From positions 1,293,244 to 1,357,243 of the forward strand of contig NC_015681.1 in assembly GCF_000217795.1 (NCBI RefSeq): DNA of 64,000 nucleotides, written 5' to 3'. Below the pieces are notes generated by a model that saw only the letters and a list, made by a program, of their open reading frames with translations, searched no databases and had not been told where the DNA came from. Made by a program: the position numbers and the translations under genes. This DNA is from Thermodesulfatator indicus DSM 15286. Its GTDB lineage: Bacteria > Desulfobacterota > Thermodesulfobacteria > Thermodesulfobacteriales > Thermodesulfatatoraceae. How positions within the stretch are numbered: position 1 is the stretch's first letter; each line of letters starts with the position of its first letter. Below are positions 1-64,000 of the stretch, in pieces.

Positions 1-2095
1 TTTCTAAACTAACCACTTCATCACTAGAGGTGAGTTCTATGCCTTTGACTCCTGCGGCGGTGCGGCCCATGGGCCTAACGTCTTCTTCGGAGAAACGAAT
101 TGACTGACCTTTGCGGGTTACTAAAAGAATTTCTTTACTACCATCTGTAAGGCCGGCGGCCATAAGTTCGTCTCCGTCTTTTACCACTGCGGCCACAATA
201 CCTGTATTTCTGGGGTGAGAGAAGGCCGAAAGGGAAGTCTTTTTCACCAGGCCTTTTTTAGTGGCGAAAAAGACAAATTGGTCTTCTTTGAACTCCTTTA
301 CCGGTAAAATGGTGGCTATTTTTTCGTCTTGAGAAAGGGGAAGCAAATTTCTCAAAGAGGTCCCTTTAGCCGTGCGCCCGGCCTGAGGAATATCATAGAC
401 TTTTAGCCAATAAAGTTTTCCTTTATTGGTAAAACATAGAAAATAGTCGTGGGTGGTGGCAACGTAAAGCTGAGTAACTACGTCTTCCTCTCCGGCTCCC
501 ACTCCGGTTTTGCCTTTACCTCCGCGCCTCTGGCTCCGGTAAGTGTTGGCCGGCAAGCGCTTTATGTAGCCCCGATGGGTTATAGTTACTACCACTTCTT
601 CTTCGGCAATTAAGTCTTCAACCGCTAGGTCCTGGGCTTTGGGTATGATTTCTGTGCGGCGCTCATCGGCAAATTCTTTTTTAATAGCCAAAAGTTCATC
701 TTCTATCACTTTTAGGAGGACTTTTTCATCGGCCAAAATCTTTTCAAACCAGGCAATTTGGCGTTTGAGTTCTTCATACTCGGCTTTTAGTTTTTCCTGT
801 TCAAGGCCTGTTAAGCGCTGAAGCCTCATATCAAGAATAGCCTGAGCCTGGATGGCGGTAAGCCCAAATTTTTCCATCAGGCCCTCTTTGGCTTCAGCCG
901 GGGTCTTTGAGCTTTTTATCAAGGCGATTACTTCGTCAAGGTTGGCCAGGGCTATCAATAAGCCTTCTACCACATGAGCCCGTTCTTTGGCTTTGCGCAG
1001 ATCATAAAGGGTGCGCCTTATGACTACATTCCTACGGTGGGCCAGGAAGTGCCCTAAAAGTTCACGCAAGGAAAGTTGCTCAGGACGATTATTAACCAGA
1101 GCAAGCATGATGATGCCGAAAGTGGTTTCAAGGGGGGTTAATTTATAGAGCTGGTTTAAAATAACCGGGGCAAAGTCCTGTTTTTCTCGTTTTAACTCTA
1201 CTACTACGCGAAGGCCTTCACGGTCAGACTCATCACGCACTTCAGAAATACCTTCTATTTTTTTCTCCTGGGCCAGAGCGGCGATTTTTTCTACGAGCTT
1301 GGCCTTATTCACCTGATAGGGAAGCTCCGTAATGACGATAGCGGTTTTATTACCTTCGCGCTCGATGTGGGCTCTTGCTCTTAACTTGATAAGCCCTTTT
1401 CCCGTAGCGTAAGCCTCTTTGATCCCTTCAATTCCGTAAATGTAAGCACCGGTAGGGAAATCAGGGCCTTTGATGTGTTTTAAAAGTTCGTCAAGGGTGA
1501 TGTCAGGATTGTGTATCATGGCCACGAGCGCGTCTATCACTTCGCCAAGATTATGAGGAGGAATATTAGTAGCCATGCCCACAGCAATGCCAGCGGCTCC
1601 GTTTATCAAAAGATTGGGAATACGGCTTGGCAGCACCACCGGCTCTTGAAGGGTGTTGTCGTAGTTGGGCATGAAGTCAACGGTTTCTTTCTCTATGTCG
1701 CGCAGGAGTTCGTGGGCAATTTTGGCCATGCGGACTTCGGTGTAACGCATGGCTGCGGGGGCGTCACCGTCCATGGAGCCGAAGTTGCCTTGTCCGTCTA
1801 TCAACGGGTAGCGCATGGTAAAGTCCTGGGCCATGCGCACCAGCGTATCGTAAACCGCCATATCTCCGTGGGGGTGATATTTACCGATAACGTCACCAAC
1901 GATTCTTGCACTTTTTTTGTAGGGTTTATTCCAGTCATTCCTTAGTTCATGCATGGCGTAGAGGATACGCCGCTGTACGGGCTTTAGACCGTCTCTCACA
2001 TCAGGAAGGGCTCGTCCTACGATTACGCTCATAGCGTAGTCTAGATAGGATTTCTTAAGTTCCTCTTCAATGGGCACCTGAACAATCTCGGCCAT
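1..2095 (-). CDS. gyrA: DNA gyrase subunit A (3' end beyond window)
   Basis: Type IIA topoisomerase subunit that cleaves and religates DNA and, with GyrB, introduces negative supercoils. About 698 codons are visible; the C-terminus runs off the left edge. The start ATG follows a GGAGG box by 9 nt. The N-terminus reads [20 protein letters not shown]. The catalytic tyrosine is Y118 in AAMRYTE. The GyrA-box QRRGGKG, encoded near 510-530, opens the C-terminal beta-propeller and separates GyrA from ParC. The quinolone-determining loop reads [10 protein letters not shown], with Met79 where E. coli has Ser83. It is the most downstream gene of the minus-strand run, 181 bp after the MBL hydrolase gene. 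Family assignment is firm. Confidence 0.97.
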
Positions 2096-2276
2096 AAAAA
2101 CAAAACCTCCTGTCGTTAGTTGCCATAGTTATATACCACACAATGGAGGGCTTGGCTTTTAGCAAGCATTAGGGACAGGCGAAAATTTTTAGTGTTTGCT
2201 CTGGGTTTTCATCTTTCGCAACAAGTCAGAAGGCGAACAATTTAGGCTTTAAGAGGGCCTCGGCCCCGAAACCAAG

Positions 2277-2933
2277 CTAGGTTCCCAATACAAATTCTAC
2301 AATGTAAGGATTGTTCTTTTTTTCTTCGCCAAGGGTCGAAAATGGTTTTTCGCCGTAATCATGGCCAGGGCAAATGATAGTTTCATCAGGCAAAGGTAGA
2401 ATTTTTTCGCGTAAAGAGTTAATAAGCTGTTCAAAGTCTCCACCAGGAAGGTCAGTCCGCCCGACTGCCCCCACAAAAAGGGTATCTCCAGTAAAGAGGT
2501 ATTTTTGACCATCGTAAAAGCAGACTGAACCAGGAGAATGCCCCGGGGTATGAATGGTTTGTAACTTGATGGTAGAGCCGATTTCTATAATGGAACCGTC
2601 TTTTAATAAAAGGTCAGCCGGCTCATTGGGTTCAAACCCCCAGGCAGCAAAAACCTGAACAGCCATGGGATGTCTAAAAAATTCATCGTCGGCCTCGTGC
2701 ATGGCTACAGGGACGCCTAGTTTTTTTCGTAACCACCAGGCAGCAGAGACATGGTCTCCATGGCCATGAGTAGCAAGAATATATTTAGGTTTAAGGTTAA
2801 GATCTCTAATTTTTTCAAGTATTATTCTTTCATCTCCGCCAGGGTCTACAATGCCCGCTTCCCCGGTCTCTGGACAAATCAAAAAATAACAACGTACAGC
2901 CAGAGGCCCTACAGTAAGTACATCAAGCTTCAT
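2277..2933 (-). CDS. MBL-fold hydrolase (glyoxalase II-like)
   Basis: Metallo-beta-lactamase-fold hydrolase of about 218 residues, of the small hydroxyacylglutathione-hydrolase-like type (YcbL-like). The zinc motif THGHGDH is clear, followed by HTPGHSPGS, FTGDTLF and a C-terminal CPGHDYG, all expected metal ligands. The start is placed at the ATG six bases after AGGAGG, inside the longer open frame. It overlaps the stop of the upstream flavoprotein gene by about 11 bp, which suggests translational coupling. The substrate cannot be read from sequence; a role in thioester or detoxification chemistry is inference from the family. Confidence 0.88.
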   Translation of the reverse strand: MKLDVLTVGPLAVRCYFLICPETGEAGIVDPGGDERIILEKIRDLNLKPKYILATHGHGDHVSAAWWLRKKLGVPVAMHEADDEFFRHPMAVQVFAAWGFEPNEPADLLLKDGSIIEIGSTIKLQTIHTPGHSPGSVCFYDGQKYLFTGDTLFVGAVGRTDLPGGDFEQLINSLREKILPLPDETIICPGHDYGEKPFSTLGEEKKNNPYIVEFVLGT

Positions 2934-3840
2934 TCTGTTTCCTCCTGCGGTTTGCTTCTTCGGCAGCATTTAGTCCTGCAATACAACCTTCTCCAACAGC
3001 TTTGGCCACCTGTAACGGTGGACCGCACACGTCTCCAGCGGCAAAAACTCCAGGAACGTTGGTTTTTTGCGTTCGGTCAACCTGTATATAGGTCATATTT
3101 TCCGGATCAAGCATGACGCCTAAAGATGTAGCCAGCTGGAGGGCTCCTTTAGCTCCTTCTTCTATAAACACCCCTTTTACCTCAAGTGTTTGCTCATTCT
3201 CTAATAGAAGGCCTTCTACTTCCTTTTCTCCCAATATTTCTTTTGGTTTGACTGTAATGAGTTTGACCTTTTGTTTTTTTAGGTCATTTTTTAAAGCCTC
3301 GGGTATATCCAGTTTAGGACTTACTAAATAGACATCAGAAGCTATCTTACTAAGAGTCAAGGCCCCGTGAGCCGCCGCGCTACCATTTCCTATTACGGCT
3401 ACCGGAAGACCTCGGAAAAAGAAGCCGTCGCAATCTACGCAATAGCTAACTCCCTTTCCCACCAGGGCTTTCTCCCCTTTAAGCTTACCTTTGCGTCTGG
3501 TAACGCCTGTGGCAATAATGACCGTAAGAGAATTTATTTTCTGACCATCTTCAAGTTCTATGTAAAAAGTGTTTCCTGAAAGTTCAGCTTTTACCACATC
3601 TAGAGATAAATGTTTGGCCCCGAAATTTTTGGCCTGAGAAAGCCCTATTTCAAGGATTTCTTTTCCTTCTTTTTTGCCTGGAACACCGAAATAGTTTTCC
3701 AGATGGGCCTTATAGAGCGCACTGGCCTCAATCTTTCCTAGGACAATAGTTTTTACCCGGCGGCGGGCGGCATGAATAGCCGCCTGTAATCCAGCAGGCC
3801 CGGCACCAATTATAGCTACGTCATAAAGTTCGTCAGACAT
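2923..3840 (-). CDS. thioredoxin reductase-like NAD(P)/FAD flavoprotein
   Basis: Pyridine-nucleotide-disulfide oxidoreductase of the low-molecular-weight thioredoxin reductase family, 305 residues (family usually 300-320). The N-terminal FAD motif is GAGPAGLQAA. The redox dithiol is CVDC within YCVDCDGFFF, against the usual CATC. The nucleotide-binding motif GNGSAAAHGA and the C-terminal FAD motif FAAGDVCGPP are present. It would reduce thioredoxin or a related dithiol carrier in the cytoplasm. No thioredoxin gene is adjacent; the next gene downstream is the MBL hydrolase and the one upstream is yacG. The non-standard CxxC spacer leaves open a partner other than classical thioredoxin. Confidence 0.88.
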   Translation of the reverse strand: MSDELYDVAIIGAGPAGLQAAIHAARRRVKTIVLGKIEASALYKAHLENYFGVPGKKEGKEILEIGLSQAKNFGAKHLSLDVVKAELSGNTFYIELEDGQKINSLTVIIATGVTRRKGKLKGEKALVGKGVSYCVDCDGFFFRGLPVAVIGNGSAAAHGALTLSKIASDVYLVSPKLDIPEALKNDLKKQKVKLITVKPKEILGEKEVEGLLLENEQTLEVKGVFIEEGAKGALQLATSLGVMLDPENMTYIQVDRTQKTNVPGVFAAGDVCGPPLQVAKAVGEGCIAGLNAAEEANRRRKQNEA

Positions 3841-3842
3841 TT

Positions 3843-4028
3843 TTATTCCTCCTTTTTGATCTCATGCACTTCGTCTAGCCCTTCAACTGGTACCTGAATA
3901 CGGTATTCCTCTGAAAGCCAGTGGCCAAGATCTATGAGCTTACAACGTTCAGAACAAAAAGGCCGGTAAGGATTATTTTCCCAGGAGGTAAGTTTTCCAC
4001 AGTGAGGACATTTAATCTTTTTTTTCAT
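3843..4028 (-). CDS. yacG: YacG-type zinc protein (DNA gyrase inhibitor family)
   Basis: Small zinc-binding protein of about 61 residues. The four-cysteine module is CPHCGK...[15 protein letters not shown], the signature of YacG, which in E. coli binds GyrB and inhibits gyrase. The start is the ATG overlapping the stop of the stress-protein gene in ATGA; an in-frame ATG four codons earlier lacks a better ribosome site. It sits between the universal stress protein and flavoprotein genes in the gyrA-ward transcription unit. Family identity is clear; gyrase inhibition in this organism is inferred. Confidence 0.9.
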
Positions 4029-4954
4029 CTTACTATCCATAAACTTCTATCAGTTAAATTGTAAAGAACTTTTGATGAAGTTGAGCCCAAAAGAAGTTCC
4101 TTAAAACCTCCTCGTCCTCGTCTTCCCATTACCACGGTCCCAAAGTTTCCTTCTTTAGCCTCTTTTAGAATGATAGAGGCTACTCCATGAGGAGACCTTT
4201 TTATTTTTACTTTGACCTGCAAAATATCAAAAGTGTCTTTAAGAATTTTTTGAACTTCTTGAAAAAATTCCTGAGCTTCCTTTTGTTCTTTTTCAAGTAA
4301 AGACGATTCCAGTTTAGCGAGATATCTGCTTTCTTCTCCAGGAATCAATGATGGAATTATGTGTAAAAGTTCAATTTCGGCCTGAGGATTTTCAGCCAAA
4401 ATAAAACCTAGATGGTCAATCACTTTGAGGCCAGTTTCTCCTAGATCAACCGGTACCAGAAAGCGTTTATTCCATTTTTGTCCATCAACAATCCAGACAG
4501 GAACATTTTGGCCGTATTCTACTAGTTTTTGGGTAACACTTCCTACCCACCAAGAAGAAAGGCGGCCAAGCCCCCTTCTTCCAGCTACTACGGCGTCATA
4601 TTTTCCGTCATGAGCTTCTCTAAGAATTATTCTGGCAAGGTCGCCACGCTGAATAGTTATTTTGGTATGAATTTGATCTTCAGAAAAGCCTTCTCTAACT
4701 AGGGCTTCTTTGGCCTCTGTAACACATTTATTGGCCCAGGTGACATTTTCCGCTTGAATCTTTTCAAGTTTTTCCTGACGTTCAAGTTCATTTAGTCCAG
4801 GCACAGGCCCTAAAAGATAAGAAGGCGGTGCCGGAGCTACACAAAAGACTGTTATTTCGAAGTTTTTAGCGTCTTTAAATAGAGTAGCTAGATATGATAC
4901 CGCCTTTTGGGAATAGGTTGAACTATCAGTAGCCAAAAGTATATGTCTATTCAA
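4025..4954 (-). CDS. tandem-domain universal stress protein
   Basis: UspA-superfamily protein with two Usp domains in 309 residues. Both domains carry the ATP-binding signature G-x2-G-x9-[20 protein letters not shown] near residue 130 and [17 protein letters not shown] near 285, so both should bind nucleotide. Translation apparently starts at a TTG preceded by AAGGAAGG. The stop overlaps the yacG start by four bases, indicating one operon. A single tandem copy may work as a pseudodimer. The exact stress input is not visible. Confidence 0.9.
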
Positions 4955-5036
4955 AAATGACCTTCCTTATAGTATTGGTTTTAATTCTATATGAGTTCAC
5001 TAAGTATTCATAGAAAAATCTGCTTTAAGGAGGGGC

Positions 5037-5633
5037 TTATAGATTCTGCCGGGCTTCAATGGCTCGTTTAAGCGTCATTTGGTCAGCATATCTTACGTCC
5101 ATACCCATGGGGATACCGCAGGCTAGGCGAGTTATCTTAACAGGTATTTCTTTCAGATATTGGACAATATAGGCAGAGGTAGCTTCTCCTGAAACTGTAG
5201 GCGAAAGGGCTAAAACTACTTCTTTAATGTTTTCCTGTTGTACCCGGGCTAAAAGTTCTGGTAAGTGCAATTCTTTAGGCCCTAAGCCGTCTCTGGGAGA
5301 AAGAACTCCGTGAAGAACATGATATAGCCCTTTGTAGACCCCGGCCCTTTCAATAGCCGAAAGGGCCGCAGGATCTTCCACTACACAGATAAGTTCTGCA
5401 TCTCTTTCAGGATCAAGGCAAATAGTACAAAAATCTTCTGTGGCTAGATTAAAACAACGCTTGCAAAGCCTGAGTTTCCGACGCATTTCAAGCAGACTAT
5501 GGGCTAACTCGGTTATTTCTTCAGGTGGGCGAGAAAGCAGATAAAGAGCCAATCTTGTGGCAGACTTTTCGCCAAGCCCTGGAAGAGAAGCCAGGTTTTT
5601 AATAACCCTTTGTAAGATTTCTGGAAAGGCCAT
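5037..5633 (-). CDS. recR: recombination protein RecR
   Basis: RecFOR-pathway recombination mediator that forms a ring around DNA and assists RecA loading. Length 198 residues, standard for the family. The helix-hairpin-helix LASLPGLGEKSATRLALYLL is at the N-terminus, followed by the zinc finger CKRCFNLATEDFCTIC and a Toprim domain beginning CVVEDPAAL. It starts one base after the ybaB stop, in the classical dnaX-ybaB-recR order. An 82-bp gap separates it from the stress-protein gene. Nothing unusual. Confidence 0.97.
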   Translation of the reverse strand: MAFPEILQRVIKNLASLPGLGEKSATRLALYLLSRPPEEITELAHSLLEMRRKLRLCKRCFNLATEDFCTICLDPERDAELICVVEDPAALSAIERAGVYKGLYHVLHGVLSPRDGLGPKELHLPELLARVQQENIKEVVLALSPTVSGEATSAYIVQYLKEIPVKITRLACGIPMGMDVRYADQMTLKRAIEARQNL

Positions 5634-5634
5634 A

Positions 5635-5946
5635 TCAGAACATTCCCGGAATTTTTAACCCTCCGGTTACTTTGGCCATTTCCTGTTCTACCATTTCTTG
5701 AGAACGACGTATAGCCTCATTAACCGCTGCTACGATAAGGTCTTGAAGCATTTCAATGTCTTCAGGGTTGACTACTTCTGGATCAATTTTAATGGACACA
5801 AGCTCCTGGCGTCCATTAACTACCGCGGTAACCATCCCTCCACCTACTGAAGCTTCAACTGTTTTTTTGGCAAGCTCTTGTTGGAGCTCGGCCATTTTTT
5901 TCTGTATCTTCTGGACCTGACGCATCAAGCTCTGCATGTTTTGCAT
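5635..5946 (-). CDS. ybaB: YbaB/EbfC nucleoid-associated protein
   Basis: Small DNA-binding protein of 103 residues, YbaB/EbfC family. The N-terminal coiled coil (MQNMQSLMRQVQKIQKKMAE) is followed by the conserved beta core with VNGRQELVSIKIDPEVV. It acts as a homodimer binding DNA in the nucleoid. AAGGAG precedes the chosen ATG by seven bases and overlaps the dnaX stop codon, so it is translationally coupled with dnaX. Confidence 0.95.
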   Translation of the reverse strand: MQNMQSLMRQVQKIQKKMAELQQELAKKTVEASVGGGMVTAVVNGRQELVSIKIDPEVVNPEDIEMLQDLIVAAVNEAIRRSQEMVEQEMAKVTGGLKIPGMF

Positions 5947-5950
5947 ATCA

Positions 5951-7483
5951 TTACTCCTTTTCGTAAATTTTTACCTGGGCTATTCGCCCACCAAAAAGTC
6001 TAAGTGTTTCCTGAACTATGGGTTTTTCTACCAACTTTTGCCTTTTTGAAAAAGAACTTTCCTGGGAAATAAATTTTAACTCGAGAGGTTTTTGCCAAAA
6101 TTTTTGGGCAAGACTATTAAGTTTGGCCCTAATTTCTTTGTCTTCCAGAAGAGGATGCTCTGTTAATTTAAGAATAATCTTTTCTTGTGAAAGATCAGGA
6201 GGCTCTAAAGTTTCTAAGAGGGCTCCAAGAGTGGGTTTTTCTTTCTTAACTTCATTTATAAATTCTTCCCAGCTCTTATCAGGAGATTGCTTTTTTTCAC
6301 TAGTCTGATGATTGTCTTTTGCTTTTTCCTGAGAGGTAACTTGAGTGTAAGGCAGATCTTTTAACTCGTTTATTTTGGCAAAAATCTTATCAAGGCTAAC
6401 CATTTGATTGATTTGACAAGCCTTGGCCAGCATTAGTTCTAGGGAAAGTTTGGGAACCGAGCTTCGTCTTAAAGTTTCAAACCCCTGAAGCAAGGTTTGA
6501 AAAAAAAGTATGAGTTCTTCGACTTCTAGATCAAAAGAAATGGCGCGCAGAGCAGAAAGTTCACTTTCAGGGAGATCAAAAGATATGCGTCCTGAGGAGT
6601 TCTTAAGGGCCAGCAAGTTTCTAAAAAATTTAACAAGGTCTTCTGCTAAAAAGAGAAGGTCAGCCCCTCCTTCATAAGCCTGGTTAACCAACTTAAAACA
6701 AGTAGCCAAATCACGGTTTATGATTGCTCTGGCAAGGGCTTCAATTAACTGAGGCCCTGAAAGTCCCAGAAGTTCTTGAAGGTCTTCGGCCGTTTTAACT
6801 CCTGAAGATATAGCTTGGTCCAACAGGGACAGGGCGTCACGTACGCTCCCTTCGGCTTCTCTGGCAATTATGGCCAGGGCTTCTTCTGAGATAGAGGCTC
6901 CTTCTTTTTGGCAAACGTCTTTTAAGAAGGATACCAGCTTGGCAGGAGCCACCCGCCTAAAATCATAACGCTGACAGCGAGAAAGAATAGTTGCCGGTAT
7001 TTTGTGAGGTTCCGTAGTAGCCAAAACAAATTTTACATGCCCGGGAGGCTCTTCTAAAGTCTTTAAAAGGGCGTTAAAGGCCTCTCGCGTAAGCATGTGG
7101 GCTTCGTCAATGATGTAGAACTTGACTTTTAGCCTGGCCGGAGGGAACTTTACATTTTCCCTAAGCTCTCGAATTTCGTCAATACCTCGGTTAGAAGCAG
7201 CGTCTATTTCCTGAACGTCAACCGCTCGGCCAGAAGTTATTTCCTGGCAAACATTACAGGTATTACAGGGTTCAGCCTCTTTAGCGTCTTCACAATTTAT
7301 GGCTTTAGCCAAAATACGAGCAATAGTGGTTTTTCCTACACCTCTAATGCCTGAGAAAAGAAGGGCATGGGCCAGGCGGTCCTGCAAAATAGCATTTTTC
7401 AGGGTACGCACCACGTGTTCCTGGCCTACTACCTGAGAAAAAGTCTGCGGACGATATTTACGTGCCAATACCAAATAAGACAT
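5951..7483 (-). CDS. dnaX: DNA polymerase III subunit gamma/tau
   Basis: Clamp-loader ATPase subunit, 510 residues from the ATG; a GTG two codons upstream is an alternative start. The Walker A is GIRGVGKTT, the zinc module CNTCNVC, the Walker B/DEAH IIDEAHML, and sensor 1 lies in LATTEPHKIPATILSRCQ. Domains I-III occupy roughly residues 1-365. The C-terminal part is charged and ends in a tau-like region. An A AAA AAG slippery heptamer at codons 396-398 could give a shorter gamma form of about 401 residues. It is first gene of dnaX-ybaB-recR. Confidence 0.97.
   Translation of the reverse strand: MSYLVLARKYRPQTFSQVVGQEHVVRTLKNAILQDRLAHALLFSGIRGVGKTTIARILAKAINCEDAKEAEPCNTCNVCQEITSGRAVDVQEIDAASNRGIDEIRELRENVKFPPARLKVKFYIIDEAHMLTREAFNALLKTLEEPPGHVKFVLATTEPHKIPATILSRCQRYDFRRVAPAKLVSFLKDVCQKEGASISEEALAIIAREAEGSVRDALSLLDQAISSGVKTAEDLQELLGLSGPQLIEALARAIINRDLATCFKLVNQAYEGGADLLFLAEDLVKFFRNLLALKNSSGRISFDLPESELSALRAISFDLEVEELILFFQTLLQGFETLRRSSVPKLSLELMLAKACQINQMVSLDKIFAKINELKDLPYTQVTSQEKAKDNHQTSEKKQSPDKSWEEFINEVKKEKPTLGALLETLEPPDLSQEKIILKLTEHPLLEDKEIRAKLNSLAQKFWQKPLELKFISQESSFSKRQKLVEKPIVQETLRLFGGRIAQVKIYEKE
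6290..6296 (-). other. A AAA AAG slippery heptamer within dnaX
   Basis: In the zero frame the codons read GAA AAA AAG CAA. The seven bases A AAA AAG match in sequence and register the heptamer at which E. coli dnaX shifts -1. A -1 shift here would read GCA ATC TCC TGA and stop after three codons, at 6279-6281. No strong upstream Shine-Dalgarno stimulator or obvious downstream hairpin is visible, so efficiency is uncertain. Confidence 0.6.
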
Positions 7484-7558
7484 ACACACCTGATTTTAAA
7501 TAGAAAAAGAACTATTTACCAGGGGGTTTAAGGACAGGCGGAAAATTTTCTCAAAACG

Positions 7559-7879
7559 TCAAAAAATTGCATACGCCGCAATACCTAACAAAACGCTAAT
7601 CCCAGGATTTCTCCAAATAATGTGAGCTATGGTAATAGCTATAAAGCCGAGTACTAAACGAAAAAAGTCACCGAGAATAATTTTTGGCGTTAACGGACTA
7701 AGAGATATGACCACCAGCGAGGCGATTAAAGAAGGGCCTATGTAGATGAGGATTTTTTGAAAGATTTCGCGGGGTTGATGAGGCGCTTCCTGTCTTTTTG
7801 CAGACAGGTAAAACGGAATAAAACGGGTGAGATAAGTGCCTACTGCCAAAAAAATTACGGCTATTAAGATGTTTTCCAA
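7559..7879 (-). CDS. azlD: AzlD-type branched-chain amino acid exporter subunit
   Basis: Small membrane protein of 106 residues with about three to four hydrophobic segments, AzlD family (PF05437). It pairs with AzlC to export branched-chain amino acids in characterised systems. It appears to start at TTG after a GGGGGAGAG box and overlaps the azlC 3' end by 16 bp. It is last in the XRE-azlC-azlD unit. The substrate here is inferred from the family only. Confidence 0.88.
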   Translation of the reverse strand: MENILIAVIFLAVGTYLTRFIPFYLSAKRQEAPHQPREIFQKILIYIGPSLIASLVVISLSPLTPKIILGDFFRLVLGFIAITIAHIIWRNPGISVLLGIAAYAIF

Positions 7880-8580
7880 AGTCTCTCCCCCAATAATCCT
7901 GTTAAAGGGCCAACAATAGCGGCAGCAATTATTCCGTAAGCGGAATAGCCTTTTACGCTAAAAAACAAAGTAACCAACGTGGCGGTTAAGACGGGAATTA
8001 GGGTTTGCTTTTTTAGCATAGGTAAAAAGAGGCTAAAGAAAAGGGCTGCTGGTGCGAACTTTAAAGCATTTGACAACACAGGTGAAAAGTTAAGCAAAGC
8101 AGCACTACCCAAGGCCCCCATTCCTGTACCTATAACCCAGCTTGAATAAGCCCCTGTCTCCAAACCCAAAAGCCACCAGGGCCGCAAATTTAGCGGAATA
8201 GCCGGTAAACGCACTTGAGCCGTGGCAAAAACCTCGTCTGTAAGACCAAAAGAAAGCAAAGGGATTTTAGAAGGCTTGATTCCTTTAAATAATGGGGCTA
8301 TTACTGGCCCATAAAGTACATGACGTAAATTCAAACAAAGCGAAATAAAAACACTTGCTACTAGAGAAGTGCCGCCTCTTAAAAGCTCAAGCAAAGCAAA
8401 CTGACTCCCACCAGCAAAGACCAGAGCAGAAAATAACAGCCCCTCTCCAGTTCCGAAACCAGCTCCTTGAACAGCCAACCCAAAGGCAGCGGCTACTGGC
8501 AAGTAACCTAAAATAAGAGGAATGCTATCCAAAAGGCCATACATATAGGCTATTTTGGCTGATCTAATCTTTTTATCCAT
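7864..8580 (-). CDS. azlC: AzlC-type branched-chain amino acid permease
   Basis: Integral membrane protein, 238 residues, AzlC family (PF03591). The hallmark region is FAGGSQFALLELL near residues 55-67, followed by SLCLNLRHVLYG and FGLTDEVFA. It forms an exporter with AzlD. The start ATG overlaps the 3' end of the upstream regulator gene, so the three genes are likely one transcript controlled by that regulator. Export of branched-chain or aromatic amino acids is inferred from characterised homologues. Confidence 0.9.
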   Translation of the reverse strand: MDKKIRSAKIAYMYGLLDSIPLILGYLPVAAAFGLAVQGAGFGTGEGLLFSALVFAGGSQFALLELLRGGTSLVASVFISLCLNLRHVLYGPVIAPLFKGIKPSKIPLLSFGLTDEVFATAQVRLPAIPLNLRPWWLLGLETGAYSSWVIGTGMGALGSAALLNFSPVLSNALKFAPAALFFSLFLPMLKKQTLIPVLTATLVTLFFSVKGYSAYGIIAAAIVGPLTGLLGERLWKTS

Positions 8581-9121
8581 GGCTCTCTTCCGAAGGGTAA
8601 ATCAATACCAACACCGCTGAAGTGGGTTCACTCAAAGCAATATAAACGTGAGGACAATCTGCTTTAAAAGTATAAGTTTCACCAGCTCTTATTTTTTTAG
8701 GAGCCTCTGCCGGCCCAACTAACATATAACCTTTAAGCACTGTAATTTTCTCAATTACTCCCAATGGGTGAGGCTCAGCCTCCCTGGAACTTTGTGGTTC
8801 AAAAACCATGTGGTAGGCATCGATAGGCGGAGGCCCCTCAGTGTGTTCAATTAAACGAACAGAAATGCCTTTTTCTCCTACTGTGCTGCTTTGATCTTCA
8901 TCTAAAGCATCGATTAACTTACCAAACGGCACTTCTAAAGCGTCAGCCAAGGCCCAAAGAGTAGAGATTGTAGGATTTCCTTTCCCTTCTTCAAGGATAG
9001 AAAGGGTTGCTTTAGATATGCCAGCTTTTTTAGCAAGACTGCTTAGGGACAAACCCTTCCCCTGACGCAAAGATTTTAAACGCTTACCAACTATTTCTTT
9101 TACATCTTTGTCTTTGGCCAT
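8573..9121 (-). CDS. XRE-family regulator with cupin sensor domain
   Basis: Transcriptional regulator of 182 residues. The N-terminal HTH_3 domain (about residues 12-67) includes LSSLAKKAGISKATLSILEEG, and a C-terminal cupin spans about residues 105-175. This architecture often represses an adjacent amino-acid exporter and senses a small ligand in the cupin. It heads the azlCD operon and its own promoter contains palindromes, so autoregulation is likely. The ligand is unknown; branched-chain amino acids are a reasonable guess. Confidence 0.88.
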   Translation of the reverse strand: MAKDKDVKEIVGKRLKSLRQGKGLSLSSLAKKAGISKATLSILEEGKGNPTISTLWALADALEVPFGKLIDALDEDQSSTVGEKGISVRLIEHTEGPPPIDAYHMVFEPQSSREAEPHPLGVIEKITVLKGYMLVGPAEAPKKIRAGETYTFKADCPHVYIALSEPTSAVLVLIYPSEESHG

Positions 9122-9125
9122 TATG

Positions 9126-9184
9126 TTAAACTATTTGTTTGGTTTAATTAACAGCTAGTTTAAAAAACTAAGGGCTGATGTCAA
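9126..9184 (-). promoter_or_regulatory. promoter and palindromic operator of the XRE-azlCD operon
   Basis: On the minus strand a consensus -35 TTGACA (9179-9184) is followed after 16 bp by TAAACT (9157-9162). The -10 region lies inside the palindrome TAGTTT-AAA-AAACTA (9156-9170). A second half, TTAAACTA (9126-9133), forms a perfect 8-bp inverted repeat with TAGTTTAA (9156-9163), 30 bp centre to centre. The arrangement suits autorepression by the XRE protein. Confidence 0.6.
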
Positions 9185-9248
9185 GTTTATTTTGGGGGCA
9201 GACAAAAATAAGCTTTAAAGCTCGCTTTTATAAGCTAAAATAGTTTCC

Positions 9249-9944
9249 ATGATTAAAGGGTTTCGTGGCACAAGCCTGGTTGATTATCCGGGAAAAATTT
9301 CTGCGGTTATTTTTTTCGGGGGGTGCAATTTTCGTTGCCCTTTTTGTTACAATATAGACTTGGTCCTTCCAGAGAGACTCAAAGAACTTCCCGAGTTAGA
9401 CATTGACCATATTTTAACTGAACTAAAACGCAGGAAAGGTTTTATATCAGGGGTGGTAATAACAGGGGGCGAACCCACCCTTCACAGCAGATTACTTAGA
9501 GCCTTACTTGAAAGAATAAAAGCAGAGCTTAATTTGCCTGTAAAGCTTGATACTAACGGCTCTCAGCCAGAAGTAATAAATTCACTAATTAAGGAAAATT
9601 TGGTTGACTTCATAGCTATTGATTTTAAGACGGCTCCTGAACGTTATCCAGAAATCAGGGGAGATTTTAATAAAATAGAACAGACCCTTTCCCTGGTCAG
9701 AGGCCAAGTCCCTTTTGAAATAAGAATTACCGCGGTGCCATATTTCATTTCATTTAAAGAACTGGAAGCGCTCGTCCCTTTTATGCATGGAGCAGAAAGA
9801 GTCGCTATCCAGCGCTTCATGAATGAATATGAGCGATTGAACCCTGAAATTGATCTGGGAGTTTATGGCCCCGAAGATTTAAAGGAGTTTAAATCTTTTT
9901 TAGAGGGGAAGATAGATGTCCCGGTGGTCCTCAGAAACGTCTAA
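9249..9944 (+). CDS. radical SAM anaerobic ribonucleotide reductase activase (NrdG2-like)
   Basis: Radical SAM protein of 231 residues. The cluster motif is C26-N-F-R-C30-P-F-C33, followed by VVITGGEPT for SAM binding. The N-terminus MIKGFRGTSLVDYPGKISAV is typical of the NrdG2/PflA-like group annotated as anaerobic ribonucleoside-triphosphate reductase activating protein. It would generate a glycyl radical on a partner enzyme under anoxia. The partner (NrdD) is not in this window. The gene overlaps the following protease gene by 29 bp. Confidence 0.85.
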   Translation: MIKGFRGTSLVDYPGKISAVIFFGGCNFRCPFCYNIDLVLPERLKELPELDIDHILTELKRRKGFISGVVITGGEPTLHSRLLRALLERIKAELNLPVKLDTNGSQPEVINSLIKENLVDFIAIDFKTAPERYPEIRGDFNKIEQTLSLVRGQVPFEIRITAVPYFISFKELEALVPFMHGAERVAIQRFMNEYERLNPEIDLGVYGPEDLKEFKSFLEGKIDVPVVLRNV

Positions 9945-10755
9945 AAAGTTTATTTTGGTTTTTGTTTTTTTGTTTTTACTTTACGGTTGCGCTACCGCTC
10001 CGGTAACAGGCCGCAAACAGCTTATTCTTGTTGACCCGCAAACAGAAATAAAGTTAGGCCTTCAGGCTTACGAAGAAATATTAAAGAAAGAAAAACTTTG
10101 TAATGATCCTACCATTAACGCCTTGGTTCAAAGGGTGGGCATGAGAATCGCTAAGGCCTCTGGCAAAAATTACGACTGGGAATTTAAGGTTATAGACAAG
10201 CCTGAATCCATCAACGCCTTTTGTTTACCTGGGGGCAAGGTTTTTGTTTACACTGGTATTCTTCCCGTGGCCCAAAATGAAGCCGGTTTAGCCACCGTTC
10301 TTGCCCATGAAATTGCCCACGCTATTGCCCGTCATGGGGCTGAACGTATGAGCATAGCCATGGTAGCGGCTTTCGGCGAAGTGTTAGCCGCAGAACTTCT
10401 TGACCTGAATAATTCCCGCACACGCGAATTATTTATGGCGGCTTATGGGCTGGGAGCCACTGTAGGCCTAATTCTTCCTTATAGCCGGAAACAGGAGTAC
10501 GAGGCTGATACTATTGGTCTTTATTTAATGGCTAAAGCCGGCTATGATCCGCGGGAGGCCATAAAGTTTTGGGAGAGAATGCGCCAGGCTGCTTCTGGTC
10601 GCAGAAAAATTCCAGAATTTCTTTCTACCCACCCAGCTGATGGAAAACGTATCCAAGCCCTCAAAAATCTATTACCTCAAGTTTTGCCAATATATGAAAA
10701 GGCTGAACATAAATATGGCCTGGGAGAAAAGATTCCCGAACCTCATTGCCGATAA
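9916..10755 (+). CDS. M48-family metalloprotease lipoprotein
   Basis: Zinc metalloprotease of 279 residues of the BepA/LoiP-like M48 group. A hydrophobic signal segment ends in the lipobox LLYGC (Cys25), so it should be lipid-anchored in the envelope. The zinc site is HEIAH at about 131-135 and the downstream motif is EYEAD near 194-198. The ATG lies nine bases after GAGGGG, inside the upstream gene. In the family such proteins control outer-membrane protein quality; that role is inferred here. Confidence 0.9.
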   Translation: MSRWSSETSKKFILVFVFLFLLYGCATAPVTGRKQLILVDPQTEIKLGLQAYEEILKKEKLCNDPTINALVQRVGMRIAKASGKNYDWEFKVIDKPESINAFCLPGGKVFVYTGILPVAQNEAGLATVLAHEIAHAIARHGAERMSIAMVAAFGEVLAAELLDLNNSRTRELFMAAYGLGATVGLILPYSRKQEYEADTIGLYLMAKAGYDPREAIKFWERMRQAASGRRKIPEFLSTHPADGKRIQALKNLLPQVLPIYEKAEHKYGLGEKIPEPHCR

Positions 10756-10803
10756 ATTCTTTTCAAGTTAAAGTTCTTGAAAAAATAGGCCGAAGTGTGA
10801 CCA

Positions 10804-12132
10804 ATGTTTGAAAATTTAAGTGATCGTCTGGAATCAACTTTTAAAAAGCTACGCGGTAGAGGAAAACTCACCCCTTCAGATGTAGAGAAGGGCCTGCGAG
10901 AGGTGCGTCTGGCCCTATTAGAAGCCGACGTTAATTTCCGCGTAGTAAAAGATTTTATAAACCGTGTAAAGGAACGTGCTCTCGGGGCCGAAGTTTTAGA
11001 AAGCCTTACCCCGGCTCAACAGCTTATAAAAATAGTCCATGAAGAATTAGTTCACACTTTAGGTGATTCGGCCGTTCCTTTAAACCTTTCGGGCCCTAAA
11101 CCCATTCCTATATTGCTTGTAGGTTTACAGGGGTCTGGTAAAACCACCACCGCGGCCAAGCTGGCCAAGTTTCTCAAAAAGAAAAACTTAAAGCCTTTTC
11201 TGGTGCCAGCTGACGTTTATCGGCCGGCCGCTATTGACCAACTTAAAACTCTGGCCAAACAGGTAGGAGTGGCCTGTTTTGATAGCCAGCCCGATCAAAA
11301 ACCCGTAGATATTGTAAAGCAGGCTATGGCGGAAGCCAAAGCCAAAGGGTATGACGTGGTTATCATTGATACGGCCGGCCGCCTTCATATTGACGACGAA
11401 ATGATGGCTGAAGTTGAAGAAATTAAGCAGGCCGTAGAACCTCGTGATGTGCTTCTGGTAGCCGACGCTATGACCGGGCAAGACGCGGTAAATATCGCCA
11501 AAAACTTTCACGAAAAAGTCGGTTTAACCGGAGTGGTGCTCACTAAAGTAGAAGGTGATGCCCGGGGTGGTGCCGCCCTTTCTATTAGGGCAGTAACAGG
11601 CTGCCCTATTAAATTTCTGGGAGTAGGCGAAAAGCTAGACGCCCTTGAAGTCTTTCACCCCGACCGCATGGCCTCACGCATTCTGGGCATGGGTGATGTG
11701 CTCTCTCTCATTGAAAAAGCCCAGGAGGCCTTTGATCTTAAAAAAGCCCAAGAACTTCAGAAAAAACTCAAAAAAGACGCCTTTACCCTTGAGGACTTGC
11801 GTGATCAGATTCGCCAGATGAAGCGGCTTGGCTCTCTTGAAAGTATTATCAAGCTTATCCCCGGAATTGGTAGCAAGCTTAAGGATATGCCTTTTGATGA
11901 GAAAGAGTTGGTAAGGATGGAAGCCATTCTCAATTCCATGACTCCTCAAGAGCGCCGCAACCCTAAAATTTTAAACGCTAGCCGTAAACGCAGAATTGCC
12001 AAGGGAAGTGGGACCACGGTGCAGGACGTTAATCGCTTGCTCAAAAGCTACGAAGAAATGAGAAAACTTTTTAAACATATGCGCAAAAAAGGTGGGCTTC
12101 AGGCCCTTGCCCGAAACCTATTTGGCATGTAA
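10804..12132 (+). CDS. ffh: signal recognition particle protein Ffh
   Basis: SRP54 GTPase that targets nascent membrane proteins with 4.5S RNA and FtsY. Length 442 residues. NG domain: GLQGSGKTTTAAKLAKF, DTAGRLHID, TKVEGDARGGAALS; methionine-rich M domain in the last third. It heads the ffh-rpsP-khpA-rimM cluster, conserved in many bacteria. The SRP RNA gene is not in this window. Confidence 0.97.
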   Translation: MFENLSDRLESTFKKLRGRGKLTPSDVEKGLREVRLALLEADVNFRVVKDFINRVKERALGAEVLESLTPAQQLIKIVHEELVHTLGDSAVPLNLSGPKPIPILLVGLQGSGKTTTAAKLAKFLKKKNLKPFLVPADVYRPAAIDQLKTLAKQVGVACFDSQPDQKPVDIVKQAMAEAKAKGYDVVIIDTAGRLHIDDEMMAEVEEIKQAVEPRDVLLVADAMTGQDAVNIAKNFHEKVGLTGVVLTKVEGDARGGAALSIRAVTGCPIKFLGVGEKLDALEVFHPDRMASRILGMGDVLSLIEKAQEAFDLKKAQELQKKLKKDAFTLEDLRDQIRQMKRLGSLESIIKLIPGIGSKLKDMPFDEKELVRMEAILNSMTPQERRNPKILNASRKRRIAKGSGTTVQDVNRLLKSYEEMRKLFKHMRKKGGLQALARNLFGM

Positions 12133-12169
12133 ATATGTTAAGCTTAGTTTAGCAAGGAGGTGAAAGAAG

Positions 12170-12415
12170 GTGGCTATACGAATTCGCTTAATGCGCAAGG
12201 GACGTCGCAATCGTCCTTTTTACCGGGTGGTAGCTGCTGAAGCTTCTGCTCCCCGCGACGGAAAATTTTTAGAGGTATTAGGGTATTATGATCCCTTAAA
12301 AGACCCTTATGAGTTTAAAGTTGACCCAGAAAAAGTAAAAAAATGGCTTGATCGCGGGGCCAAGCCCACGGAAACGGTGCGTGCCCTTTTAAGACGTAGC
12401 GGAATTTTAAACTAA
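12170..12415 (+). CDS. rpsP: 30S ribosomal protein S16
   Basis: Ribosomal protein S16, 81 residues, with the family start AIRIRLMRKGRRNRPFYRVV. Translation starts at GTG after a strong AAGGAGGTG site. It lies 37 bp after ffh and precedes khpA and rimM, the standard translation cluster. Confidence 0.97.
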   Translation: MAIRIRLMRKGRRNRPFYRVVAAEASAPRDGKFLEVLGYYDPLKDPYEFKVDPEKVKKWLDRGAKPTETVRALLRRSGILN

Positions 12416-12479
12416 GGGGTGGCATCTTTTTTAGGGATACCTATATTTCTGCTGAGGAAAGTTCAAGAGGAGGTTAGTT

Positions 12480-12719
12480 ATGGGAAAACTCAAAGAGCTA
12501 ATTGAAAACATTGCCAAAGCGTTAGTGGACAATCCAGACGCCGTTCAGGTAAAAGAGATTGAAGGCGAACAGACTTTGGTTATTGAGCTCAAAGTGGCCA
12601 AAGAAGACCTTGGCAAAGTTATCGGGAAACAGGGGCGCACCGCCCGGGCCATGCGCACTATTTTAAGTGCCGCTTCCACCAAGCTCCGCAAACGTGCGGT
12701 CTTAGAAATTATAGAATAA
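12480..12719 (+). CDS. khpA: KH-domain RNA-binding protein KhpA
   Basis: Small RNA-binding protein of 79 residues consisting of one KH domain with the GxxG loop as GKQG in [18 protein letters not shown]. The KhpA/YlqC family works with KhpB in Firmicutes. AAGAGGAGG precedes the ATG by seven bases. It ends directly against rimM without a gap. Confidence 0.93.
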
Positions 12720-13256
12720 TTGGTGGATCAGTCCCGAAAAATCCCTATCGGGAAAGTTGCTAGGGCGCACGGAATAAAAGGGGAGGTAAAAGTCCTCCCC
12801 TATCCTCTTTTAAATTTTGAAGTTATTACCCGAATTCCGCGTTTTTATCGTCGTCTGGGTCGCGAAGATTATGAAATATTAGAAGTAGAAAAATTTCGTC
12901 CAGCCCCTGGTGAAGGTTATTTATTTAAATTTAAAGGCATTGACGACCGGGACGCAGCTGAAAAACTCCACGATATAGAACTATTTGTAAACCTTGAAGA
13001 CCTCCCACCAAAGGAAGAAAATGAATTTTATGTCTTTGAGCTAATCGGCCTAAAAGTAATCCTGCCAGATGGTAAAGAATTAGGAGAAGTGGTAGGGCTT
13101 ATGCCTGTTGGCCCTTATGAACTCCTTGAAGTTAGGGTAGAGCCACGCAAAACTATTTACCTTCCGATGGTTGAAGACATAATTTCTGAAATTGACCTGA
13201 AAAAAGGGGTAATTTACGCCACTCCACCACCAGATTTATTAGAAAGCCAACTTTAA
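12720..13256 (+). CDS. rimM: ribosome maturation factor RimM
   Basis: 16S rRNA processing factor that binds S19 during 30S assembly. Length about 178 residues. The N-terminal RimM domain starts IPIGKVARAHGIKGEVKV and the C-terminal PRC-barrel contains LPMVEDIISEID. Translation starts at TTG directly after the khpA stop, or at the adjacent GTG; there is no separate Shine-Dalgarno box, so coupling to khpA is likely. The usual next genes trmD and rplS are absent here; a repeat-filled gap follows. Confidence 0.94.
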   Translation: MVDQSRKIPIGKVARAHGIKGEVKVLPYPLLNFEVITRIPRFYRRLGREDYEILEVEKFRPAPGEGYLFKFKGIDDRDAAEKLHDIELFVNLEDLPPKEENEFYVFELIGLKVILPDGKELGEVVGLMPVGPYELLEVRVEPRKTIYLPMVEDIISEIDLKKGVIYATPPPDLLESQL

Positions 13257-13342
13257 TAGACTTCTGGGGAAGGGGGCTTTTTACTCTTTCGCCATCGTCC
13301 GTAATATTTCAGGAGCACTAAAGGTCTTCCTTACATTCTGCA

Positions 13343-13681
13343 GAAACCTTTGGGAAAATTTTTATCGTAAGAGACTGCTTCGCCCATACGGGCTCGCAGT
13401 GACGAGGAAGGGAAAGGGCTCGCAGTGACAAACAGGAAAGGGCTCGCAGTGACAAGGAAGGAAAAGGACTCGCAGTGACTAAATGGTAGATGGGCCTATG
13501 GCTGATGGCTAAGGGCAGAAAAGACAACTTCGCTCCGTTTGGAGTGACAAAGCGGGAAAGGCATTGTGAGCTACGTTCCCCTTTCTCGTCATGCGAGCGA
13601 GCCGCAGGCGAGCGAAGCAATCTCGCGAGGCGACCTAGTCGCCGGATCTATCTGTGTTTTTGTGAATTTTGTAAAGGTCTA
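13343..13681. repeat. non-autonomous IS-related repeat, copy A
   Basis: This element fills most of the 512-bp gap between rimM and acs. The left end is GAAACCTTTGGGAAAA, then AAGAGACTGCTTCGCCC. The right end reads TTTTGTAAAGGTCT. Both resemble the 15-bp terminal sequence of the IS at 43636-44857, with drift. The interior has three tandem GGGCTCGCAGTGAC-type units and a CGCGAGGCGACCTAGTCGCC stretch. No gene is credible inside it. Confidence 0.7.
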
Positions 13682-13734
13682 TGAATATATTTTCTCTAGT
13701 AAAGTGTCACGGTGACAGCATAACCAAATGATAC

Positions 13735-13769
13735 TTTTTAGGGGCACCAAAAGGTGCCCCTAAAATTTT
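13735..13769. terminator. bidirectional intrinsic terminator
   Basis: Perfect stem GGGGCACC-AAAA-GGTGCCCC flanked by TTTTTA on the left and TAAAATTTTT on the right. It lies just after the acs stop and would end transcription from both directions. Confidence 0.85.
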
Positions 13770-15760
13770 TACTTTTTGCCCATTAATTCTTCTCTTCCCT
13801 TAATAAGTTCATCAATGACTGAAGGATCAGCCAGCGTTGAAGTATCACCAAGGTCTTCGTATTGACCAGCCACAATTTTACGTAAAATACGACGCATAAT
13901 CTTTCCACTGCGGGTCTTGGGAAGACCTGAGACGAACTGAATGTAATCAGGAGTAGCAATCGGCCCGATAACTTTACGCATATGTTGCTTGAGTTCCTGA
14001 CGGAGTTCTTCAGAGGGCTCGTAGCCTTCCTTGAGGATTACGAAAGCGTAGATGGCTTCGCCTTTAATTTCGTGAGGATAACCGATAACCGCAGCTTCGG
14101 CCACTGCCGGATGGGCCACGAGAGCAGACTCAAGTTCCATGGTACCTAGACGGTGACCGGAGACATTGATAACGTCATCAAGGCGCCCCATAATCCAGAA
14201 ATAGCCGTCTTCATCACGGCGAGCACCGTCACCGGTATAATAATAGCCAGGGAAGCGGCTGAAATAAACGTCTTTAAAACGCTGCGGGTCACCCCACACA
14301 CCACGGAGCATTCCCGGCCAGGCTCTTTTCATGCAAAGATGGCCACCTTCGTTTACATCAGCCGGAGTACCGTCGTCTTTGAGAATTACAGGTTCAACTC
14401 CGGGTAAAGGTAAAGTGGCTGAGCCGGGTTTTTGCGGAATAGCATAGGGCAAGGGAGAAATAAGGAAACCGCCGGTCTCTGTTTGCCACCAGGTATCTAC
14501 AATGGGGCAACGCCTCTGGCCTACGTGCTCGTAATACCACCACCAGGCCTCCGGGTTAATAGGCTCACCCACCGAACCGAGGACCCTCAAGCTGGAAAGA
14601 TCATACTTATGAGGCCATTCATCACCAGCCCTCATCAAAGCCCGAATAACTGTTGGCGCCGTGTAAAAAAGATTTACCTTGAACTTTTGGCAGAGCTCCC
14701 AGAAACGCCCCGGGTGCGGATAAGTGGGCACACCTTCATACATAATCTGGGTGGCCGCAAGACTCAAAGGCCCGTAAACGATATAGGAATGACCGGTAAT
14801 CCAGCCAATGTCAGCGGTGCACCAGAATATATCTTCAGGCTTCAAGTCAAATACCCACTGAAGGGTATGAGCCACATAGACCAGATAGCCTCCCGTAGTA
14901 TGAAAAACGCCCTTGGGCTTCCCGGTAGAGCCTGAAGTGTAAAGAATAAAAAGTACGTCTTCAGCGTCCATTTCTTCACATTCACACCAGTCAGAAATAT
15001 CTTCGGCATTGATGGCTTCGTGATACCAGATATCGCGGCCTTCTACCCAGTTAATGTCAAGGCCAAGCCTTTTTACTACAATACATTTTTCAACAGTGGG
15101 GCAATCTTTTAAGGCCTCATCAGCATTCTTTTTGGCCTGAATCTTGCGGCCAGAACGCCAGTACCCGTCGGCTGTAATGAGAAGTTTGGCTTCACAATCC
15201 TGAATACGGGTCTTTAAGCTCTCGGCTGAAAAACCACCAAAGACAACCGAGTGAATGGCGCCAATGCGGGCGCAAGCCAGCATAACAATCGGAAGTTCAG
15301 GGATCATGGGAAGATAAATAGAAACACGATCGCCCTTTTTTATACCAAGCTTTTTAAGGACATTGGCAAAACGACAGACTTCACGGTGGAGCATCTCGTA
15401 GGTGTAAACTTTGACTTCTTCGTCAGGTTCTCCCTGCCAGATGATAGCGGCCTTGTTGCGGGTTTCATCTGTTAAGTGGCGGTCAACACAATTGTAGCAA
15501 GCATTTAATTTTCCGCCCTCAAACCAGCGAATTTCTGGCTTATGAAAATCCCAGTAACAGGTGCGATCCCAGAGCTTAAACCAGGTAATTAATTCTTTGG
15601 CCCGCTCACTCCAGAAACCATCAGGATCATTTAAGGAGTAACGATAAATTTCTTCATAATCAAACTTGCTGCTAATGTAAGCCTCATCCCGCCCCTCCTG
15701 CGGAGGATAAACAATGCGTTCTTCTTTTAAAACGCTTTCAATCTTGGTCGGATCCGCCAT
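13769..15760 (-). CDS. acs: acetyl-CoA synthetase, AMP-forming
   Basis: Converts acetate, ATP and CoA to acetyl-CoA, AMP and PPi in the cytoplasm. Length 663 residues from the ATG five bases after AGGAGGG; the longer open frame adds 18 codons without a ribosome site. ANL-superfamily motifs: [33 protein letters not shown], and the C-terminal [13 protein letters not shown] with the acetylatable catalytic lysine. It is monocistronic between two terminators. It fits acetate assimilation or salvage in an anaerobe. Confidence 0.96.
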
Positions 15761-15933
15761 ATAACCCTCCTTTAATTTTTGTAAACTAAATACAAAGTAG
15801 CTTTTTGATAGCAAATTTAAATTTATCTGTGAAGTATTTTAGATGAAATTTAACTATCAATACGACTAAATAAAAAGATCACTTATTTTGAGCTTTAACA
15901 AAAGATTTATTTTTTGCCAAGGGTAGGTTTGAT

Positions 15934-15963
15934 AAAAAGACGGGGCCTACATCTGGCCCCGTC
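15934..15963 (-). terminator. intrinsic terminator after sufB
   Basis: On the minus strand the stem GACGGGGCC-AGATGTA-GGCCCCGTC is followed by TTTTTATC, five bases after the sufB stop. A 9-bp perfect stem plus U tract is a strong terminator. Confidence 0.9.
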
Positions 15964-15967
15964 TTGG

Positions 15968-17149
15968 TTACATACCTTTTTTGGCTTCTTCGATAGTCTT
16001 ATCAATTTTAGCTTGAAGTTCGTCAGGAAGGCCCTCTATTCTTACGTTTAGGAATCCGCGTACTACCAGGCTGGTAGCTTCTTCTTCATCAAGGCCGCGG
16101 GCCATAAGATACTCAATCTCTTCGCGAGCAATTTTCCCAACAGCGGCCTCGTGAGACATGTCCACGTTAGACACATGGGCCTCAAGCTCTGGAATGGCTA
16201 AGATGTAGCCCTTATCTGTCAACATTAGCCCCTGGCACTCAAGGTGGGCCTTAATATCCTGGGCTTTGCCGATCAAATGGCCGCGGGCAATAACTTCTCC
16301 ACCATAACAAACTGTACGGGAGATAATCTCGGCCCTGGTCTCTGGGGCTTCTAAAATGACCCTTGAGCCCAGGTCAAGGTGAGACTTTTCAGGGGCGGCA
16401 ATAATAGAACTAAATTGCCCTATAGCTCCACGCCCCTTTAAACGGCAGGTAGGATATGATTGCACAGAACCAACTTTATCAAGAGAAACATAAGTAGAAA
16501 TCATTACTCCGCCTTCTTCCACCCAGATACCAGTGCGAGGACGTACGTGGACGTTTTCTCCCCACTCGTGAATCATGGTATAACTGAATTTGGCATTCTT
16601 TTTTACATAAAACTCGGAGACCCCGATATGGAGACCTGAAGTTACGTGAGGATTAGTGGTACAGCCGGTTATAACATGAAATTCAGCTCCTTCTTCTACG
16701 ATAACAATATTGTGTACTCGCTGAGCTACTTTGTCGGTACGAATATATAGGCAGGTCTGTAGGGGGTAGATGACTTTTTCACCAGGCATAACCCGAATAA
16801 AGTAGCCATTATCAAGGTCTTCGGCGGTAATTTTAGTAAATTCATCTTTGTCTGGCGAAACGGCCTTCCAGAGATAATTTTCGCGAAGCCAGTCATATTT
16901 TTTAAGGGCTTCGGTAATAGGTAAAAGTTCTACGCCTTTGGGCACACAGTTACAGGAAACTACTCCGCAATCAGCTTGGACAAAAAGCCCCAGTTTTTCT
17001 CTGGCTTCAATATCAATCCCTACCTCTTTGAGGCGCGCCACTTCATCTTGAGAAAGTTCATCTAAAGATTTAGGCGCTTCTATTTTTTTAGCCGGTATAA
17101 AATCTTCTAAATTTAGGCGTTCAGTTGGGTTTCCATTCTTTTCAGACAT
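15968..17149 (-). CDS. sufB: SufB/SufD-family Fe-S cluster assembly protein
   Basis: Scaffold component of the SUF iron-sulfur assembly system, 393 residues from the ATG preceded by GAGGAG. It ends with the SufBD core, including GYILAIPELEAHVSNVDMSHEAAVGKI, the conserved region near the cluster site. It is shorter than E. coli SufB (495 residues) and resembles the single SufB/D of minimal SufBC systems in archaea and anaerobes. It overlaps sufC by 37 bp and no sufS, sufD or sufE follows. Confidence 0.9.
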   Translation of the reverse strand: MSEKNGNPTERLNLEDFIPAKKIEAPKSLDELSQDEVARLKEVGIDIEAREKLGLFVQADCGVVSCNCVPKGVELLPITEALKKYDWLRENYLWKAVSPDKDEFTKITAEDLDNGYFIRVMPGEKVIYPLQTCLYIRTDKVAQRVHNIVIVEEGAEFHVITGCTTNPHVTSGLHIGVSEFYVKKNAKFSYTMIHEWGENVHVRPRTGIWVEEGGVMISTYVSLDKVGSVQSYPTCRLKGRGAIGQFSSIIAAPEKSHLDLGSRVILEAPETRAEIISRTVCYGGEVIARGHLIGKAQDIKAHLECQGLMLTDKGYILAIPELEAHVSNVDMSHEAAVGKIAREEIEYLMARGLDEEEATSLVVRGFLNVRIEGLPDELQAKIDKTIEEAKKGM

Positions 17150-17877
17150 TTTAGACACTCCTCATAACCATGTTTTTGTATTCCCTCAAAAATTTCCTGA
17201 GGATTACCCTGGCAATAAATCTTGCCGTCTAGCATAACGTAGCCCCGATCAGCCGGGACGTATTGGAGGATAAAACCCGTGTGGGTAATGATCAGGCCGC
17301 TTTTTTTCCTCGGCCGGTGGGTTTCCTTTTCCAGCAAGCGCCGGATCATGCGACCAATAACCTCTATATTTTCCACATCAACGCCAGATTCAGGCTCATC
17401 AATTAAGGCCAAATCTGGATTTTGGACCAGGAGCTGTAAAAGTTCGCTTTTTTTCAATTCTCCCCCCGAAAAACCCAGATTTACCTCACGGTCTAAAAAT
17501 TTTTCAAAACCGAACTCCTGGGCCAGCTCCTGGATGCGGTAGCCGTTTTCTTTGGCACAAAGTTCAAGGAGTTCACGCAACTTGACTCCTTTAATACTGG
17601 GTGGACGCTGAAACATAATACCTATACCTCGCCTGGCTCTCTCGTAAGGAGGAAGGTCAGTTACGTCCTCGCCTTTAAAAATTATCTTCCCATGACGTAC
17701 CTGGTACTGAGGAAAACCCATAATAGTCATGAGCAGGGAGGTCTTCCCGGATCCGTTGCGGCCGAAAAGAATATGGGTTTCACCTACCGGGATGGTCAAA
17801 CTGACCCCTTTAAGAACTTCTCTCCCTTCTACCTCTACCCAAAGGTCATCAATTTCAAGCATTGGTTTTTGTGCCAT
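17113..17877 (-). CDS. sufC: Fe-S assembly ATPase SufC
   Basis: ABC-type ATPase partner of SufB, 254 residues. The Walker A is GRNGSGKTSLL, the signature GFSGGELKKSELL, and the Walker B LALIDEPESGVDVENI, where the SufC-type E-SGVD replaces the usual D-loop. The ATG follows AAGGTGG by seven bases; two upstream codons in the open frame are not needed. It is first gene of the two-gene suf operon. Confidence 0.95.
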   Translation of the reverse strand: MAQKPMLEIDDLWVEVEGREVLKGVSLTIPVGETHILFGRNGSGKTSLLMTIMGFPQYQVRHGKIIFKGEDVTDLPPYERARRGIGIMFQRPPSIKGVKLRELLELCAKENGYRIQELAQEFGFEKFLDREVNLGFSGGELKKSELLQLLVQNPDLALIDEPESGVDVENIEVIGRMIRRLLEKETHRPRKKSGLIITHTGFILQYVPADRGYVMLDGKIYCQGNPQEIFEGIQKHGYEECLKCLKRMETQLNA

Positions 17878-18003
17878 AACCAACCACCTTGTAAAATTTC
17901 TTAATTTCCTACCTTTTTAGTATAGTAATAATTTTAACTCTTTACCGCAAGTAGTAAATGCATAAATATGAGTAATCAAGTAAAAAAATTTTAGGAGGCT
18001 CAT

Positions 18004-19113
18004 ATTCGCTGGTCTTTCTGGCTTGAAATTAATCTCTCAGCCCTTAGGTCTAATTTGAAAAGGCTTAAAAGCCTTGTCAAACCTGAGGTGGGTTTTCTTC
18101 CGGTGATTAAGAGTGAAGCCTACGGCCACGGGCTTTTACCAGTAGCCAGAACCCTGGCTTCAGAAGGTATTTACGGCTTTGGCCTCTCCGACTTAGATGA
18201 GGCCTTACGCTTACGAGAAGCAGGCCTAGCCCTGCCCATAATTTTACTAAGTGGTTTTGAGGCTCCTTGGCTTCCAGAAATAGCCAGGCTAAAAATTATT
18301 CCCGCGGTAGTTGACTTGCACCAATTAAACCTTCTGGCCTCTTTCTCGCGCAAAACAAATAAGACCTTTTCTCTTCATCTAAAACTCGATACGGGCATGG
18401 GGCGGCTGGGTTTGTCACCAGAAGAATTAGAAAAGGCCATTGAGATACTTCAAGAAAATCCCCAGCTGCGTTTAGAAGGGCTTATGTCTCATCTGGCGTG
18501 CGCTGAAGAACCAGAAAAAGAAATCACCCGGGCCCAAAAAAAGACCTTTGCCGAGTGCATAAAAAAACTTAAAATTTTGGGGATTAAGCCGCGATTCTTT
18601 CATTTAGCTAACTCAGCGGCTCTAATACTCGATAAATCTACTCACTATAACCTGGTTAGGCCGGGGCTTGCTCTTTACGGAGCCTATCCGTGTGAACCGC
18701 AAGCCACACCGATAAAATTACAACCAGTAATGACGGCCAAAGCCCAGGTTTTGAGTGTGAAAAAATTAAAAGCTGGTCAGGGCACAGGCTATGGCCCCAT
18801 TTTCACCGCTCCTCAGGAAATGAGAGTAGCTTTCGTACCGGTAGGCTACGCCGACGGGTATTTGCGCAGTTTAAGCAACCGCGGTTTTGCCTGGATAAAA
18901 GAAAAAAGGGTTCCGCTTGTGGGAGCCGTTTCCATGCGGGTTATAGCGTTTGATGTAACAGGACTTAACGTTTCTCCGGGAGATGAGATGATATTACTCG
19001 GTGGTCCCCAAAAAGAAGTACCTGCTGAAGAATTGGCTTCTCGCGCAGGAACTATTCCTTATGAGTTGTTTTGTCTCTTAGGAAGGGGTAGTTTTAGAAT
19101 CTATCTCGATTGA
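18004..19113 (+). CDS. alr: alanine racemase, apparent ATT start
   Basis: PLP enzyme making D-alanine for peptidoglycan. The conserved N-terminal helix WLEINLSALRSNL and the PLP lysine VIKSEAYGHG are in frame with an upstream region lacking ATG, GTG or TTG. An in-frame TAG at 17992 bounds it. A strong AGGAGG (17993-17998) stands five bases before ATT at 18004, which places the PLP lysine at residue 36, as in other Alr proteins. Starting at the TTG at 18055 would delete the first strand. The catalytic tyrosine lies in GYADGY. About 369 residues. A single sequence error of ATG to ATT cannot be excluded. Confidence 0.9.
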   Translation: MRWSFWLEINLSALRSNLKRLKSLVKPEVGFLPVIKSEAYGHGLLPVARTLASEGIYGFGLSDLDEALRLREAGLALPIILLSGFEAPWLPEIARLKIIPAVVDLHQLNLLASFSRKTNKTFSLHLKLDTGMGRLGLSPEELEKAIEILQENPQLRLEGLMSHLACAEEPEKEITRAQKKTFAECIKKLKILGIKPRFFHLANSAALILDKSTHYNLVRPGLALYGAYPCEPQATPIKLQPVMTAKAQVLSVKKLKAGQGTGYGPIFTAPQEMRVAFVPVGYADGYLRSLSNRGFAWIKEKRVPLVGAVSMRVIAFDVTGLNVSPGDEMILLGGPQKEVPAEELASRAGTIPYELFCLLGRGSFRIYLD

Positions 19114-19122
19114 GGACGGACT

Positions 19123-19464
19123 ATGTTTGGTATAGGTTTTCCTGAACTAATAGTTATTTTTGTGGTAGCCCTAATTGTTTTGGGACCTGAGCGCTTGCCA
19201 GAGGCTGCACGCTCGGTAGCCAAGGTCTTTCTTGAATTTCGTAAAGCTGCTGATGAATTAAAAAAAGAACTCGGGGCCGATGAACTAGAAGAAAGTAAGG
19301 CCGAAATAGAAAAAGTGAAACGAGAATTACTAGAAAAAGTCTATACACCTCTTGAACCAGACCCTTTCAATTCCTTAACCAAGCAGAAAACGAAAGAACA
19401 AGAAGCTCCTTCAACTTCAAAAATCTTGGAAAAAGACAAAGTAGAAAATGGCTCAAAGGACTAA
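19123..19464 (+). CDS. tatB: twin-arginine translocase TatA/B-type subunit
   Basis: Single-span Tat component of 113 residues. An N-terminal transmembrane helix (about residues 5-21) is followed by LGPERLPEAARSVAKVF, the TatB-like hinge and amphipathic helix, and a charged tail. It begins 9 bp after alr and overlaps tatC by 17 bp. TatA and TatB are hard to tell apart; the GPERLPEAAR form favours TatB. A likely client, the RRSFLK ferredoxin-like protein, is encoded 1.3 kb downstream. Confidence 0.88.
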   Translation: MFGIGFPELIVIFVVALIVLGPERLPEAARSVAKVFLEFRKAADELKKELGADELEESKAEIEKVKRELLEKVYTPLEPDPFNSLTKQKTKEQEAPSTSKILEKDKVENGSKD

Positions 19465-20161
19465 AATAACCTTCTTAACTCATTTTGAAGAATTAAGACG
19501 GCGTATATTGTTTTTTTTGAGTTTTCTTTTTTTCGCCTGGATTGTTCTTTTTAGCCAATTTCACCGTTTAACAGCTTTATTTCTCTGGCCTTATGAGAGG
19601 GCTTTCCCTGATCAAAAACTAGGCTTAGTTTTTACTTCTTTGCCAGAAGCCATTATGGCCGCATTAAAAAGCACCTTTTTCATGGCCTTAGCCATTTCTA
19701 TTCCTTTTTTTGTCTTCCAGGCTTGGCGCTTCCTTTCCCCAGCTCTTTTCCCTCATGAGAAAAAATTTTTTTCAAAAACACTCTTTTTAGGAGCTATTTT
19801 TTGCTTGGCGTCTTTAGCCTTCACTTATTTCATCGTATTTCCGGCGTTTTTAAAATTTGTATTGGGTCTAGGTTATACTCATTTCACCCCTCTTTTAAGA
19901 ATTCAAAGCTACCTGGCCTTCCTGGGTAAAGGTCTTCTTTTTGCCGCTATTCTTTCCCAAATACCTCTCTTTACTGCGCTCCTGGTAAAAGTGGGCGTTT
20001 TGCCTGCTTATGGTGGCAAAAGACGTGTCCTTTATCTCTTGGGAGTGGCCTATGCTTTGGGGCTTTTTCTTTCCCCGGGAGATATTGTAGCCCAGATTAT
20101 AATTGCTAGCTGTTTTTATCTTTTGTTAGAAAGTGGATATTTATTATCCAAAATTTTTTAA
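19448..20161 (+). CDS. tatC: twin-arginine translocase subunit TatC
   Basis: Six-span membrane core of the Tat system, 237 residues. Conserved parts are THFEELRRRILFFL at the N-terminus, FLSPALFPHEKKFF near residue 100, and YALGLFLSPGDIVAQI. It recognises twin-arginine signal peptides. It overlaps the tatB gene and ends a plus-strand unit starting at alr. Confidence 0.95.
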   Translation: MAQRTKITFLTHFEELRRRILFFLSFLFFAWIVLFSQFHRLTALFLWPYERAFPDQKLGLVFTSLPEAIMAALKSTFFMALAISIPFFVFQAWRFLSPALFPHEKKFFSKTLFLGAIFCLASLAFTYFIVFPAFLKFVLGLGYTHFTPLLRIQSYLAFLGKGLLFAAILSQIPLFTALLVKVGVLPAYGGKRRVLYLLGVAYALGLFLSPGDIVAQIIIASCFYLLLESGYLLSKIF

Positions 20162-20282
20162 GAATTTAACAGCTATAATCAAAAGTTTTTAAAATTTTGT
20201 TAAAGAAAGTAAATTTTTTGTAACTACAAAAATCCAAGCCTTATTTTTACGGAAAAAGAGCTTTTTCGGTCCAAAATGCTTT

Positions 20283-20311
20283 TTGACGGCTAATAAAAAT
20301 CAAATTAAGCT
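20283..20311 (+). promoter_or_regulatory. candidate sigma-70 promoter for the cytochrome gene
   Basis: TTGACG (20283-20288), a 17-bp spacer and TAAGCT (20306-20311) lie about 30 bp upstream of the cytochrome start in a 182-bp A+T-rich gap. The -10 is weak. AGGAGG precedes the ATG. Confidence 0.45.
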
Positions 20312-20343
20312 GCAACAACAAAAAAGAATAAGAGGAGGTTTCT

Positions 20344-20724
20344 ATGAAAAAGGTATGGGTAGGAATTTTGGGTTTAATAGTAGGATTAGCTTTTTACGGT
20401 TACGCTATTTCTGGTGATAATGGTCCAGAGGTTATCACTTTTGAAGGCGGGAAAAAGGGAACAGTAACTTTTCATCATTTAAAACATCAAAAAGATTACG
20501 GAATCAAATGTGGTGAATGCCACCATGGAAAAGATCATAGCCCTTACAAAGAAGGTATGAAAATCCAAAAGTGCAGCGAATGTCACAATAAAGACATGGC
20601 CAATAAAAAACTAAATAGCGTTAAAAAAGCTATGCACAAAAATTGTAAAGGCTGTCATAAACAGGTTAAGGACAAACATCCCAACGCTCCCACCAAATGT
20701 AAAGAATGCCACATAAAGAAATAG
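20344..20724 (+). CDS. periplasmic tetraheme cytochrome c3-type protein
   Basis: Secreted multiheme cytochrome of 126 residues. The N-terminal signal peptide covers about residues 1-24 (MKKVWVGILGLIVGLAFYGY). Four CxxCH sites are CGECH (56-60), CSECH (77-81), CKGCH (101-105) and CKECH (119-123); additional histidines in TFHHLKHQKDYGIKC supply axial ligands, the class III layout. Such proteins shuttle low-potential electrons between periplasmic hydrogenases or formate dehydrogenases and membrane complexes. It stands alone before a terminator, upstream of a ferredoxin-like protein and a second cytochrome. Confidence 0.9.
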   Translation: MKKVWVGILGLIVGLAFYGYAISGDNGPEVITFEGGKKGTVTFHHLKHQKDYGIKCGECHHGKDHSPYKEGMKIQKCSECHNKDMANKKLNSVKKAMHKNCKGCHKQVKDKHPNAPTKCKECHIKK

Positions 20725-20729
20725 GGGCT

Positions 20730-20759
20730 AAAAAAGGCGGATTTAAATCCGCCTTTTTT
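20730..20759 (+). terminator. intrinsic terminator after tetraheme cytochrome
   Basis: Perfect palindrome: AAAAAAGGCGGATTT pairs with AAATCCGCCTTTTTT. The G+C-rich stem is followed by six T, starting seven bases after the stop. It probably reduces readthrough into the ferredoxin gene. Confidence 0.88.
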
Positions 20760-20783
20760 AGAGTTTTTTAGAGGAGATGAGTT

Positions 20784-21554
20784 ATGGATCTCAAAAAATT
20801 TGGAAAGTGGTTAGCTTCTTTAAAAAACGAAGGAGTTGATACGATTCCTTTGGCAGAACGGCGGTCCTTTCTAAAAATGGGCCTTAAGGTCACAGGAGTT
20901 TTTGCCGGAGGCACTATCCTTTCTTTAGTATCTAAACTTAATAATGCTAAGGCTATTCCTCCAGCTTATGTGGGAACTTTCCCTTACAAACCACATTACG
21001 CCATGGTGCTCATAACCGACCGTTGTGTTGATTGCGAACTCTGTATGGAAGCCTGTGTGCGCACCAATCATGTTCCCCCCTATGGGTGGCGCACCCGTAT
21101 TTTTGAAAGAAAATTAAAGGGCCCAGAGGGCTATGTGCGCCAATTCATGCCCGTTCTTTGTAACCAGTGTAATATTCCCCCTTGCGTGAGAGTTTGCCCC
21201 ACTAAAGCTACTGTAAAAGATCCTAAAACCGGAATAGTAAAAATGATTCCCAAAAAATGTATTGGTTGTAAAACCTGCATGACGGCATGTCCTTACAATA
21301 TGCGCTATTTTAACGAAGAGAGACGAGCAGTTGATAAATGTGATTTTTGCTGGGAATCAAGGCTTTCTAAGGGAGACAAAATTACCGCCTGTGCTGAGGC
21401 CTGCCCTGCAGGGGTGCGTATATTTGGAGACCTTACTGACCCCAAAAGTAAAGTTTATCAAATAGTCTATGATCCTGCCCGTGTAATTTGGGTTTTGCGG
21501 CCGGAAACAGGAGCCAAGCCCAACGTGTTTTACACCATTGAGGGCTTAGGATAA
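20784..21554 (+). CDS. Tat-exported four-cluster ferredoxin-like subunit
   Basis: Periplasmic electron-transfer protein of 256 residues related to the Fe-S subunits of NrfC/HybA/DsrO type. A twin-arginine signal, ERRSFLKMGLK, lies after an unusually long 26-residue leader. Cysteine groups for four [4Fe-4S] clusters follow: CVDCELCMEAC, CNQCNIPPCVRVC, CIGCKTCMTAC and CDFCWES...CAEAC. Proteins of this type couple an NrfD quinone subunit to a periplasmic partner. NrfD genes lie 3-6 kb downstream and cytochromes flank it. No molybdopterin or other catalytic subunit is present nearby. Confidence 0.9.
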   Translation: MDLKKFGKWLASLKNEGVDTIPLAERRSFLKMGLKVTGVFAGGTILSLVSKLNNAKAIPPAYVGTFPYKPHYAMVLITDRCVDCELCMEACVRTNHVPPYGWRTRIFERKLKGPEGYVRQFMPVLCNQCNIPPCVRVCPTKATVKDPKTGIVKMIPKKCIGCKTCMTACPYNMRYFNEERRAVDKCDFCWESRLSKGDKITACAEACPAGVRIFGDLTDPKSKVYQIVYDPARVIWVLRPETGAKPNVFYTIEGLG

Positions 21555-21570
21555 ATTCTAGGAGGCTTAT

Positions 21571-21966
21571 ATGAAACGCTGTTTTTTATTGTCCATTCCT
21601 CTAATACTTTTATGTTGTTTTTTTATCAGCAAACCTCTTTGGGGACAGGAAGACGAAGATGAGTATCCTCAAGAACCCATAATTTTTACCAAACCGGTAA
21701 AGGCCGTTATTTTTGACCATAAATTTCATGTGGAAGAAGCTGGCCTTAGCTGTGAAGACTGCCATGACGATGTTTTCGAAATGGCCACAGGTACCGCTGA
21801 AGAAAACGAAGACTTTAACATGGAGGCCCTGTATAACGGTAAATACTGCGGTGCCTGTCACGACGGAGAAAGTGCTTTTGCCTCGGACAAAAAATGCACC
21901 ACCTGCCATATCGGAGTCCTTGGCTGGCAACGCTTACAACGCCAAGAAAAGAAAGTTTCTCACTAA
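21571..21966 (+). CDS. periplasmic triheme c7-like cytochrome
   Basis: Secreted cytochrome of 131 residues. The signal peptide ends near LWGQ (about residue 26), followed by an acidic stretch. Three heme sites are present: CEDCH, CGACH and CTTCH. A conserved FDHKFHVEEAGLSC supplies axial histidines, as in the three-heme c7/c3 group. It follows the ferredoxin-like gene by 16 bp with an AGGAGG site, so the two are co-transcribed and probably exchange electrons. Confidence 0.88.
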   Translation: MKRCFLLSIPLILLCCFFISKPLWGQEDEDEYPQEPIIFTKPVKAVIFDHKFHVEEAGLSCEDCHDDVFEMATGTAEENEDFNMEALYNGKYCGACHDGESAFASDKKCTTCHIGVLGWQRLQRQEKKVSH

Positions 21967-21968
21967 AA

Positions 21969-21993
21969 AAGAGGAGAGAAAAACTCTCCTCTT
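21969..21993 (+). terminator. hairpin terminator after triheme cytochrome
   Basis: AAGAGGAGAG pairs with CTCTCCTCTT across a five-A loop, starting three bases after the stop. The following tract is CCCCCTATTTACA, a weak U run, so termination may be partial. Confidence 0.6.
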
Positions 21994-22061
21994 CCCCCTA
22001 TTTACACCTCTTACATTTTTTGGTTCAATTATTTTAAATAAAATTAATTCAACTCGGATAT

Positions 22062-24104
22062 ATGGAACAATCTTTCAATTCAGAAATACTAGCTAACCTT
22101 TTGGATATTATCCAAGAAGGTATCATTATAACTGACAAAGAATATCGTATTGTTTATATAAATACCACTGCTGAAAAGTTATTAAAAATTAAAAAAGAAG
22201 AAGCTTTGGGAGCATATTGTTATGATGTGCTAAAAAAAATAATTGATAAAACTATTTGCAACTGCTTAAAAGAAAAAATACAAACAGGAAGAGAAATAAT
22301 ACAAGTACCTATTTATTTACAGAATATCGAAGAAACTTTTGTCTATATCAGTATATTCTTACCTTCTTCTAAAGAATTCTGCATAATTTCATTGAACCAT
22401 GGTTTTCCATTCACATTATCTGATACAATATTAAACAATTTTAACGAAGCTCTTTTAGTAGTAAATCGAAATTATCAGATAATTTATTTTAACAAAAAAG
22501 CTGAAATACTAACCGGATTTAGTGTAGAAGAAGCTTTAGGAAAGAGTTGTCATGAAATATTAAAATCGACTATTTGCCAAAATAATTGCATAATTAAAGA
22601 AAGTTTTGAAAAGAAAAATGTCATCAAAAAATCTGGTATATTTTTAACTAAAAAAGACATGTCTTCATTTCCTGCCGAAATTATAGCAAGCCCACTATTT
22701 ATAGGAGAAAAATTGCTGGGTGGTTTAGAAATATTTAAAGATATAACTTTTGAAGTCCAAATACAAACAATCTTAGAAAGTATAGGAGATGGAGTCTTTT
22801 CAGTAGATAAACATTTCAAAATCACATCATACAATCAGGCGCTTGAAAAAATTACAGGCTACACAGCTAAAGAAGCTTTGGGAAAACCTTGCTATGAAAT
22901 TTTCAAAAGTAGTTTATGCGAAAGCGGATGTCCTGTAGCAAGGGTGATAAAAGAAAACAAGAAACTATCCAATAAGCAAGCTTACTTTATTCATAAAACC
23001 GGAAGAAAAGTTCCCGTTTCTATTACGGTATCTCCCGTTAAAGATTCTCAGGGAAGACTAATAGGAGCTGTGGAAACGGTAAGAGACCTTAGCGAAATAT
23101 CTATTCTACGCAAAGAGCTTACTAAGACCTACAAACTTTGCGATATAATTTCAAAAAGCCCTTTAATAGATAGAATTTTCAAGGTATTACCCGATATAGC
23201 TGAAAGTGAAAGCACCGTTCTTATTACGGGAGAATCAGGCACGGGAAAAGATATTTTTGCCAGGGCTATTCATGAGTTATCTCCCCGGAAAAATGGTCCC
23301 TTTGTGGCGGTTAACTGTGCCGCTATTCCTGATACTCTTCTTGAAAGTGAATTGTTCGGCTATAAAGCTGGAGCTTTTACCGATGCCAAGAAAGACAAGC
23401 CTGGCCGTTTTGCACTAGCCGATGGCGGTACACTTTTTTTGGACGAAATAGGAGAAATCCCTCTCTCCTTACAGGCCAAACTGTTGAGAGCTATTGAAAC
23501 CAAGGAATATGAACCTCTCGGGGCTTCCAAGCCGGAAAAGGCAGACGTGCGCATAATAGCCGCTACTAATCAAGATCTCGAAATACTAGTAAAAGAAGGT
23601 CGCTTTAGACAGGATCTTTTTTACCGGATAAATGTAGTTAGACTTCATCTTCCACCCCTCAGGGAAAGACGTGAGGATATTCCCCTTTTAATTGAACATT
23701 TCATCAAAAAATTTAGGGCCAGTAAAGGCAAAGAAATAGTAGGTATTTCTGAAGACGCTTTGAAAATTCTGATGAGCTATGATTTTCCCGGAAATGTTAG
23801 AGAACTGGAAAACATTATTGAGTATTGTTTCATTGTTTGCAAAGAAGGCCTCATCTATCCAGAACATTTGCCAGATTATATTGAAAAGAAAAAAGAAATT
23901 ATATGGCCGAGCGAACATCAAACATTAGTGTCCACCCCCAAAACCCTGGAAGAAATAGAAAAAGAAGCCATTCTTCAAGCCTTAAGACGTAACAAGTGGC
24001 GCAAGATGGCCACTTGCCGCGAATTAGGCATTTCTAAAGACACCCTCCGCCGAAAGCTTAAAAAATATGGCCTCCAAGACAATGGGCGCAAAATAAGCCC
24101 ATAA
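22062..24104 (+). CDS. PAS-domain sigma-54-dependent transcriptional activator
   Basis: Enhancer-binding protein of 680 residues with three PAS domains (about 10-110, 120-230 and 235-345), an AAA+ domain (about 370-600) and a C-terminal Fis-type HTH. Walker A is GESGTGKDIF and Walker B GGTLFLDEIGEI. The sigma-54 contact loop reads GAFTDA in place of the common GAFTGA, a variant I recall from deltaproteobacterial PAS activators. PAS cysteines in SLCESGCP-like positions could hold a redox signal, but this is speculative. Its 3' end carries one of three copies of a candidate binding site and a -24/-12 promoter lies downstream. Confidence 0.93.
   Translation: MEQSFNSEILANLLDIIQEGIIITDKEYRIVYINTTAEKLLKIKKEEALGAYCYDVLKKIIDKTICNCLKEKIQTGREIIQVPIYLQNIEETFVYISIFLPSSKEFCIISLNHGFPFTLSDTILNNFNEALLVVNRNYQIIYFNKKAEILTGFSVEEALGKSCHEILKSTICQNNCIIKESFEKKNVIKKSGIFLTKKDMSSFPAEIIASPLFIGEKLLGGLEIFKDITFEVQIQTILESIGDGVFSVDKHFKITSYNQALEKITGYTAKEALGKPCYEIFKSSLCESGCPVARVIKENKKLSNKQAYFIHKTGRKVPVSITVSPVKDSQGRLIGAVETVRDLSEISILRKELTKTYKLCDIISKSPLIDRIFKVLPDIAESESTVLITGESGTGKDIFARAIHELSPRKNGPFVAVNCAAIPDTLLESELFGYKAGAFTDAKKDKPGRFALADGGTLFLDEIGEIPLSLQAKLLRAIETKEYEPLGASKPEKADVRIIAATNQDLEILVKEGRFRQDLFYRINVVRLHLPPLRERREDIPLLIEHFIKKFRASKGKEIVGISEDALKILMSYDFPGNVRELENIIEYCFIVCKEGLIYPEHLPDYIEKKKEIIWPSEHQTLVSTPKTLEEIEKEAILQALRRNKWRKMATCRELGISKDTLRRKLKKYGLQDNGRKISP
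24083..24101. promoter_or_regulatory. candidate activator site 1 (within activator 3' end)
   Basis: TGGGCGCAAAATAAGCCCA, a partial dyad with TGGGC/GCCCA arms, overlaps the last codons and stop of the activator gene. It is the reverse complement of the two downstream copies. Confidence 0.5.
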
Positions 24105-24465
24105 AACTTCCTGAATAAAATAATTTATAAAATTTAATAAAAATATCCATTGTCAAGAATAGATAAAAACGGGCTTATTTTGCGCCCAATTCGTATTGTC
24201 TGGGCTTATTTTGCGCCTAAAATTTCTCCTCTATACTACTTCAAATTTCCTTATATTTAATATCATTTTTCCTGAAAACATTAATTTCCAATAGTTTCAA
24301 CCTTTTAAATGTCAACTTGGCATGACAAATGCATTATCCAAAAAGTGAAAATAGACATTGATAGAAAAAGTTAAATAGAGAAACGCAAAAGAAAAAATAA
24401 ATAAGAGTTTACAAAACGTAATAAACAAAATTTTTAAAACATAAAAGCCTAAAGGAGCCAAAGCC
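24105..24465 (+). promoter_or_regulatory. regulatory gap with two activator sites and a sigma-54 promoter
   Basis: This 361-bp gap holds no gene. Two copies of GGGCTTATTTTGCGCC lie at 24171-24188 and 24201-24218, about 30 bp (three helical turns) apart. They are roughly 110-150 bp before the -24 element, the usual enhancer range. The rest is A+T rich. Confidence 0.6.
24317..24333 (+). promoter_or_regulatory. sigma-54 (-24/-12) promoter
   Basis: TTGGCATGACAAATGCA matches the YTGGCAC-N5-TTGC consensus with the invariant GG-N10-GC spacing. The start of transcription would be near 24344, about 120 bp before the small membrane protein gene. Confidence 0.75.
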
Positions 24466-24672
24466 ATGAAAAGCATTCAAGCCCTAAAACCACACTTTTT
24501 AAAAAAGAACACGGCCTTGAGTGAAGTTCAAGAAGGATGGTGCTGGGCAGAAGGAATACTTGGAGCCTTTTGTTTTTTAATGTTCCTGGCGTTAGGGCCT
24601 TTTGCCGCTATACCAGCTTTTTTTGCCACCTTTTCTATTCCCAAATGGATTGAAGAAGAAAAACACAAATAA
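24466..24672 (+). CDS. small membrane protein of unknown function
   Basis: Protein of 68 residues that I do not recognise. A central hydrophobic stretch, ILGAFCFLMFLALGPFAAIPAFF, would span the membrane once or form a hairpin; both ends are charged. AAAGGAG precedes the ATG. It is first gene behind the sigma-54 promoter and ends 11 bp before the NrfD gene, so it may be an accessory subunit of that quinone protein. Confidence 0.7.
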   Translation: MKSIQALKPHFLKKNTALSEVQEGWCWAEGILGAFCFLMFLALGPFAAIPAFFATFSIPKWIEEEKHK

Positions 24673-24683
24673 GGAGGTTTGTT

Positions 24684-25874
24684 ATGGCTGAGACCAAGGT
24701 AGAAACCTTAAAACCTTTTCAGGTTGATCTATCGTTCGCCAAGCCACGTATCACTATTTTAACCTTTATTTTCCTATTTTTAACTTTAGTTGGGGTAGCT
24801 GCGGGAATTTACGGCTTAATTGTTGGGCATCATCACATTTGCAACACTACTCGTGAAATCCCGTGGGGAATTCTAATTTCTGGTTACATTTATTTTGCCA
24901 TAATGTCCACCGGGCTCTGTATTCTCTCTGTCCTGGGGCATCTTTTTGGAGGCACTTCACTTCTGCCGCTTTCAAACAGATCTCTCTATTTGTCTATTTT
25001 TGCTATTTTAGCGGCTTTTTTAATTATCGGGCTAGAATTGGAAAATCCTTGGCGTATGTTTTGGATGGCTATAACCCCTAATCCTACCTCTAACATCATG
25101 TGGATGGGTGCCCTCTACGGTGCGTGTGTGGCTTTCATGTTACTTGAATTCGTTTTAATTCTTTCTAAGCGTTTTGCCCTGGCCTTTGCTCTGGGCTTAT
25201 TGGGCGCTTTAACGGAAATAGCCGCCAATACCAATCTTGGTGCTGTTTTTGCCCTCATTTCTGCCAGGCCCTTCTGGTATGGTGCGCAGTTGCCCATTTA
25301 CTTTATAACTTCTGCTCTTATGACCGGTGCCGCGGCTTTGATTTTCTTTAACTACATTGCCTATGAAGTGCGTCAGAAACCTATGGACGAGGCCATGCAA
25401 AAAGCTAGCTCAGCCGCTGCCAAAGTCCTTCTTCTTTTCCTTATAGCTGTTTCTCTGGCTACTATCTGGCGATTTCTCGCTATTTTTACCGGTGGCTCTG
25501 ACGAAGGTCGTCTGGCAGCCAAAGCCCTCTTGAGTGGACCTCTGGCTTTTAATTTCTGGTTCTTTGAAATCGCTCTAGGCCTGGTCTTTCCCATAATAAT
25601 TCTGGTATTTGGTGGACTCAGAAATATCCACGCTATGTTTTTGGCCTCACTAATAACTTTGATAGGGGCCTTTTTCCAGAGATATGATTTAGTAATTGGA
25701 GGCCAGATTGTTCATCCTTATTACGGCTTATTTGAAGATATTCCCAGGTACTTGAGCTACTCCCCCTCTATCTTTGAATTATTGATGCTTGTGGGTGGAG
25801 CTAGCCTTTTGATTACTGGTTTCTTGCTTGGAGAACGCTATTTTGCCGGGGTTTTCGAAAGTAGAGAACACTAA
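24684..25874 (+). CDS. NrfD/PsrC-type quinone-interacting membrane protein 1
   Basis: Polytopic membrane protein of 396 residues with about nine to ten hydrophobic helices, NrfD/PsrC family. Recognisable parts are REIPWGILISGYIYFAIMS, LELENPWRMFWM, and NPTSNIMWMGALYG. Family members exchange electrons between menaquinone and a periplasmic Fe-S partner. It is related along its whole length to the second NrfD gene 640 bp downstream. The catalytic partner is not adjacent; the ferredoxin-like protein at 20.8 kb is a candidate. Expression likely depends on sigma-54. Confidence 0.9.
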   Translation: MAETKVETLKPFQVDLSFAKPRITILTFIFLFLTLVGVAAGIYGLIVGHHHICNTTREIPWGILISGYIYFAIMSTGLCILSVLGHLFGGTSLLPLSNRSLYLSIFAILAAFLIIGLELENPWRMFWMAITPNPTSNIMWMGALYGACVAFMLLEFVLILSKRFALAFALGLLGALTEIAANTNLGAVFALISARPFWYGAQLPIYFITSALMTGAAALIFFNYIAYEVRQKPMDEAMQKASSAAAKVLLLFLIAVSLATIWRFLAIFTGGSDEGRLAAKALLSGPLAFNFWFFEIALGLVFPIIILVFGGLRNIHAMFLASLITLIGAFFQRYDLVIGGQIVHPYYGLFEDIPRYLSYSPSIFELLMLVGGASLLITGFLLGERYFAGVFESREH

Positions 25875-25876
25875 AA

Positions 25877-25905
25877 TTCAAAGAGGGGCTTTGCCCCTCT
25901 TTGAA
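25877..25905 (+). terminator. intercistronic hairpin between NrfD 1 and MerR genes
   Basis: Perfect 13-bp stem TTCAAAGAGGGGC / GCCCCTCTTTGAA with a TTT loop. No U tract follows (ATAAAGG), so it may protect the transcript or attenuate more than terminate. Confidence 0.6.
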
Positions 25906-25921
25906 ATAAAGGAGGTCAAAA

Positions 25922-26242
25922 ATGAAAAAGAATGAAGCTATCTTTTCTATAGGTGTAGCCGCCAAAATATTGGAAGTGCACCCCAGAACTTTACGTATTT
26001 ATGAAAAAGAAGGTTTGATCAGGCCGGTTCGCCGGGGAAGCAGACGCTACTATTCCATGGATAATATTCAATGGATTAATTGCTTGCGTAAAATGATTCA
26101 CGAAAAAGGGTTGAATCTAGCAGGAGTGAAGGAACTTCTTAAATATGCCCCCTGTTGGAGCATCGTAGGCTGCCCCCCAGAGGTGAGGAACAGATGCACG
26201 GCTTATCTTTCAGTCGTGAGAAAAGACGAAACAGAACAATAG
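25922..26242 (+). CDS. MerR-family regulator with C-terminal cysteine motif
   Basis: Regulator of 106 residues. The N-terminal MerR HTH reads SIGVAAKILEVHPRTLRIYEKEGLIRP, close to HspR-type proteins. The C-terminus has CWSIVGCPPEVRNRC, resembling the short CW-type cysteine motif seen in other signalling proteins, which may bind metal or sense redox state. AGGAGG precedes the ATG. It lies between two NrfD genes and is followed by two perfect palindromes before the second. Control of one or both NrfD genes is inferred from position. Confidence 0.85.
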   Translation: MKKNEAIFSIGVAAKILEVHPRTLRIYEKEGLIRPVRRGSRRYYSMDNIQWINCLRKMIHEKGLNLAGVKELLKYAPCWSIVGCPPEVRNRCTAYLSVVRKDETEQ

Positions 26243-26306
26243 ATTTTAAAATTTTTACTTCTTAAACACAGAAAAATTTGCCCCTTTTGCCCTCCGAGGT
26301 ATTGGT

Positions 26307-26355
26307 TTGTAAATAGTAATTTACAAGTTTTTTTGACAATAAGAGTTGTCAAAAA
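26307..26355. promoter_or_regulatory. two consecutive perfect palindromes
   Basis: TTGTAAATAGTAATTTACAA (26307-26326) has 8-bp arms and a 4-bp centre. It is followed after 3 bp by TTTTTGACAA-TAAGAG-TTGTCAAAAA (26330-26355) with perfect 10-bp arms. No U tract follows either. They lie upstream of the second NrfD gene and suit operator sites, possibly for the MerR protein. Confidence 0.5.
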
Positions 26356-26431
26356 TTCCTGCCATTTGTTGATATACTTTTCTGACATTTCAATTTCAAT
26401 CTTTTCCTATTTTATTATTTTTCACTATAAC

Positions 26432-26461
26432 TTGACATAGACACTTATATTTTTTTATAAA
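26432..26461 (+). promoter_or_regulatory. candidate sigma-70 promoter for second NrfD gene
   Basis: Consensus TTGACA (26432-26437) with TATAAA 18 bp downstream (26456-26461), or TTATAA at 17 bp, 55 bp before the start codon. No -24/-12 promoter was seen here, unlike the first NrfD gene. Confidence 0.6.
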
Positions 26462-26516
26462 AAGCTTTAAAAAATTTGTACTTAAATATCAAAATTTTTA
26501 AACCTAGGAGGGCATT

Positions 26517-27701
26517 ATGGCGGAAACAAGAGAGGCAGTAATTGGAAGAGAACTGGTCATTATCCCCAGCAAAACAAACATCTGGCTGGCTTTGCTCTTT
26601 GGCCTTCTTTTCGCGGTAGGCACTGCGGTTGGTATTTATAGTTTCATTGCTGGCCATGAACATGTTTATGGTATAACTAGAGAGGTCCCCTGGGGGATAC
26701 TTATTTCTACTTACGTGTTTTTTGTAGTCACCTCCACCGGTCTCTGTTTAACTTCTTCTATAGGCCATGTCTTCGGACTTGAGAGTTTGATGCCTATTGC
26801 CAGCCGTAGCGTGTTTTTAGCCATCGCTACTATTATCGCTGGCTTTGCGGTAATTGCTTTTGAGTTGGAAAATCCCTGGCGTATGGCCATTTATAACATT
26901 ATTTCTCCTAACCCTACGTCTAACATTTGGTGGATGGGAACCCTTTACGGCGCTTACCTATTTTTTATGTTAGTGGAATTTGCTTTACTAAAACTGGGAC
27001 ACCATCGCAAAGCCGGTTTGGCTGGTTTGATGGGAGTTATTGCTGGTGTGGCGGCACACAGTAACCTGGGAGCGGTTTTTGGCCTGGTTAACGCTAAAGA
27101 GTTCTGGCATGGTCCTTACATGCCCATTTATTTTATTGCTTCGGCCATGATGAGTGGTGGAGCGGCGATTATATTTTTTACCTGGCTGGCCTACAAAGTT
27201 AATGGCTGGCAAATGGAACCCAAAATGGAAAAAGCCCTTCAAGTTACAGGGAAAATTTATGCTTTATTGTTAGCCATTGTAATGTTTTTTACTACCTGGA
27301 AAATTCTGGCGGGCCTTGCTGGACATCCTCCGGGAAAATATGAAGCTACTATGGCCTTGATTGCTGGTCCATTTGCCTTTAATTTCTGGTTCTTTGAAGT
27401 TGGCCTCGGTCTAGTATTGCCTTTTATCGTCATTCTTGCCGTTAAAGCTAGAAATATTCCAGCTATGGCCATTGTTTCTGGAGTGGCTCTTTTGGCCATC
27501 TTTGTGATGCGCTATGATTTAGTCGTCTTGGGGCAACTTATTCCGCATTACCATGGTCTCCAAATTGTAGATATGCCTCACTTCTATTCTTATAGCCCCA
27601 CTTTCTTAGAGTGGCTGGTAGTTCTCGGTGGATTTGGCCTGTTTGGCATGCTTTTCTTTATGGGAGAACGTATTTTTAAAGGCCACCTAGACGAACACTA
27701 A
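26517..27701 (+). CDS. NrfD/PsrC-type quinone-interacting membrane protein 2
   Basis: Paralogue of the upstream NrfD protein, 394 residues with the same helix pattern. Shared blocks include REVPWGILISTYVFFVV, FELENPWRMAIYN, NPTSNIWWMGTLYG and a common C-terminus with SYSPTFLEW. AGGAGG stands before the ATG. It probably handles menaquinone at the membrane. It has its own promoter and is separated from the first copy by the MerR gene, suggesting duplication followed by separate regulation. No Fe-S or catalytic subunit gene is next to it. Confidence 0.9.
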   Translation: MAETREAVIGRELVIIPSKTNIWLALLFGLLFAVGTAVGIYSFIAGHEHVYGITREVPWGILISTYVFFVVTSTGLCLTSSIGHVFGLESLMPIASRSVFLAIATIIAGFAVIAFELENPWRMAIYNIISPNPTSNIWWMGTLYGAYLFFMLVEFALLKLGHHRKAGLAGLMGVIAGVAAHSNLGAVFGLVNAKEFWHGPYMPIYFIASAMMSGGAAIIFFTWLAYKVNGWQMEPKMEKALQVTGKIYALLLAIVMFFTTWKILAGLAGHPPGKYEATMALIAGPFAFNFWFFEVGLGLVLPFIVILAVKARNIPAMAIVSGVALLAIFVMRYDLVVLGQLIPHYHGLQIVDMPHFYSYSPTFLEWLVVLGGFGLFGMLFFMGERIFKGHLDEH

Positions 27702-27710
27702 ATATCGCTC

Positions 27711-27731
27711 GGGCACGCCTTTGGCGTGCCC
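27711..27731 (+). terminator. hairpin terminator between NrfD 2 and engB
   Basis: GGGCACGCC-TTT-GGCGTGCCC, a 9-bp perfect stem in the 35-bp gap between convergent genes, followed by CTTAATC. The U tract is short. Confidence 0.65.
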
Positions 27732-27736
27732 CTTAA

Positions 27737-28327
27737 TCACTCAGCTAAGCTTTCCCAGATTTTTTGTTTTATCGGCTCAAGCCCTTCCCGAGTTTTACAT
27801 GAACAAAGAAACACTTGAGATTCTTCCAAAGAAAGTTTTTCTAGATAGCGTCTTTTAAGTTTGGGAAGATCTGTCTTTTTGGCTCGGTCTATTTTGTTTA
27901 GCACCACGATAAAATTACGACCAAGGCTTTTTACATAGTCAATCAGCATAAAATCCAACTCATCAGGCTCACGCCGAATATCAAAAATTAAAACCAAAAG
28001 CTTGGTCAACCGGGGTGAAGAAAGATAAGTCTCTATAAGTTTTTTCCACTGGGCCCGCATTTTGGGAGGCACTTTAGCAAAACCAAAACCAGGTAAATCA
28101 ACTACCCAGAACCGATGATCCACCCGGTAAAAGTTGATGGCCTTAGTAAACCCTGGCGTAGAAGATACTCTGGCAAGCCTTTTTTGCCCCAGAAAAGCAT
28201 TTATCAAAGAAGACTTGCCTACATTTGACCGCCCTAAAAAAGCCACTTCTGGCAGTTTGGGGACAGTCAAATCTTCAGGCTTAAAAGCACTCTTTTCAAA
28301 TTTCACCTGTTTTATCTTGGGCTTCAT
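27737..28327 (-). CDS. engB: ribosome-biogenesis GTPase EngB/YsxC
   Basis: Small GTPase of about 196 residues, TrmE-Era-EngA-EngB family, needed for 50S assembly. G1 is GRSNVGKSSL, G3 DLPGFG, and G4 NKID. The start is the ATG six bases after AGGAG; ten upstream codons in the frame lack a ribosome site. It converges with the second NrfD gene and diverges from the MoxR gene. Confidence 0.95.
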   Translation of the reverse strand: MKPKIKQVKFEKSAFKPEDLTVPKLPEVAFLGRSNVGKSSLINAFLGQKRLARVSSTPGFTKAINFYRVDHRFWVVDLPGFGFAKVPPKMRAQWKKLIETYLSSPRLTKLLVLIFDIRREPDELDFMLIDYVKSLGRNFIVVLNKIDRAKKTDLPKLKRRYLEKLSLEESQVFLCSCKTREGLEPIKQKIWESLAE

Positions 28328-28413
28328 GTCTTCTCCTACAGATGAAGCTATCTTCAAATAAGGTATAATTGATTATAATCAAGTCAGCCAAAAATTTTTA
28401 AAAGGTGATAGAT

Positions 28414-29274
28414 ATGGAAACTTGGGTAATTGACGGTGTAACCCTTCACTTAGCGCACCCTGATGAATTGAACTTGATTTGTGTAGGCCAGGAAGATGTT
28501 ATCAAGCAGGTGCTCGCCGCCTGGATGATTATTGACGAAAAAGACCTGCCTCTTAATCCCCGCTTGGTAGGAAAACCGGGCGTGGGGAAAACCACCATAG
28601 CTTACGCCGCGGCTAAAAGGCTTGGCCAAGAAGTTTATATCTTTCAGGCCACGGTTGATACTCGCCCTGAAGACTTGCTTATTACCCCGGTAATCTCTGA
28701 TGAAGGTCGCATTCGCTATATGGCAAGCCCCATTGTCACCGCTATGATAAAAGGCGGTGTCGCCATTATTGACGAAGCCAACCGCATGAGTGAAAAAAGC
28801 TGGGCCTCGCTAGCCCCACTTCTTGACTCGCGCCGTTACGTAGAATCCATTGTGGCGGGTATCAAAATAAAGGCCCATCCAGACTTCCGCATTTGCGTCA
28901 CCATGAATGAAGATGCCTCTACTTTTGAAGTGCCAGAATATATCCATTCCAGGCTTCAGCCCCAAATCTACGTTGATTTTCCAGAAGCCGAAGAGGAATA
29001 TGAAATGCTCAGGGCCAATCTCCCCTTTGCCGATGAAGAAATACTTCATTACGTAGTTTCCTTTTTGCAGCTAGCGCACCGGGCCGGAGAAACTTTTTCC
29101 GTAAGAGACGGGGTAAACATTGCCCGTTACGCCTTAAAACGCCTGGCCGGGCCGGACAAAGGGGCAGATAAAAAAGAAATCCTAAAAGAAGCTATTTCCC
29201 AAACATTGGGGCAAACGGCTTTAATCTTTTGGCCGGATAACAGGAAAGAAGGCCCTCGTTTAAGACCCGTGTAA
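28414..29274 (+). CDS. MoxR-like AAA+ ATPase
   Basis: AAA+ ATPase of 286 residues from the ATG six bases after AAGGTG. Walker A is GKPGVGKTT, Walker B GGVAIIDEANRM, and sensor 1 follows in ICVTMNEDAS. MoxR-family proteins act as chaperones for metal-protein maturation or activation of partner proteins, usually with a VWA-domain protein. No VWA gene is present; the next gene, one base downstream, encodes a 607-residue TraB/ChaN-like protein that is therefore the likely partner. Confidence 0.85.
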   Translation: METWVIDGVTLHLAHPDELNLICVGQEDVIKQVLAAWMIIDEKDLPLNPRLVGKPGVGKTTIAYAAAKRLGQEVYIFQATVDTRPEDLLITPVISDEGRIRYMASPIVTAMIKGGVAIIDEANRMSEKSWASLAPLLDSRRYVESIVAGIKIKAHPDFRICVTMNEDASTFEVPEYIHSRLQPQIYVDFPEAEEEYEMLRANLPFADEEILHYVVSFLQLAHRAGETFSVRDGVNIARYALKRLAGPDKGADKKEILKEAISQTLGQTALIFWPDNRKEGPRLRPV

Positions 29275-29275
29275 T

Positions 29276-31099
29276 ATGAAAAAACATGAGCTTCCCAGGG
29301 CCCAAATAGGGTCAAGCGAAATAATTTTTTTACCGGTTTTGCATGGCAAACTTGAGTTTGCCCAGGTGGTAAGAAATTATCTACTAGATATAAAACCTGA
29401 AGCCGTAGCCGTAGAGTATCCAGAAACACTTGCGGAAAAGATTTTGCGCGGCGTAAAGAGACTTCCCCTTCTTTCAGTAGTCTCCTATCAGGAAAAAGAC
29501 GGCACCACAGTTTATCTCCTGGTAGAACCTGTTGAGCCCTTGATAGAAGCCGTGCGCACGGGCCTTGAGATCGGCTCTAAAGTTCACTTTGTAGATCTTG
29601 ACCTTGACGGCTACCAAGGCCACAAAGAAGTCTTCCCGGATTCTTACGCTGTTTCCCGCCTGGGCTATGAAAAATTTCTTGAAGAGGCTCTTAAAGTTGA
29701 CTATCCCAAAGACCCTCTTGATATTCACCGGGAGAAAACCATTGCTTACAGGCTCAAGCAATTGGCTAAGCGTTTTCGGTCTATTGTTTTTGTGGGAGGG
29801 CTTGCCCACGTAAACGCCATAAAAGAGTTTTTAAAAGAAGAACTTGCCCAGCCTTTGGCTAGACGCAAACGCGAAGGAGTTTCTCTCTTTCACCTCGACC
29901 AGGCTTCAAGTCGAGAAGTGCTTTCAGAAATTGGTTATTTCCAGGGAATTTACGAAAAAGAACGCACCAAGCAGCTGACTTTAGACCGGCTGGAGTTACA
30001 GCAACGGCTCCTGGAAGAAGCCCTTTCTCAGCACGAAGAGAAAAACAAAGAAGTTGTTCCGCCAAGGCACTTAAAAATTTTAAATCAATTTGCCAGAAAC
30101 TACGCTCTTACCGAAGGCCGCCTGACCCCTGACTTTTATCAACTTCTGGTAGCGGCCCGCGGCAGTGTTAATGATGACTTTGCCTGGGAGCTATGGGAAA
30201 TTGGAACCCGATATCCTTTCCAAACAGAAAATCCAGAAATCTGCCCTATCAGGATAAACCTTGATGACCTCTTTAAGCCGCACAAAAAACTAAAGTTTTT
30301 CCGCAAGCTAAAACCTCTTCGCCGTAAACGCCTGGTTCCAGTTAAAAAAAGGCCCCTGGAAAAAAGGCCCGGCCAATGGAAAGAGTCCTGGAAAGGCATA
30401 AATATTTGTTCCTTCCCCCCTGAAGACATTGTAGTAGAAGGCTTTGGGCGTTACGTGATGAAAAAGGCTCTAAGGGTTCTGGCCGAAGACCTAAGGCGTG
30501 TTGAGCCTTTTACTTCTTCTTTAAAAGACGGTATAGACCTCAGAGAAACAATAAGAAATTGGTATGAAGGACGCCTTTATGTGCGGGAAGAAAGACCAAT
30601 TACCGGGAAGGTAGGCTCTGTGGTGGTTATCTTTGATGAAGACGAAGCCCCTGACGGAAAAGAACGCTACCCGTGGAAAATTACCTGGCACGGTGAGCAC
30701 GATCAAGAATCAGATATGGCTTTTTACGCCACCCGAGCCGGTGAGGTGGTCGTAGGGCCAGGGATTTCTCGTTGTCATTACGGCGGTTTCATGCTCACTT
30801 ATCCGCCAATGCGGGTTTATGACATCTGGAGTGATCCGATTTTTGATTTTGCCCGCGGTAAGGCCGAGCGCTTACTTATAGCGGCCATAGATTATTCCCT
30901 TGAAAAATACGTGGTTTATATTGCCAAAAAGCCTCCTTCTTCGCTGGCCAAACGATTTGCTACCCATCAGGGGAAAAAGGTTATTTATCTGCCTATTGGG
31001 CAGTTTTCGCCAGCCCTGATAAAAAAAATACAGACTTTTCATGTGCTAGAAGGCCATAAGGTGCGCCTTTACGCCCACAAGTACATTGAAGGCGAGTAA
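29276..31099 (+). CDS. TraB/ChaN-like protein paired with MoxR ATPase
   Basis: Large protein of 607 residues whose family I cannot name. The N-terminal 200 residues look like the EreA/ChaN/TraB superfamily: FLPVLHGKLEFAQVV, KPEAVAVEYPETL and IVFVGGLAHVNAIKEFL give the two paired histidine-containing motifs. The middle is charged and the C-terminal part (about 410-607), with GISRCHYGGFMLTYPPMRVYD, has no recognised relation. There is no signal peptide or clear membrane helix. One base separates it from the MoxR stop, indicating coupled translation and a joint function. Catalysis by the N-terminal domain is inferred. Confidence 0.7.
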   Translation: MKKHELPRAQIGSSEIIFLPVLHGKLEFAQVVRNYLLDIKPEAVAVEYPETLAEKILRGVKRLPLLSVVSYQEKDGTTVYLLVEPVEPLIEAVRTGLEIGSKVHFVDLDLDGYQGHKEVFPDSYAVSRLGYEKFLEEALKVDYPKDPLDIHREKTIAYRLKQLAKRFRSIVFVGGLAHVNAIKEFLKEELAQPLARRKREGVSLFHLDQASSREVLSEIGYFQGIYEKERTKQLTLDRLELQQRLLEEALSQHEEKNKEVVPPRHLKILNQFARNYALTEGRLTPDFYQLLVAARGSVNDDFAWELWEIGTRYPFQTENPEICPIRINLDDLFKPHKKLKFFRKLKPLRRKRLVPVKKRPLEKRPGQWKESWKGINICSFPPEDIVVEGFGRYVMKKALRVLAEDLRRVEPFTSSLKDGIDLRETIRNWYEGRLYVREERPITGKVGSVVVIFDEDEAPDGKERYPWKITWHGEHDQESDMAFYATRAGEVVVGPGISRCHYGGFMLTYPPMRVYDIWSDPIFDFARGKAERLLIAAIDYSLEKYVVYIAKKPPSSLAKRFATHQGKKVIYLPIGQFSPALIKKIQTFHVLEGHKVRLYAHKYIEGE

Positions 31100-31104
31100 A
31101 AATC

Positions 31105-32217
31105 TTGTCTTCACAAAGCCTTTACGACATTTTGGCCGGTTGTTCTCCAGGATTAGAAGGAGTCCTGTCAAGTGAGCTCTCTTTTTTAGGAGTTGAAGGA
31201 AAAATCATTCCTGGAGGGGTTTCTTTTAAAGGCACTTTAGGAGATCTTTACCTTGCTAACCTGTGGCTACGTACAGCTAGCCGTATACTCCTAAAAATTG
31301 GAAGTTTTAAGGCCCTACACTTTAAAGAACTGGTAGAAAAGGCCTCTCGTTTCCCCTGGGAAATATATTTCTCCGAGGCTAAGGCCGTAAAAATCAGGGT
31401 TACCTGCCGTCGTTCAAAACTTTATCATTCCCAGGCAGTGGCCGAACGTTTAATCAAAGCCATTTCCTTAAGGCTTGGAAGAGAATTGACGCTAACCAGA
31501 GAAGAAGCAGCTCCTTTATTGGTAGTGCGCCTTTTTAAAGACGAAGTCCTTATAAGGATCGACTCTTCTGGTGGAGATCTCTTTAAACGTGGTTATAAAG
31601 TGGCCAAAGGTCCGGCACCTCTGCGAGAAAACCTGGCCGCTGCCCTGGTCTTGCTCTCTGGCTGGGATAAAAAAACTCCTTTTCTTGACCCCTTTTGCGG
31701 GACAGGCACCATCGTAATTGAGGCGGCTATGCTTGCGGCCAATCTTGCTCCGGGGCTTAACCGTAGTTTTTCTTTTGAAAACTGGCGGAATTTTAAGGCT
31801 GAGCTTTGGCAGGAGCTAAAAGAAAAGGCCCAAAAAGCGATCACACCTCCGAGCGGATTAATTTTGGGTACAGACTGGAGTGAAAAAGCCATCTCCGCCT
31901 CACAGGAAAATGCCAGAGCAGCCCAGGTAGCTCCCTGGGTCAAGTTTGAAAAGGTGGAAATATCTCGCTTAAAACCGCCGGCTACCGAAGGCTTTCTCGT
32001 AACTAATCCGCCTTTTGGAGAAAGATTAAAAGAAGGTTTTGTCCCTCTTAAAAAGCTTTCAGATCTTTTCAGGAAAGGATTTTCTCCGTGGGATTTAACC
32101 ATGATCTATCCCCGAAAAAGATTGCCTGTGTTCTTTCCTTTTTGTTTAAAAAGCATAGCCTTCTTTGACCATGGTGGGCAGAGGGTCTTTGTGTTTAAAA
32201 AACAAATTTACGATTAA
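31105..32217 (+). CDS. THUMP-domain rRNA/tRNA guanine-N2 methyltransferase (RlmL-like)
   Basis: RNA methyltransferase of 370 residues. An N-terminal ferredoxin-like/THUMP region (about 1-155) is followed by a SAM-dependent domain with LDPFCGTGTIVIEAA for SAM binding and the catalytic VTNPPFGERL. It matches the N-terminal half of RlmL (23S m2G2445) and related tRNA enzymes; the exact target is unclear. Translation seems to start at TTG five bases after the upstream stop. It overlaps the convergent beta-CASP gene by 23 bp. Confidence 0.88.
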   Translation: MSSQSLYDILAGCSPGLEGVLSSELSFLGVEGKIIPGGVSFKGTLGDLYLANLWLRTASRILLKIGSFKALHFKELVEKASRFPWEIYFSEAKAVKIRVTCRRSKLYHSQAVAERLIKAISLRLGRELTLTREEAAPLLVVRLFKDEVLIRIDSSGGDLFKRGYKVAKGPAPLRENLAAALVLLSGWDKKTPFLDPFCGTGTIVIEAAMLAANLAPGLNRSFSFENWRNFKAELWQELKEKAQKAITPPSGLILGTDWSEKAISASQENARAAQVAPWVKFEKVEISRLKPPATEGFLVTNPPFGERLKEGFVPLKKLSDLFRKGFSPWDLTMIYPRKRLPVFFPFCLKSIAFFDHGGQRVFVFKKQIYD

Positions 32218-33514
32218 GGCTTGGGGCCTCAACGGTGAGATCATATCTTTCACGGATGGCTTTTAAAAGCTTGCCCCGAGCCGCAGGCTCTCCGTGGGTT
32301 AAGAAGACCCGTTTGGGCTTTTCCTGAAAATTACCAAGCCAGGAGAGCAATTCACTGTGGTCAGCGTGAGCAGAGAAGGCTTCAATCCTGAAAATGCGGG
32401 CCCGATTTTCTACGGTTGTGTGATCAAGTTTTACTCTTGGTAAACGCTCAAGAATAGCCCGACCAGGAGTGCCTTTGGCCTGGTAGCCAACAAAAACAAC
32501 AAAGGTCTTGCGAGACGAAAGATGTCTTTTTAGGTGCTCTACGATGCGGCCTCCGGTTACCATACCCGAGCCGGCAATTACTACATAGGGTGGCTTAAGT
32601 TCGTCAATACGTCGTGAGGCCTCGCGTGAGATCGCTGAAAAAAGCAGCGGAAAAGAAAAAATCCTGTCTCCTCTGGCCAATCTATCTAGGGCTTCCTCAT
32701 CGTAGAGTTCAGTGTGGCGGGCATAGACCTTGGTAACTTTAAGGGCCATAGGGCTATCAACGATAACGGGTAAAGGCTTTATTTCGCCGTCTTCTACGAG
32801 CTCATTAAAAAAATAGAGAAGCTCCTGGGTTCGCCCAATGGCAAAGGAGGGAATAAAAACCCTGGCCCTTAATTTTTGAGCCAGCTCAACTATGGCTTTG
32901 AGTTGTCTTTTGGCCAAAGAAAAGGGAGGATGGTGTCTCCCGCCGTAAGTAGATTCCATGATTACATAGTCAGCCTCTTTGATGGGAGTAGGATCTCTGA
33001 TGATAGGAGTTCCTTGCCGACCAATGTCACCTGAAAAAACAAACTTTTTCCCTTCACACCAGAGCTCTACATTAGCGGCTCCTAAAATGTGCCCGGCATC
33101 CTGAAAGCGGAAATGTATATCGCCAGGAATATCTACCATTTCTCCGTAAGTGAAAGCCCAGCAAAGTTCTTGAACTTTTTCTGGTAAATTACGTAGGCCT
33201 ATATGTGGTTCTAAATGAAGGCGGTCATTTAGAACAATATCAAGAAGTTCTATGGTGGGCTTGGTGGTAAGTATTTCACCGCGAAAGCCGTCACGCACAA
33301 GTTCAAGAAGCCTTCCTGAGTGGTCGAGATGGGCGTGGGTTAAAATAACGTAGTCAATGTCTTTAGGCGAAAACGGAAAGGACTCGTTAAAAGAAATAAA
33401 GTCTTCCTCCTGATAAAGGCCGCAATCAATAAGAATTTTTTTGCCTTTGCTTTCAAGCAAGTAAGAACTGCCGGTAACCGAGCCGCAGGCGCCAACAAAA
33501 GTTAAACTACCCAT
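32195..33514 (-). CDS. beta-CASP MBL-fold ribonuclease (CPSF-like)
   Basis: Metallo-beta-lactamase/beta-CASP protein of 439 residues of the CPSF-73-like bacterial group. Motif 2 is THAHLDHSGR, motif 3 AGHILGAANVE, motif 4 FSGDIGRQGTP. The beta-CASP insertion (about 190-340) leads into SGMVTGGRIVEHL and the C-terminal AFSAHADHSEL and LTHGEP motifs. It probably cleaves or trims RNA. No KH domain is present, unlike archaeal aCPSF1. Confidence 0.92.
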   Translation of the reverse strand: MGSLTFVGACGSVTGSSYLLESKGKKILIDCGLYQEEDFISFNESFPFSPKDIDYVILTHAHLDHSGRLLELVRDGFRGEILTTKPTIELLDIVLNDRLHLEPHIGLRNLPEKVQELCWAFTYGEMVDIPGDIHFRFQDAGHILGAANVELWCEGKKFVFSGDIGRQGTPIIRDPTPIKEADYVIMESTYGGRHHPPFSLAKRQLKAIVELAQKLRARVFIPSFAIGRTQELLYFFNELVEDGEIKPLPVIVDSPMALKVTKVYARHTELYDEEALDRLARGDRIFSFPLLFSAISREASRRIDELKPPYVVIAGSGMVTGGRIVEHLKRHLSSRKTFVVFVGYQAKGTPGRAILERLPRVKLDHTTVENRARIFRIEAFSAHADHSELLSWLGNFQEKPKRVFLTHGEPAARGKLLKAIRERYDLTVEAPSLNRKFVF

Positions 33515-33582
33515 GGATTTTCCTTTATTTTGTTATTATTTAGGCATATCATAAGATAAAAACACCCGTAAAGGAGTTTTCT

Positions 33583-33951
33583 ATGTTTTTAGTAGATAGA
33601 CGCCGAAGCCCTAGATACTGCTGCCAGCTGCCAGTTTATATTGATGAAAAAAATCTTTCCCTTTTTCTTTGTGATTTATCCTTAACAGGTTGCTTTATAG
33701 AAACACTACCTAAAAATCTTATCCCTATAGGAGAAAAAGTAACCCTTATTCTTTCTTTGCCTTGCGTTGGCCCTATCCCTATAGACGGGATAATAAGACA
33801 TCACGGAACGCCTGAAAGAGTTGGTATGGGGATAGAATTTCTTAGTTTCCACGATGGCCTTCACCGGGTTTACGCTAAGTTTGTAAAAATTTTACCTATC
33901 CTTGAAGAAGCCCGTAATCTTTATCGGGAAATAGCCGATAAAGATTATTAA
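33583..33951 (+). CDS. PilZ-domain c-di-GMP-binding protein
   Basis: Single PilZ domain of 122 residues. The c-di-GMP signature is split as RRRSPR near the N-terminus and DLSLTGCFIE about 27 residues later, both intact. Start codon follows AAAGGAG. Its stop shares a base with the prepilin peptidase start (TAATG), so the two are coupled. Control of type IV pili or secretion by c-di-GMP is a plausible link. Confidence 0.9.
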   Translation: MFLVDRRRSPRYCCQLPVYIDEKNLSLFLCDLSLTGCFIETLPKNLIPIGEKVTLILSLPCVGPIPIDGIIRHHGTPERVGMGIEFLSFHDGLHRVYAKFVKILPILEEARNLYREIADKDY

Positions 33952-34730
33952 TGCTAGAAACAACAGTTGTAGAAATTTTGGCCGTTTTTATCTTCGGAGC
34001 CCTGGTGGGAAGCTTTCTGAATGTTTGTGCCTACCGGCTCCCTAAAGAAGAATCAGTTATCAGGCCTGGTTCTCGTTGTCCTCACTGCAAGTCCCCTATC
34101 AAGTGGTATGATAACATCCCCATCTTGAGTTTTCTCTGGTTGCGAGGACGCTGCCGAAATTGTGGTGGCCAAATATCTTGGCGTTATCCCTTAGTGGAAT
34201 TGATTACGGCCCTTCTTTCCGTAGCTGTATATCTTCGTTTTGGCTTAACTCCGGCTTACCTGGGGTTTTTCTTTCTGGTAGCGGCTCTGTGGGTAGCAAG
34301 TCTTATTGACCTGGAACACCAGATAATCCCCGATGAGATAAGCCTTATAGGTATTTTGGTCGGGTTGGCTTTTTCCCTTTACAATCCGCTTACAACTCCT
34401 ACGGACGCTTTGCTTGGTGCTCTTTGTGGAGCTGGAGGGTTATATCTTCTTGCCGAATTCTATTACTTTTTCACCAAACGAGAGGGCCTTGGCGGAGGAG
34501 ACCTTAAACTCCTGGCCATGATAGGCGCTTTTCTCGGTGTAAAAAGCTTAATACCTGTAGTATTCCTGGCCTCGTTGGTAGGAGCCGTAATAGGGATTGC
34601 CCTAGCCCTATGGCAAAAAGCCAAAGATAAACGCACTTTTGCCATTCCCTTTGGGCCCTTTCTTTCCTTAGGGGCTGTGGTGTACTTGTTCTTTGCTCCT
34701 TATTTGAAACCTTTCTTCCCCTGGCTATAG
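33951..34730 (+). CDS. pilD: prepilin peptidase / N-methyltransferase
   Basis: Bifunctional inner-membrane aspartyl protease that cleaves and N-methylates type IV prepilins and pseudopilins. Length 259 residues. The cytoplasmic zinc loop has CPHCKSPIKWYDNIPILSF and CRNCGGQISWRYP. Catalytic aspartates lie in DLEHQIIPDE and GLGGGDLKL. Several transmembrane helices follow. It is translationally coupled to the PilZ gene. Confidence 0.95.
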   Translation: MLETTVVEILAVFIFGALVGSFLNVCAYRLPKEESVIRPGSRCPHCKSPIKWYDNIPILSFLWLRGRCRNCGGQISWRYPLVELITALLSVAVYLRFGLTPAYLGFFFLVAALWVASLIDLEHQIIPDEISLIGILVGLAFSLYNPLTTPTDALLGALCGAGGLYLLAEFYYFFTKREGLGGGDLKLLAMIGAFLGVKSLIPVVFLASLVGAVIGIALALWQKAKDKRTFAIPFGPFLSLGAVVYLFFAPYLKPFFPWL

Positions 34731-34740
34731 GTAATTTTTA

Positions 34741-34973
34741 CACGGTAATTGTGAGCCCCCAACGGTGCCGTGGCGATCTCGATCCGCAAGACTGCTTCGC
34801 CTGTCCCGAGCGCCAGCGAAGGGATCTCACTTCGTGCCTCCTCGCATTGACAAGAAGGGGCCATTGTGAGCGACCTAGGAACGAAGCAATCTCTGACGGC
34901 GTTTACATCCCACAGAAAAAAAGTTTCTTCTTGTTCGGGTTTAAAAATTTGGCCAGCGGATTATATACAATTA
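34741..34973. repeat. degenerate dispersed-repeat region
   Basis: Intergenic stretch carrying decayed units of the genome's repeats (GCAAGACTGCTTCGCC, GAACGAAGCAATCTC, CATTGTGAGCG). No clear terminal sequence bounds it. No credible gene; short open frames across it are repeat artefacts. Confidence 0.6.
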
Positions 34974-35168
34974 GAGACTTTGCAAAGTTTAAAAAACATA
35001 GATAGATTGCCACGGCGACTATGTCGCCTCGCGAGAGAGATTGCTTCGCTGCTGGGTGCAGTCTCGCAATGACTCTTTTAAGATGTTACTGTGAGCCCTT
35101 TCCAGTTTGTCACTGCGAGCCCTTATGGGCGAAGCAGTCTCTTAAGTATGGCATTTTGCAAAGATCTC
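34974..35168. repeat. non-autonomous IS-related repeat, copy B
   Basis: A 195-bp element with both ends: left GAGACTTTGCAAAG followed by TTTAAAAAACATAGATAG, right TTTTGCAAAGATCTC. The interior contains GCCACGGCGACTATGTCGCC and several GAAGCAGTCTC / CACTGCGAGCC units. Its left end and interior are nearly the reverse complement of copy H at 58971-59143. Confidence 0.8.
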
Positions 35169-35200
35169 ACAATTAAAAAGTCTAAAAATAGGAGGCCAGC

Positions 35201-35497
35201 ATGGGTGTAGAAGAAATAGCCCTTCTTGAAGAAAAGATCGAAGCCTTAATTGGCTATATTCAAAAGCTTACTGAAGAAAAAAAATCTTTGCTTGAAAAGC
35301 TATCTCAAAAAGATAGTGAAATAGAAACTTTGAAAGCCGAACTTTCTCGCCTCCAAGAGGAACGCTCATTGGTAAAAAATAAAGTAGGCGAAATTCTCCA
35401 AAAAATTGAACAGCTAGGCCTAGAAGGACAGAGTGCTTCTCCCTCTGAGTTACCTTTGGATATGTCCGGGGAGGGCTCATCTTCTCCTGGATTTTAA
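35201..35497 (+). CDS. coiled-coil protein, ZapB-like
   Basis: Short acidic coiled-coil protein of 98 residues; heptads run from about residue 5 to 75 and the tail is Ser/Gly rich. GGAGG precedes the ATG. It lies 25 bp before zapA, the usual place of ZapB-like cell-division coiled coils in this group. Assignment rests on position and coiled-coil character, since such sequences diverge quickly. Confidence 0.65.
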   Translation: MGVEEIALLEEKIEALIGYIQKLTEEKKSLLEKLSQKDSEIETLKAELSRLQEERSLVKNKVGEILQKIEQLGLEGQSASPSELPLDMSGEGSSSPGF

Positions 35498-35522
35498 AGG
35501 AAAAATTTATGAGGGTTGAGGG

Positions 35523-35816
35523 TTGGAAAGAATCGTTGAGATAAAACTTTTAGACCAGGTTTTTGCCTTTAAGACCGATCTTCCTGAAGAAATGGTAGAG
35601 GAGATCAGGGAAATTATTTCTGAAAAAGAAAATGAAATTCGGAAAAAGTATCATCTTTTGCCACCACTTAAAGTGGCTGTTCTTCTCCTCTTACAAATTT
35701 CTTCAGAATATGTAAAAATAAAAAAGGAGCACGAAGAACTTAAAGAGGCCTTGTTAAAAAAGGCCTCGGAATTAGACGAATATTTGAAAGAGGTTCCCTG
35801 GGGTGCGCGTGATTAA
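35523..35816 (+). CDS. zapA: cell division protein ZapA
   Basis: FtsZ-associated protein of 97 residues. The N-terminal ZapA fold contains ERIVEIKLLDQVFAFKTDLPEE and is followed by a C-terminal coiled coil. Translation appears to start at TTG. The 3' end overlaps the 5' end of the 6S RNA, and zapA followed by ssrS is a conserved order in proteobacteria, which supports both calls. Confidence 0.85.
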   Translation: MERIVEIKLLDQVFAFKTDLPEEMVEEIREIISEKENEIRKKYHLLPPLKVAVLLLLQISSEYVKIKKEHEELKEALLKKASELDEYLKEVPWGARD

Positions 35817-35972
35817 CCAATTAGCCCGCCGAGCCAACAGCGAGACCAGGGGGAGGCTCCTCTCCTTCCGGAGGTATGCTCCGCTTTGGCGGAGAAACCG
35901 CAAGGAAGGACGAGCCGCCCACTTAAAAGTGAGGGTCTCGTGCGGGCCGGTTAACACGGCACCCTGGGGTTT
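35794..35972 (+). ncRNA. ssrS: 6S RNA
   Basis: About 178 nt that fold into one long interrupted hairpin. CCCTGGGGTGC near the 5' end pairs toward GGCACCCTGGGG at the 3' end. GTG-A-TTAACC pairs with GGTTAACAC, GCCCGC-CGAG with CTCG-T-GCGGGC, and the apical part holds CTCCGC-TTTG-GCGGAG flanked by CCTTCC/GGAAGG. This is the 6S RNA shape, which mimics an open promoter and binds sigma-70 RNA polymerase. Position directly after zapA is canonical. Ends are approximate. Confidence 0.9.
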
Positions 35973-35980
35973 AAATTTAT

Positions 35981-35997
35981 CCCCGTAAGGGTTTTTT
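35981..35997 (+). terminator. short terminator after 6S RNA
   Basis: CCCC-GTAA-GGG followed by TTTTTT, just downstream of the 6S 3' end. The stem is short but stands beside a good U tract. The remaining 200 bp up to rny contain small hairpins (AGGCCT inverted pair; GCAAGGC/GCCTTGC) but no gene. Confidence 0.5.
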
Positions 35998-36197
35998 ACC
36001 GTCAGGCGGACGGTGAAGGGAATAAAACTTAAGGCCTTTATAAGGCCTGAAAATATAAACTTTGATTATAGCTCTGGAGGATTCTTTAGGTTTTTAAGCC
36101 TTAAAGAAGGGCGTCTGTAACATTATTCTAGAGCAAGGCTTTCCTTTCACTGCCCGCCTTGCCCCTTGCGGGGTAATCACCAAAGAAGGAGGTATTT

Positions 36198-37781
36198 ATG
36201 GAACTGGTATTAGTGGTGATTGCCCTGGCCATAGGTATTGGTGCGGGCATCCCGCTCGGTATAAAACTCAAAGAAAAGAAAGACAGGGAAAGGCTGGCCT
36301 CAGTTGAGGAAAAAGCCAAAGAGTTGCTTGATAAGGCCAAAGAGGAAGCCGAGCGCCTGAGGCAGGAAGCCAAAATTGAAGCCCGCGAAGAGGCTTACCG
36401 TTACAAAGAAAAGATAGACCAGGAATACGAAGAAAGACAGCGTAAACTAGCCGAACAGGAAAAGCGCCTTTTAGAACAGGAAAGCCGGCTCTCAGAAAAG
36501 GAAAGTAGCCTTGAGCGCCGAAGCGAACAAATTGAACGCCGTGCTGAAGAACTTGACCGCAAAGAAAAGGCTCTAAAACAGCATGAAGTCGAACTTGAAC
36601 AGGAAAAGCAAAAGATAAAAGCCCTGGCTGAAGCGCAACAAAAAGAACTTGAAAAAATTGCCCAGCTAACTCACGAAGAGGCCAAAGAAATTGTTTTGAA
36701 GAAAGCCGAAGAAGAAGCCAGAGAAGAAGCCGCTCGCATGCTTGTACGCATAGAAACTGAGGCCAAAGAAGAGGCGAATCGCCGAGCCAGAGAAATTTTA
36801 GCCCTAGCCATATCCCGTTGTGCTACGGAGATGGTCACCGAAAAAGCCGTTTCAGTAGTGCCTCTTCCCAGCGAAGACATGAAGGGCCGCATAATTGGCC
36901 GTGAAGGCCGAAATATTAGAGCCCTTGAAGCCGCCACCGGCGTTGACCTTATTATTGACGACACACCCGAAGTAGTAGTGCTTTCAGGTTTTAACCCGCT
37001 TCGTCGCGAAGTGGCCCGCATTGCCCTTGAACGGCTTATCTCTGACGGCCGCATTCACCCGGCCCGTATTGAAGAAGTGGTCAAAAAAGTTGAAGAAGAG
37101 CTTGATGTGACCATCAAGGAGATAGGAGAGCGAGCGGCCTTTGACGTAGGTGTCTATGGTCTTTCTCCCGAACTTTTACGTCTGCTCGGCAAACTCAAGT
37201 ATCGTACCAGTTATTCCCAGAATGTCTTGCAACACTCCATTGAAGTGGCCTATTTGTGCGGCGTCATGGCTGGGGAGCTAGGCCTGGATGTGAAAAAGGC
37301 TAAAAGGGCCGGTCTTCTTCACGACATAGGTAAAGCCGTTGACCAGGAGATGGAAGGCCCACACGCCCTCATCGGCGCTGAGCTTGCCAAAAAATACGGC
37401 GAGGACGAAGAAATCGTTAACGCTATTGCCGCTCACCACGAAGACGTGCCGCCGGAATCAATCCTGGCTATCCTGGTGCAGGCCGCTGATGCTGTCTCTG
37501 GAGCACGACCTGGGGCCAGAAAAGAACTGCTTGAGTCTTACATCAAGCGTCTAGAAACCCTTGAAAAAGTAGCCACGTCTTTTCCGGGGGTGCAAAAGGC
37601 TTACGCCATACAGGCCGGCCGCGAAATTCGTGTAATTGTTGATAGCCACAAAATAGGAGACGCTGAAGCAGTTCATCTTTCGCGGGATATTGCCAAAAAG
37701 ATAGAAAAAGAACTTACTTATCCCGGCCAGATAAAAGTTACGGTAATTCGTGAGACGAGAGCGGTAGAATATGCCCGTTAA
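36198..37781 (+). CDS. rny: ribonuclease Y
   Basis: Membrane-anchored endoribonuclease initiating mRNA decay, 527 residues. N-terminal transmembrane helix (about 3-22), long charged coiled coil (about 28-205), KH domain with [15 protein letters not shown], and HD domain with [10 protein letters not shown] and [17 protein letters not shown] precedes the ATG. It overlaps the phosphoesterase gene by 11 bp, a widespread rny-ymdB pairing. Confidence 0.96.
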
Positions 37782-38550
37782 GGTTCTTTTCGTAGGCGAC
37801 ATAGTTGGTCGGCCGGGGAGAAAAGCCGTAAACAAATTTCTCACCGGTCTGATAAAAGATTTTGCACCAGACTTTGTTATCGGAAACGCCGAAAACGCCG
37901 CCGGGGGCTACGGCTTAACCGAGGCCGTAGCCCTTGAGCTATTTAATGCTGGCTTTGATTTGCTAACTTCGGGAAACCACATCTGGCGACGGGAATTTTT
38001 GCCTTACCTGGCCAAAGCTGAACGGATCTTGCGCCCGGCCAATTATCCCGCCGGAGCGGTGGGTAAAGGCTATGCTATTATTGAAAAAAACGGGCTTAAA
38101 CTCGGTGTTATCAACCTGGAAGGTCGGGTTTTTATGCGCAACCTGGAATGTCCTTTCAGAGTTGGCCTGGCTCTTGCCGAAAATTTGAGGGCTCAAACTC
38201 CTTATATAATTGTTGATTTTCACGCTGAGGCTACTTCTGAAAAGCTGGCTTTGGGCTGGCATCTTGATGGTAAAGTTTCCGCGGTAATCGGCACCCATAC
38301 TCACGTGCAAACCGGAGACGAAAGAATCCTTCCGGAGGGAACAGCTTATCTAACAGACGTAGGCATGACGGGGATCCGTGACGGTGTAATTGGTATGCGT
38401 CGTGACCAGGCTATAGAAATGTTTTTGACCCAGGTGCCCCGCAAGCTTGAGGTTCCTAAAACAGGCCCTAAGAAACTTGAAGCCGTGTATTTGGAAATAG
38501 AAAATACTGGTAAAGCCAGCTTTATAAAGCGCCTTAGGGTTGAAGATTAA
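37771..38550 (+). CDS. ymdB: YmdB-family metallophosphoesterase
   Basis: Calcineurin-like phosphoesterase of 259 residues, TIGR00282/YmdB family. Metal ligands are visible in [30 protein letters not shown] and [15 protein letters not shown]. subtilis YmdB hydrolyses 2',3'-cAMP and affects RNA processing. Overlap with rny implies joint expression. The 3' end meets the convergent fur-feoA gene within four bases. Confidence 0.93.
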
Positions 38551-39236
38551 TCCACCGGAGTGACAAAGATTTTCTGGGCTAGGCCTTGGCCTATGGCCAA
38601 GCGTGTTCCGCGTACGTTCACTACAATAGGCCCACAGTTGTTAATAACTTCAAGGACATCTCCCTCTATTAGCCCCATGGAAGCAAGACGTCCCTGGGCC
38701 CTTCCGCAACCAGCTAACCGCTCCACTCTCACTTTTTCTCCAGGAGAAACAAGGGCTAAGGGTAAGGAAGGTTTTTTACGACGAGCCTGACATTCACGAC
38801 AAAGGCCGTAAATTTCCAGGCGGTGGTCTAAAGGCTTAAAGCCGTAAAGACGGGCAATTTCATTCTGAGTTTCTTCAAGCTTGGGAAAATAAAACTCTTC
38901 AATCTTTCCACAGTTGGTGCATATTAAGTGATCGTGGTGCTCACCAAGATGGCGATGTTCAAAAACAGGAGGCTTCCCCAAAAATTCTTTACGCTGGGCA
39001 AATCCCAGACAACAGAAAAACTTGAGCGCTTCTTCTACTTCTTCCAGGGATACCGAAAAGCCTTTAGCTTTGAGTTTTTCAGCCAGTTTTTCAGAACTTA
39101 AGTGCTCGTCGGTTTCAATGAAGGTTTCAAAAATATTTAAGAGCAATTTTTTCTTGTCTAAGGGAAGTTCCTTTAAGAAGCGCCTGAAATCTTCTCTCTC
39201 TTTTTCGTGTATGTAATTTTGGGTTTCTTTTGTCAT
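38547..39236 (-). CDS. Fur-family regulator fused to a FeoA domain
   Basis: Two-domain iron protein of about 229 residues. Residues 1-150 are a Fur repressor: winged helix, histidine-rich HRHLGEHHDHLIC, and two zinc pairs, CTNC and CREC. Residues 155-229 are a FeoA/SH3-like domain (LSPGEKVRVERLAGCG...RLASMGLIEGDVLEV). FeoA normally assists the ferrous transporter FeoB and also occurs at the C-terminus of DtxR-type regulators; fusion to Fur is unusual. The start is uncertain among ATG codons at 39236 and 39245. A tandem Fur-box-like repeat lies upstream. Confidence 0.9.
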   Translation of the reverse strand: MTKETQNYIHEKEREDFRRFLKELPLDKKKLLLNIFETFIETDEHLSSEKLAEKLKAKGFSVSLEEVEEALKFFCCLGFAQRKEFLGKPPVFEHRHLGEHHDHLICTNCGKIEEFYFPKLEETQNEIARLYGFKPLDHRLEIYGLCRECQARRKKPSLPLALVSPGEKVRVERLAGCGRAQGRLASMGLIEGDVLEVINNCGPIVVNVRGTRLAIGQGLAQKIFVTPVD

Positions 39237-39253
39237 CCTCAACATCCAATTAT

Positions 39254-39273
39254 TTATTCTCAATTATTCTCAA
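39254..39273. promoter_or_regulatory. tandem Fur-box-like repeat
   Basis: Two perfect tandem copies of TTATTCTCAA (TTGAGAATAA on the gene strand), one helical turn apart, followed by TAATGG. They sit directly upstream of the fur-feoA start, as expected for autoregulation. Confidence 0.5.
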
Positions 39274-39288
39274 TAATGGCTATTATAA

Positions 39289-39635
39289 AAGATCTTTGCA
39301 GAATCTAGAAAATATAAATTGAAATTGCTTCCTTTGTCACGGTGAGCCTTTACCCTCTTGTCACGGTGAGCCCTTTCCTTCTTTGTCACTGCGAGGAGCC
39401 GAAGGTGACGAAGCAGTCTCATGAGCCACCAACCATCAGCCATCGACCATCTACCAGTTGCCATTTAGTCACTGCGAGCCCCATTTTTCCCTGTCACTGC
39501 GAGCCCGCAAGGGCGAAGCAGTCTCTATAATATAAAAAGAAAAGCTTAAAATTGGTAGCCTCAGAACTTTTCGCCCTTACGGCTTGTACTGAGAGCCTTA
39601 CTCATTGCGAGCCACGAAGGGCAAAGTAAATCTAT
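39289..39635. repeat. dispersed-repeat region D
   Basis: Begins with AAGATCTTTGCAGAA, a drifted terminal sequence of the IS-related family, and contains four to five CACTGCGAGCC / GAAGCAGTCTC units plus in-phase GCCATCA-type heptamers at 39425-39468. No clear right terminus was found. No gene. Confidence 0.6.
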
Positions 39636-39641
39636 GAGCAG

Positions 39642-40889
39642 TTATCTATCCAGCGGGCTTTGGACTTTTAGTAACTTTTGGCAGGCAAGATGTGTGTAAA
39701 TCATGGTGGTCTGCACGTGTTTGTGCCCCAGGAGTTTCTGCACGGTGCGAATATGATAACCGGCCTCAAGTAGGTGCGTGGCGAAACTGTGCCGCAGGGA
39801 GTGCACGTTGGCTGGTTTTTCTAGGCCTGCTTTTGCCAGCGCTTTTTTAAAAGCACGCTGAACCGAAGTAGGGTAGAGATGATGCCGCCGCACGGTTAGG
39901 GTCCGAGGGTCCACGGAAAGTTTGGGTGAAGGAAAGAGCCAGAACCAGGCCCATTCTTTACCTGCGTTTGGATATTTTCGCGCTAGCGCCTCAGGAAGAT
40001 GAACTCCGGGAAGGTTTTCTTCGCGGTCGAACTCGTAAAGCTGCCGCACTTTTTGTAGATGCTCCCAGAGAGGGTCAACAAGTTTTTCTGGAAGGATAGT
40101 AACACGGTCTTTATCTCCCTTCCCGGCCCGGACGATTATCTGCCGTTTTTCAAAGTCCACGTCTTTTGTACGCAGATTTAGAGCTTCGCTTAGGCGCAGC
40201 CCTCCGCCATACATCAAACCGGCGATCAAATAGTACGGATAAGGCATGTATTGCAAAACCTGTTCCACCTCTTCTTTTTCGAGCACTACCGGCAGGCGAC
40301 GCTTCTCCCTGGCCCTGACTGCGTCAATGGCTGCGGTGATGTCCTGCTGCAATACATTTTTATAAAGGAAAACCAGGGCGTTTAGGGCCTGATTTTGGGT
40401 GGAGGGGGCTACGCTGCGTTCTACGGCAAGGTGCGTCAGGAAATTCTGAAAATCTCCGGCGGTGAGACGTGCGGGAGCTTTGGAACTTGTGAACTTCTGA
40501 AACCTCTCGATCCAGGAGAGATAGGTCTTTTCCGTGCGGTAAGAGAGGTGACGCAGGCGCATGAGTCGGCAAGCTTCTTCTTTAATGTAGGACCAGGCCG
40601 CCTGGTCTGGTTTTTCAGGGGAAGAGGTTTGAACCGACGAAATAAAGTAATTGTAGAGCTTTATAGCTTCTTCGGCCTGGGCGACCTGCCATGGTTCATA
40701 ACGGGTTTCAAGAAATTTTATAAAGCGCTTTCTATTGTTTTCCGATATAGGGGAAAGTTCAGATTTCTTCTGGGCCTTGTTGTGCCAGGAAAGGGCTTTC
40801 TTTACCCATGAAACGTAAAAAGGCTTTGCTTTCTCAGAAATAGGAAGTTCGTTCAAATAGTCAGTAAAGTTATGCCAGGAGTTTTTCAT
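39642..40889 (-). CDS. intI: integron integrase IntI
   Basis: Tyrosine recombinase of about 415 residues. Catalytic residues are visible: Arg in GGGLRLSEAL, Lys in GKGDKDR, HSLRHSF, LGHKHVQ and Tyr in MIYTHL. The IntI-specific insertion is present just before box II, with LPEALARKYPNAGKEWAWFW and RRHHLY, which separates integron integrases from XerC/D. About 90 extra residues precede the usual IntI start (RLRHLSYRTEKTYLSWIERF), making it longer than typical IntI of 320-340. It points away from a five-cassette array with attC sites. The ATG at 40889 is chosen over an upstream TTG. Confidence 0.95.
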   Translation of the reverse strand: MKNSWHNFTDYLNELPISEKAKPFYVSWVKKALSWHNKAQKKSELSPISENNRKRFIKFLETRYEPWQVAQAEEAIKLYNYFISSVQTSSPEKPDQAAWSYIKEEACRLMRLRHLSYRTEKTYLSWIERFQKFTSSKAPARLTAGDFQNFLTHLAVERSVAPSTQNQALNALVFLYKNVLQQDITAAIDAVRAREKRRLPVVLEKEEVEQVLQYMPYPYYLIAGLMYGGGLRLSEALNLRTKDVDFEKRQIIVRAGKGDKDRVTILPEKLVDPLWEHLQKVRQLYEFDREENLPGVHLPEALARKYPNAGKEWAWFWLFPSPKLSVDPRTLTVRRHHLYPTSVQRAFKKALAKAGLEKPANVHSLRHSFATHLLEAGYHIRTVQKLLGHKHVQTTMIYTHLACQKLLKVQSPLDR

Positions 40890-40898
40890 AGTAATCAA

Positions 40899-40913
40899 TA
40901 GACTAATCGTCTA
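40899..40913. promoter_or_regulatory. palindrome in front of intI
   Basis: TAGAC-TAATC-GTCTA, a perfect 5-bp inverted repeat, begins ten bases upstream of the intI ATG. It may be a regulator site (integron integrases are often under LexA control) or an integrase-binding site. LexA specificity in this lineage is unknown to me. Confidence 0.35.
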
Positions 40914-41067
40914 GCATTATTATGTCAAATTCGTTAACTTTATACGGCTAATTTTGAATAAATTTATTGACAGTTAGTAGCGGATATGGTAACCAAATTT
41001 TAATTTGGAGGTGGGAAATAAGAAAATTTCCATATCCACGGCCGCAGGTCAAAAAGGAATGTTAGCT
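40914..41067 (+). other. attI region
   Basis: Region between intI and the first cassette. Two GTT-type crossover candidates exist: GTTAGTA (40973-40979) and GTTAGCT (41061-41067); the latter is 14 bp before the first cassette ORF. Between them lie nested inverted repeats (GGATATGG/CCATATCC and CCAAAT/ATTTGG). Confidence 0.55.
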
Positions 41068-41080
41068 GTAATAAATTAAT

Positions 41081-41796
41081 ATGGTGAAGAACTCAAGAAC
41101 ATTAATACAGGGATATATCATTGAATTAATGCGTCATGCTTTTAATGACTATTGCGGTGCAAGGGCATGTTATTTATCTCAATGTTTAAATCCTATGTTT
41201 GTATTAGCAGCACAATCTATTGAAAAAAATTAAAATCGTTGCTATTAACTATTAAGCCGAACTATGGAATCAAAAAACTCAAAAAAATAAATCACGATTT
41301 ATGTAGCTTGACTAAAGAAATAAAAGAAAAATTAGAATCAGAAAAAAATAACGACATCGGGAAACACTGGCAGGCTTGGTGCCAGTCATGGTTAAAGAAA
41401 AAATATATTATTTCAGATGATACCCAAACATATAAACTTACCTCTAATGAGATAGATATCATAAACTGTTTATTAGATGATAATTACGATTTTTTCAAAA
41501 AACTGAAAGAATCATATAATTACTTTCGTTATCCTTATCAATATTATAAAGCTCATGAGCTATGGTCATCTTCTGAGGTAGAATATCTTGACTGGTTTTG
41601 GTGTGAAGTAACATATATATTTCCTCTGCCGATATTAGTAAAACCAGAATTGCCGTTAATCAATGCTATATCATATCATTCAAATACTCCATGCGTTCAA
41701 ATTATACAAACAAACAATAATTATATTCAAACTTACATTAATCATTTACAAAGGGTCTTAACAAGGAGAGAAAATTATAAAAAAGATGTCAGCTAA
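41081..41796 (+). pseudogene. cassette 1: HEPN-like protein, split by a -1 frameshift
   Basis: Two overlapping frames make one plausible protein of about 237 residues. The first 50 codons (ATG at 41081) contain AFNDYCGARACYLSQCLNPMFVLAAQSIEK and run into a stop at 41231. A -1 shift in the A7 tract (41223-41229) continues as KLKSLLLTIKPNYGIKKLKKINHDL to 41796. The joined helical pattern (QSIEKKLKSLLL...NHDL) resembles HEPN-domain proteins, common in toxin-antitoxin and defence modules. The zero-frame codons GAA AAA AAT form an A AAA AAT slippery site, so programmed shifting, mutation and homopolymer sequencing error are all possible. Confidence 0.6.
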
Positions 41797-41858
41797 CAAT
41801 AGGGTGCAGTTGACCGCCAATCCGCTGCGCTCCTTGGCGGCAACCCTGGACGTTAGAC
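41791..41858 (+). other. attC site 1
   Basis: R'' AGCTAAC (one mismatch to RYYYAAC) to R' GTTAGAC (perfect GTTRRRY), 68 bp. The inner stem TTG-A-CCGCCAA pairs with TTGGCGGCAA, leaving an extrahelical A. It overlaps the stop of the cassette 1 ORF. Confidence 0.85.
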
Positions 41859-41867
41859 GGTTAAGAT

Positions 41868-42863
41868 ATGAAAAATAAAAAAACAACTGCATGGATTGGT
41901 TTTGCTGGCGCAATTATAGCCGCATTAATTGGCGGACTTTTTATGTTGTATACGAAAAATGGTAGTTCTAATTCTATTAGTATAAAAGTTAAAAATAGCA
42001 AGCAAACCCCAATTGCAATTGGAAATCAAAATCAAATTTCTATAGAAAACAAAATAATAAATAAAGCAAAGAAAATAGCTATCATAGATGTTATCAAAGA
42101 CAAAGAGCTTCATCTAGGAGACAATGTTTATCCGAGCACCTATGGAGTTTCATATAATCCTCTACAACAAGATATTTATCCGCAAGGAGTGAGGGGTATT
42201 ATTTATTATGACAAGAAAAATAAAGTTTTTTTATCTGATAGCGATCGTCCAACAATTTTAGGGCAACTACTGGTCAATTTTATTGAACAACGTATTAGAA
42301 AAATAGATTTTTCTTGTTACTGGTGGGTTCATGCTTTTAACGTTGAAAACAAGGAATACAAAGATTTAATAAAAAAAGCAAAGAATGACCCAAGTGTCTA
42401 TATGCTTGGCTCTACTATTTTAGTTGCAAAAAACCGACATTGGGGCAATTTCTATGAAAGATATGCTGCGGTAGGAATTGCTAGAAAAATTAATTTTGTT
42501 TCTGAACTAGAAAGAGCGGGGATAAATCCAAAGAATAAAGAAAAATTAAAATTGCGCATAATTTTGCGAGCATATCATGGTGGAATTCGTAAAGGACAAC
42601 CTGAAAATTTCGTTGTGCAGATAAACAACTTTGTACAAGTTATTCCATCAATAAGTAGATATATGAGGGATCCTGAAGAAATCTCATTAGAAATTCCAAT
42701 AGATGAAGTTTATTTTGATAAAGGAAATGTTTTGTTTTTATATGTTCTTCCTTGGGTTGAGGAAAGGCCCCAGTTGATTTTAGATGGAAAAGTTAAAAAA
42801 CCAGCGCATTTTAGGGATGTAGGGGTGACTCTTTTGCAAATAAAAATATATGAGGACGTCTAA
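41868..42863 (+). CDS. cassette 2: membrane-anchored protein of unknown function
   Basis: Protein of 331 residues that I do not recognise. An N-terminal transmembrane helix (about residues 9-28, WIGFAGAIIAALIGGLFMLY) is followed by a soluble domain with mixed alpha/beta character and aromatic motifs such as FSCYWWVHAFN and RHWGNFYERYAA. The ORF starts nine bases after attC1 and its stop lies inside attC2, typical for a gene cassette. The A+T content is clearly higher than in flanking host genes. Confidence 0.75.
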   Translation: MKNKKTTAWIGFAGAIIAALIGGLFMLYTKNGSSNSISIKVKNSKQTPIAIGNQNQISIENKIINKAKKIAIIDVIKDKELHLGDNVYPSTYGVSYNPLQQDIYPQGVRGIIYYDKKNKVFLSDSDRPTILGQLLVNFIEQRIRKIDFSCYWWVHAFNVENKEYKDLIKKAKNDPSVYMLGSTILVAKNRHWGNFYERYAAVGIARKINFVSELERAGINPKNKEKLKLRIILRAYHGGIRKGQPENFVVQINNFVQVIPSISRYMRDPEEISLEIPIDEVYFDKGNVLFLYVLPWVEERPQLILDGKVKKPAHFRDVGVTLLQIKIYEDV

Positions 42864-42928
42864 CAATGCACTGCAGTGGACGCCAATTCCGCTGCGCTCC
42901 ATTGCGCCACTGAGCTTAGTCGTTAGAA
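42858..42928 (+). other. attC site 2
   Basis: R'' GTCTAAC (perfect RYYYAAC) to R' GTTAGAA, 71 bp, with an inner imperfect stem around CAGTGGACGCCAA and TTGCGCCACTG. It holds the stop of cassette 2, and its last base is the first base of the cassette 3 ATG. Confidence 0.88.
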
Positions 42929-43497
42929 TGTTTATAGATAGAAAAACAAAAGGATATTTAATAATTGCTATCTTTTTAGTAGTTATATTTTTGGTTTTTA
43001 ATTTTACTAATTTATGGAAATACTATGTAGACTTTATTTATAAAAACATTTTCCAATTTTTAGGTTTTAATAAATTACATCCATATGTTGGTATTTCTTT
43101 GCTGATCATTTTAATCTATGGTCCTTGTTTAATTTTAGGATTTGTGATAGGCAAGATTTTCCAATATTATATAACAAGTCCTTTATTTAAATATAAAGAA
43201 CATTTAGAGGCTTTAATTCAATCTTATAAAAATCTAAAAGATGCTTTATTGGTTATTGAAGATTTACAAAAAGATATTAAAGGAAAATTAGAAGAATACG
43301 AAAAAATAAAAAAAGAAATTGAAACAGCAAAAGAATTAGCTAATCAAAATAGAAAAAAATTGAAAGATATGATTGATTATATATCTGGTAGTAGATGGCA
43401 GAAATTTATAGCTTATTTTATAAGCTATATCTTAGGAATATTATCTGCAATGACCTACGATTATTTAAAAAACATTATACAACATTTATATAAATGA
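42928..43497 (+). CDS. cassette 3: membrane / coiled-coil protein of unknown function
   Basis: Protein of 189 residues, not recognised. Two N-terminal transmembrane helices (about 9-26 and 53-78) are followed by a coiled coil (about 92-150, KDIKGKLEEYEKIKKEIETA) and a C-terminal hydrophobic helix (about 160-178). The ATG coincides with the end of the attC2 R' box, so no Shine-Dalgarno site of its own is present. The longer open frame beginning inside cassette 2 would translate the attC and is rejected. Confidence 0.7.
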   Translation: MFIDRKTKGYLIIAIFLVVIFLVFNFTNLWKYYVDFIYKNIFQFLGFNKLHPYVGISLLIILIYGPCLILGFVIGKIFQYYITSPLFKYKEHLEALIQSYKNLKDALLVIEDLQKDIKGKLEEYEKIKKEIETAKELANQNRKKLKDMIDYISGSRWQKFIAYFISYILGILSAMTYDYLKNIIQHLYK

Positions 43498-43503
43498 ATA
43501 TAA

Positions 43504-43563
43504 ATCTAACAACTCCCTCCAGCGGACGGGCTAACCGCCCGCTGCTGAGTTTGAGCGTTAGAA
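43504..43563 (+). other. attC site 3
   Basis: R'' ATCTAAC (perfect) to R' GTTAGAA, 60 bp. The inner arms CAGCGG-A-CGG and CCGCCCGCTG pair with a bulged base, the classical 59-base-element fold. Confidence 0.9.
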
Positions 43564-43635
43564 AAAAAGTGATAAAATTAAAAATTAAAAAACAAAAGAG
43601 GAAGATTATGCAAGCACAAACAGAATATGAAAAAA

Positions 43636-44857
43636 GAGACCTTTGCAAAATTTGTTGAATAGTAATATTTCTCATGATAAATCTACTTAAAAACTAAAGG
43701 AGCTTCATTTATGTTCAGAGAAAATAATACAAATCTAACTATAGGCGAACATCTTATCTATCAAAACTTACCTGATGACATCTTGGCTCGTATCAATAAA
43801 CTCATCAATTGGGATCCTTTTCAACAAATCCTCGTTTCTCTTCATCCTTCTAAAGTTGGACGCAAGGCTTATAACCCCGTCCAGATGCTAAAAATCCTCA
43901 TCATTCAACAAATCTACGGCCACTCTGACCCGGAAATGGAACTTATGCTCAAAGGCAACCTCTTCTACCGTCGCTTCCTTGGCCTCTCTGCTATTGACCC
44001 CGTTCCTGACCACTCTACTATATCTCGCTTCCGTTCTGATCTCAAATCCTTGAACCTTTATCGTAGGTGCTTTGAAGAACTTAAACGCCAGCTCGCTCAG
44101 AAGGGTTTTGAACTTCGCTCTGGCAAAATCATTGATGCTCGTCTGGTTAAAGCGGCTAGACGTCCTGGCAAGGATGACGATGCCTCCTTTACCCAAAAAG
44201 GCAAAAAGACTGACTACGGCTACAAAGACCATATTGCTATTGACGTTAAAAATGAGTTTGTTTCAGAGTTCGTTTGCACACCAGCTAACGTGCACGATTC
44301 CCAAGTTCTTGATGAATTACTTGAAGGAGAAGAGGCAAGTGTTTTTGCAGATAAAGCTTATGATAAGCAAGAGTTAAGGAGGAGGTGTCGTAAGAAGGGG
44401 ATATTTTGTGGAGTTTTAGCAAAGGCCAGGAGGAATAGGCCCCTTTCGGCCAGACAGAAGAAGAGGAATCGAATTTTTTCTCGTATAAGGGCCAAGGTAG
44501 AGCGAGTATTTGGCATTTTTTCCTTACATCTTCAGAGGGAGAAGGCGAGATATGTGGGACTATTTGCCAACGAAATTCATTTATTTTTAACCTGTTTTAC
44601 GTATAATCTTTTGAATTTAGCGTGGCAGATGAAGAGGAAGGAGGCGATTTAGGAGGAAAAGTTGAAGAGATAAAAGATAATAGGATAATACTGCGAGGAA
44701 GGAGAAAATAACAAGGAAAATGTGATTAAAACCTGGAAAAACTAAGAAATTTTGAAGGAGAAGAGAAAAGCAAAAGGGATAGAAATCAGAGATTTTTGCT
44801 TTAATGGCCAAAACGGAGAATAGAAAACAAAATTAAAATTATTTTTTCAAAGGTCTC
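43636..44857 (+). mobile_element. IS5-family insertion sequence
   Basis: A 1,222-bp element. The left end is GAGACCTTTGCAAAAT and the right end, inverted, GAGACCTTTGAAAAAAT. Both sides are flanked by six A, so the target duplication (3 or 6 bp) cannot be sized. It encodes one transposase, and about 200 bp of non-coding sequence precedes the right end. Its ends match the ends of several short repeats elsewhere in the window. Confidence 0.9.
43711..44652 (+). CDS. IS5-family DDE transposase
   Basis: Transposase of 313 residues, apparently full length and intact. The N-terminal domain contains GRKAYNPVQMLKILIIQQIYGHSDPE, and the DDE core is visible as IIDARLV (D), ADKAYDKQEL (D) and IRAKVERVFG (E), with the YKDHIAID and F-T-YNLLNL features of IS5 transposases. 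AAAGGAG precedes the ATG. It could act in trans on short elements with the same ends. Confidence 0.93.
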   Translation: MFRENNTNLTIGEHLIYQNLPDDILARINKLINWDPFQQILVSLHPSKVGRKAYNPVQMLKILIIQQIYGHSDPEMELMLKGNLFYRRFLGLSAIDPVPDHSTISRFRSDLKSLNLYRRCFEELKRQLAQKGFELRSGKIIDARLVKAARRPGKDDDASFTQKGKKTDYGYKDHIAIDVKNEFVSEFVCTPANVHDSQVLDELLEGEEASVFADKAYDKQELRRRCRKKGIFCGVLAKARRNRPLSARQKKRNRIFSRIRAKVERVFGIFSLHLQREKARYVGLFANEIHLFLTCFTYNLLNLAWQMKRKEAI

Positions 44858-45020
44858 AAAAAATTATTCTGGAAAAATTAAAGCAATTACCTTTATCTTA
44901 TTGGAAAGAAGTGATTGATTTTATTGAATTTTTGAAATTAAAAATCGAGAAAAATGAAACTTTATTTTTAAGCGAAAAAAGTTTAGCCAAAGAGTGGCTT
45001 CTACCTGAGGAAGATGAAGC

Positions 45021-45140
45021 ATGGAAAGATTTATAAGGGGTGATATAGTAGTAATTCCTTTCCCTTTTTCTGACTTGACTGGTGCAAAAAGACGACCGGC
45101 TTTGGTTATAACTAACAAACCTATCCAGCGGACGGAATAA
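45021..45140 (+). pseudogene. cassette 4: truncated MazF/PemK-like toxin
   Basis: Only 39 codons: MERFIRGDIVVIPFPFSDLT and GAKRRPALVITN match the N-terminal third of MazF/PemK toxins (usually about 110 residues). The reading frame then runs into attC4 and stops after KPIQRTE. The junction lies at the attC R'' box, so the toxin was cut when the attC was joined. It should be inactive as an RNase. It overlaps the end of the antitoxin-like gene by 16 bp. Confidence 0.75.
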
Positions 45141-45172
45141 CCGCCCGCCGCCGCTGAGTTTAGGCGTTAGAT
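45110..45172 (+). other. attC site 4
   Basis: R'' AACTAAC (one mismatch) to R' GTTAGAT (perfect), 63 bp. The inner stem CAGCGGACGG pairs with CCGCCGCTG across a short loop. Sequence is very close to attC3 and attC5. Confidence 0.88.
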
Positions 45173-45232
45173 TGAAAAATTTTTGAAAAAGATTAAAATT
45201 ATTTTTTTGATAATTATAGTTTAGTTGAAATT

Positions 45233-45496
45233 ATGCCTTATATTTCAATATTTTTCGGAATAATTATTCGTATGTTCTATAATGAACATGATCCTCCTCA
45301 TTTTCATGCATACTATCAAGGGCTGGATGGAATTTTTGATTTAAAAGGAAATTTAATTAAAGGAAATATTGAAAAATCTAAAACTGCTTTAAAATTAATA
45401 AAAGAATGGGCAGAACTTCATAAAAAGGAGTTGGAGGAGAATTGGGAAAGAATTAAAAAAGGGGAATCGTTAAGAAAAATAGAACCTTTAAAATAA
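45233..45496 (+). CDS. cassette 5: DUF4160 protein
   Basis: Protein of 87 residues of the DUF4160 family, recognised by MPYISIFFGIIIRMFYNEHD and PPHFHAYYQG. It is nearly always encoded next to a DUF2442 partner, as here, and the pair is proposed to behave like a toxin-antitoxin or small regulatory unit. It begins 60 bp after attC4. No strong Shine-Dalgarno site is seen. Confidence 0.85.
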   Translation: MPYISIFFGIIIRMFYNEHDPPHFHAYYQGLDGIFDLKGNLIKGNIEKSKTALKLIKEWAELHKKELEENWERIKKGESLRKIEPLK

Positions 45497-45520
45497 TATT
45501 TATTAAATGGAGGAAAAAGG

Positions 45521-45775
45521 ATGTTAGAGAGATTGAAATATTTACCAAAGATTATAGATGCTAAATATATTGGTAATTTTACAATAGAAGTAGAATTTGA
45601 TAATGGAGAGAGAAAGAGAATAAATTGTCGTAAATATTTAAAGGGAAAAATTTTTGAAGAATTGAAAGACGAAGAGAAGTTTAAGGAATTTTTTATAGAT
45701 GGATATACAGTATGTTGGCCTAATGGAGCAGACATAGCTCCTGAGACTTTATATCTTGAAGGAGAAAATCACTAA
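45521..45775 (+). CDS. cassette 5: DUF2442 protein
   Basis: Protein of 84 residues of the DUF2442 family, with VEFDNGERKRINCRKYL and the C-terminal VCWPNGADIAPETLY signature. GGAGG stands upstream of the ATG, 24 bp after the DUF4160 stop. The stop codon overlaps the attC5 R'' box. Function unproven. Confidence 0.87.
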   Translation: MLERLKYLPKIIDAKYIGNFTIEVEFDNGERKRINCRKYLKGKIFEELKDEEKFKEFFIDGYTVCWPNGADIAPETLYLEGENH

Positions 45776-45829
45776 CAAACCTCTCCAGCGGACGGCGTTA
45801 CGCGCCGCCGCTGCCCCTTGTCGTTCGCT
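45770..45829 (+). other. attC site 5 (end of array)
   Basis: CACTAAC to GTTCGCT, 60 bp, with the conserved inner stem CAGCGGACGGCG / CGCCGCCGCTG. The bases after GTT do not fit RRRY, as expected when the sequence right of the crossover is host flank and not another cassette. Confidence 0.75.
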
Positions 45830-45836
45830 GGAGCAA

Positions 45837-45900
45837 ATTACGGTCACGGCGAGGCCTCGTTACAGGCCGAAGCAATCTCAGGGATTGCTTGCGGTCCAAT
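45837..45900. repeat. dispersed repeat unit E
   Basis: Short copy of the GGTCACGGCGAGGCC...GAAGCAATCTCAGGG repeat directly right of the integron array. No terminal sequences. The rest of the gap up to kdsD holds nothing recognisable. Confidence 0.55.
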
Positions 45901-46020
45901 TCAATAGTTGGTAATTGAATCAATTCTAACCCAGACCGGCCTATCTGGATTTTGTCTTTATGGAAATGCTTTCTAAATTTTGAGTAGCTACCCTTTTGAA
46001 AATTTAGTAATTTATGGGCC

Positions 46021-47001
46021 ATGAAACCGGAATTTATCGTAAAAAACGCCCAGGAAGTCTTTGACATTGAAATAGAAGGCCTAAAGGAAGTTCAACAAAA
46101 ACTCGGCCCTGAATTCGTAAAAGCTGTGGAGCTAATCCTTAATACCCGTGGGCGCGTCGTTGTTACGGGCATCGGGAAAAGTGGCCTTATTGGCCGCAAA
46201 ATTGTGGCTACTCTTTCTTCTACCGGCACACCTTCTTTTTTTCTTCACCCGGCTGAGGCCCTTCACGGTGACCTGGGCATGGTGGTGGTAGACGACATAC
46301 TTCTGGCTATATCCAACTCTGGTGAAACTGAAGAAGTCAACAAGCTCCTTCCGTCACTTAAAAACCGCGGTGTAAAAATCATCGCTTTTACCGGCAACCC
46401 TTCTTCTACTCTGGCTAAAAACGCTGACGTAGTAATAGACATAGGCGTTCCACGAGAGGCCTGTCCCTTGGGAGTTGCTCCTACCGCAAGTACCACCGCA
46501 ACACTGGTTATGGGAGATGCCTTAGCCATGGTGCTCGCCAAACTGCGTAACATCCGCCTGGAAGACTTTCGCCGCAATCACCCAGGTGGCTCCCTTGGAG
46601 AAAGGCTAAAGGTAGCGGTATCCCAAATTATGCTCACCGGGGAGGCTTTGCCTCTTGTTGCTCCTGAAGATACCATGTCTCAAGTTATCGAAGTGATGGA
46701 CGAAAAGCGCCTGGGCTGTGCCCTGGTGGTTGAAGAGGGAAAAAGGCTCTGTGGCATCGTGACTGACGGAGACTTGCGTCGAGCCCTTCTAAAATATGGA
46801 GACTTTAGAAACCTGGCCGTCAAAAAAGTCATGACCCCTAACCCTAAAACCATAGAGCCTGAAGCTCTGGCAGCTGAGGCCCTTTATCTCATGGAGAAAA
46901 AATTAATCACGGTTTTACCTGTAACAGACGAAGAAAAAAGAGTGGTCGGTATTCTTCATTTACATGATATTTTAGGTAAAGGTCAGTTTAAATTTAACTA
47001 A
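46021..47001 (+). CDS. kdsD: arabinose-5-phosphate isomerase (KdsD/KpsF)
   Basis: Isomerase converting ribulose-5-phosphate to arabinose-5-phosphate, first step of Kdo synthesis for lipopolysaccharide. Length 326 residues. SIS domain (about 1-200) with VVVTGIGKSGLIGRKI, HPAEALHGDLGMV and SNSGETEEV, then two CBS domains with a characteristic CGIVTDGDLRRAL. The ATG has only a weak upstream GGG. It is first gene after the integron and 15 bp before glgA. Confidence 0.95.
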   Translation: MKPEFIVKNAQEVFDIEIEGLKEVQQKLGPEFVKAVELILNTRGRVVVTGIGKSGLIGRKIVATLSSTGTPSFFLHPAEALHGDLGMVVVDDILLAISNSGETEEVNKLLPSLKNRGVKIIAFTGNPSSTLAKNADVVIDIGVPREACPLGVAPTASTTATLVMGDALAMVLAKLRNIRLEDFRRNHPGGSLGERLKVAVSQIMLTGEALPLVAPEDTMSQVIEVMDEKRLGCALVVEEGKRLCGIVTDGDLRRALLKYGDFRNLAVKKVMTPNPKTIEPEALAAEALYLMEKKLITVLPVTDEEKRVVGILHLHDILGKGQFKFN

Positions 47002-47016
47002 AATTTGGAGGCCAAT

Positions 47017-48594
47017 ATGTTTCAAATCAAAGAAGTTTACACCTTAACCCGAGAATATAGAGATATTGCCGGAGCTGGCGGCTTAAAAGACGTGGCTCAG
47101 GAGCTTTCTGAAGCCCTGGTCAGAAAAGGTATCAAAGTAACTGTTTTTATGCCCCGCTACGGATTTCTGGATCCAGAAAAGCTGGGTTTCTGGCAAACCG
47201 GCGTATCTTTTTCCGTAGATATGGACTACGCCCACGAAGAGAGACGAGAAGAAATATCTCTCTGGCAGGGAGAGCTTAACGGCGTGCGCATATTTCTTAT
47301 AGAAGCGGACCGCTATGCGGAAAAGCTTGGCATTTACACCTACACCGAGGAAGAGGAAAAAAGGGAACCCTGGAAAAAGAAAGGCACCGGGCATTTTGAT
47401 TATTTTGCTATGAATATCTTGCTCCAAAAAACGGCCCTCTGTACTGCTATTTACCTTGAAGAAAAGCCTGAAATAATCCACTGCCACGATGGGCACACCG
47501 CCTGCACTCCCGCACTTGCCCGGGAAATCATGGGTTTTCGGCATTACTTTCCCTACTCAGGTTTTCTTATCACCATACACAACGCCGGCCTTGGCTATCA
47601 TCAAGACGTGGCGGACCTTCCCTTTGCCAAGGCCAATACCGGGCTTCCCTGGCGGGTTATAAATGACTCCCTGCTAAACGGTTCTTTTAACCCCTTTTTA
47701 TGCGGGTCTAAATATGCCGTCATAAATACGGTTTCTGAACAGTACGCCAAAGAATTGCAGGAAACAGACCTTGACGCCCATACCGGCTGGCTTGGGCATG
47801 CCTTAAAAGAAAGAGGCATTAAACTTTACGGCATCACCAATGGCATTACGCCAGAGGATTTTGACCCGCGCAAACCCGAAAAACTTGGCCTTCCTGCCGG
47901 TTTTGACCCCCTGAAAGGAGACTTTGCCGGGAAAAAAGTCTGCCGTCAGGAACTGTTGCGCAAGATAAAAGAACGTGATCTGCGCGTGAAGGCCTTTGGT
48001 AGTCCTGAAGACAGAGAAGGCTGGCCCCTTCTTACGGCCATTTCTCGTTTAACTGAACAAAAAGGCATAAACATATTGGCCCAGACCCTTAGAATGCTTT
48101 ACGAACAGGGCGAAGAATTTCTCACGGTAATCCTTGGCACAGGCACCCCGGAAATAGAAGAAAGCCTCATGGCCATTGCCAGAGACTTTCCCGACCGCAT
48201 GGCCTTGCTTTTAGGCTATGACCCGAAACTTGCCAATTTAATTTACGCTGCTGGAGACTTTTTTGTTATCCCGTCAAATTACGAACCCTGCGGCCTTACG
48301 GACTTTATGGCCCAGCTTATGGGAAATCTTCCCATTGTGCGCCACACCGGCGGCCTAGTAAAAGTAAAAGACGGCTTCAACGGCTTTGTCTATGTGGAAC
48401 AAAAGCCCGAAGAATTGGCAGGCGCTATTCTGCGAGCCTTTGAAGTTTACCGAAAGGACCCGGCCAGGATAAAACAAATGATAAAACAGGCTATAGAACA
48501 CATTTATGAAAATTACACCTGGGACAAAGTCTCAGAAAAATATTTAGAACTTTACCGCAAGGCCTTAAATTTGCGGCCTATTTCTAAAGATTAA
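47017..48594 (+). CDS. glgA: glycogen/starch synthase-like GT5 glycosyltransferase
   Basis: GT-B glucosyltransferase of about 525 residues from the ATG nine bases after GGAGG. The GT5 N-terminal domain holds IHCHDGHTACTPALA and ITIHNAGLGYHQDV; the C-terminal domain has TAISRLTEQKGINIL and the catalytic glutamate region IPSNYEPCGLTDF. The usual nucleotide-sugar lysine motif KxGGL near the N-terminus is replaced by GAGGL, a variant also known to me from deltaproteobacterial GlgA-like proteins. Glycogen synthesis from ADP-glucose is likely but the donor is unproven. Confidence 0.88.
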   Translation: MFQIKEVYTLTREYRDIAGAGGLKDVAQELSEALVRKGIKVTVFMPRYGFLDPEKLGFWQTGVSFSVDMDYAHEERREEISLWQGELNGVRIFLIEADRYAEKLGIYTYTEEEEKREPWKKKGTGHFDYFAMNILLQKTALCTAIYLEEKPEIIHCHDGHTACTPALAREIMGFRHYFPYSGFLITIHNAGLGYHQDVADLPFAKANTGLPWRVINDSLLNGSFNPFLCGSKYAVINTVSEQYAKELQETDLDAHTGWLGHALKERGIKLYGITNGITPEDFDPRKPEKLGLPAGFDPLKGDFAGKKVCRQELLRKIKERDLRVKAFGSPEDREGWPLLTAISRLTEQKGINILAQTLRMLYEQGEEFLTVILGTGTPEIEESLMAIARDFPDRMALLLGYDPKLANLIYAAGDFFVIPSNYEPCGLTDFMAQLMGNLPIVRHTGGLVKVKDGFNGFVYVEQKPEELAGAILRAFEVYRKDPARIKQMIKQAIEHIYENYTWDKVSEKYLELYRKALNLRPISKD

Positions 48595-48610
48595 ATAAGG
48601 AGGCAGCCCA

Positions 48611-49987
48611 ATGGACGATACTAAGATTTTACTTTCAGAGAATGAACTCCCAGAGGCCTGGTATAATATTATTCCGAGGCTACCTAACCCACCCGCTCCA
48701 CCACTTAACCCTCAAACCAAAGAGCCCGTAAAACCAGAAGACCTTGAGCCGATTTTCCCTAAATCTCTTATTGAGCAGGAGATGAGCCCTGAGCCGTGGG
48801 TGGAAATTCCAGGCGCCGTCAGAGAAATTTATAAACTCTGGCGGCCAACACCCCTTCAGCGGGCTCGCAACCTGGAAAAGGCCCTGGGGACTCCGGCTCG
48901 CATTTACTTTAAAAACGAAAGCGTAAGCCCGCCTGGTAGCCATAAGCCTAACACCGCTGTGGCCCAGGCTTACTATAATAAAGAAGCCGGTATAAAAAGG
49001 CTGGCCACAGAAACCGGGGCTGGCCAGTGGGGAAGTGCCCTTTCCTTTGCCTGTAAACTCTTTGGCCTTGAGTGCACGGTTTATATGGTAAAAGTCTCTT
49101 TTGAACAAAAGCCTTTTCGTAAAAGCCTTATGCACATTTGGGGGGCAGAGGTCTTCCCTTCGCCCACCAATCGCACCCAGGCTGGCCGTAAAATTCTTGA
49201 GGAAAATCCTGACTCTACCGGAAGCCTTGGTATAGCCATTTCCGAAGCCGTGGAAGACGCCGCCACCCATGAAGACACCAACTATGCCCTGGGAAGTGTC
49301 TTAAACCATGTGTTGCTTCATCAAACGGTAATAGGCCTTGAAACCCAAAAGCAGCTTGCTTTAGCCGGAGAAAAACCAGATATCTTGATTGGCTGTGTAG
49401 GTGGTGGTAGTAACTTTGCCGGATTCACTTTTCCTTTTATCGGTGACATAATTGAAGGCAAACTTGAGGCGGAAGTCATAGCCGTTGAGCCCACGAGCTG
49501 CCCCACCTTGACCAAAGGTATCTACACTTATGATTTCGGCGACACCGCCGGGCTTACCCCGCTTCTTTTGATGCATACCCTGGGGCATTCCTTTGAACCA
49601 CCGGCTATTCACGCGGGAGGGTTGCGCTATCATGGCGACGCCCCACTGGTTTGCCAACTGGTCAAAGATGGCTATATAAAGCCGCGGGCCTATCCGCAGA
49701 ACCCCTGCTTTGAAGCGGCGGTCCTTTTTGCCCAAACAGAGGGCATAATCCCTGCTCCTGAAACCAGCCACGCTATAAAGGCTGCCGTTGACGAGGCCTT
49801 AAAGTGCAAAGAAACAGGGGAAGAAAAAGTAATTGTGTTTGGGTTTAGCGGGCACGGCCACTTTGACCTGGCGGCTTACGACGCCTATCTTGAGGGCAAA
49901 TTAGAAGACTACGAATACCCTGAAGAAAAAATTAAAGAAGCCTTAGAAGCCCTGGCCCATTTCCCCAAATTTCCAACGGGCCTCTAG
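48611..49987 (+). CDS. tryptophan synthase beta-like protein (TrpB2)
   Basis: PLP-dependent synthase of 458 residues of the TrpB2 type (TIGR01415), longer than TrpB1 at about 400. The PLP lysine lies in [13 protein letters not shown], the phosphate cup is [11 protein letters not shown], and the C-terminal [11 protein letters not shown] and [12 protein letters not shown] are family features. TrpB2 condenses indole with serine and often acts without TrpA. No other trp genes are near. AGGAGG precedes the ATG. Confidence 0.92.
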
Positions 49988-49988
49988 T

Positions 49989-50010
49989 AAGAGGGGCATT
50001 TGCCCCTCTT
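49989..50010 (+). terminator. hairpin terminator after trpB2
   Basis: AAGAGGGGCA pairs with TGCCCCTCTT across a two-base loop, directly after the stop, followed by TGTTAATAAT. Good stem, moderate U tract. Confidence 0.75.
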
Positions 50011-50013
50011 TGT

Positions 50014-50222
50014 TAATAATGGGGTCATTAAATAGGCGACAATTGAGTCATTGTATGGTTTTAATTTAACACTGTCATTGCGAGGTCTCGCTAGAGGCCG
50101 AAGCAATCCCAGGGACTGCTTCGTCGCCTTCGGCTCCTCGCAGTGACAGCGAAGGTTATTTCGCTTTAGCGATTATGTCAGCGGCGATACTTTGTCGTGT
50201 AAAAATCACTCAGATTAATAAT
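50014..50222 (+). repeat. long inverted repeat K, left copy
   Basis: About 205 bp starting TTAATAATGG...TAAATAGGCGACAATTGAG and ending GCTTTAGCGATTATGTCAGC...GTCGTGTAAAAA...GATTAATAA. An inverted copy lies at 52310-52516 on the other side of comM. Its central part holds GAGGCCGAAGCAATCCC units. Confidence 0.75.
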
Positions 50223-50224
50223 AA

Positions 50225-50666
50225 GAGATCTTTGCAAGATTCAAAAAACATAGATTGATCGCCACGGCGATACTTTCGCTCGCTAGTGAGCTGCTTTGGC
50301 TGCTGGCGCCTTGCGACAGAGATTCCTTCGCTAGCGCTCGGGACAGGGATTGCTTCGTTCGCCATGACTGGAAAAGGGACGGCCTTGCAATGATCCTGCT
50401 GGTCCACTTCGTCGGCCCTACGGGGCTCTTTGTAATAACATACCTTCATTGTTACTGCGAGCGAAGCGAAGCAGTCTTCGCGCCAATAACCATCAGCCAC
50501 CGGCCATTAGCCATCAGCCACCAGCCATCAGCCACCAGCCATCAGCCATCTGCCACCAGCCATCAGCCATCTGCCATTTGGTCACGGCGAGCCCTTTCCC
50601 TTCCTTGTCACTGCGAGCCCGTATGGACGAAGCAGTCTCTTAAGTATAGCCTTTTTCAAAGGTCTC
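50225..50666. repeat. non-autonomous IS-related repeat, copy F
   Basis: A 442-bp element with both ends: GAGATCTTTGCAAGA followed by TTCAAAAAACATAGATTGATC, and TTTTTCAAAGGTCTC. It contains about 13 in-phase heptamers of the GCCATCA/GCCACCA/GCCATCT type at 50489-50579. The interior is closely similar to copy G. Open frames across it are artefacts. Confidence 0.8.
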
Positions 50667-50734
50667 TTGAGTTAATTAAATAGACGACAAATTTTATCCT
50701 CATTGCGAGCGGAGCGAAGCAAGCTCGGATTTAT

Positions 50735-52246
50735 TTACCATAGCGGGCGGTCAAAAAGACGATACTGCAAGGCTTCTAAAAGGTGAGGTGTTCGGATATT
50801 TTTTTCGCCTTCAAGGTCGGCGATGGTGCGGGCAATTTTTATGACCCTGTGCCAGGCCCGGGCCGAAAGATTTAACTTATCCGCTGCCTTTTCAAGGATA
50901 GCCCTTTCTTGGGGGCCAAGCTGGCAAAAACTGTTTATTTCCCGGTTGCCCATATGGGCATTAAGAAAACCTTCTTTTTTAAAGCGCTTTTTCTGAATTT
51001 CTCTGGCCTTCGACACCCTTTCGGCCACAGTTTTAGAAGATTCACCCTTTGGCGCCTGACTTAAGTCTTTTATTTCTACCGCAGGTACTTCAATTTGAAT
51101 GTCAATGCGGTCAAGAAGCGGGCCTGAAATTTTTTGCCGGTAACGCCGCACTTCTTGGGGCGTGCACTGGCAGGCCTTGCGTTTGTCCCCGTAATGGCCG
51201 CAGCGGCAAGGGTTCATGGCTGCTATCAGAGTAAACTTGGCCGGGTAGGTAATGGTCATGTTAGCGCGGGAAACCGTAATTTGGCCTTCTTCAAGAGGCT
51301 GGCGTAAGGCTTCAAGGGTATTGCGCCTGAATTCTGGTAATTCGTCTAAGAAAAGTACACCCCGATGGGCCAGAGAAATTTCTCCCGGCCTGGGAGGGTT
51401 TCCGCCACCAATTAAGCCGGCGTCAGAGACCGTGTGATGTGGCGCCCGAAAAGGCCTTTCCCAGAGCACCGGATGCTCCCCGGAAAGAAGGCCAGCTACG
51501 CTGTAAATACGAGTGGTCTCTAAGGCTTCTTCGTAAGAAAGGGGTGGAAGAAGCCCGGGAAGCCTCTTGGCCAGCATGCTTTTGCCAGAGCCAGGTGGCC
51601 CTACTAGTAAAACGTTGTGGCCGCCAGCGGCAGATATTTCCAGGGCGCGTTTGGCCTGCTCCTGGCCAATGATTTCTGAAAGGTCGGGATATTCTCTGGT
51701 TTCTGGCTCAGCATCTTCTGGTATTTGAGGGGGCTTGCCTTCACCACGCAAGATAGCTACTAATTGCGCCAGGTCCTCGGCGGTAAAAATTTGAAGACCT
51801 TTCACTAGGGAAGCCTCTTTAGCATTTTCAAAAGGACAAAAGAGAAAAAGACCTCTTTCCTTGGCGAGTAAGGCCACCGGAAGGATCCCTCGCACGCCTT
51901 TGAGTTTGCCATCTAAAGAAAGCTCGCCGTAAAAAATAAACCGGCTTACCCTTTCTTGAGGGAGAATTCGCATGGTAACCAAAAGGCCGACAGCAATAGG
52001 CAGATCAAAGCCGCTTCCTTCTTTTTTGAGGTCAGCCGGAGCGAGATTTACCGTGATTTTCTGGTCAGGAAAATCAAAGCCTGCGTTTTTAAAGGCGGCC
52101 CTTAACCTTTCTTTGCTTTCTTTAACCGCTCCCTGAGGAAGCCCAACTAGGGAAAAGCCCGGGAGCCCGTAAGATATGTCAACTTCAACCTCTATAAGCC
52201 GGGCTTCAACTCCCCACAATGATGCCGAAAAAGTTTTGGCGAGCAC
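50735..52246 (-). CDS. comM: ComM/YifB-family Mg-chelatase-like AAA+ ATPase
   Basis: AAA+ protein of 503 residues, full length for the ComM/YifB family. N-terminal Lon-substrate-like domain (about 1-170), AAA+ core with Walker A GPPGSGKSML, Walker B GVLFLDELPEF, and a zinc-finger-like CRCGHYGDKRKACQC. ComM is a branch-migration helicase that supports integration of foreign DNA in natural transformation. The start is GTG seven bases after AGGAG. It stands alone, flanked by inverted repeats. Confidence 0.95.
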   Translation of the reverse strand: MLAKTFSASLWGVEARLIEVEVDISYGLPGFSLVGLPQGAVKESKERLRAAFKNAGFDFPDQKITVNLAPADLKKEGSGFDLPIAVGLLVTMRILPQERVSRFIFYGELSLDGKLKGVRGILPVALLAKERGLFLFCPFENAKEASLVKGLQIFTAEDLAQLVAILRGEGKPPQIPEDAEPETREYPDLSEIIGQEQAKRALEISAAGGHNVLLVGPPGSGKSMLAKRLPGLLPPLSYEEALETTRIYSVAGLLSGEHPVLWERPFRAPHHTVSDAGLIGGGNPPRPGEISLAHRGVLFLDELPEFRRNTLEALRQPLEEGQITVSRANMTITYPAKFTLIAAMNPCRCGHYGDKRKACQCTPQEVRRYRQKISGPLLDRIDIQIEVPAVEIKDLSQAPKGESSKTVAERVSKAREIQKKRFKKEGFLNAHMGNREINSFCQLGPQERAILEKAADKLNLSARAWHRVIKIARTIADLEGEKNIRTPHLLEALQYRLFDRPLW

Positions 52247-52309
52247 TCAATACTCCTTTTTTAGGTATTATTCGGAAAAAAGCCACCAAACATTAATTGG
52301 ATCTTTTAG

Positions 52310-52516
52310 AGTTATTAATCCGAGCGTTTTTTACACGACAAAGTATCGCCGCTGACATAATCGCTAAAGCAAAGTAACCTTCGCTGTCACTGCGAGGCCT
52401 CGTTAGAGGTCGAAGCAGTCTCAGAGATCCCTTCGCTGCGCTCGGGACAAGGATTGCTTCGCTTCGCTTGCGGTGACTCAATTGTCGCCTATTTAGAGAT
52501 TCCATTAATGAGTAAA
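52310..52516 (-). repeat. long inverted repeat K, right copy
   Basis: Inverted copy of 50014-50222; both outer blocks (TAAATAGGCGACAATTGAG and GCTTTAGCGATTATGTCAGC) are retained. It occupies most of the 339-bp gap between comM and the permease. A terminal-like TTTTGCAAAAATCTC follows at 52520-52534. No gene here. Confidence 0.75.
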
Positions 52517-52585
52517 ACATTTTGCAAAAATCTCATTTGTTTATAACTACAGTCTATTTGAAGACAAAGAATGAAAAAGGGGATA

Positions 52586-53674
52586 TTAATGAAAGAAAAT
52601 TATTAAAGATAGAATGAAACTAATCAAAAAATAGGGAATCGAGTAAAGATGAAAGAGAAGATAAATATCCCTTTTTGAATAAAGACGCAAACCAATTAAA
52701 TTAGCTAATGAAGCAAAAACTAGTCCATTGCCAGCCACATTAACACCATAAGCTATGGCTTTCAAATTAGTTGAATAATTAACTAAAAATATAGCTGCCG
52801 GGACATTACTAAAAATTTGTGAAGCTAAAGCAGAAGTTATAAATACATATTTACTACTTTTAATCAAAAGGTTATTAAAAAAAATATTTAAAAATTTCAA
52901 ATAAAAGATAAGTTTAATATTAATGAAGATCAAAATAAAAAGAAAAATTAAGCCCCAATCGCATTTGAATAATATCTTTCGAAAGAAAAGAGCAAAAATT
53001 AATATTAAAAAAATAAGAAAATTTATTTGATCAAACTCTAAAAAACAGAGAAATAAAACAAAAAAGAACATAGCAACAACAAAATCTTTTTTAAAAAAAG
53101 AAATTTTTACCTTAGACATCTTAGATATTTTTTCAGAAGGAATAAGAAAAAAAACAAACAAAACCAATAATATTAACAATAACAAAAACAGGGGAAACAT
53201 TATTTCAATAAATGTTAGAAAAGATATTTCCCACTGATGCCACAAAAAGAGATTTTGAGGATTTCCAATTGGGGTTAGTGTTGAACCAACATTTGCTGCT
53301 ATTATTTCAAAAATAACCAATTTTGCTAATTTTTTTTGAAGAATATCCTGCAACGTTAAAGTAATGGGAACAACAATAAAAAGAGATATATCGTTAGTAA
53401 GAAAAGTAGCAATAAAAGCTGTAAAAACAACAAAAAATAGACTTAAAATACGTTCATTTCTTATGTTGGAGGCTATAAAATAAGAAAAGTAATAAAAGGC
53501 TCCGCTTTCCTTAATAGCTGTAGTTATTAGTATCAAGCCGCTAAGACTTAAAATTGTTTTCCAATCTACTAAAGTGGGGATTTCTGTTAAAGGAAACTTG
53601 CTCAAAGCAATCAAGATTAAGGCCAAAAAGAGAGAAAGAAACAGGAACAGGTTATTTTTAAAATAAAGAATCAT
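52586..53674 (-). CDS. ArsB/NhaD-like SLC13-type anion permease
   Basis: Polytopic membrane protein of 362 residues, about nine to eleven helices, ion-transporter superfamily. The paired helical hairpin signatures are LTNDISLFIVVPITL and NVGSTLTPIGNPQNLFLW. Transported ion unknown; arsenite, dicarboxylate and sodium/proton exchange occur in relatives. Its A+T content and Ile/Phe/Leu/Lys-rich composition are far from those of neighbouring genes, suggesting acquisition by transfer. Repeats flank it on both sides. Confidence 0.82.
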   Translation of the reverse strand: MILYFKNNLFLFLSLFLALILIALSKFPLTEIPTLVDWKTILSLSGLILITTAIKESGAFYYFSYFIASNIRNERILSLFFVVFTAFIATFLTNDISLFIVVPITLTLQDILQKKLAKLVIFEIIAANVGSTLTPIGNPQNLFLWHQWEISFLTFIEIMFPLFLLLLILLVLFVFFLIPSEKISKMSKVKISFFKKDFVVAMFFFVLFLCFLEFDQINFLIFLILIFALFFRKILFKCDWGLIFLFILIFINIKLIFYLKFLNIFFNNLLIKSSKYVFITSALASQIFSNVPAAIFLVNYSTNLKAIAYGVNVAGNGLVFASLANLIGLRLYSKRDIYLLFHLYSIPYFLISFILSLIIFFH

Positions 53675-53682
53675 GCGAAAAT

Positions 53683-54086
53683 TTTATTATCGGAAACGGT
53701 TTTTGCCAAAATTAAAATCATGGGTTGGGCTCGCCAAGGCGAGATTTTCGCTCGCGAGAGAGCTGCTTCGGCTGCTGACGCCTTGCGACAAAGATCCCTT
53801 CGCTAGCGCTCGGGACAGGGATTGCTTAGCCACTTCGTGGCCCGCAATGACTGGAAAAGGGACAGGCTCGCAATGGCGCTGCAGGGCTACTTTGTCGGCC
53901 CTGCGGGCTCTTCGTAATAACATACCCTCGTTGTCACTGCGAGCGGAGCGAAGCTGTCTTTTCCGCCCTTAGCCATCAGCCATCGGCCATCTGCCATTTG
54001 GTCACGGCGAACCCCTTCCCTTCCTTGTCACGGCGAGCCCGTAAGGACGAAGCAGTCTCTCAAGTATAGCGTTTTGCAAAGGTGTT
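53683..54086. repeat. non-autonomous IS-related repeat, copy G
   Basis: About 400 bp; right end TTTTGCAAAGGTGTT, left end poorly preserved (near GGTTTTTGCCAAAAT). The interior matches copy F for long stretches (GACGCCTTGCGACA, CGCTAGCGCTCGGGACAGGG). It fills the gap up to the next stop codon, which lies at the right end. Confidence 0.7.
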
Positions 54087-54778
54087 TACCTGGCATAAAA
54101 CTTCATCTCCTGTTGGGCCGGATAATCAGGCACCACACGTAAACCATCATGATATATTTTTATATGAGCCACTATCATTTGTTTATAAGCTACAGGAAAA
54201 ATCCAACTAGCTTCTGGCTCTCTAAATTCTGCAGCAGGCAAAACTTTTAAGTTTTTGACAATACCAATTAACTTTTCATTTATTTTCTGTAATGTTATTT
54301 CTGTAGATTGGGCAAAAACATGTATTCCCTTGGGAAGAGGCTCTCCATTAATAGGATTAAAATCAATTACTCCTACTACCGAATTCTGGTAAAGGATGGC
54401 CCCTTTGACTTCTATATCCCCTCTAGGGCCTCTTTTAACCCACACTTTCCCTGGGGAAAGAAAACCTTCTATTTGTTTAGCCGTAGCTACTGCTTGAGGC
54501 AAATTATTTAGTATTACAGGAACTTGCGGAGCGAGCCCCATTACCCCTGGTGGAGGTGGTGCCCCTGGTGGTGGAGGCGGTGCCCCTGGTGGAGGCGGTG
54601 CCCCTGGTGGAGGCGGTGCCCCTGGTGGAGGCGGTGCCCCTGGTGGAGGCGGTGCCCCTGGTGGAGGTTTCATGAGAACAGACTGATTTAAAACAGGAGG
54701 TAATTGATTTTGAGCTAGAACACAAACAGGGAAAAGAAAACATAAAAGCAGGATCATAACATTCAAAAATACATTCAT
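54086..54778 (-). CDS. secreted protein with PPPPGA tandem repeats
   Basis: Protein of about 230 residues from the ATG eight bases after AAAGGAG. A signal peptide covers about residues 1-22 (cleavage after VLAQ). Residues about 36-80 are some seven PPPPGA repeats encoded by 18-bp DNA units. The C-terminal 150 residues are a compact domain of unknown family, with VKRGPRGDIEVKGAILY and IFPVAYKQMIVAHIKIY. Probably a periplasmic or surface protein. Its stop codon lies at the edge of repeat copy G. Confidence 0.72.
   Translation of the reverse strand: MNVFLNVMILLLCFLFPVCVLAQNQLPPVLNQSVLMKPPPGAPPPPGAPPPPGAPPPPGAPPPPGAPPPPPGAPPPPGVMGLAPQVPVILNNLPQAVATAKQIEGFLSPGKVWVKRGPRGDIEVKGAILYQNSVVGVIDFNPINGEPLPKGIHVFAQSTEITLQKINEKLIGIVKNLKVLPAAEFREPEASWIFPVAYKQMIVAHIKIYHDGLRVVPDYPAQQEMKFYAR
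54546..54670. repeat. 18-bp tandem repeat inside the PPPPGA protein gene
   Basis: Unit GGTGGAGGCGGTGCCCCT repeated about six to seven times, with one unit extended by three bases, giving one five-proline variant. Nearly identical units suggest recent expansion by slippage. Confidence 0.9.
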
Positions 54779-55035
54779 TTTCAAACTCCTTTAAGTTATT
54801 TTAATTCAGTTTCAATTAAAAATACCTGGGAAAATTTTTAAACGCAATTCTTTTAACGTTTAAAAATTTAAGGTACCAAGGCAAAAAATCATTTTTTATT
54901 TGTTTTCTTTTGATATTTGGCTTTTTCCAAAAAAACGCTACATACCTTAGCCCTAAAGTCTTTCGTGAGGCAAAAGTATTCTTTTCAAGTCATGAGCATT
55001 CTATAGCTCTTTAGACTGTGTTATAAAAAAGCGCT

Positions 55036-56190
55036 ATGCGCATCAAAGTTAAGCCGGAAGACTTTATCGTCTATGAAGTGGCTGACATCAGACCTGAACC
55101 CCAGGGTGATTTTGCCCTTTATCGCCTTTATAAGCGAGGGGCAACTACCTGGGATGTAATCGGAGATATAGCCAGGCGTCTGCGCCTTAAGGCCTCGGCC
55201 ATTCAGTTCGGTGGCCTCAAAGACCGCCACGCTATTTCTTACCAGTACGTAACTATCCGCCACGGACCCAAAAAAGACATAAAAGGTAAAAACTACGAAC
55301 TCTCGTATCTGGGACAGACAAAAACCCCCATGTCCAAGGCCCGACTTAAAGGAAATTTTTTTCGCCTTCTGGTGCGAGAGGTTAAAATCTCGCCTGAGAA
55401 ACTCTCGCGCGAAATAGCACTTATATCCCGTTACGGAGTGGTCAATTACTTTGACGAGCAGCGTTTTGGCTCGGTAAAACACGGCCTCGGGTTTGCCGTA
55501 AAAGAATTAATTCTTGGCCATTACGAAAGGGCCTTATATCTTTTGCTGGCTGAAGGAAGCCAATACGAAATGAAAAGGACCGAGGCCTTCCGTAAGTGTC
55601 TTAAGAAAAATTGGCCAAATTTTTCGGCCTGCCTAGACCTGGCTCCAAGCCCCTGGGAGAGGCGTCTCCTCGAGTTTTTAGCCAGCCATAAGCCCTCTAA
55701 ACGCACTTTCAAACGAGCCTTTGCCCTGGTTGACCGGGAGTATCTTTTGATGCTCTGTCATGCCTACCAGGCCTACATCTGGAACGAGACGGTTAAGCTT
55801 TACCTGAAAAATTTGGGCCTAAAACTTTTGCCTGTCCCTTACCTACTCGGAGAACTACTTTTTTATCGCGATTTTCCCGAAGAGCTAACCGAAGCTATCC
55901 TGGGCACAAAGATCCCCTTACCAAGCCCAAGGCTTATACTGGACCAGCCATTAAAAGAATTAATGGAAGAAGTATTAAGACTTGAAGGCATAGACGGCCT
56001 TGAGAAATTTCGCACCCTGGCCAAAGGGGCTACTTTTAAAACTTATCCCCGTGAAGTAGCCATAATCCCCCAAAAACTCAAGTACGAAACAGTTGACCAG
56101 AACAAAGTGTGGCTTGAATTCTTTCTCCCCAAGGGGAGTTACGCCACTATCGTTCTCAAGAGACTTTTCTTACTTCCAGAGACGAATTAG
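55036..56190 (+). CDS. truD: tRNA pseudouridine(13) synthase TruD
   Basis: Pseudouridine synthase of 384 residues. The TruD signature is FGGLKDRHA, with the catalytic aspartate, near residue 70, followed by [10 protein letters not shown] and the TRUD insertion domain. It overlaps the convergent secA 3' end by four bases. The 250 bp upstream hold no recognised signal. Confidence 0.93.
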
Positions 56191-58943
56191 TGCAAAACAG
56201 CTTTTTCTTTTTTGGGTTTGGCGCCTGGGCGGCCACAGCACTTTTTATATTTTTTACCACTACCGCAGGGGCAAGGATCATTGCGGCCGATTTTTTTGCC
56301 GCGTCTTATAGGCTGTTTTTTGGGCTTTTCTTCCCGGGTTTCTTCTCCACGGCTGTAAACCAGACGCAAAGGCTTTTTCTTTTGTTCTTCTTCTAATTTT
56401 TCTACTTCTTCTTCACGTTCAACCTGCACGCGGTAGAGGAAAGAAAGGGTTTGTTCTTTGATACGTTCAATCAAGTCCGAAAACATGGCAAAGGCTTCTC
56501 GTTTATACTCCTGTAAAGGATTTTGCTGGGCATAGCCTCTTAAGCCGATCCCCTCACGCAGGTGGTCCATGGCCAGGAGATGTTCTTTCCAGAGAGAATC
56601 AATGGTGTGCAGCAAGAACATGCGTTCAAGCTGCCTCATAGTATCCTGGCCAATTTCTTGTTCCTTTTCTTCGTAAGCTCTAAGGGCCTGTTCTGCCAGA
56701 TTTTCCGCAAGTTCTTTGGCATCAAGCAGGTCTTCTTTTATTTCAGGGCGAAAACCAAAAACACCCATGAAGCGGTCTTTAAGGCCCTCTAAATCCCAAT
56801 CAACAGGTGAGCCCTTTTCTTCACGGTATTCTTCCACTATGCCTTCGCACACATCGCGGACCATGTCGGTAATCCAGTCTCTAATATTATCGCTGGCGAG
56901 GATTTCTTTGCGCTGGCTATAGATGACCTCACGCTGTTTGTTCATTACGTCGTCGTATTCCAGTAAGTGCTTACGAATCTCAAAGTGATGGGCTTCCACC
57001 TTTTTTTGGGCCTGTTCAATAGCCTTAGACACAAAAGGATGTTCAATGGGCTCGCCTTCTTCTATACCCAGGCGATCCATGATTCCTCTTAGCTTATCTG
57101 AACCGAAAAGCCTTAAAAGATCGTCTTCAAGAGAGAGATAAAAACGTGAAGAACCAGGGTCTCCCTGTCTTCCGGCACGGCCTCGGAGCTGGTTGTCTAT
57201 GCGTCGAGATTCATGTCTTTCAGTGCCGATGATATGAAGCCCACCAAGGGCTTTTACGCGTTCGTAGTCTTCCTGGCATTCTTTTACTTTTTGGTAAAGC
57301 ACTTCAGCCCAGCGCTCAGGGAATTTCTTGGTAGGGTCTTCACCCTGGCGGGCCATCTGCAAGGCCTCATTCCAGGAAGAGGGATCAATGCTATCAAGGT
57401 CGTAACCCTCTTCAGCCAGGGTTTCTTTAGCCAGGCCTTCAGGATTTCCACCAAGAAGAATGTCAACTCCTCGGCCAGCCATGTTGGTAGCAATGGTTAC
57501 GGCTCCTGAACGGCCAGCCTGAGCAATTATGGCTGCTTCTCGCTCGTGATACTTGGCATTTAAGACCTGGTGCGGAATTTTCTTTTTCTTGAGAAGACCG
57601 GAAAGAATTTCACTATTCTCAATGCTTGTAGTACCAACGAGCACCGGGCGACCTTCACGGTGTAATTCTTCTATTTCTTCAACTACGGCGTTGAACTTTT
57701 CGCGTTTGGTGCGATAAACCACGTCGGGATGGTCCACACGAATCATGGGTTTATGGGTAGGGATAACCACCACATCAAGGTTATAAATTTCTTTGAATTC
57801 AGCGGCCTCGGTTTCAGCGGTACCCGTCATACCGGCCAGTTTTTCGTACATGCGGAAATAGTTCTGAAAAGTAATGGTAGCTAGCGTCTGGTTTTCTTTT
57901 TCAATCTTCACCCCTTCTTTGGCTTCAATGGCCTGGTGTAGGCCATCACTCCAGCGGCGGCCGGGCATTAAACGGCCGGTAAACTCATCAACAATAATGA
58001 CCTTGCCGTCTTTTACGATGTAATCCACATCACGGTGAAAGAGATGATGCGCCCGCAAGGCCTGATTTATGTGATGCACCAGGCTTATATGACGCGGGTC
58101 GTATAAATTCTCTACACCGAGGAGGCGTTCCATCTCGGCCACGCCTTCTTCGGTAAGCATGGCGCTTTTGGTCTTTTCATCAAGGGTAAAGTGAACGTCT
58201 TTTTTCAAGTGGCGGACGAGTTTGTCAATATGATAATAAATTTCAGTGGATTCTTCTGAAGGCCCGGAGATAATCAGAGGGGTTCTCGCTTCGTCAATCA
58301 AGATAGAGTCCACTTCGTCCACGATGGCGTAGTGGTGCTCGCGCTGGACCATGTCTTCCAGGGAAAACTTCATGTTATCGCGCAGGTAGTCAAAACCAAA
58401 TTCATTGTTGGTGCCGTAAGTTATGTCACTGGCATAGGCACGTTTGCGTTCCTCTTCGTTCATGCCAGAGACAATTACGCCTACGGAAAGGCCAAGAAAA
58501 TTGTACAAAGTGCCCATCCACTTGGCGTCTCTTTTGGCGAGATAATCGTTTACGGTAACAATATGCACACCTTTTCCGGTAAGAGCGTTTAAGTACGCCG
58601 GGAGAGTGGCTACAAGGGTTTTTCCTTCACCGGTTTTCATTTCGGCGATTTTCCCTTCGTGAAGGACGATACCGCCCATGAGCTGGACGTCATAATGGCG
58701 CATTCCCAGCACCCGGCGGCTGGCTTCACGCACCACGGCAAAGGCCTCTGGCAGCAAGCTATCAAGGCTTTCTCCCCGGTCAAGGCGTTCTTTAAATTCC
58801 TGGGTCTTGGCCTTAAGTTCGGCGTCAGATAACTTCTGGATTTGTGGCTCAAGCGCGTTTATTTTGGCCACAATCGGCTTTAGCCGCTTAATTTCTCTTT
58901 CGTTTTTGGTTCCTACGATTTTAGCTAAAATTTTGGTAAACAT
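56187..58943 (-). CDS. secA: protein translocase ATPase SecA
   Basis: Motor of the Sec pathway, 918 residues. Walker [30 protein letters not shown] for Walker B, the preprotein cross-linking domain, [12 protein letters not shown] in the second helicase domain, and a C-terminal zinc tail [14 protein letters not shown]. All standard domains are complete. It is monocistronic, with repeat copy H directly upstream. Confidence 0.97.
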
Positions 58944-58970
58944 ATCAATCCTCTATTACTGATTCTTTTT

Positions 58971-59143
58971 GAGACCTTTCCAAAATGTTATACCCAAGAG
59001 ACTGCTTCGCCCATAAAGGGCTCACAGTGACACCCTAAAGAGTCATTGCGAGGCTGCGCCTAGCAGCCGAAGCAATCTCTATCGCGAGGCGACATAGTCG
59101 CCGTGGCAATCTATCTATGTTTTTTAAACTTTGCAAAGGTCTC
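58971..59143. repeat. non-autonomous IS-related repeat, copy H
   Basis: A 173-bp element with both ends: GAGACCTTTCCAAAA, and CTTTGCAAAGGTCTC preceded by CTATGTTTTTTAAA. T5-T6 tracts flank both sides. Interior GCGAGGCGACATAGTCGCCGTGG matches copy B in inverse orientation. Confidence 0.85.
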
Positions 59144-59220
59144 TTTTTTAATAAGTTTTGTTTACATTAAACAGCTTTCTTGGAATTATGGCAAGAAGGA
59201 GCGCAAAAACACGGACTCTT

Positions 59221-59340
59221 TTAAGGAGCCTCCAGCAAATTACTAGACAGGCCGGTGGCGTAAAGTAATTTGGCGTAAGCTATTTTTAGGTCAGCCAAGG
59301 CCTGTATACGCCTCACCTGAGCACTGGTAAGAAAGAATAA
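59221..59340 (-). pseudogene. remnant of a TolC-family protein C-terminus
   Basis: A short frame reads FLTSAQVRRIQALADLKIAY then AKLLYATGL and ends 12 codons later. The pattern fits the last helix of TolC-type outer membrane efflux proteins. No start or further TolC sequence lies upstream, where a terminator-like stem follows. It is probably a deletion remnant; a chance similarity is possible. The rest of the 330-bp gap before tolQ contains no gene. Confidence 0.45.
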
Positions 59341-59349
59341 TTTAAAAAT

Positions 59350-59372
59350 CAAGGGGGCTACGCCCCAGTGCC
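59350..59372 (-). terminator. candidate terminator after tolQ
   Basis: On the minus strand GGGGC-GTA-GCCCC is followed by CTTGATTTTT, about 100 bp after the tolQ stop. Short stem. Confidence 0.45.
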
Positions 59373-59474
59373 TTGCCCCCGATACTTAACCGAATCTAGA
59401 ATCCAGGAAACTAAATTTAGCCATTTCTATTTTGGGTGGTCGGATAGTTTCTTTTTGTAAGAATAGATAATGTT

Positions 59475-60182
59475 TTAGTTTTCTTCGTTATCTGTAATTT
59501 CGTGCATAAATTCTTTTTCGATAAGAAGAATAATTACTTCTCCGAGTTCGTTTAGGCGAGTATCAATGGTTTCCAAGCGAGCGGCAAAATAATTGTAGGC
59601 CGTACTAGCCGGGATAGCGGCAAAAAGGCCAAGGGCCGTAGCAATAAGGGCTTCAGCAATACCTGGGGCTACAGTAGCCAAGCTGGCCGATCCCTTAAGG
59701 CCTATGTGGTGGAAAGCCGTCATTATGCCCCAGACCGTACCAAACAGACCTATAAACGGGGCGCTATTCCCGGTTATTGCCAGAAAGGAAAGACCTTCTT
59801 TTAAAGTTACGAGTTCTCTTTCTCTGGCGACGTTTAAGTAGCGATTTAGGCGTTTGATAAACATTTCAAGCCAGAGGGCAAAAAGTTCTTTTTTGGCAGG
59901 AAGGGCGCTTTCTGAGCGGAGCCTTACCAGTTCTCCTAGTAAATACCGGGCGATATTCCAGCCAGAAGATTTTTTATAACGGCGTAATTTAGTAGCCAGT
60001 TCCTGACAGGAAACACTTTTTTCAGCAATGAGAGATAGCTCTCCAAGGCCGCGGGTAGCTTGCTTGAATTGCCGCCATTTTAAAAAAATGACAGCCCACG
60101 TACCAATAGACATAAAAAGAAGAACCAACATGGTTAGCTTGGCTACGAGCCCTGCTTGAAATATCAGATACCAGAGATTCAC
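59475..60182 (-). CDS. tolQ: TolQ/ExbB-type proton-channel protein
   Basis: Inner-membrane protein of 235 residues, MotA/TolQ/ExbB family. Three hydrophobic helices occur near 12-30, 137-160 and 175-200; the conserved region is FLAITGNSAPFIGLFGTVWGIM followed by GIAEALIATALGLFAAIPA. It energises outer-membrane processes with a TolR/ExbD partner, but no such gene follows. It starts directly after mqnD (one base gap). TolQ versus ExbB cannot be decided without the partner. Confidence 0.88.
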   Translation of the reverse strand: MNLWYLIFQAGLVAKLTMLVLLFMSIGTWAVIFLKWRQFKQATRGLGELSLIAEKSVSCQELATKLRRYKKSSGWNIARYLLGELVRLRSESALPAKKELFALWLEMFIKRLNRYLNVARERELVTLKEGLSFLAITGNSAPFIGLFGTVWGIMTAFHHIGLKGSASLATVAPGIAEALIATALGLFAAIPASTAYNYFAARLETIDTRLNELGEVIILLIEKEFMHEITDNEEN

Positions 60183-60183
60183 T

Positions 60184-61029
60184 TTAGCCTCCTTGGGGGT
60201 GAAAGATAAAATTTTCAGGGACTCGTTTTAGCAAACCCTTTTCAAGACATTTGTCAAGAAAGACACTTACCGCCTTTTGTCCTTTTTCTTTTAAGGAGAA
60301 AGTAAACTCGTTTACAAAGGTTTCGATGTGTTGCTTTATAATCTTGGGTTCAAGCTCTTGAGCGTGCGCCGTTATAAAGGGCCAGATTTGGTCTATATGC
60401 TCACGGGCGAAGGCCAGGCTATTTTTAATGTCTTTACAAATTGCTTCCTTATCTTCTTTGGAAAGTTTGCGCTTGACAAAGATTCCTCCAAGAGGGATAG
60501 GAAGCCCTGTTTCCTTTTCCCACCAGTTACCTAGATCTACTAACTGATAGAGACCAAATTTTTCATAGACAAATCTGGTTTCGTGGATTAAAAGGCCGGC
60601 ATCAACTTCACCTTTGAGCAGGGCCGACATAACCTGGTCGTAACGCAAATTTATAACTTCTCCTAAATCAGGACAGTAAAATTTCAGTAAAAGATAAGCG
60701 GTGGTATTTTCTCCAGGAATAGCAATACGGACGCGGCTAAGATCTAAATTATTTTTACGGGCTACAAGTACAGGCCCACAACCATAACCCAAGGCGCCTC
60801 CTACCGGTAGAAGCTGGTATTTACTAATAATTTTGGGGAATACCCCAAAAGAAAGTTTGGTTACGGTTAACTTTTCTTTAAGGGCCCACTGATTTAATTT
60901 TTCGACATCTTCTATAAATAGCTGGTAATCAAAAGACAGAGAAATTTTTTGAGTAGCTAACGCGCCGAATATGTAAGTATCATTGGGGCAGGGTGAAAAA
61001 CCAAGGGTTAAAGTTTTTGATTGAGGCAT
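60184..61029 (-). CDS. mqnD: 1,4-dihydroxy-6-naphthoate synthase MqnD
   Basis: Futalosine-pathway enzyme, 281 residues, periplasmic-binding-protein-like fold. N-terminus LTLGFSPCPNDTYIFGAL is the family signature, with the catalytic histidine region LLIHETRFVYEKFGL. It overlaps mqnB by 22 bp. Together they show menaquinone synthesis by the futalosine route, consistent with NrfD-type menaquinone proteins in the window. Confidence 0.94.
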   Translation of the reverse strand: MPQSKTLTLGFSPCPNDTYIFGALATQKISLSFDYQLFIEDVEKLNQWALKEKLTVTKLSFGVFPKIISKYQLLPVGGALGYGCGPVLVARKNNLDLSRVRIAIPGENTTAYLLLKFYCPDLGEVINLRYDQVMSALLKGEVDAGLLIHETRFVYEKFGLYQLVDLGNWWEKETGLPIPLGGIFVKRKLSKEDKEAICKDIKNSLAFAREHIDQIWPFITAHAQELEPKIIKQHIETFVNEFTFSLKEKGQKAVSVFLDKCLEKGLLKRVPENFIFHPQGG

Positions 61030-61625
61030 AACAAGGCTTCTCCGAGCTTTTCAAGTGCCGTATCTATAGCCCAGGGGCTATCTGGTTCTGTTAAAAGATT
61101 ACTAACCGCTCGGATTTCAATCAAGGGGAAACCAAGTTTTTGAGCTACCAAAGCTACAGAGAAGCCCTCCATGTTTTCAATAAGGGCATTTTGATGTTTT
61201 ATGGCCAAAAGCTCTGCCCGTGAAATATCCCTCGTAGCGCAACACACTGTTACAAAAGGTCCACACTCAGGGGAAAACCCATTATCTTCTAAAATAGCCA
61301 GGGCTTTTTCCAGTAAAGGGTGGCGTAAAGAACATTCTTTTTTGACCGGAAGTTTTTCGGAAAATGGTTGAAAACCTATGTCGTAGCATATTCCCAGATC
61401 TCCGAAAAATTCTACACTAGCCAGAGCGATGTCTCCTGTGTTGAGTTGGCTGTCTGGATAGGCTCCACCAATGCCTGCCAGAATAACGGGACCTTTATTT
61501 TGATTTAAAAGAGCCTGGTAAGCTCCAAGGGCCGCTTCCACCGGCCCCATGCCTATTATTTCAGGGCTTAGGCCTTTTGGGCGCAAACGAGACGCTTCTA
61601 TTTCCGTAGGGACTAAGATTTTCAT
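61008..61625 (-). CDS. mqnB: futalosine hydrolase MqnB
   Basis: Nucleoside hydrolase/phosphorylase-like enzyme of 205 residues that removes adenine or hypoxanthine from futalosine. Features are MKILVPTEIEASRL, VILAGIGGAYPDSQLNTGDI for substrate binding, and NMEGFSVALVAQKLG. It is directly adjacent to the phoU stop and overlaps mqnD. Confidence 0.93.
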   Translation of the reverse strand: MKILVPTEIEASRLRPKGLSPEIIGMGPVEAALGAYQALLNQNKGPVILAGIGGAYPDSQLNTGDIALASVEFFGDLGICYDIGFQPFSEKLPVKKECSLRHPLLEKALAILEDNGFSPECGPFVTVCCATRDISRAELLAIKHQNALIENMEGFSVALVAQKLGFPLIEIRAVSNLLTEPDSPWAIDTALEKLGEALLCLNQKL

Positions 61626-62990
61626 CTACACTTTGGCTAGCATAGCCCGCATAAGGTCTCCTGCGTTTTCTGCTCGGCCAGATAACTGGCATATTAATTC
61701 AGTAACCCTCAGCAAATGGAGAATAGAAACAGCGTCTTGTTCTATGTTAAAAATTTCTCGTTTTAAAGTGGTGGCGATTTCATCACTTTCATGTTCACGT
61801 GAACGGATGTTACGGATTACCTCTTTAGCTTTTTCTCTGGCAATGGTGTCTTCCAGGCTTAAATAAGCTTTAGCATATTCTAAAAGAGGAATTAAAAGCT
61901 CTGTAGTTTCGATATTATGCTTAGTTAATAAAACTAACTGAAAAGAAATATCTTCAGAAACTTCATATTCCTTAAAAGTAAGCCATTTAAGGATTTCTTC
62001 TGCAGCATCAGCAATGGCATCTTGTTCTTTGAGATACATAAATAATTCAAATTTATCCACCGGAAGAATTATTCCGTGAGGAAGATGGCCGCGAATATTT
62101 TTCTTCAATGAGTCAGCTTCGCGTTCAATTTGAACCAGATCCGTATAAATTTTGTGGCAAGCTTCTAAATTTTTTTGAAAGAATACTTCAAGGGCTTTGG
62201 GGAGCATATTCACGCAGCGAATAACCAGTCGGGCATGTTCTTCAAGTAAATCAAAGAGATCTTTCTTCTCTATAACCTCTTTTCGTTTCGAAATTTCAAA
62301 TTTTTCCTCTTTGATTTCGCTTATATAAGACTCACAAATTTCTGTATGTCTAATTATGCGACCTTCTACAAGAAAAACTACCTCTTCGGAAATGTTTGTG
62401 GCTAAATCTGCTACTCTTTCAAGATTCTGGATAGCAATAATATAATCAACACCCATATCTATTATTTGGGGGTTAGATTTCATACACTCAATAACTTGGC
62501 CAATAAGAACATTTTGAAAATCATCAACTTTCCCGTCTCTAAGACAAACAGCACAAGCCTTTTCAGGATCTTGAGTCACAAAGGCTTCTAAGGCTCCGTC
62601 GAGCATCCCTAAGGCCTCTTTGGCCATATCACTTAAATCTACCGGGCAGGTAAAAACTCCTCTTTTGACGATATCTTCTACTCTTTCGGCGATATTTACT
62701 GCCTGGTCTCCTAAGCGTTCTAAGTCACGTATCATGCTCATGGCGGAAGTTATAAAACGCAAATCTCTAGCCAGGGGATGATGAAGAGCCAGTATTTTCA
62801 TACAAAAAACAAGAATTTCATTTTCTATGGCGTCTATTTTGTGGTCTTGCTTTATAACCCGTTTGGCTAGTTCAGGGTCTCTTTCTTCAAAGGCCTTTAC
62901 CGCCGTACGTACAGACTCAGAAACTAGACGACACATTTCTAAGAGATAACGTTTAAGTTCTTGTAGATCTTTTTGAAGATGAATATTCAT
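61626..62990 (-). CDS. phoU: PhoU-DUF47 fusion phosphate regulator
   Basis: Protein of 454 residues in two parts. Residues 1-215 are PhoU: two three-helix repeats with AVKAFEERDPELAKRVIKQD and IRDLERLGDQAVNIAERVED. Residues about 235-454 resemble DUF47 (Pit accessory, TIGR00153) with ELFMYLKEQDAIADAAEEIL and REHESDEIATTLKREIF. PhoU controls the Pst transporter and the PhoR kinase; DUF47 proteins usually accompany the low-affinity Pit transporter. It is encoded 45 bp after pstB. The fusion is noteworthy. Confidence 0.88.
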   Translation of the reverse strand: MNIHLQKDLQELKRYLLEMCRLVSESVRTAVKAFEERDPELAKRVIKQDHKIDAIENEILVFCMKILALHHPLARDLRFITSAMSMIRDLERLGDQAVNIAERVEDIVKRGVFTCPVDLSDMAKEALGMLDGALEAFVTQDPEKACAVCLRDGKVDDFQNVLIGQVIECMKSNPQIIDMGVDYIIAIQNLERVADLATNISEEVVFLVEGRIIRHTEICESYISEIKEEKFEISKRKEVIEKKDLFDLLEEHARLVIRCVNMLPKALEVFFQKNLEACHKIYTDLVQIEREADSLKKNIRGHLPHGIILPVDKFELFMYLKEQDAIADAAEEILKWLTFKEYEVSEDISFQLVLLTKHNIETTELLIPLLEYAKAYLSLEDTIAREKAKEVIRNIRSREHESDEIATTLKREIFNIEQDAVSILHLLRVTELICQLSGRAENAGDLMRAMLAKV

Positions 62991-63035
62991 AAAAGGCCTC
63001 CAATTTAGGCTTATAAAATTCCATTTTATGATTAT

Positions 63036-63800
63036 TTAGCTAAATTTTCCAGTTAAATATTCTTCGGTGCGTGGGTCTTTCGGATTAGTAAACATCTCCG
63101 CTGTAGGGCCAAACTCTACTAGTTCTCCTAAATAGAAAAAGGCTGAATAGTCTGACACTCGTCCAGCTTGGGGCATATTATGGGTTACGATGACGATAGT
63201 TACTGATTTTTTTAGCTCAACGATTAAGTTCTCTATTTGTAGGGTGGCTTTAGGGTCAAGGGCAGAGGTGGGCTCATCCATGAGCAGGACTTCTGGGTTT
63301 ACGGCTAAAGCACGAGCAATACATAAGCGTTGCTGCTGTCCACCAGAGAGAAAAGTCCCTCGTCTATGAAGAATATCCTTTACTTCATCCCACAAAGCGG
63401 CTTTGCGTAAGGCCTCTTCGCAAATACGGTCAGCTTCTTCTTTTTTGAGGCGGATCCCCAGGAGTTTGTATCCGGCCAGCACATTGTCATAAATAGTCAT
63501 AGTGGGGAAAGGATTAGGCTTTTGAAAAACCATTCCTACTTTACGTCTTACGAGAATAGGATCCATCTCAAGGATATCCTGATCTCTTAAAAATATTTTT
63601 CCTGAGTACCAGGCTCCAGGGGTGAGCTCGTGGAGACGATTAAAACACCGCAAAATGGTGGTCTTGCCGCAGCCAGAAGGCCCCATGAAAGCGGTAACTT
63701 TTTTTTCAGGTATAGACATAGATACATGTTTAACGGCCATAAAATCGCCATAGTAGGCACAGAGATCTTCCACACGAAAGATGGGGTTTTCAATGCTCAT
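63036..63800 (-). CDS. pstB: phosphate ABC transporter ATPase PstB
   Basis: ATPase of the high-affinity phosphate importer, 254 residues. Walker [10 protein letters not shown], signature [16 protein letters not shown], Walker [14 protein letters not shown], and the PstB-type C-terminus [30 protein letters not shown] site precedes the ATG, 8 bp after the pstA stop. Confidence 0.97.
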
Positions 63801-63808
63801 TTCGCCTC

Positions 63809-64000
63809 CTATTTTTCACCCGCTACCCGACGGGCCAATATTCTTGATGCGATATTTAGCAGAAGAACGATAGTGATTAGGACAATTGAAGCTCCCCAGG
63901 CCTGTTGCCACCAGTCTTCATACGGACTCATAGAATAATTGAATATGAGCAAAGGCAACGCATTCATCGGTTCCAGAGGGTTATAAGTCATAAAAGGATT
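63809..64000 (-). CDS. pstA: phosphate ABC permease PstA, C-terminal end
   Basis: Only the last 63 codons are in the window; the frame continues beyond the right edge. The sequence [20 protein letters not shown], then a final transmembrane helix [20 protein letters not shown], fits the PstA C-terminus, and pstA-pstB-phoU order supports it. The apparent ATG at 63991 is internal. Confidence 0.88.

What the first reader, a model, noticed from the sequence alone, without database searches (positions are those of the whole stretch)
58971..59143. Short repeats share a two-ended architecture with distinct X and Y ends
In copies A, B, F and H one end is GAGACCTTTGCAAAA-like followed by a TATAC..AAGAGACTGCTTCG block, and the other is GAGACCTTTGCAAAG-like followed by TTTAAAAAACATAGAT and a GCCACGGCGA block. 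Copies B and H are near-identical in opposite orientations, while F and G have longer interiors. A fixed asymmetric pair of ends with variable interior is what a transposable family with internal expansion would show; simple hairpin-type REP sequences would not give this.
Basis: seen in the sequence. Interest (0 to 1): 0.6.

Follow-up and report, generated by a model that had tools for sequence, protein, structure and literature searches.

The report
IS5-type MITE with REP-like hairpin core
The repeat is a small transposon that makes no protein of its own; it has about 54 two-ended copies in this heat-loving bacterium, almost certainly moved by the enzyme of a full-size insertion sequence found 14 kb away, and close parallels are already described in other bacteria.

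Summary
Window 58971-59143 is a 173-bp element bounded by inverted GAGACCTTTgCAAA ends, with distinct X and Y subterminal blocks. Across the 2.32-Mb genome, end models found 54 convergent pairs and every one is X-Y; shuffled labels give 27. Elements run 139-539 bp, plus three of 1.4-1.5 kb that carry a nested IS110. They have 5-6 bp AT-rich target duplications, and a congeneric genome has an empty site exactly here. The likely mover is in the window: a 1,222-bp IS5-group insertion sequence (43636-44857) with the same termini and an intact 313-aa transposase, five full-length copies in the genome. The element is therefore a MITE. The architecture is known: BrickBuilt in Porphyromonas gingivalis and ATR in Neisseria share this terminus (ISNme1: GAGACCTTTGCAAAA), and BrickBuilt has distinct leader and tail around a variable core. 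Side finding: nine IS110-family copies all sit at GTCATTG^CGAG of the REP-like hairpins, three inside these MITEs, and carry a bridge-RNA-like leader that matches that target.

The parts
58971..59143 (+). MITE copy H, X-to-Y orientation, 173 bp
   Evidence: convergent TIRs; X-Y model pair; empty site in congener G007
58971..58984 (+). left TIR, X end (GAGACCTTTCCAAA)
   Evidence: one mismatch to the left end of the IS5-group IS
59130..59143 (-). right TIR, Y end (GAGACCTTTGCAAA)
   Evidence: identical to the left end of the IS5-group IS
58971..59031 (+). X subterminal block (TIR, AT-rich leader, inverted REP-like hairpin)
   Evidence: model R1 match, 61.4 bits
59089..59143 (-). Y subterminal block (TIR, TTTAAAAAACATAGAT, GCCACGGCGAC hairpin arm)
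   Evidence: model R2 match, 60.2 bits
59001..59028 (+). REP-like hairpin 1 (CTGC..GCCC/GGGC..GCAG type)
59045..59076 (+). REP-like hairpin 2 (ATTGCGAGGCTGC..GCAGCCGAAGCAAT); in other copies IS110 inserts here at ATTG^CGAG
59081..59110 (+). REP-like hairpin 3 (ATCGCGAGGCGAC..GTCGCCGTGGCAAT), with compensatory stem changes among copies
58966..58970 (+). left copy of putative target-site duplication TTTTT (weak here: low-complexity T run)
59144..59148 (+). right copy of putative target-site duplication TTTTT
43636..44857 (+). IS5-group insertion sequence, 1222 bp, same TIRs, flanked by AAAAAA; proposed source of transposase in trans
43711..44652 (+). IS5-group transposase, 313 aa (PF05598 + PF01609; NF033581 equivalog)
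34974..35168 (-). MITE copy B (Y-to-X on + strand), 195 bp
13343..13681 (+). MITE copy with expanded interior, X-Y, 339 bp
50225..50666 (-). MITE copy with expanded interior including a CCATCAG-type minisatellite, Y-X, 442 bp
39290..39535 (-). decayed MITE copy, Y-X
53702..54085 (-). decayed MITE copy (strong X end, weak Y end)

Best explanation
The element is a non-autonomous IS5-group transposon (a MITE). Shown: two 14-17 bp inverted termini matching those of a resident full-length IS; a fixed X end and a fixed Y end in every pair found; 5-6 bp AT-rich target duplications; an empty orthologous site; a non-coding core of REP-like hairpins that varies in length. Inferred: the IS5-group transposase recognises the shared termini, excises or copies the whole X-Y unit, and inserts it into A/T-rich sites, with staggered cuts producing the 5-6 bp duplication. 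The asymmetric subterminal blocks descend from one founder unit amplified whole. Length variation comes later, by duplication, deletion or insertion (including IS110) among the core hairpins and minisatellites.
For: 54/54 convergent end pairs are X-Y (label shuffle mean 27.3, maximum 42 in 10,000). Exact 5-bp flanking duplications in 9 of 34 intact-ended copies versus 1.1 expected, and 6-bp in 3 versus 0.36. Flanks are 85% A+T against 68% further out. In G007 (same genus) 18 bp replace window 58957-59151, with homologous flanks on both sides. IS5-group IS with the same TIR at 43636-44857 and four more full-length copies, 98-100% identical at protein level; one copy has TSD TCTTCC and one is flanked by AAAAAA. 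IS relatives in the genus and order keep GAGACCTTTG-type ends. Literature: ISNme1 TIR GAGACCTTTGCAAAA, with ATR and BrickBuilt as MITEs on it (PMC4596501).
Against: MITE and IS share no sequence beyond about 17 bp, so the MITE is not an internal-deletion derivative of this IS, and the pairing of mover and moved rests on termini alone. 16 of 34 intact-ended copies show no exact duplication, which fits age or rearrangement but is not proof. Three of the five full IS copies also lack a clear duplication. 55 end hits lack a partner. At 58971 itself the duplication is a T run and could be chance. The congener G007, which has relatives of the MITE, holds only a degraded, 48%-identical transposase.
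Confidence: 0.93

Rival explanations
1. REP/BIME-type repeats spread by a REP-associated tyrosine (Y1) transposase: the hairpins are the mobile part and the TIR-like ends are incidental.
For: Hairpins are conserved, with some compensatory changes, and the genome has about 16 Y1-transposase ORFs. Similar hairpins occur in distant genomes of the phylum at the hairpin part of the query only.
Against: From general knowledge, Y1 transposases make no target duplications and do not need 14-bp inverted termini, yet both are present. X-Y pairing is 54/54. X/Y matches lie near only 4 of the 16 Y1 loci.
Confidence: 0.05
2. Immobile structured repeats amplified by recombination or gene conversion, not by transposition.
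For: Interiors vary and decay; many ends are unpaired.
Against: Precise boundaries, duplications and an empty orthologous site.
Confidence: 0.02

Closest known systems
BrickBuilt MITE of Porphyromonas gingivalis (PMC4596501)
   Same: TIR GAGACCTTTGCA on its best copies, distinct leader and tail, variable repetitive core, TIR match to resident IS5-family elements
   Different: core there is a 23-nt minisatellite, here mostly REP-like hairpins with occasional minisatellite; 19 copies there, about 54 paired copies here; sequences not compared directly here
ATR (AT-rich repeat) MITE of Neisseria with ISNme1 (described in PMC4596501)
   Same: parent ISNme1 has TIR GAGACCTTTGCAAAA, identical to this element's consensus; ATR is reported as often associated with REP2 repeats
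   Different: interior sequence and host; compared through the paper only
REP/BIME/REPIN elements with RAYT
   Same: interior hairpins in inverted and direct arrangement; IS110 elements insert into them
   Different: bounded by TIRs and target duplications; not consistently flanking the genome's Y1 transposases

Membership tests
IS5-family MITE | TIRs matching a full-length IS5-family element | tested here: met
   IS at 43636-44857, NF033581 247.8 bits over a cut-off of 140; shared TIRs
IS5-family MITE | short, no transposase of its own | tested here: met
   139-539 bp for 51 of 54 pairs; the three long ones are interrupted by IS110
IS5-family MITE | target-site duplication | tested here: met
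   5-bp 9/34 versus 1.1 expected, 6-bp 3/34 versus 0.36
IS5-family MITE | insertion polymorphism between related genomes | tested here: met
   empty site in G007
IS5-family MITE | mobilised in trans by the IS transposase | not testable with these tools
   needs an experiment
Internal-deletion derivative of the resident IS | sequence identity to the IS beyond the TIR | tested here: not met
   identity stops after about 17 bp
REP/REPIN moved by RAYT | hairpin palindrome, high copy | tested here: met
REP/REPIN moved by RAYT | REPs flanking the Y1 transposase gene | tested here: not met
   16 Y1 loci; only 4 have any X/Y match nearby
IS110 family with bridge RNA (side finding) | structured RNA next to the gene whose loops match target and donor | tested here: met
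   fold z -7.3; GAGUCAUGG and UCGCAA loops, CAGUAU and GUAUACAAG loops; sites GTCATTG^CGAG in 9/9 copies; loops read by eye, not confirmed experimentally

The most novel reading that the evidence does not exclude
The MITE is a vehicle that multiplied REP-like hairpins across the genome, and those hairpins became the programmed landing site of an IS110 element whose bridge RNA matches them: three unrelated mobile systems (IS5-type, REP-like, IS110) nested in one another. Some MITE copies, such as this one 27 bp upstream of the secA start codon, may also alter expression of the neighbouring gene.
Probability: 0.3. Interest if true: 0.45.

Novelty: new member of a known kind. Interest (0 to 1): 0.27.

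Why it matters
It adds a well-bounded MITE family in a thermophile to the GAGACCTTTGCAAA group (ISNme1/ATR, BrickBuilt). It shows that asymmetric leader/tail MITEs with variable cores recur in distant phyla with the same termini. It also gives a natural candidate for an IS110 bridge RNA aimed at hairpins carried by another mobile element.

Tried and rejected
Internal-deletion origin from the resident IS was rejected because homology stops at about 17 bp. A REP/RAYT-only origin was rejected because of TIRs, TSDs and weak linkage to Y1 loci. A promoter or terminator inside the MITE found no support: no promoter-like or terminator-like pattern falls within 58971-59143. Rfam gave nothing for the element. 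Literature searches for the hairpin string gave only unrelated hits. The host name could not be confirmed from a paper.

Full report
What is there. Window 58971-59143 is a 173-bp element with inverted termini GAGACCTTTCCAAA / GAGACCTTTGCAAA. The window lies at C1:1293244-1357243 of a complete 2,322,224-bp genome.

Ends and pairing. X ends (24 copies) and Y ends (20 copies) were aligned, turned into sequence-only models and searched over the whole genome. Keeping X hits up to about 5e-7 (97) and Y hits up to 0.006 (66, a few short fragments left out by hand), convergent hits 70-1700 bp apart form 54 pairs, and all 54 are X with Y, 30 in one orientation and 24 in the other; shuffled labels give a mean of 27.3. 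The training copies had been chosen by paired termini, so part of the pairs are not independent of the models, but none of the additional pairs is X-X or Y-Y. 43 X and 12 Y hits remain unpaired. A weaker search over the 46 of these that lie in fetched sequence found an opposite-type partner for 10, a same-type partial match for 8 and none for 28, consistent with decay and truncation. One TIR-bounded X-X arrangement exists, at C1:2211954-2212614, where a complete X-Y copy is followed by a further X end.

Mobility. Of 34 copies with both termini recognisable, 9 have a 5-bp and 3 a 6-bp exact duplication of the flank (expected 1.1 and 0.36), with A/T-rich targets. Examples: C1:169478 TAAAAC, C1:1372400 TAAATT, C1:815879 ATTAC. 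In G007, another species of the genus, homologous sequence continues across the site with 18 bp in place of the 195 bp at 58957-59151, so this copy arrived after the two lineages split or was lost in G007. Recognisable X and Y ends were found only in this genome and, diverged, in G007 among eleven relatives searched.

Likely mover. At 43636-44857 lies a 1,222-bp IS with the same TIR and a 313-aa DDE transposase (PF05598, PF01609; NF033581 IS5 family). Five full-length and two partial copies are in the genome. Related IS in the genus and order keep the same kind of termini. Beyond about 17 bp the IS and the MITE differ, so the MITE is related to the IS by termini only.

Interior. The core consists of three hairpins of one REP-like type, TGCGAG-stem-loop-stem-GAAGCA or variants, the X-proximal one inverted relative to the others. 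The single-strand DNA fold of copy H is better than every shuffle (z -4.76); part of that comes from pairing of the two TIRs. Across 13 short copies 96.1% of pair cells are standard pairs, three pairs have changes on both sides, and nine cells are compensatory (shuffle mean 3.5); most pairs simply do not vary, and the number of pairs with double changes does not exceed the shuffles. Longer copies contain extra hairpins and minisatellites. Three copies are interrupted by an IS110-family element.

Comparison. PMC4596501 reports that ISNme1 has TIR GAGACCTTTGCAAAA, that ATR of Neisseria is its proposed MITE, and that BrickBuilt of P. gingivalis has the same TIR core with distinct leader and tail and a variable repetitive core. 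The present family is a new member of that kind. PMC1525189 shows that REP sequences are targets of IS110 elements, and PMC11208160 gives the bridge-RNA logic.

Side finding. Nine IS110-family copies all sit between GTCATTG and CGAG. The 241-nt upstream region folds with z -7.3 and its loops read GAGUCAUGG and UCGCAA, the first like the left target (one mismatch) and the second complementary to the right target, with CAGUAU and GUAUACAAG corresponding to the element's own ends. This was read by eye on one fold and is not tested further.

Context. The element lies 27 bp upstream of the secA start codon at 58943 on the minus strand (secA named from its sequence, not by a family search). No promoter-like or terminator-like pattern falls inside it, so an effect on secA is open.

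Noticed in passing
L193-L201 (C1:82098, 448528, 757360, 816079, 894456, 963380, 1815419, 1832275, 2254493): Nine copies of a ~1.24-kb IS110-family element, all inserted at GTCATTG^CGAG of REP-like hairpins, with a bridge-RNA-like upstream region whose loops match target and donor.
   Followed up: partly
L130-L145: About 16 similar Y1-transposase (RAYT-like, 'MPRIPRFFMNDPRAAYHVISRTALPGH') ORFs in one genome, a large number; their upstream translations share a GQAKK/GTGKK..RR stretch, suggesting their own flanking repeat.
   Followed up: partly
50017-50050 and 52474-52507: A variant leader TAATGG..TCA.TAAATAGGCGACAATTGAGTCA that at 52534 follows an X-type TIR and leader; similar sequence also flanks two IS110 copies (L194, L201).
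   Followed up: partly
58941-58971: The MITE stands 27 bp upstream of the secA ATG, separating the gene from upstream sequence conserved in the congener.
   Followed up: partly
35792-35974: 6S RNA (Rfam RF00013, 85 bits).
   Followed up: no
54530-54685: 18-bp tandem repeats GGTGGAGGCGGTGCCCCT, possibly a coding repeat.
   Followed up: no
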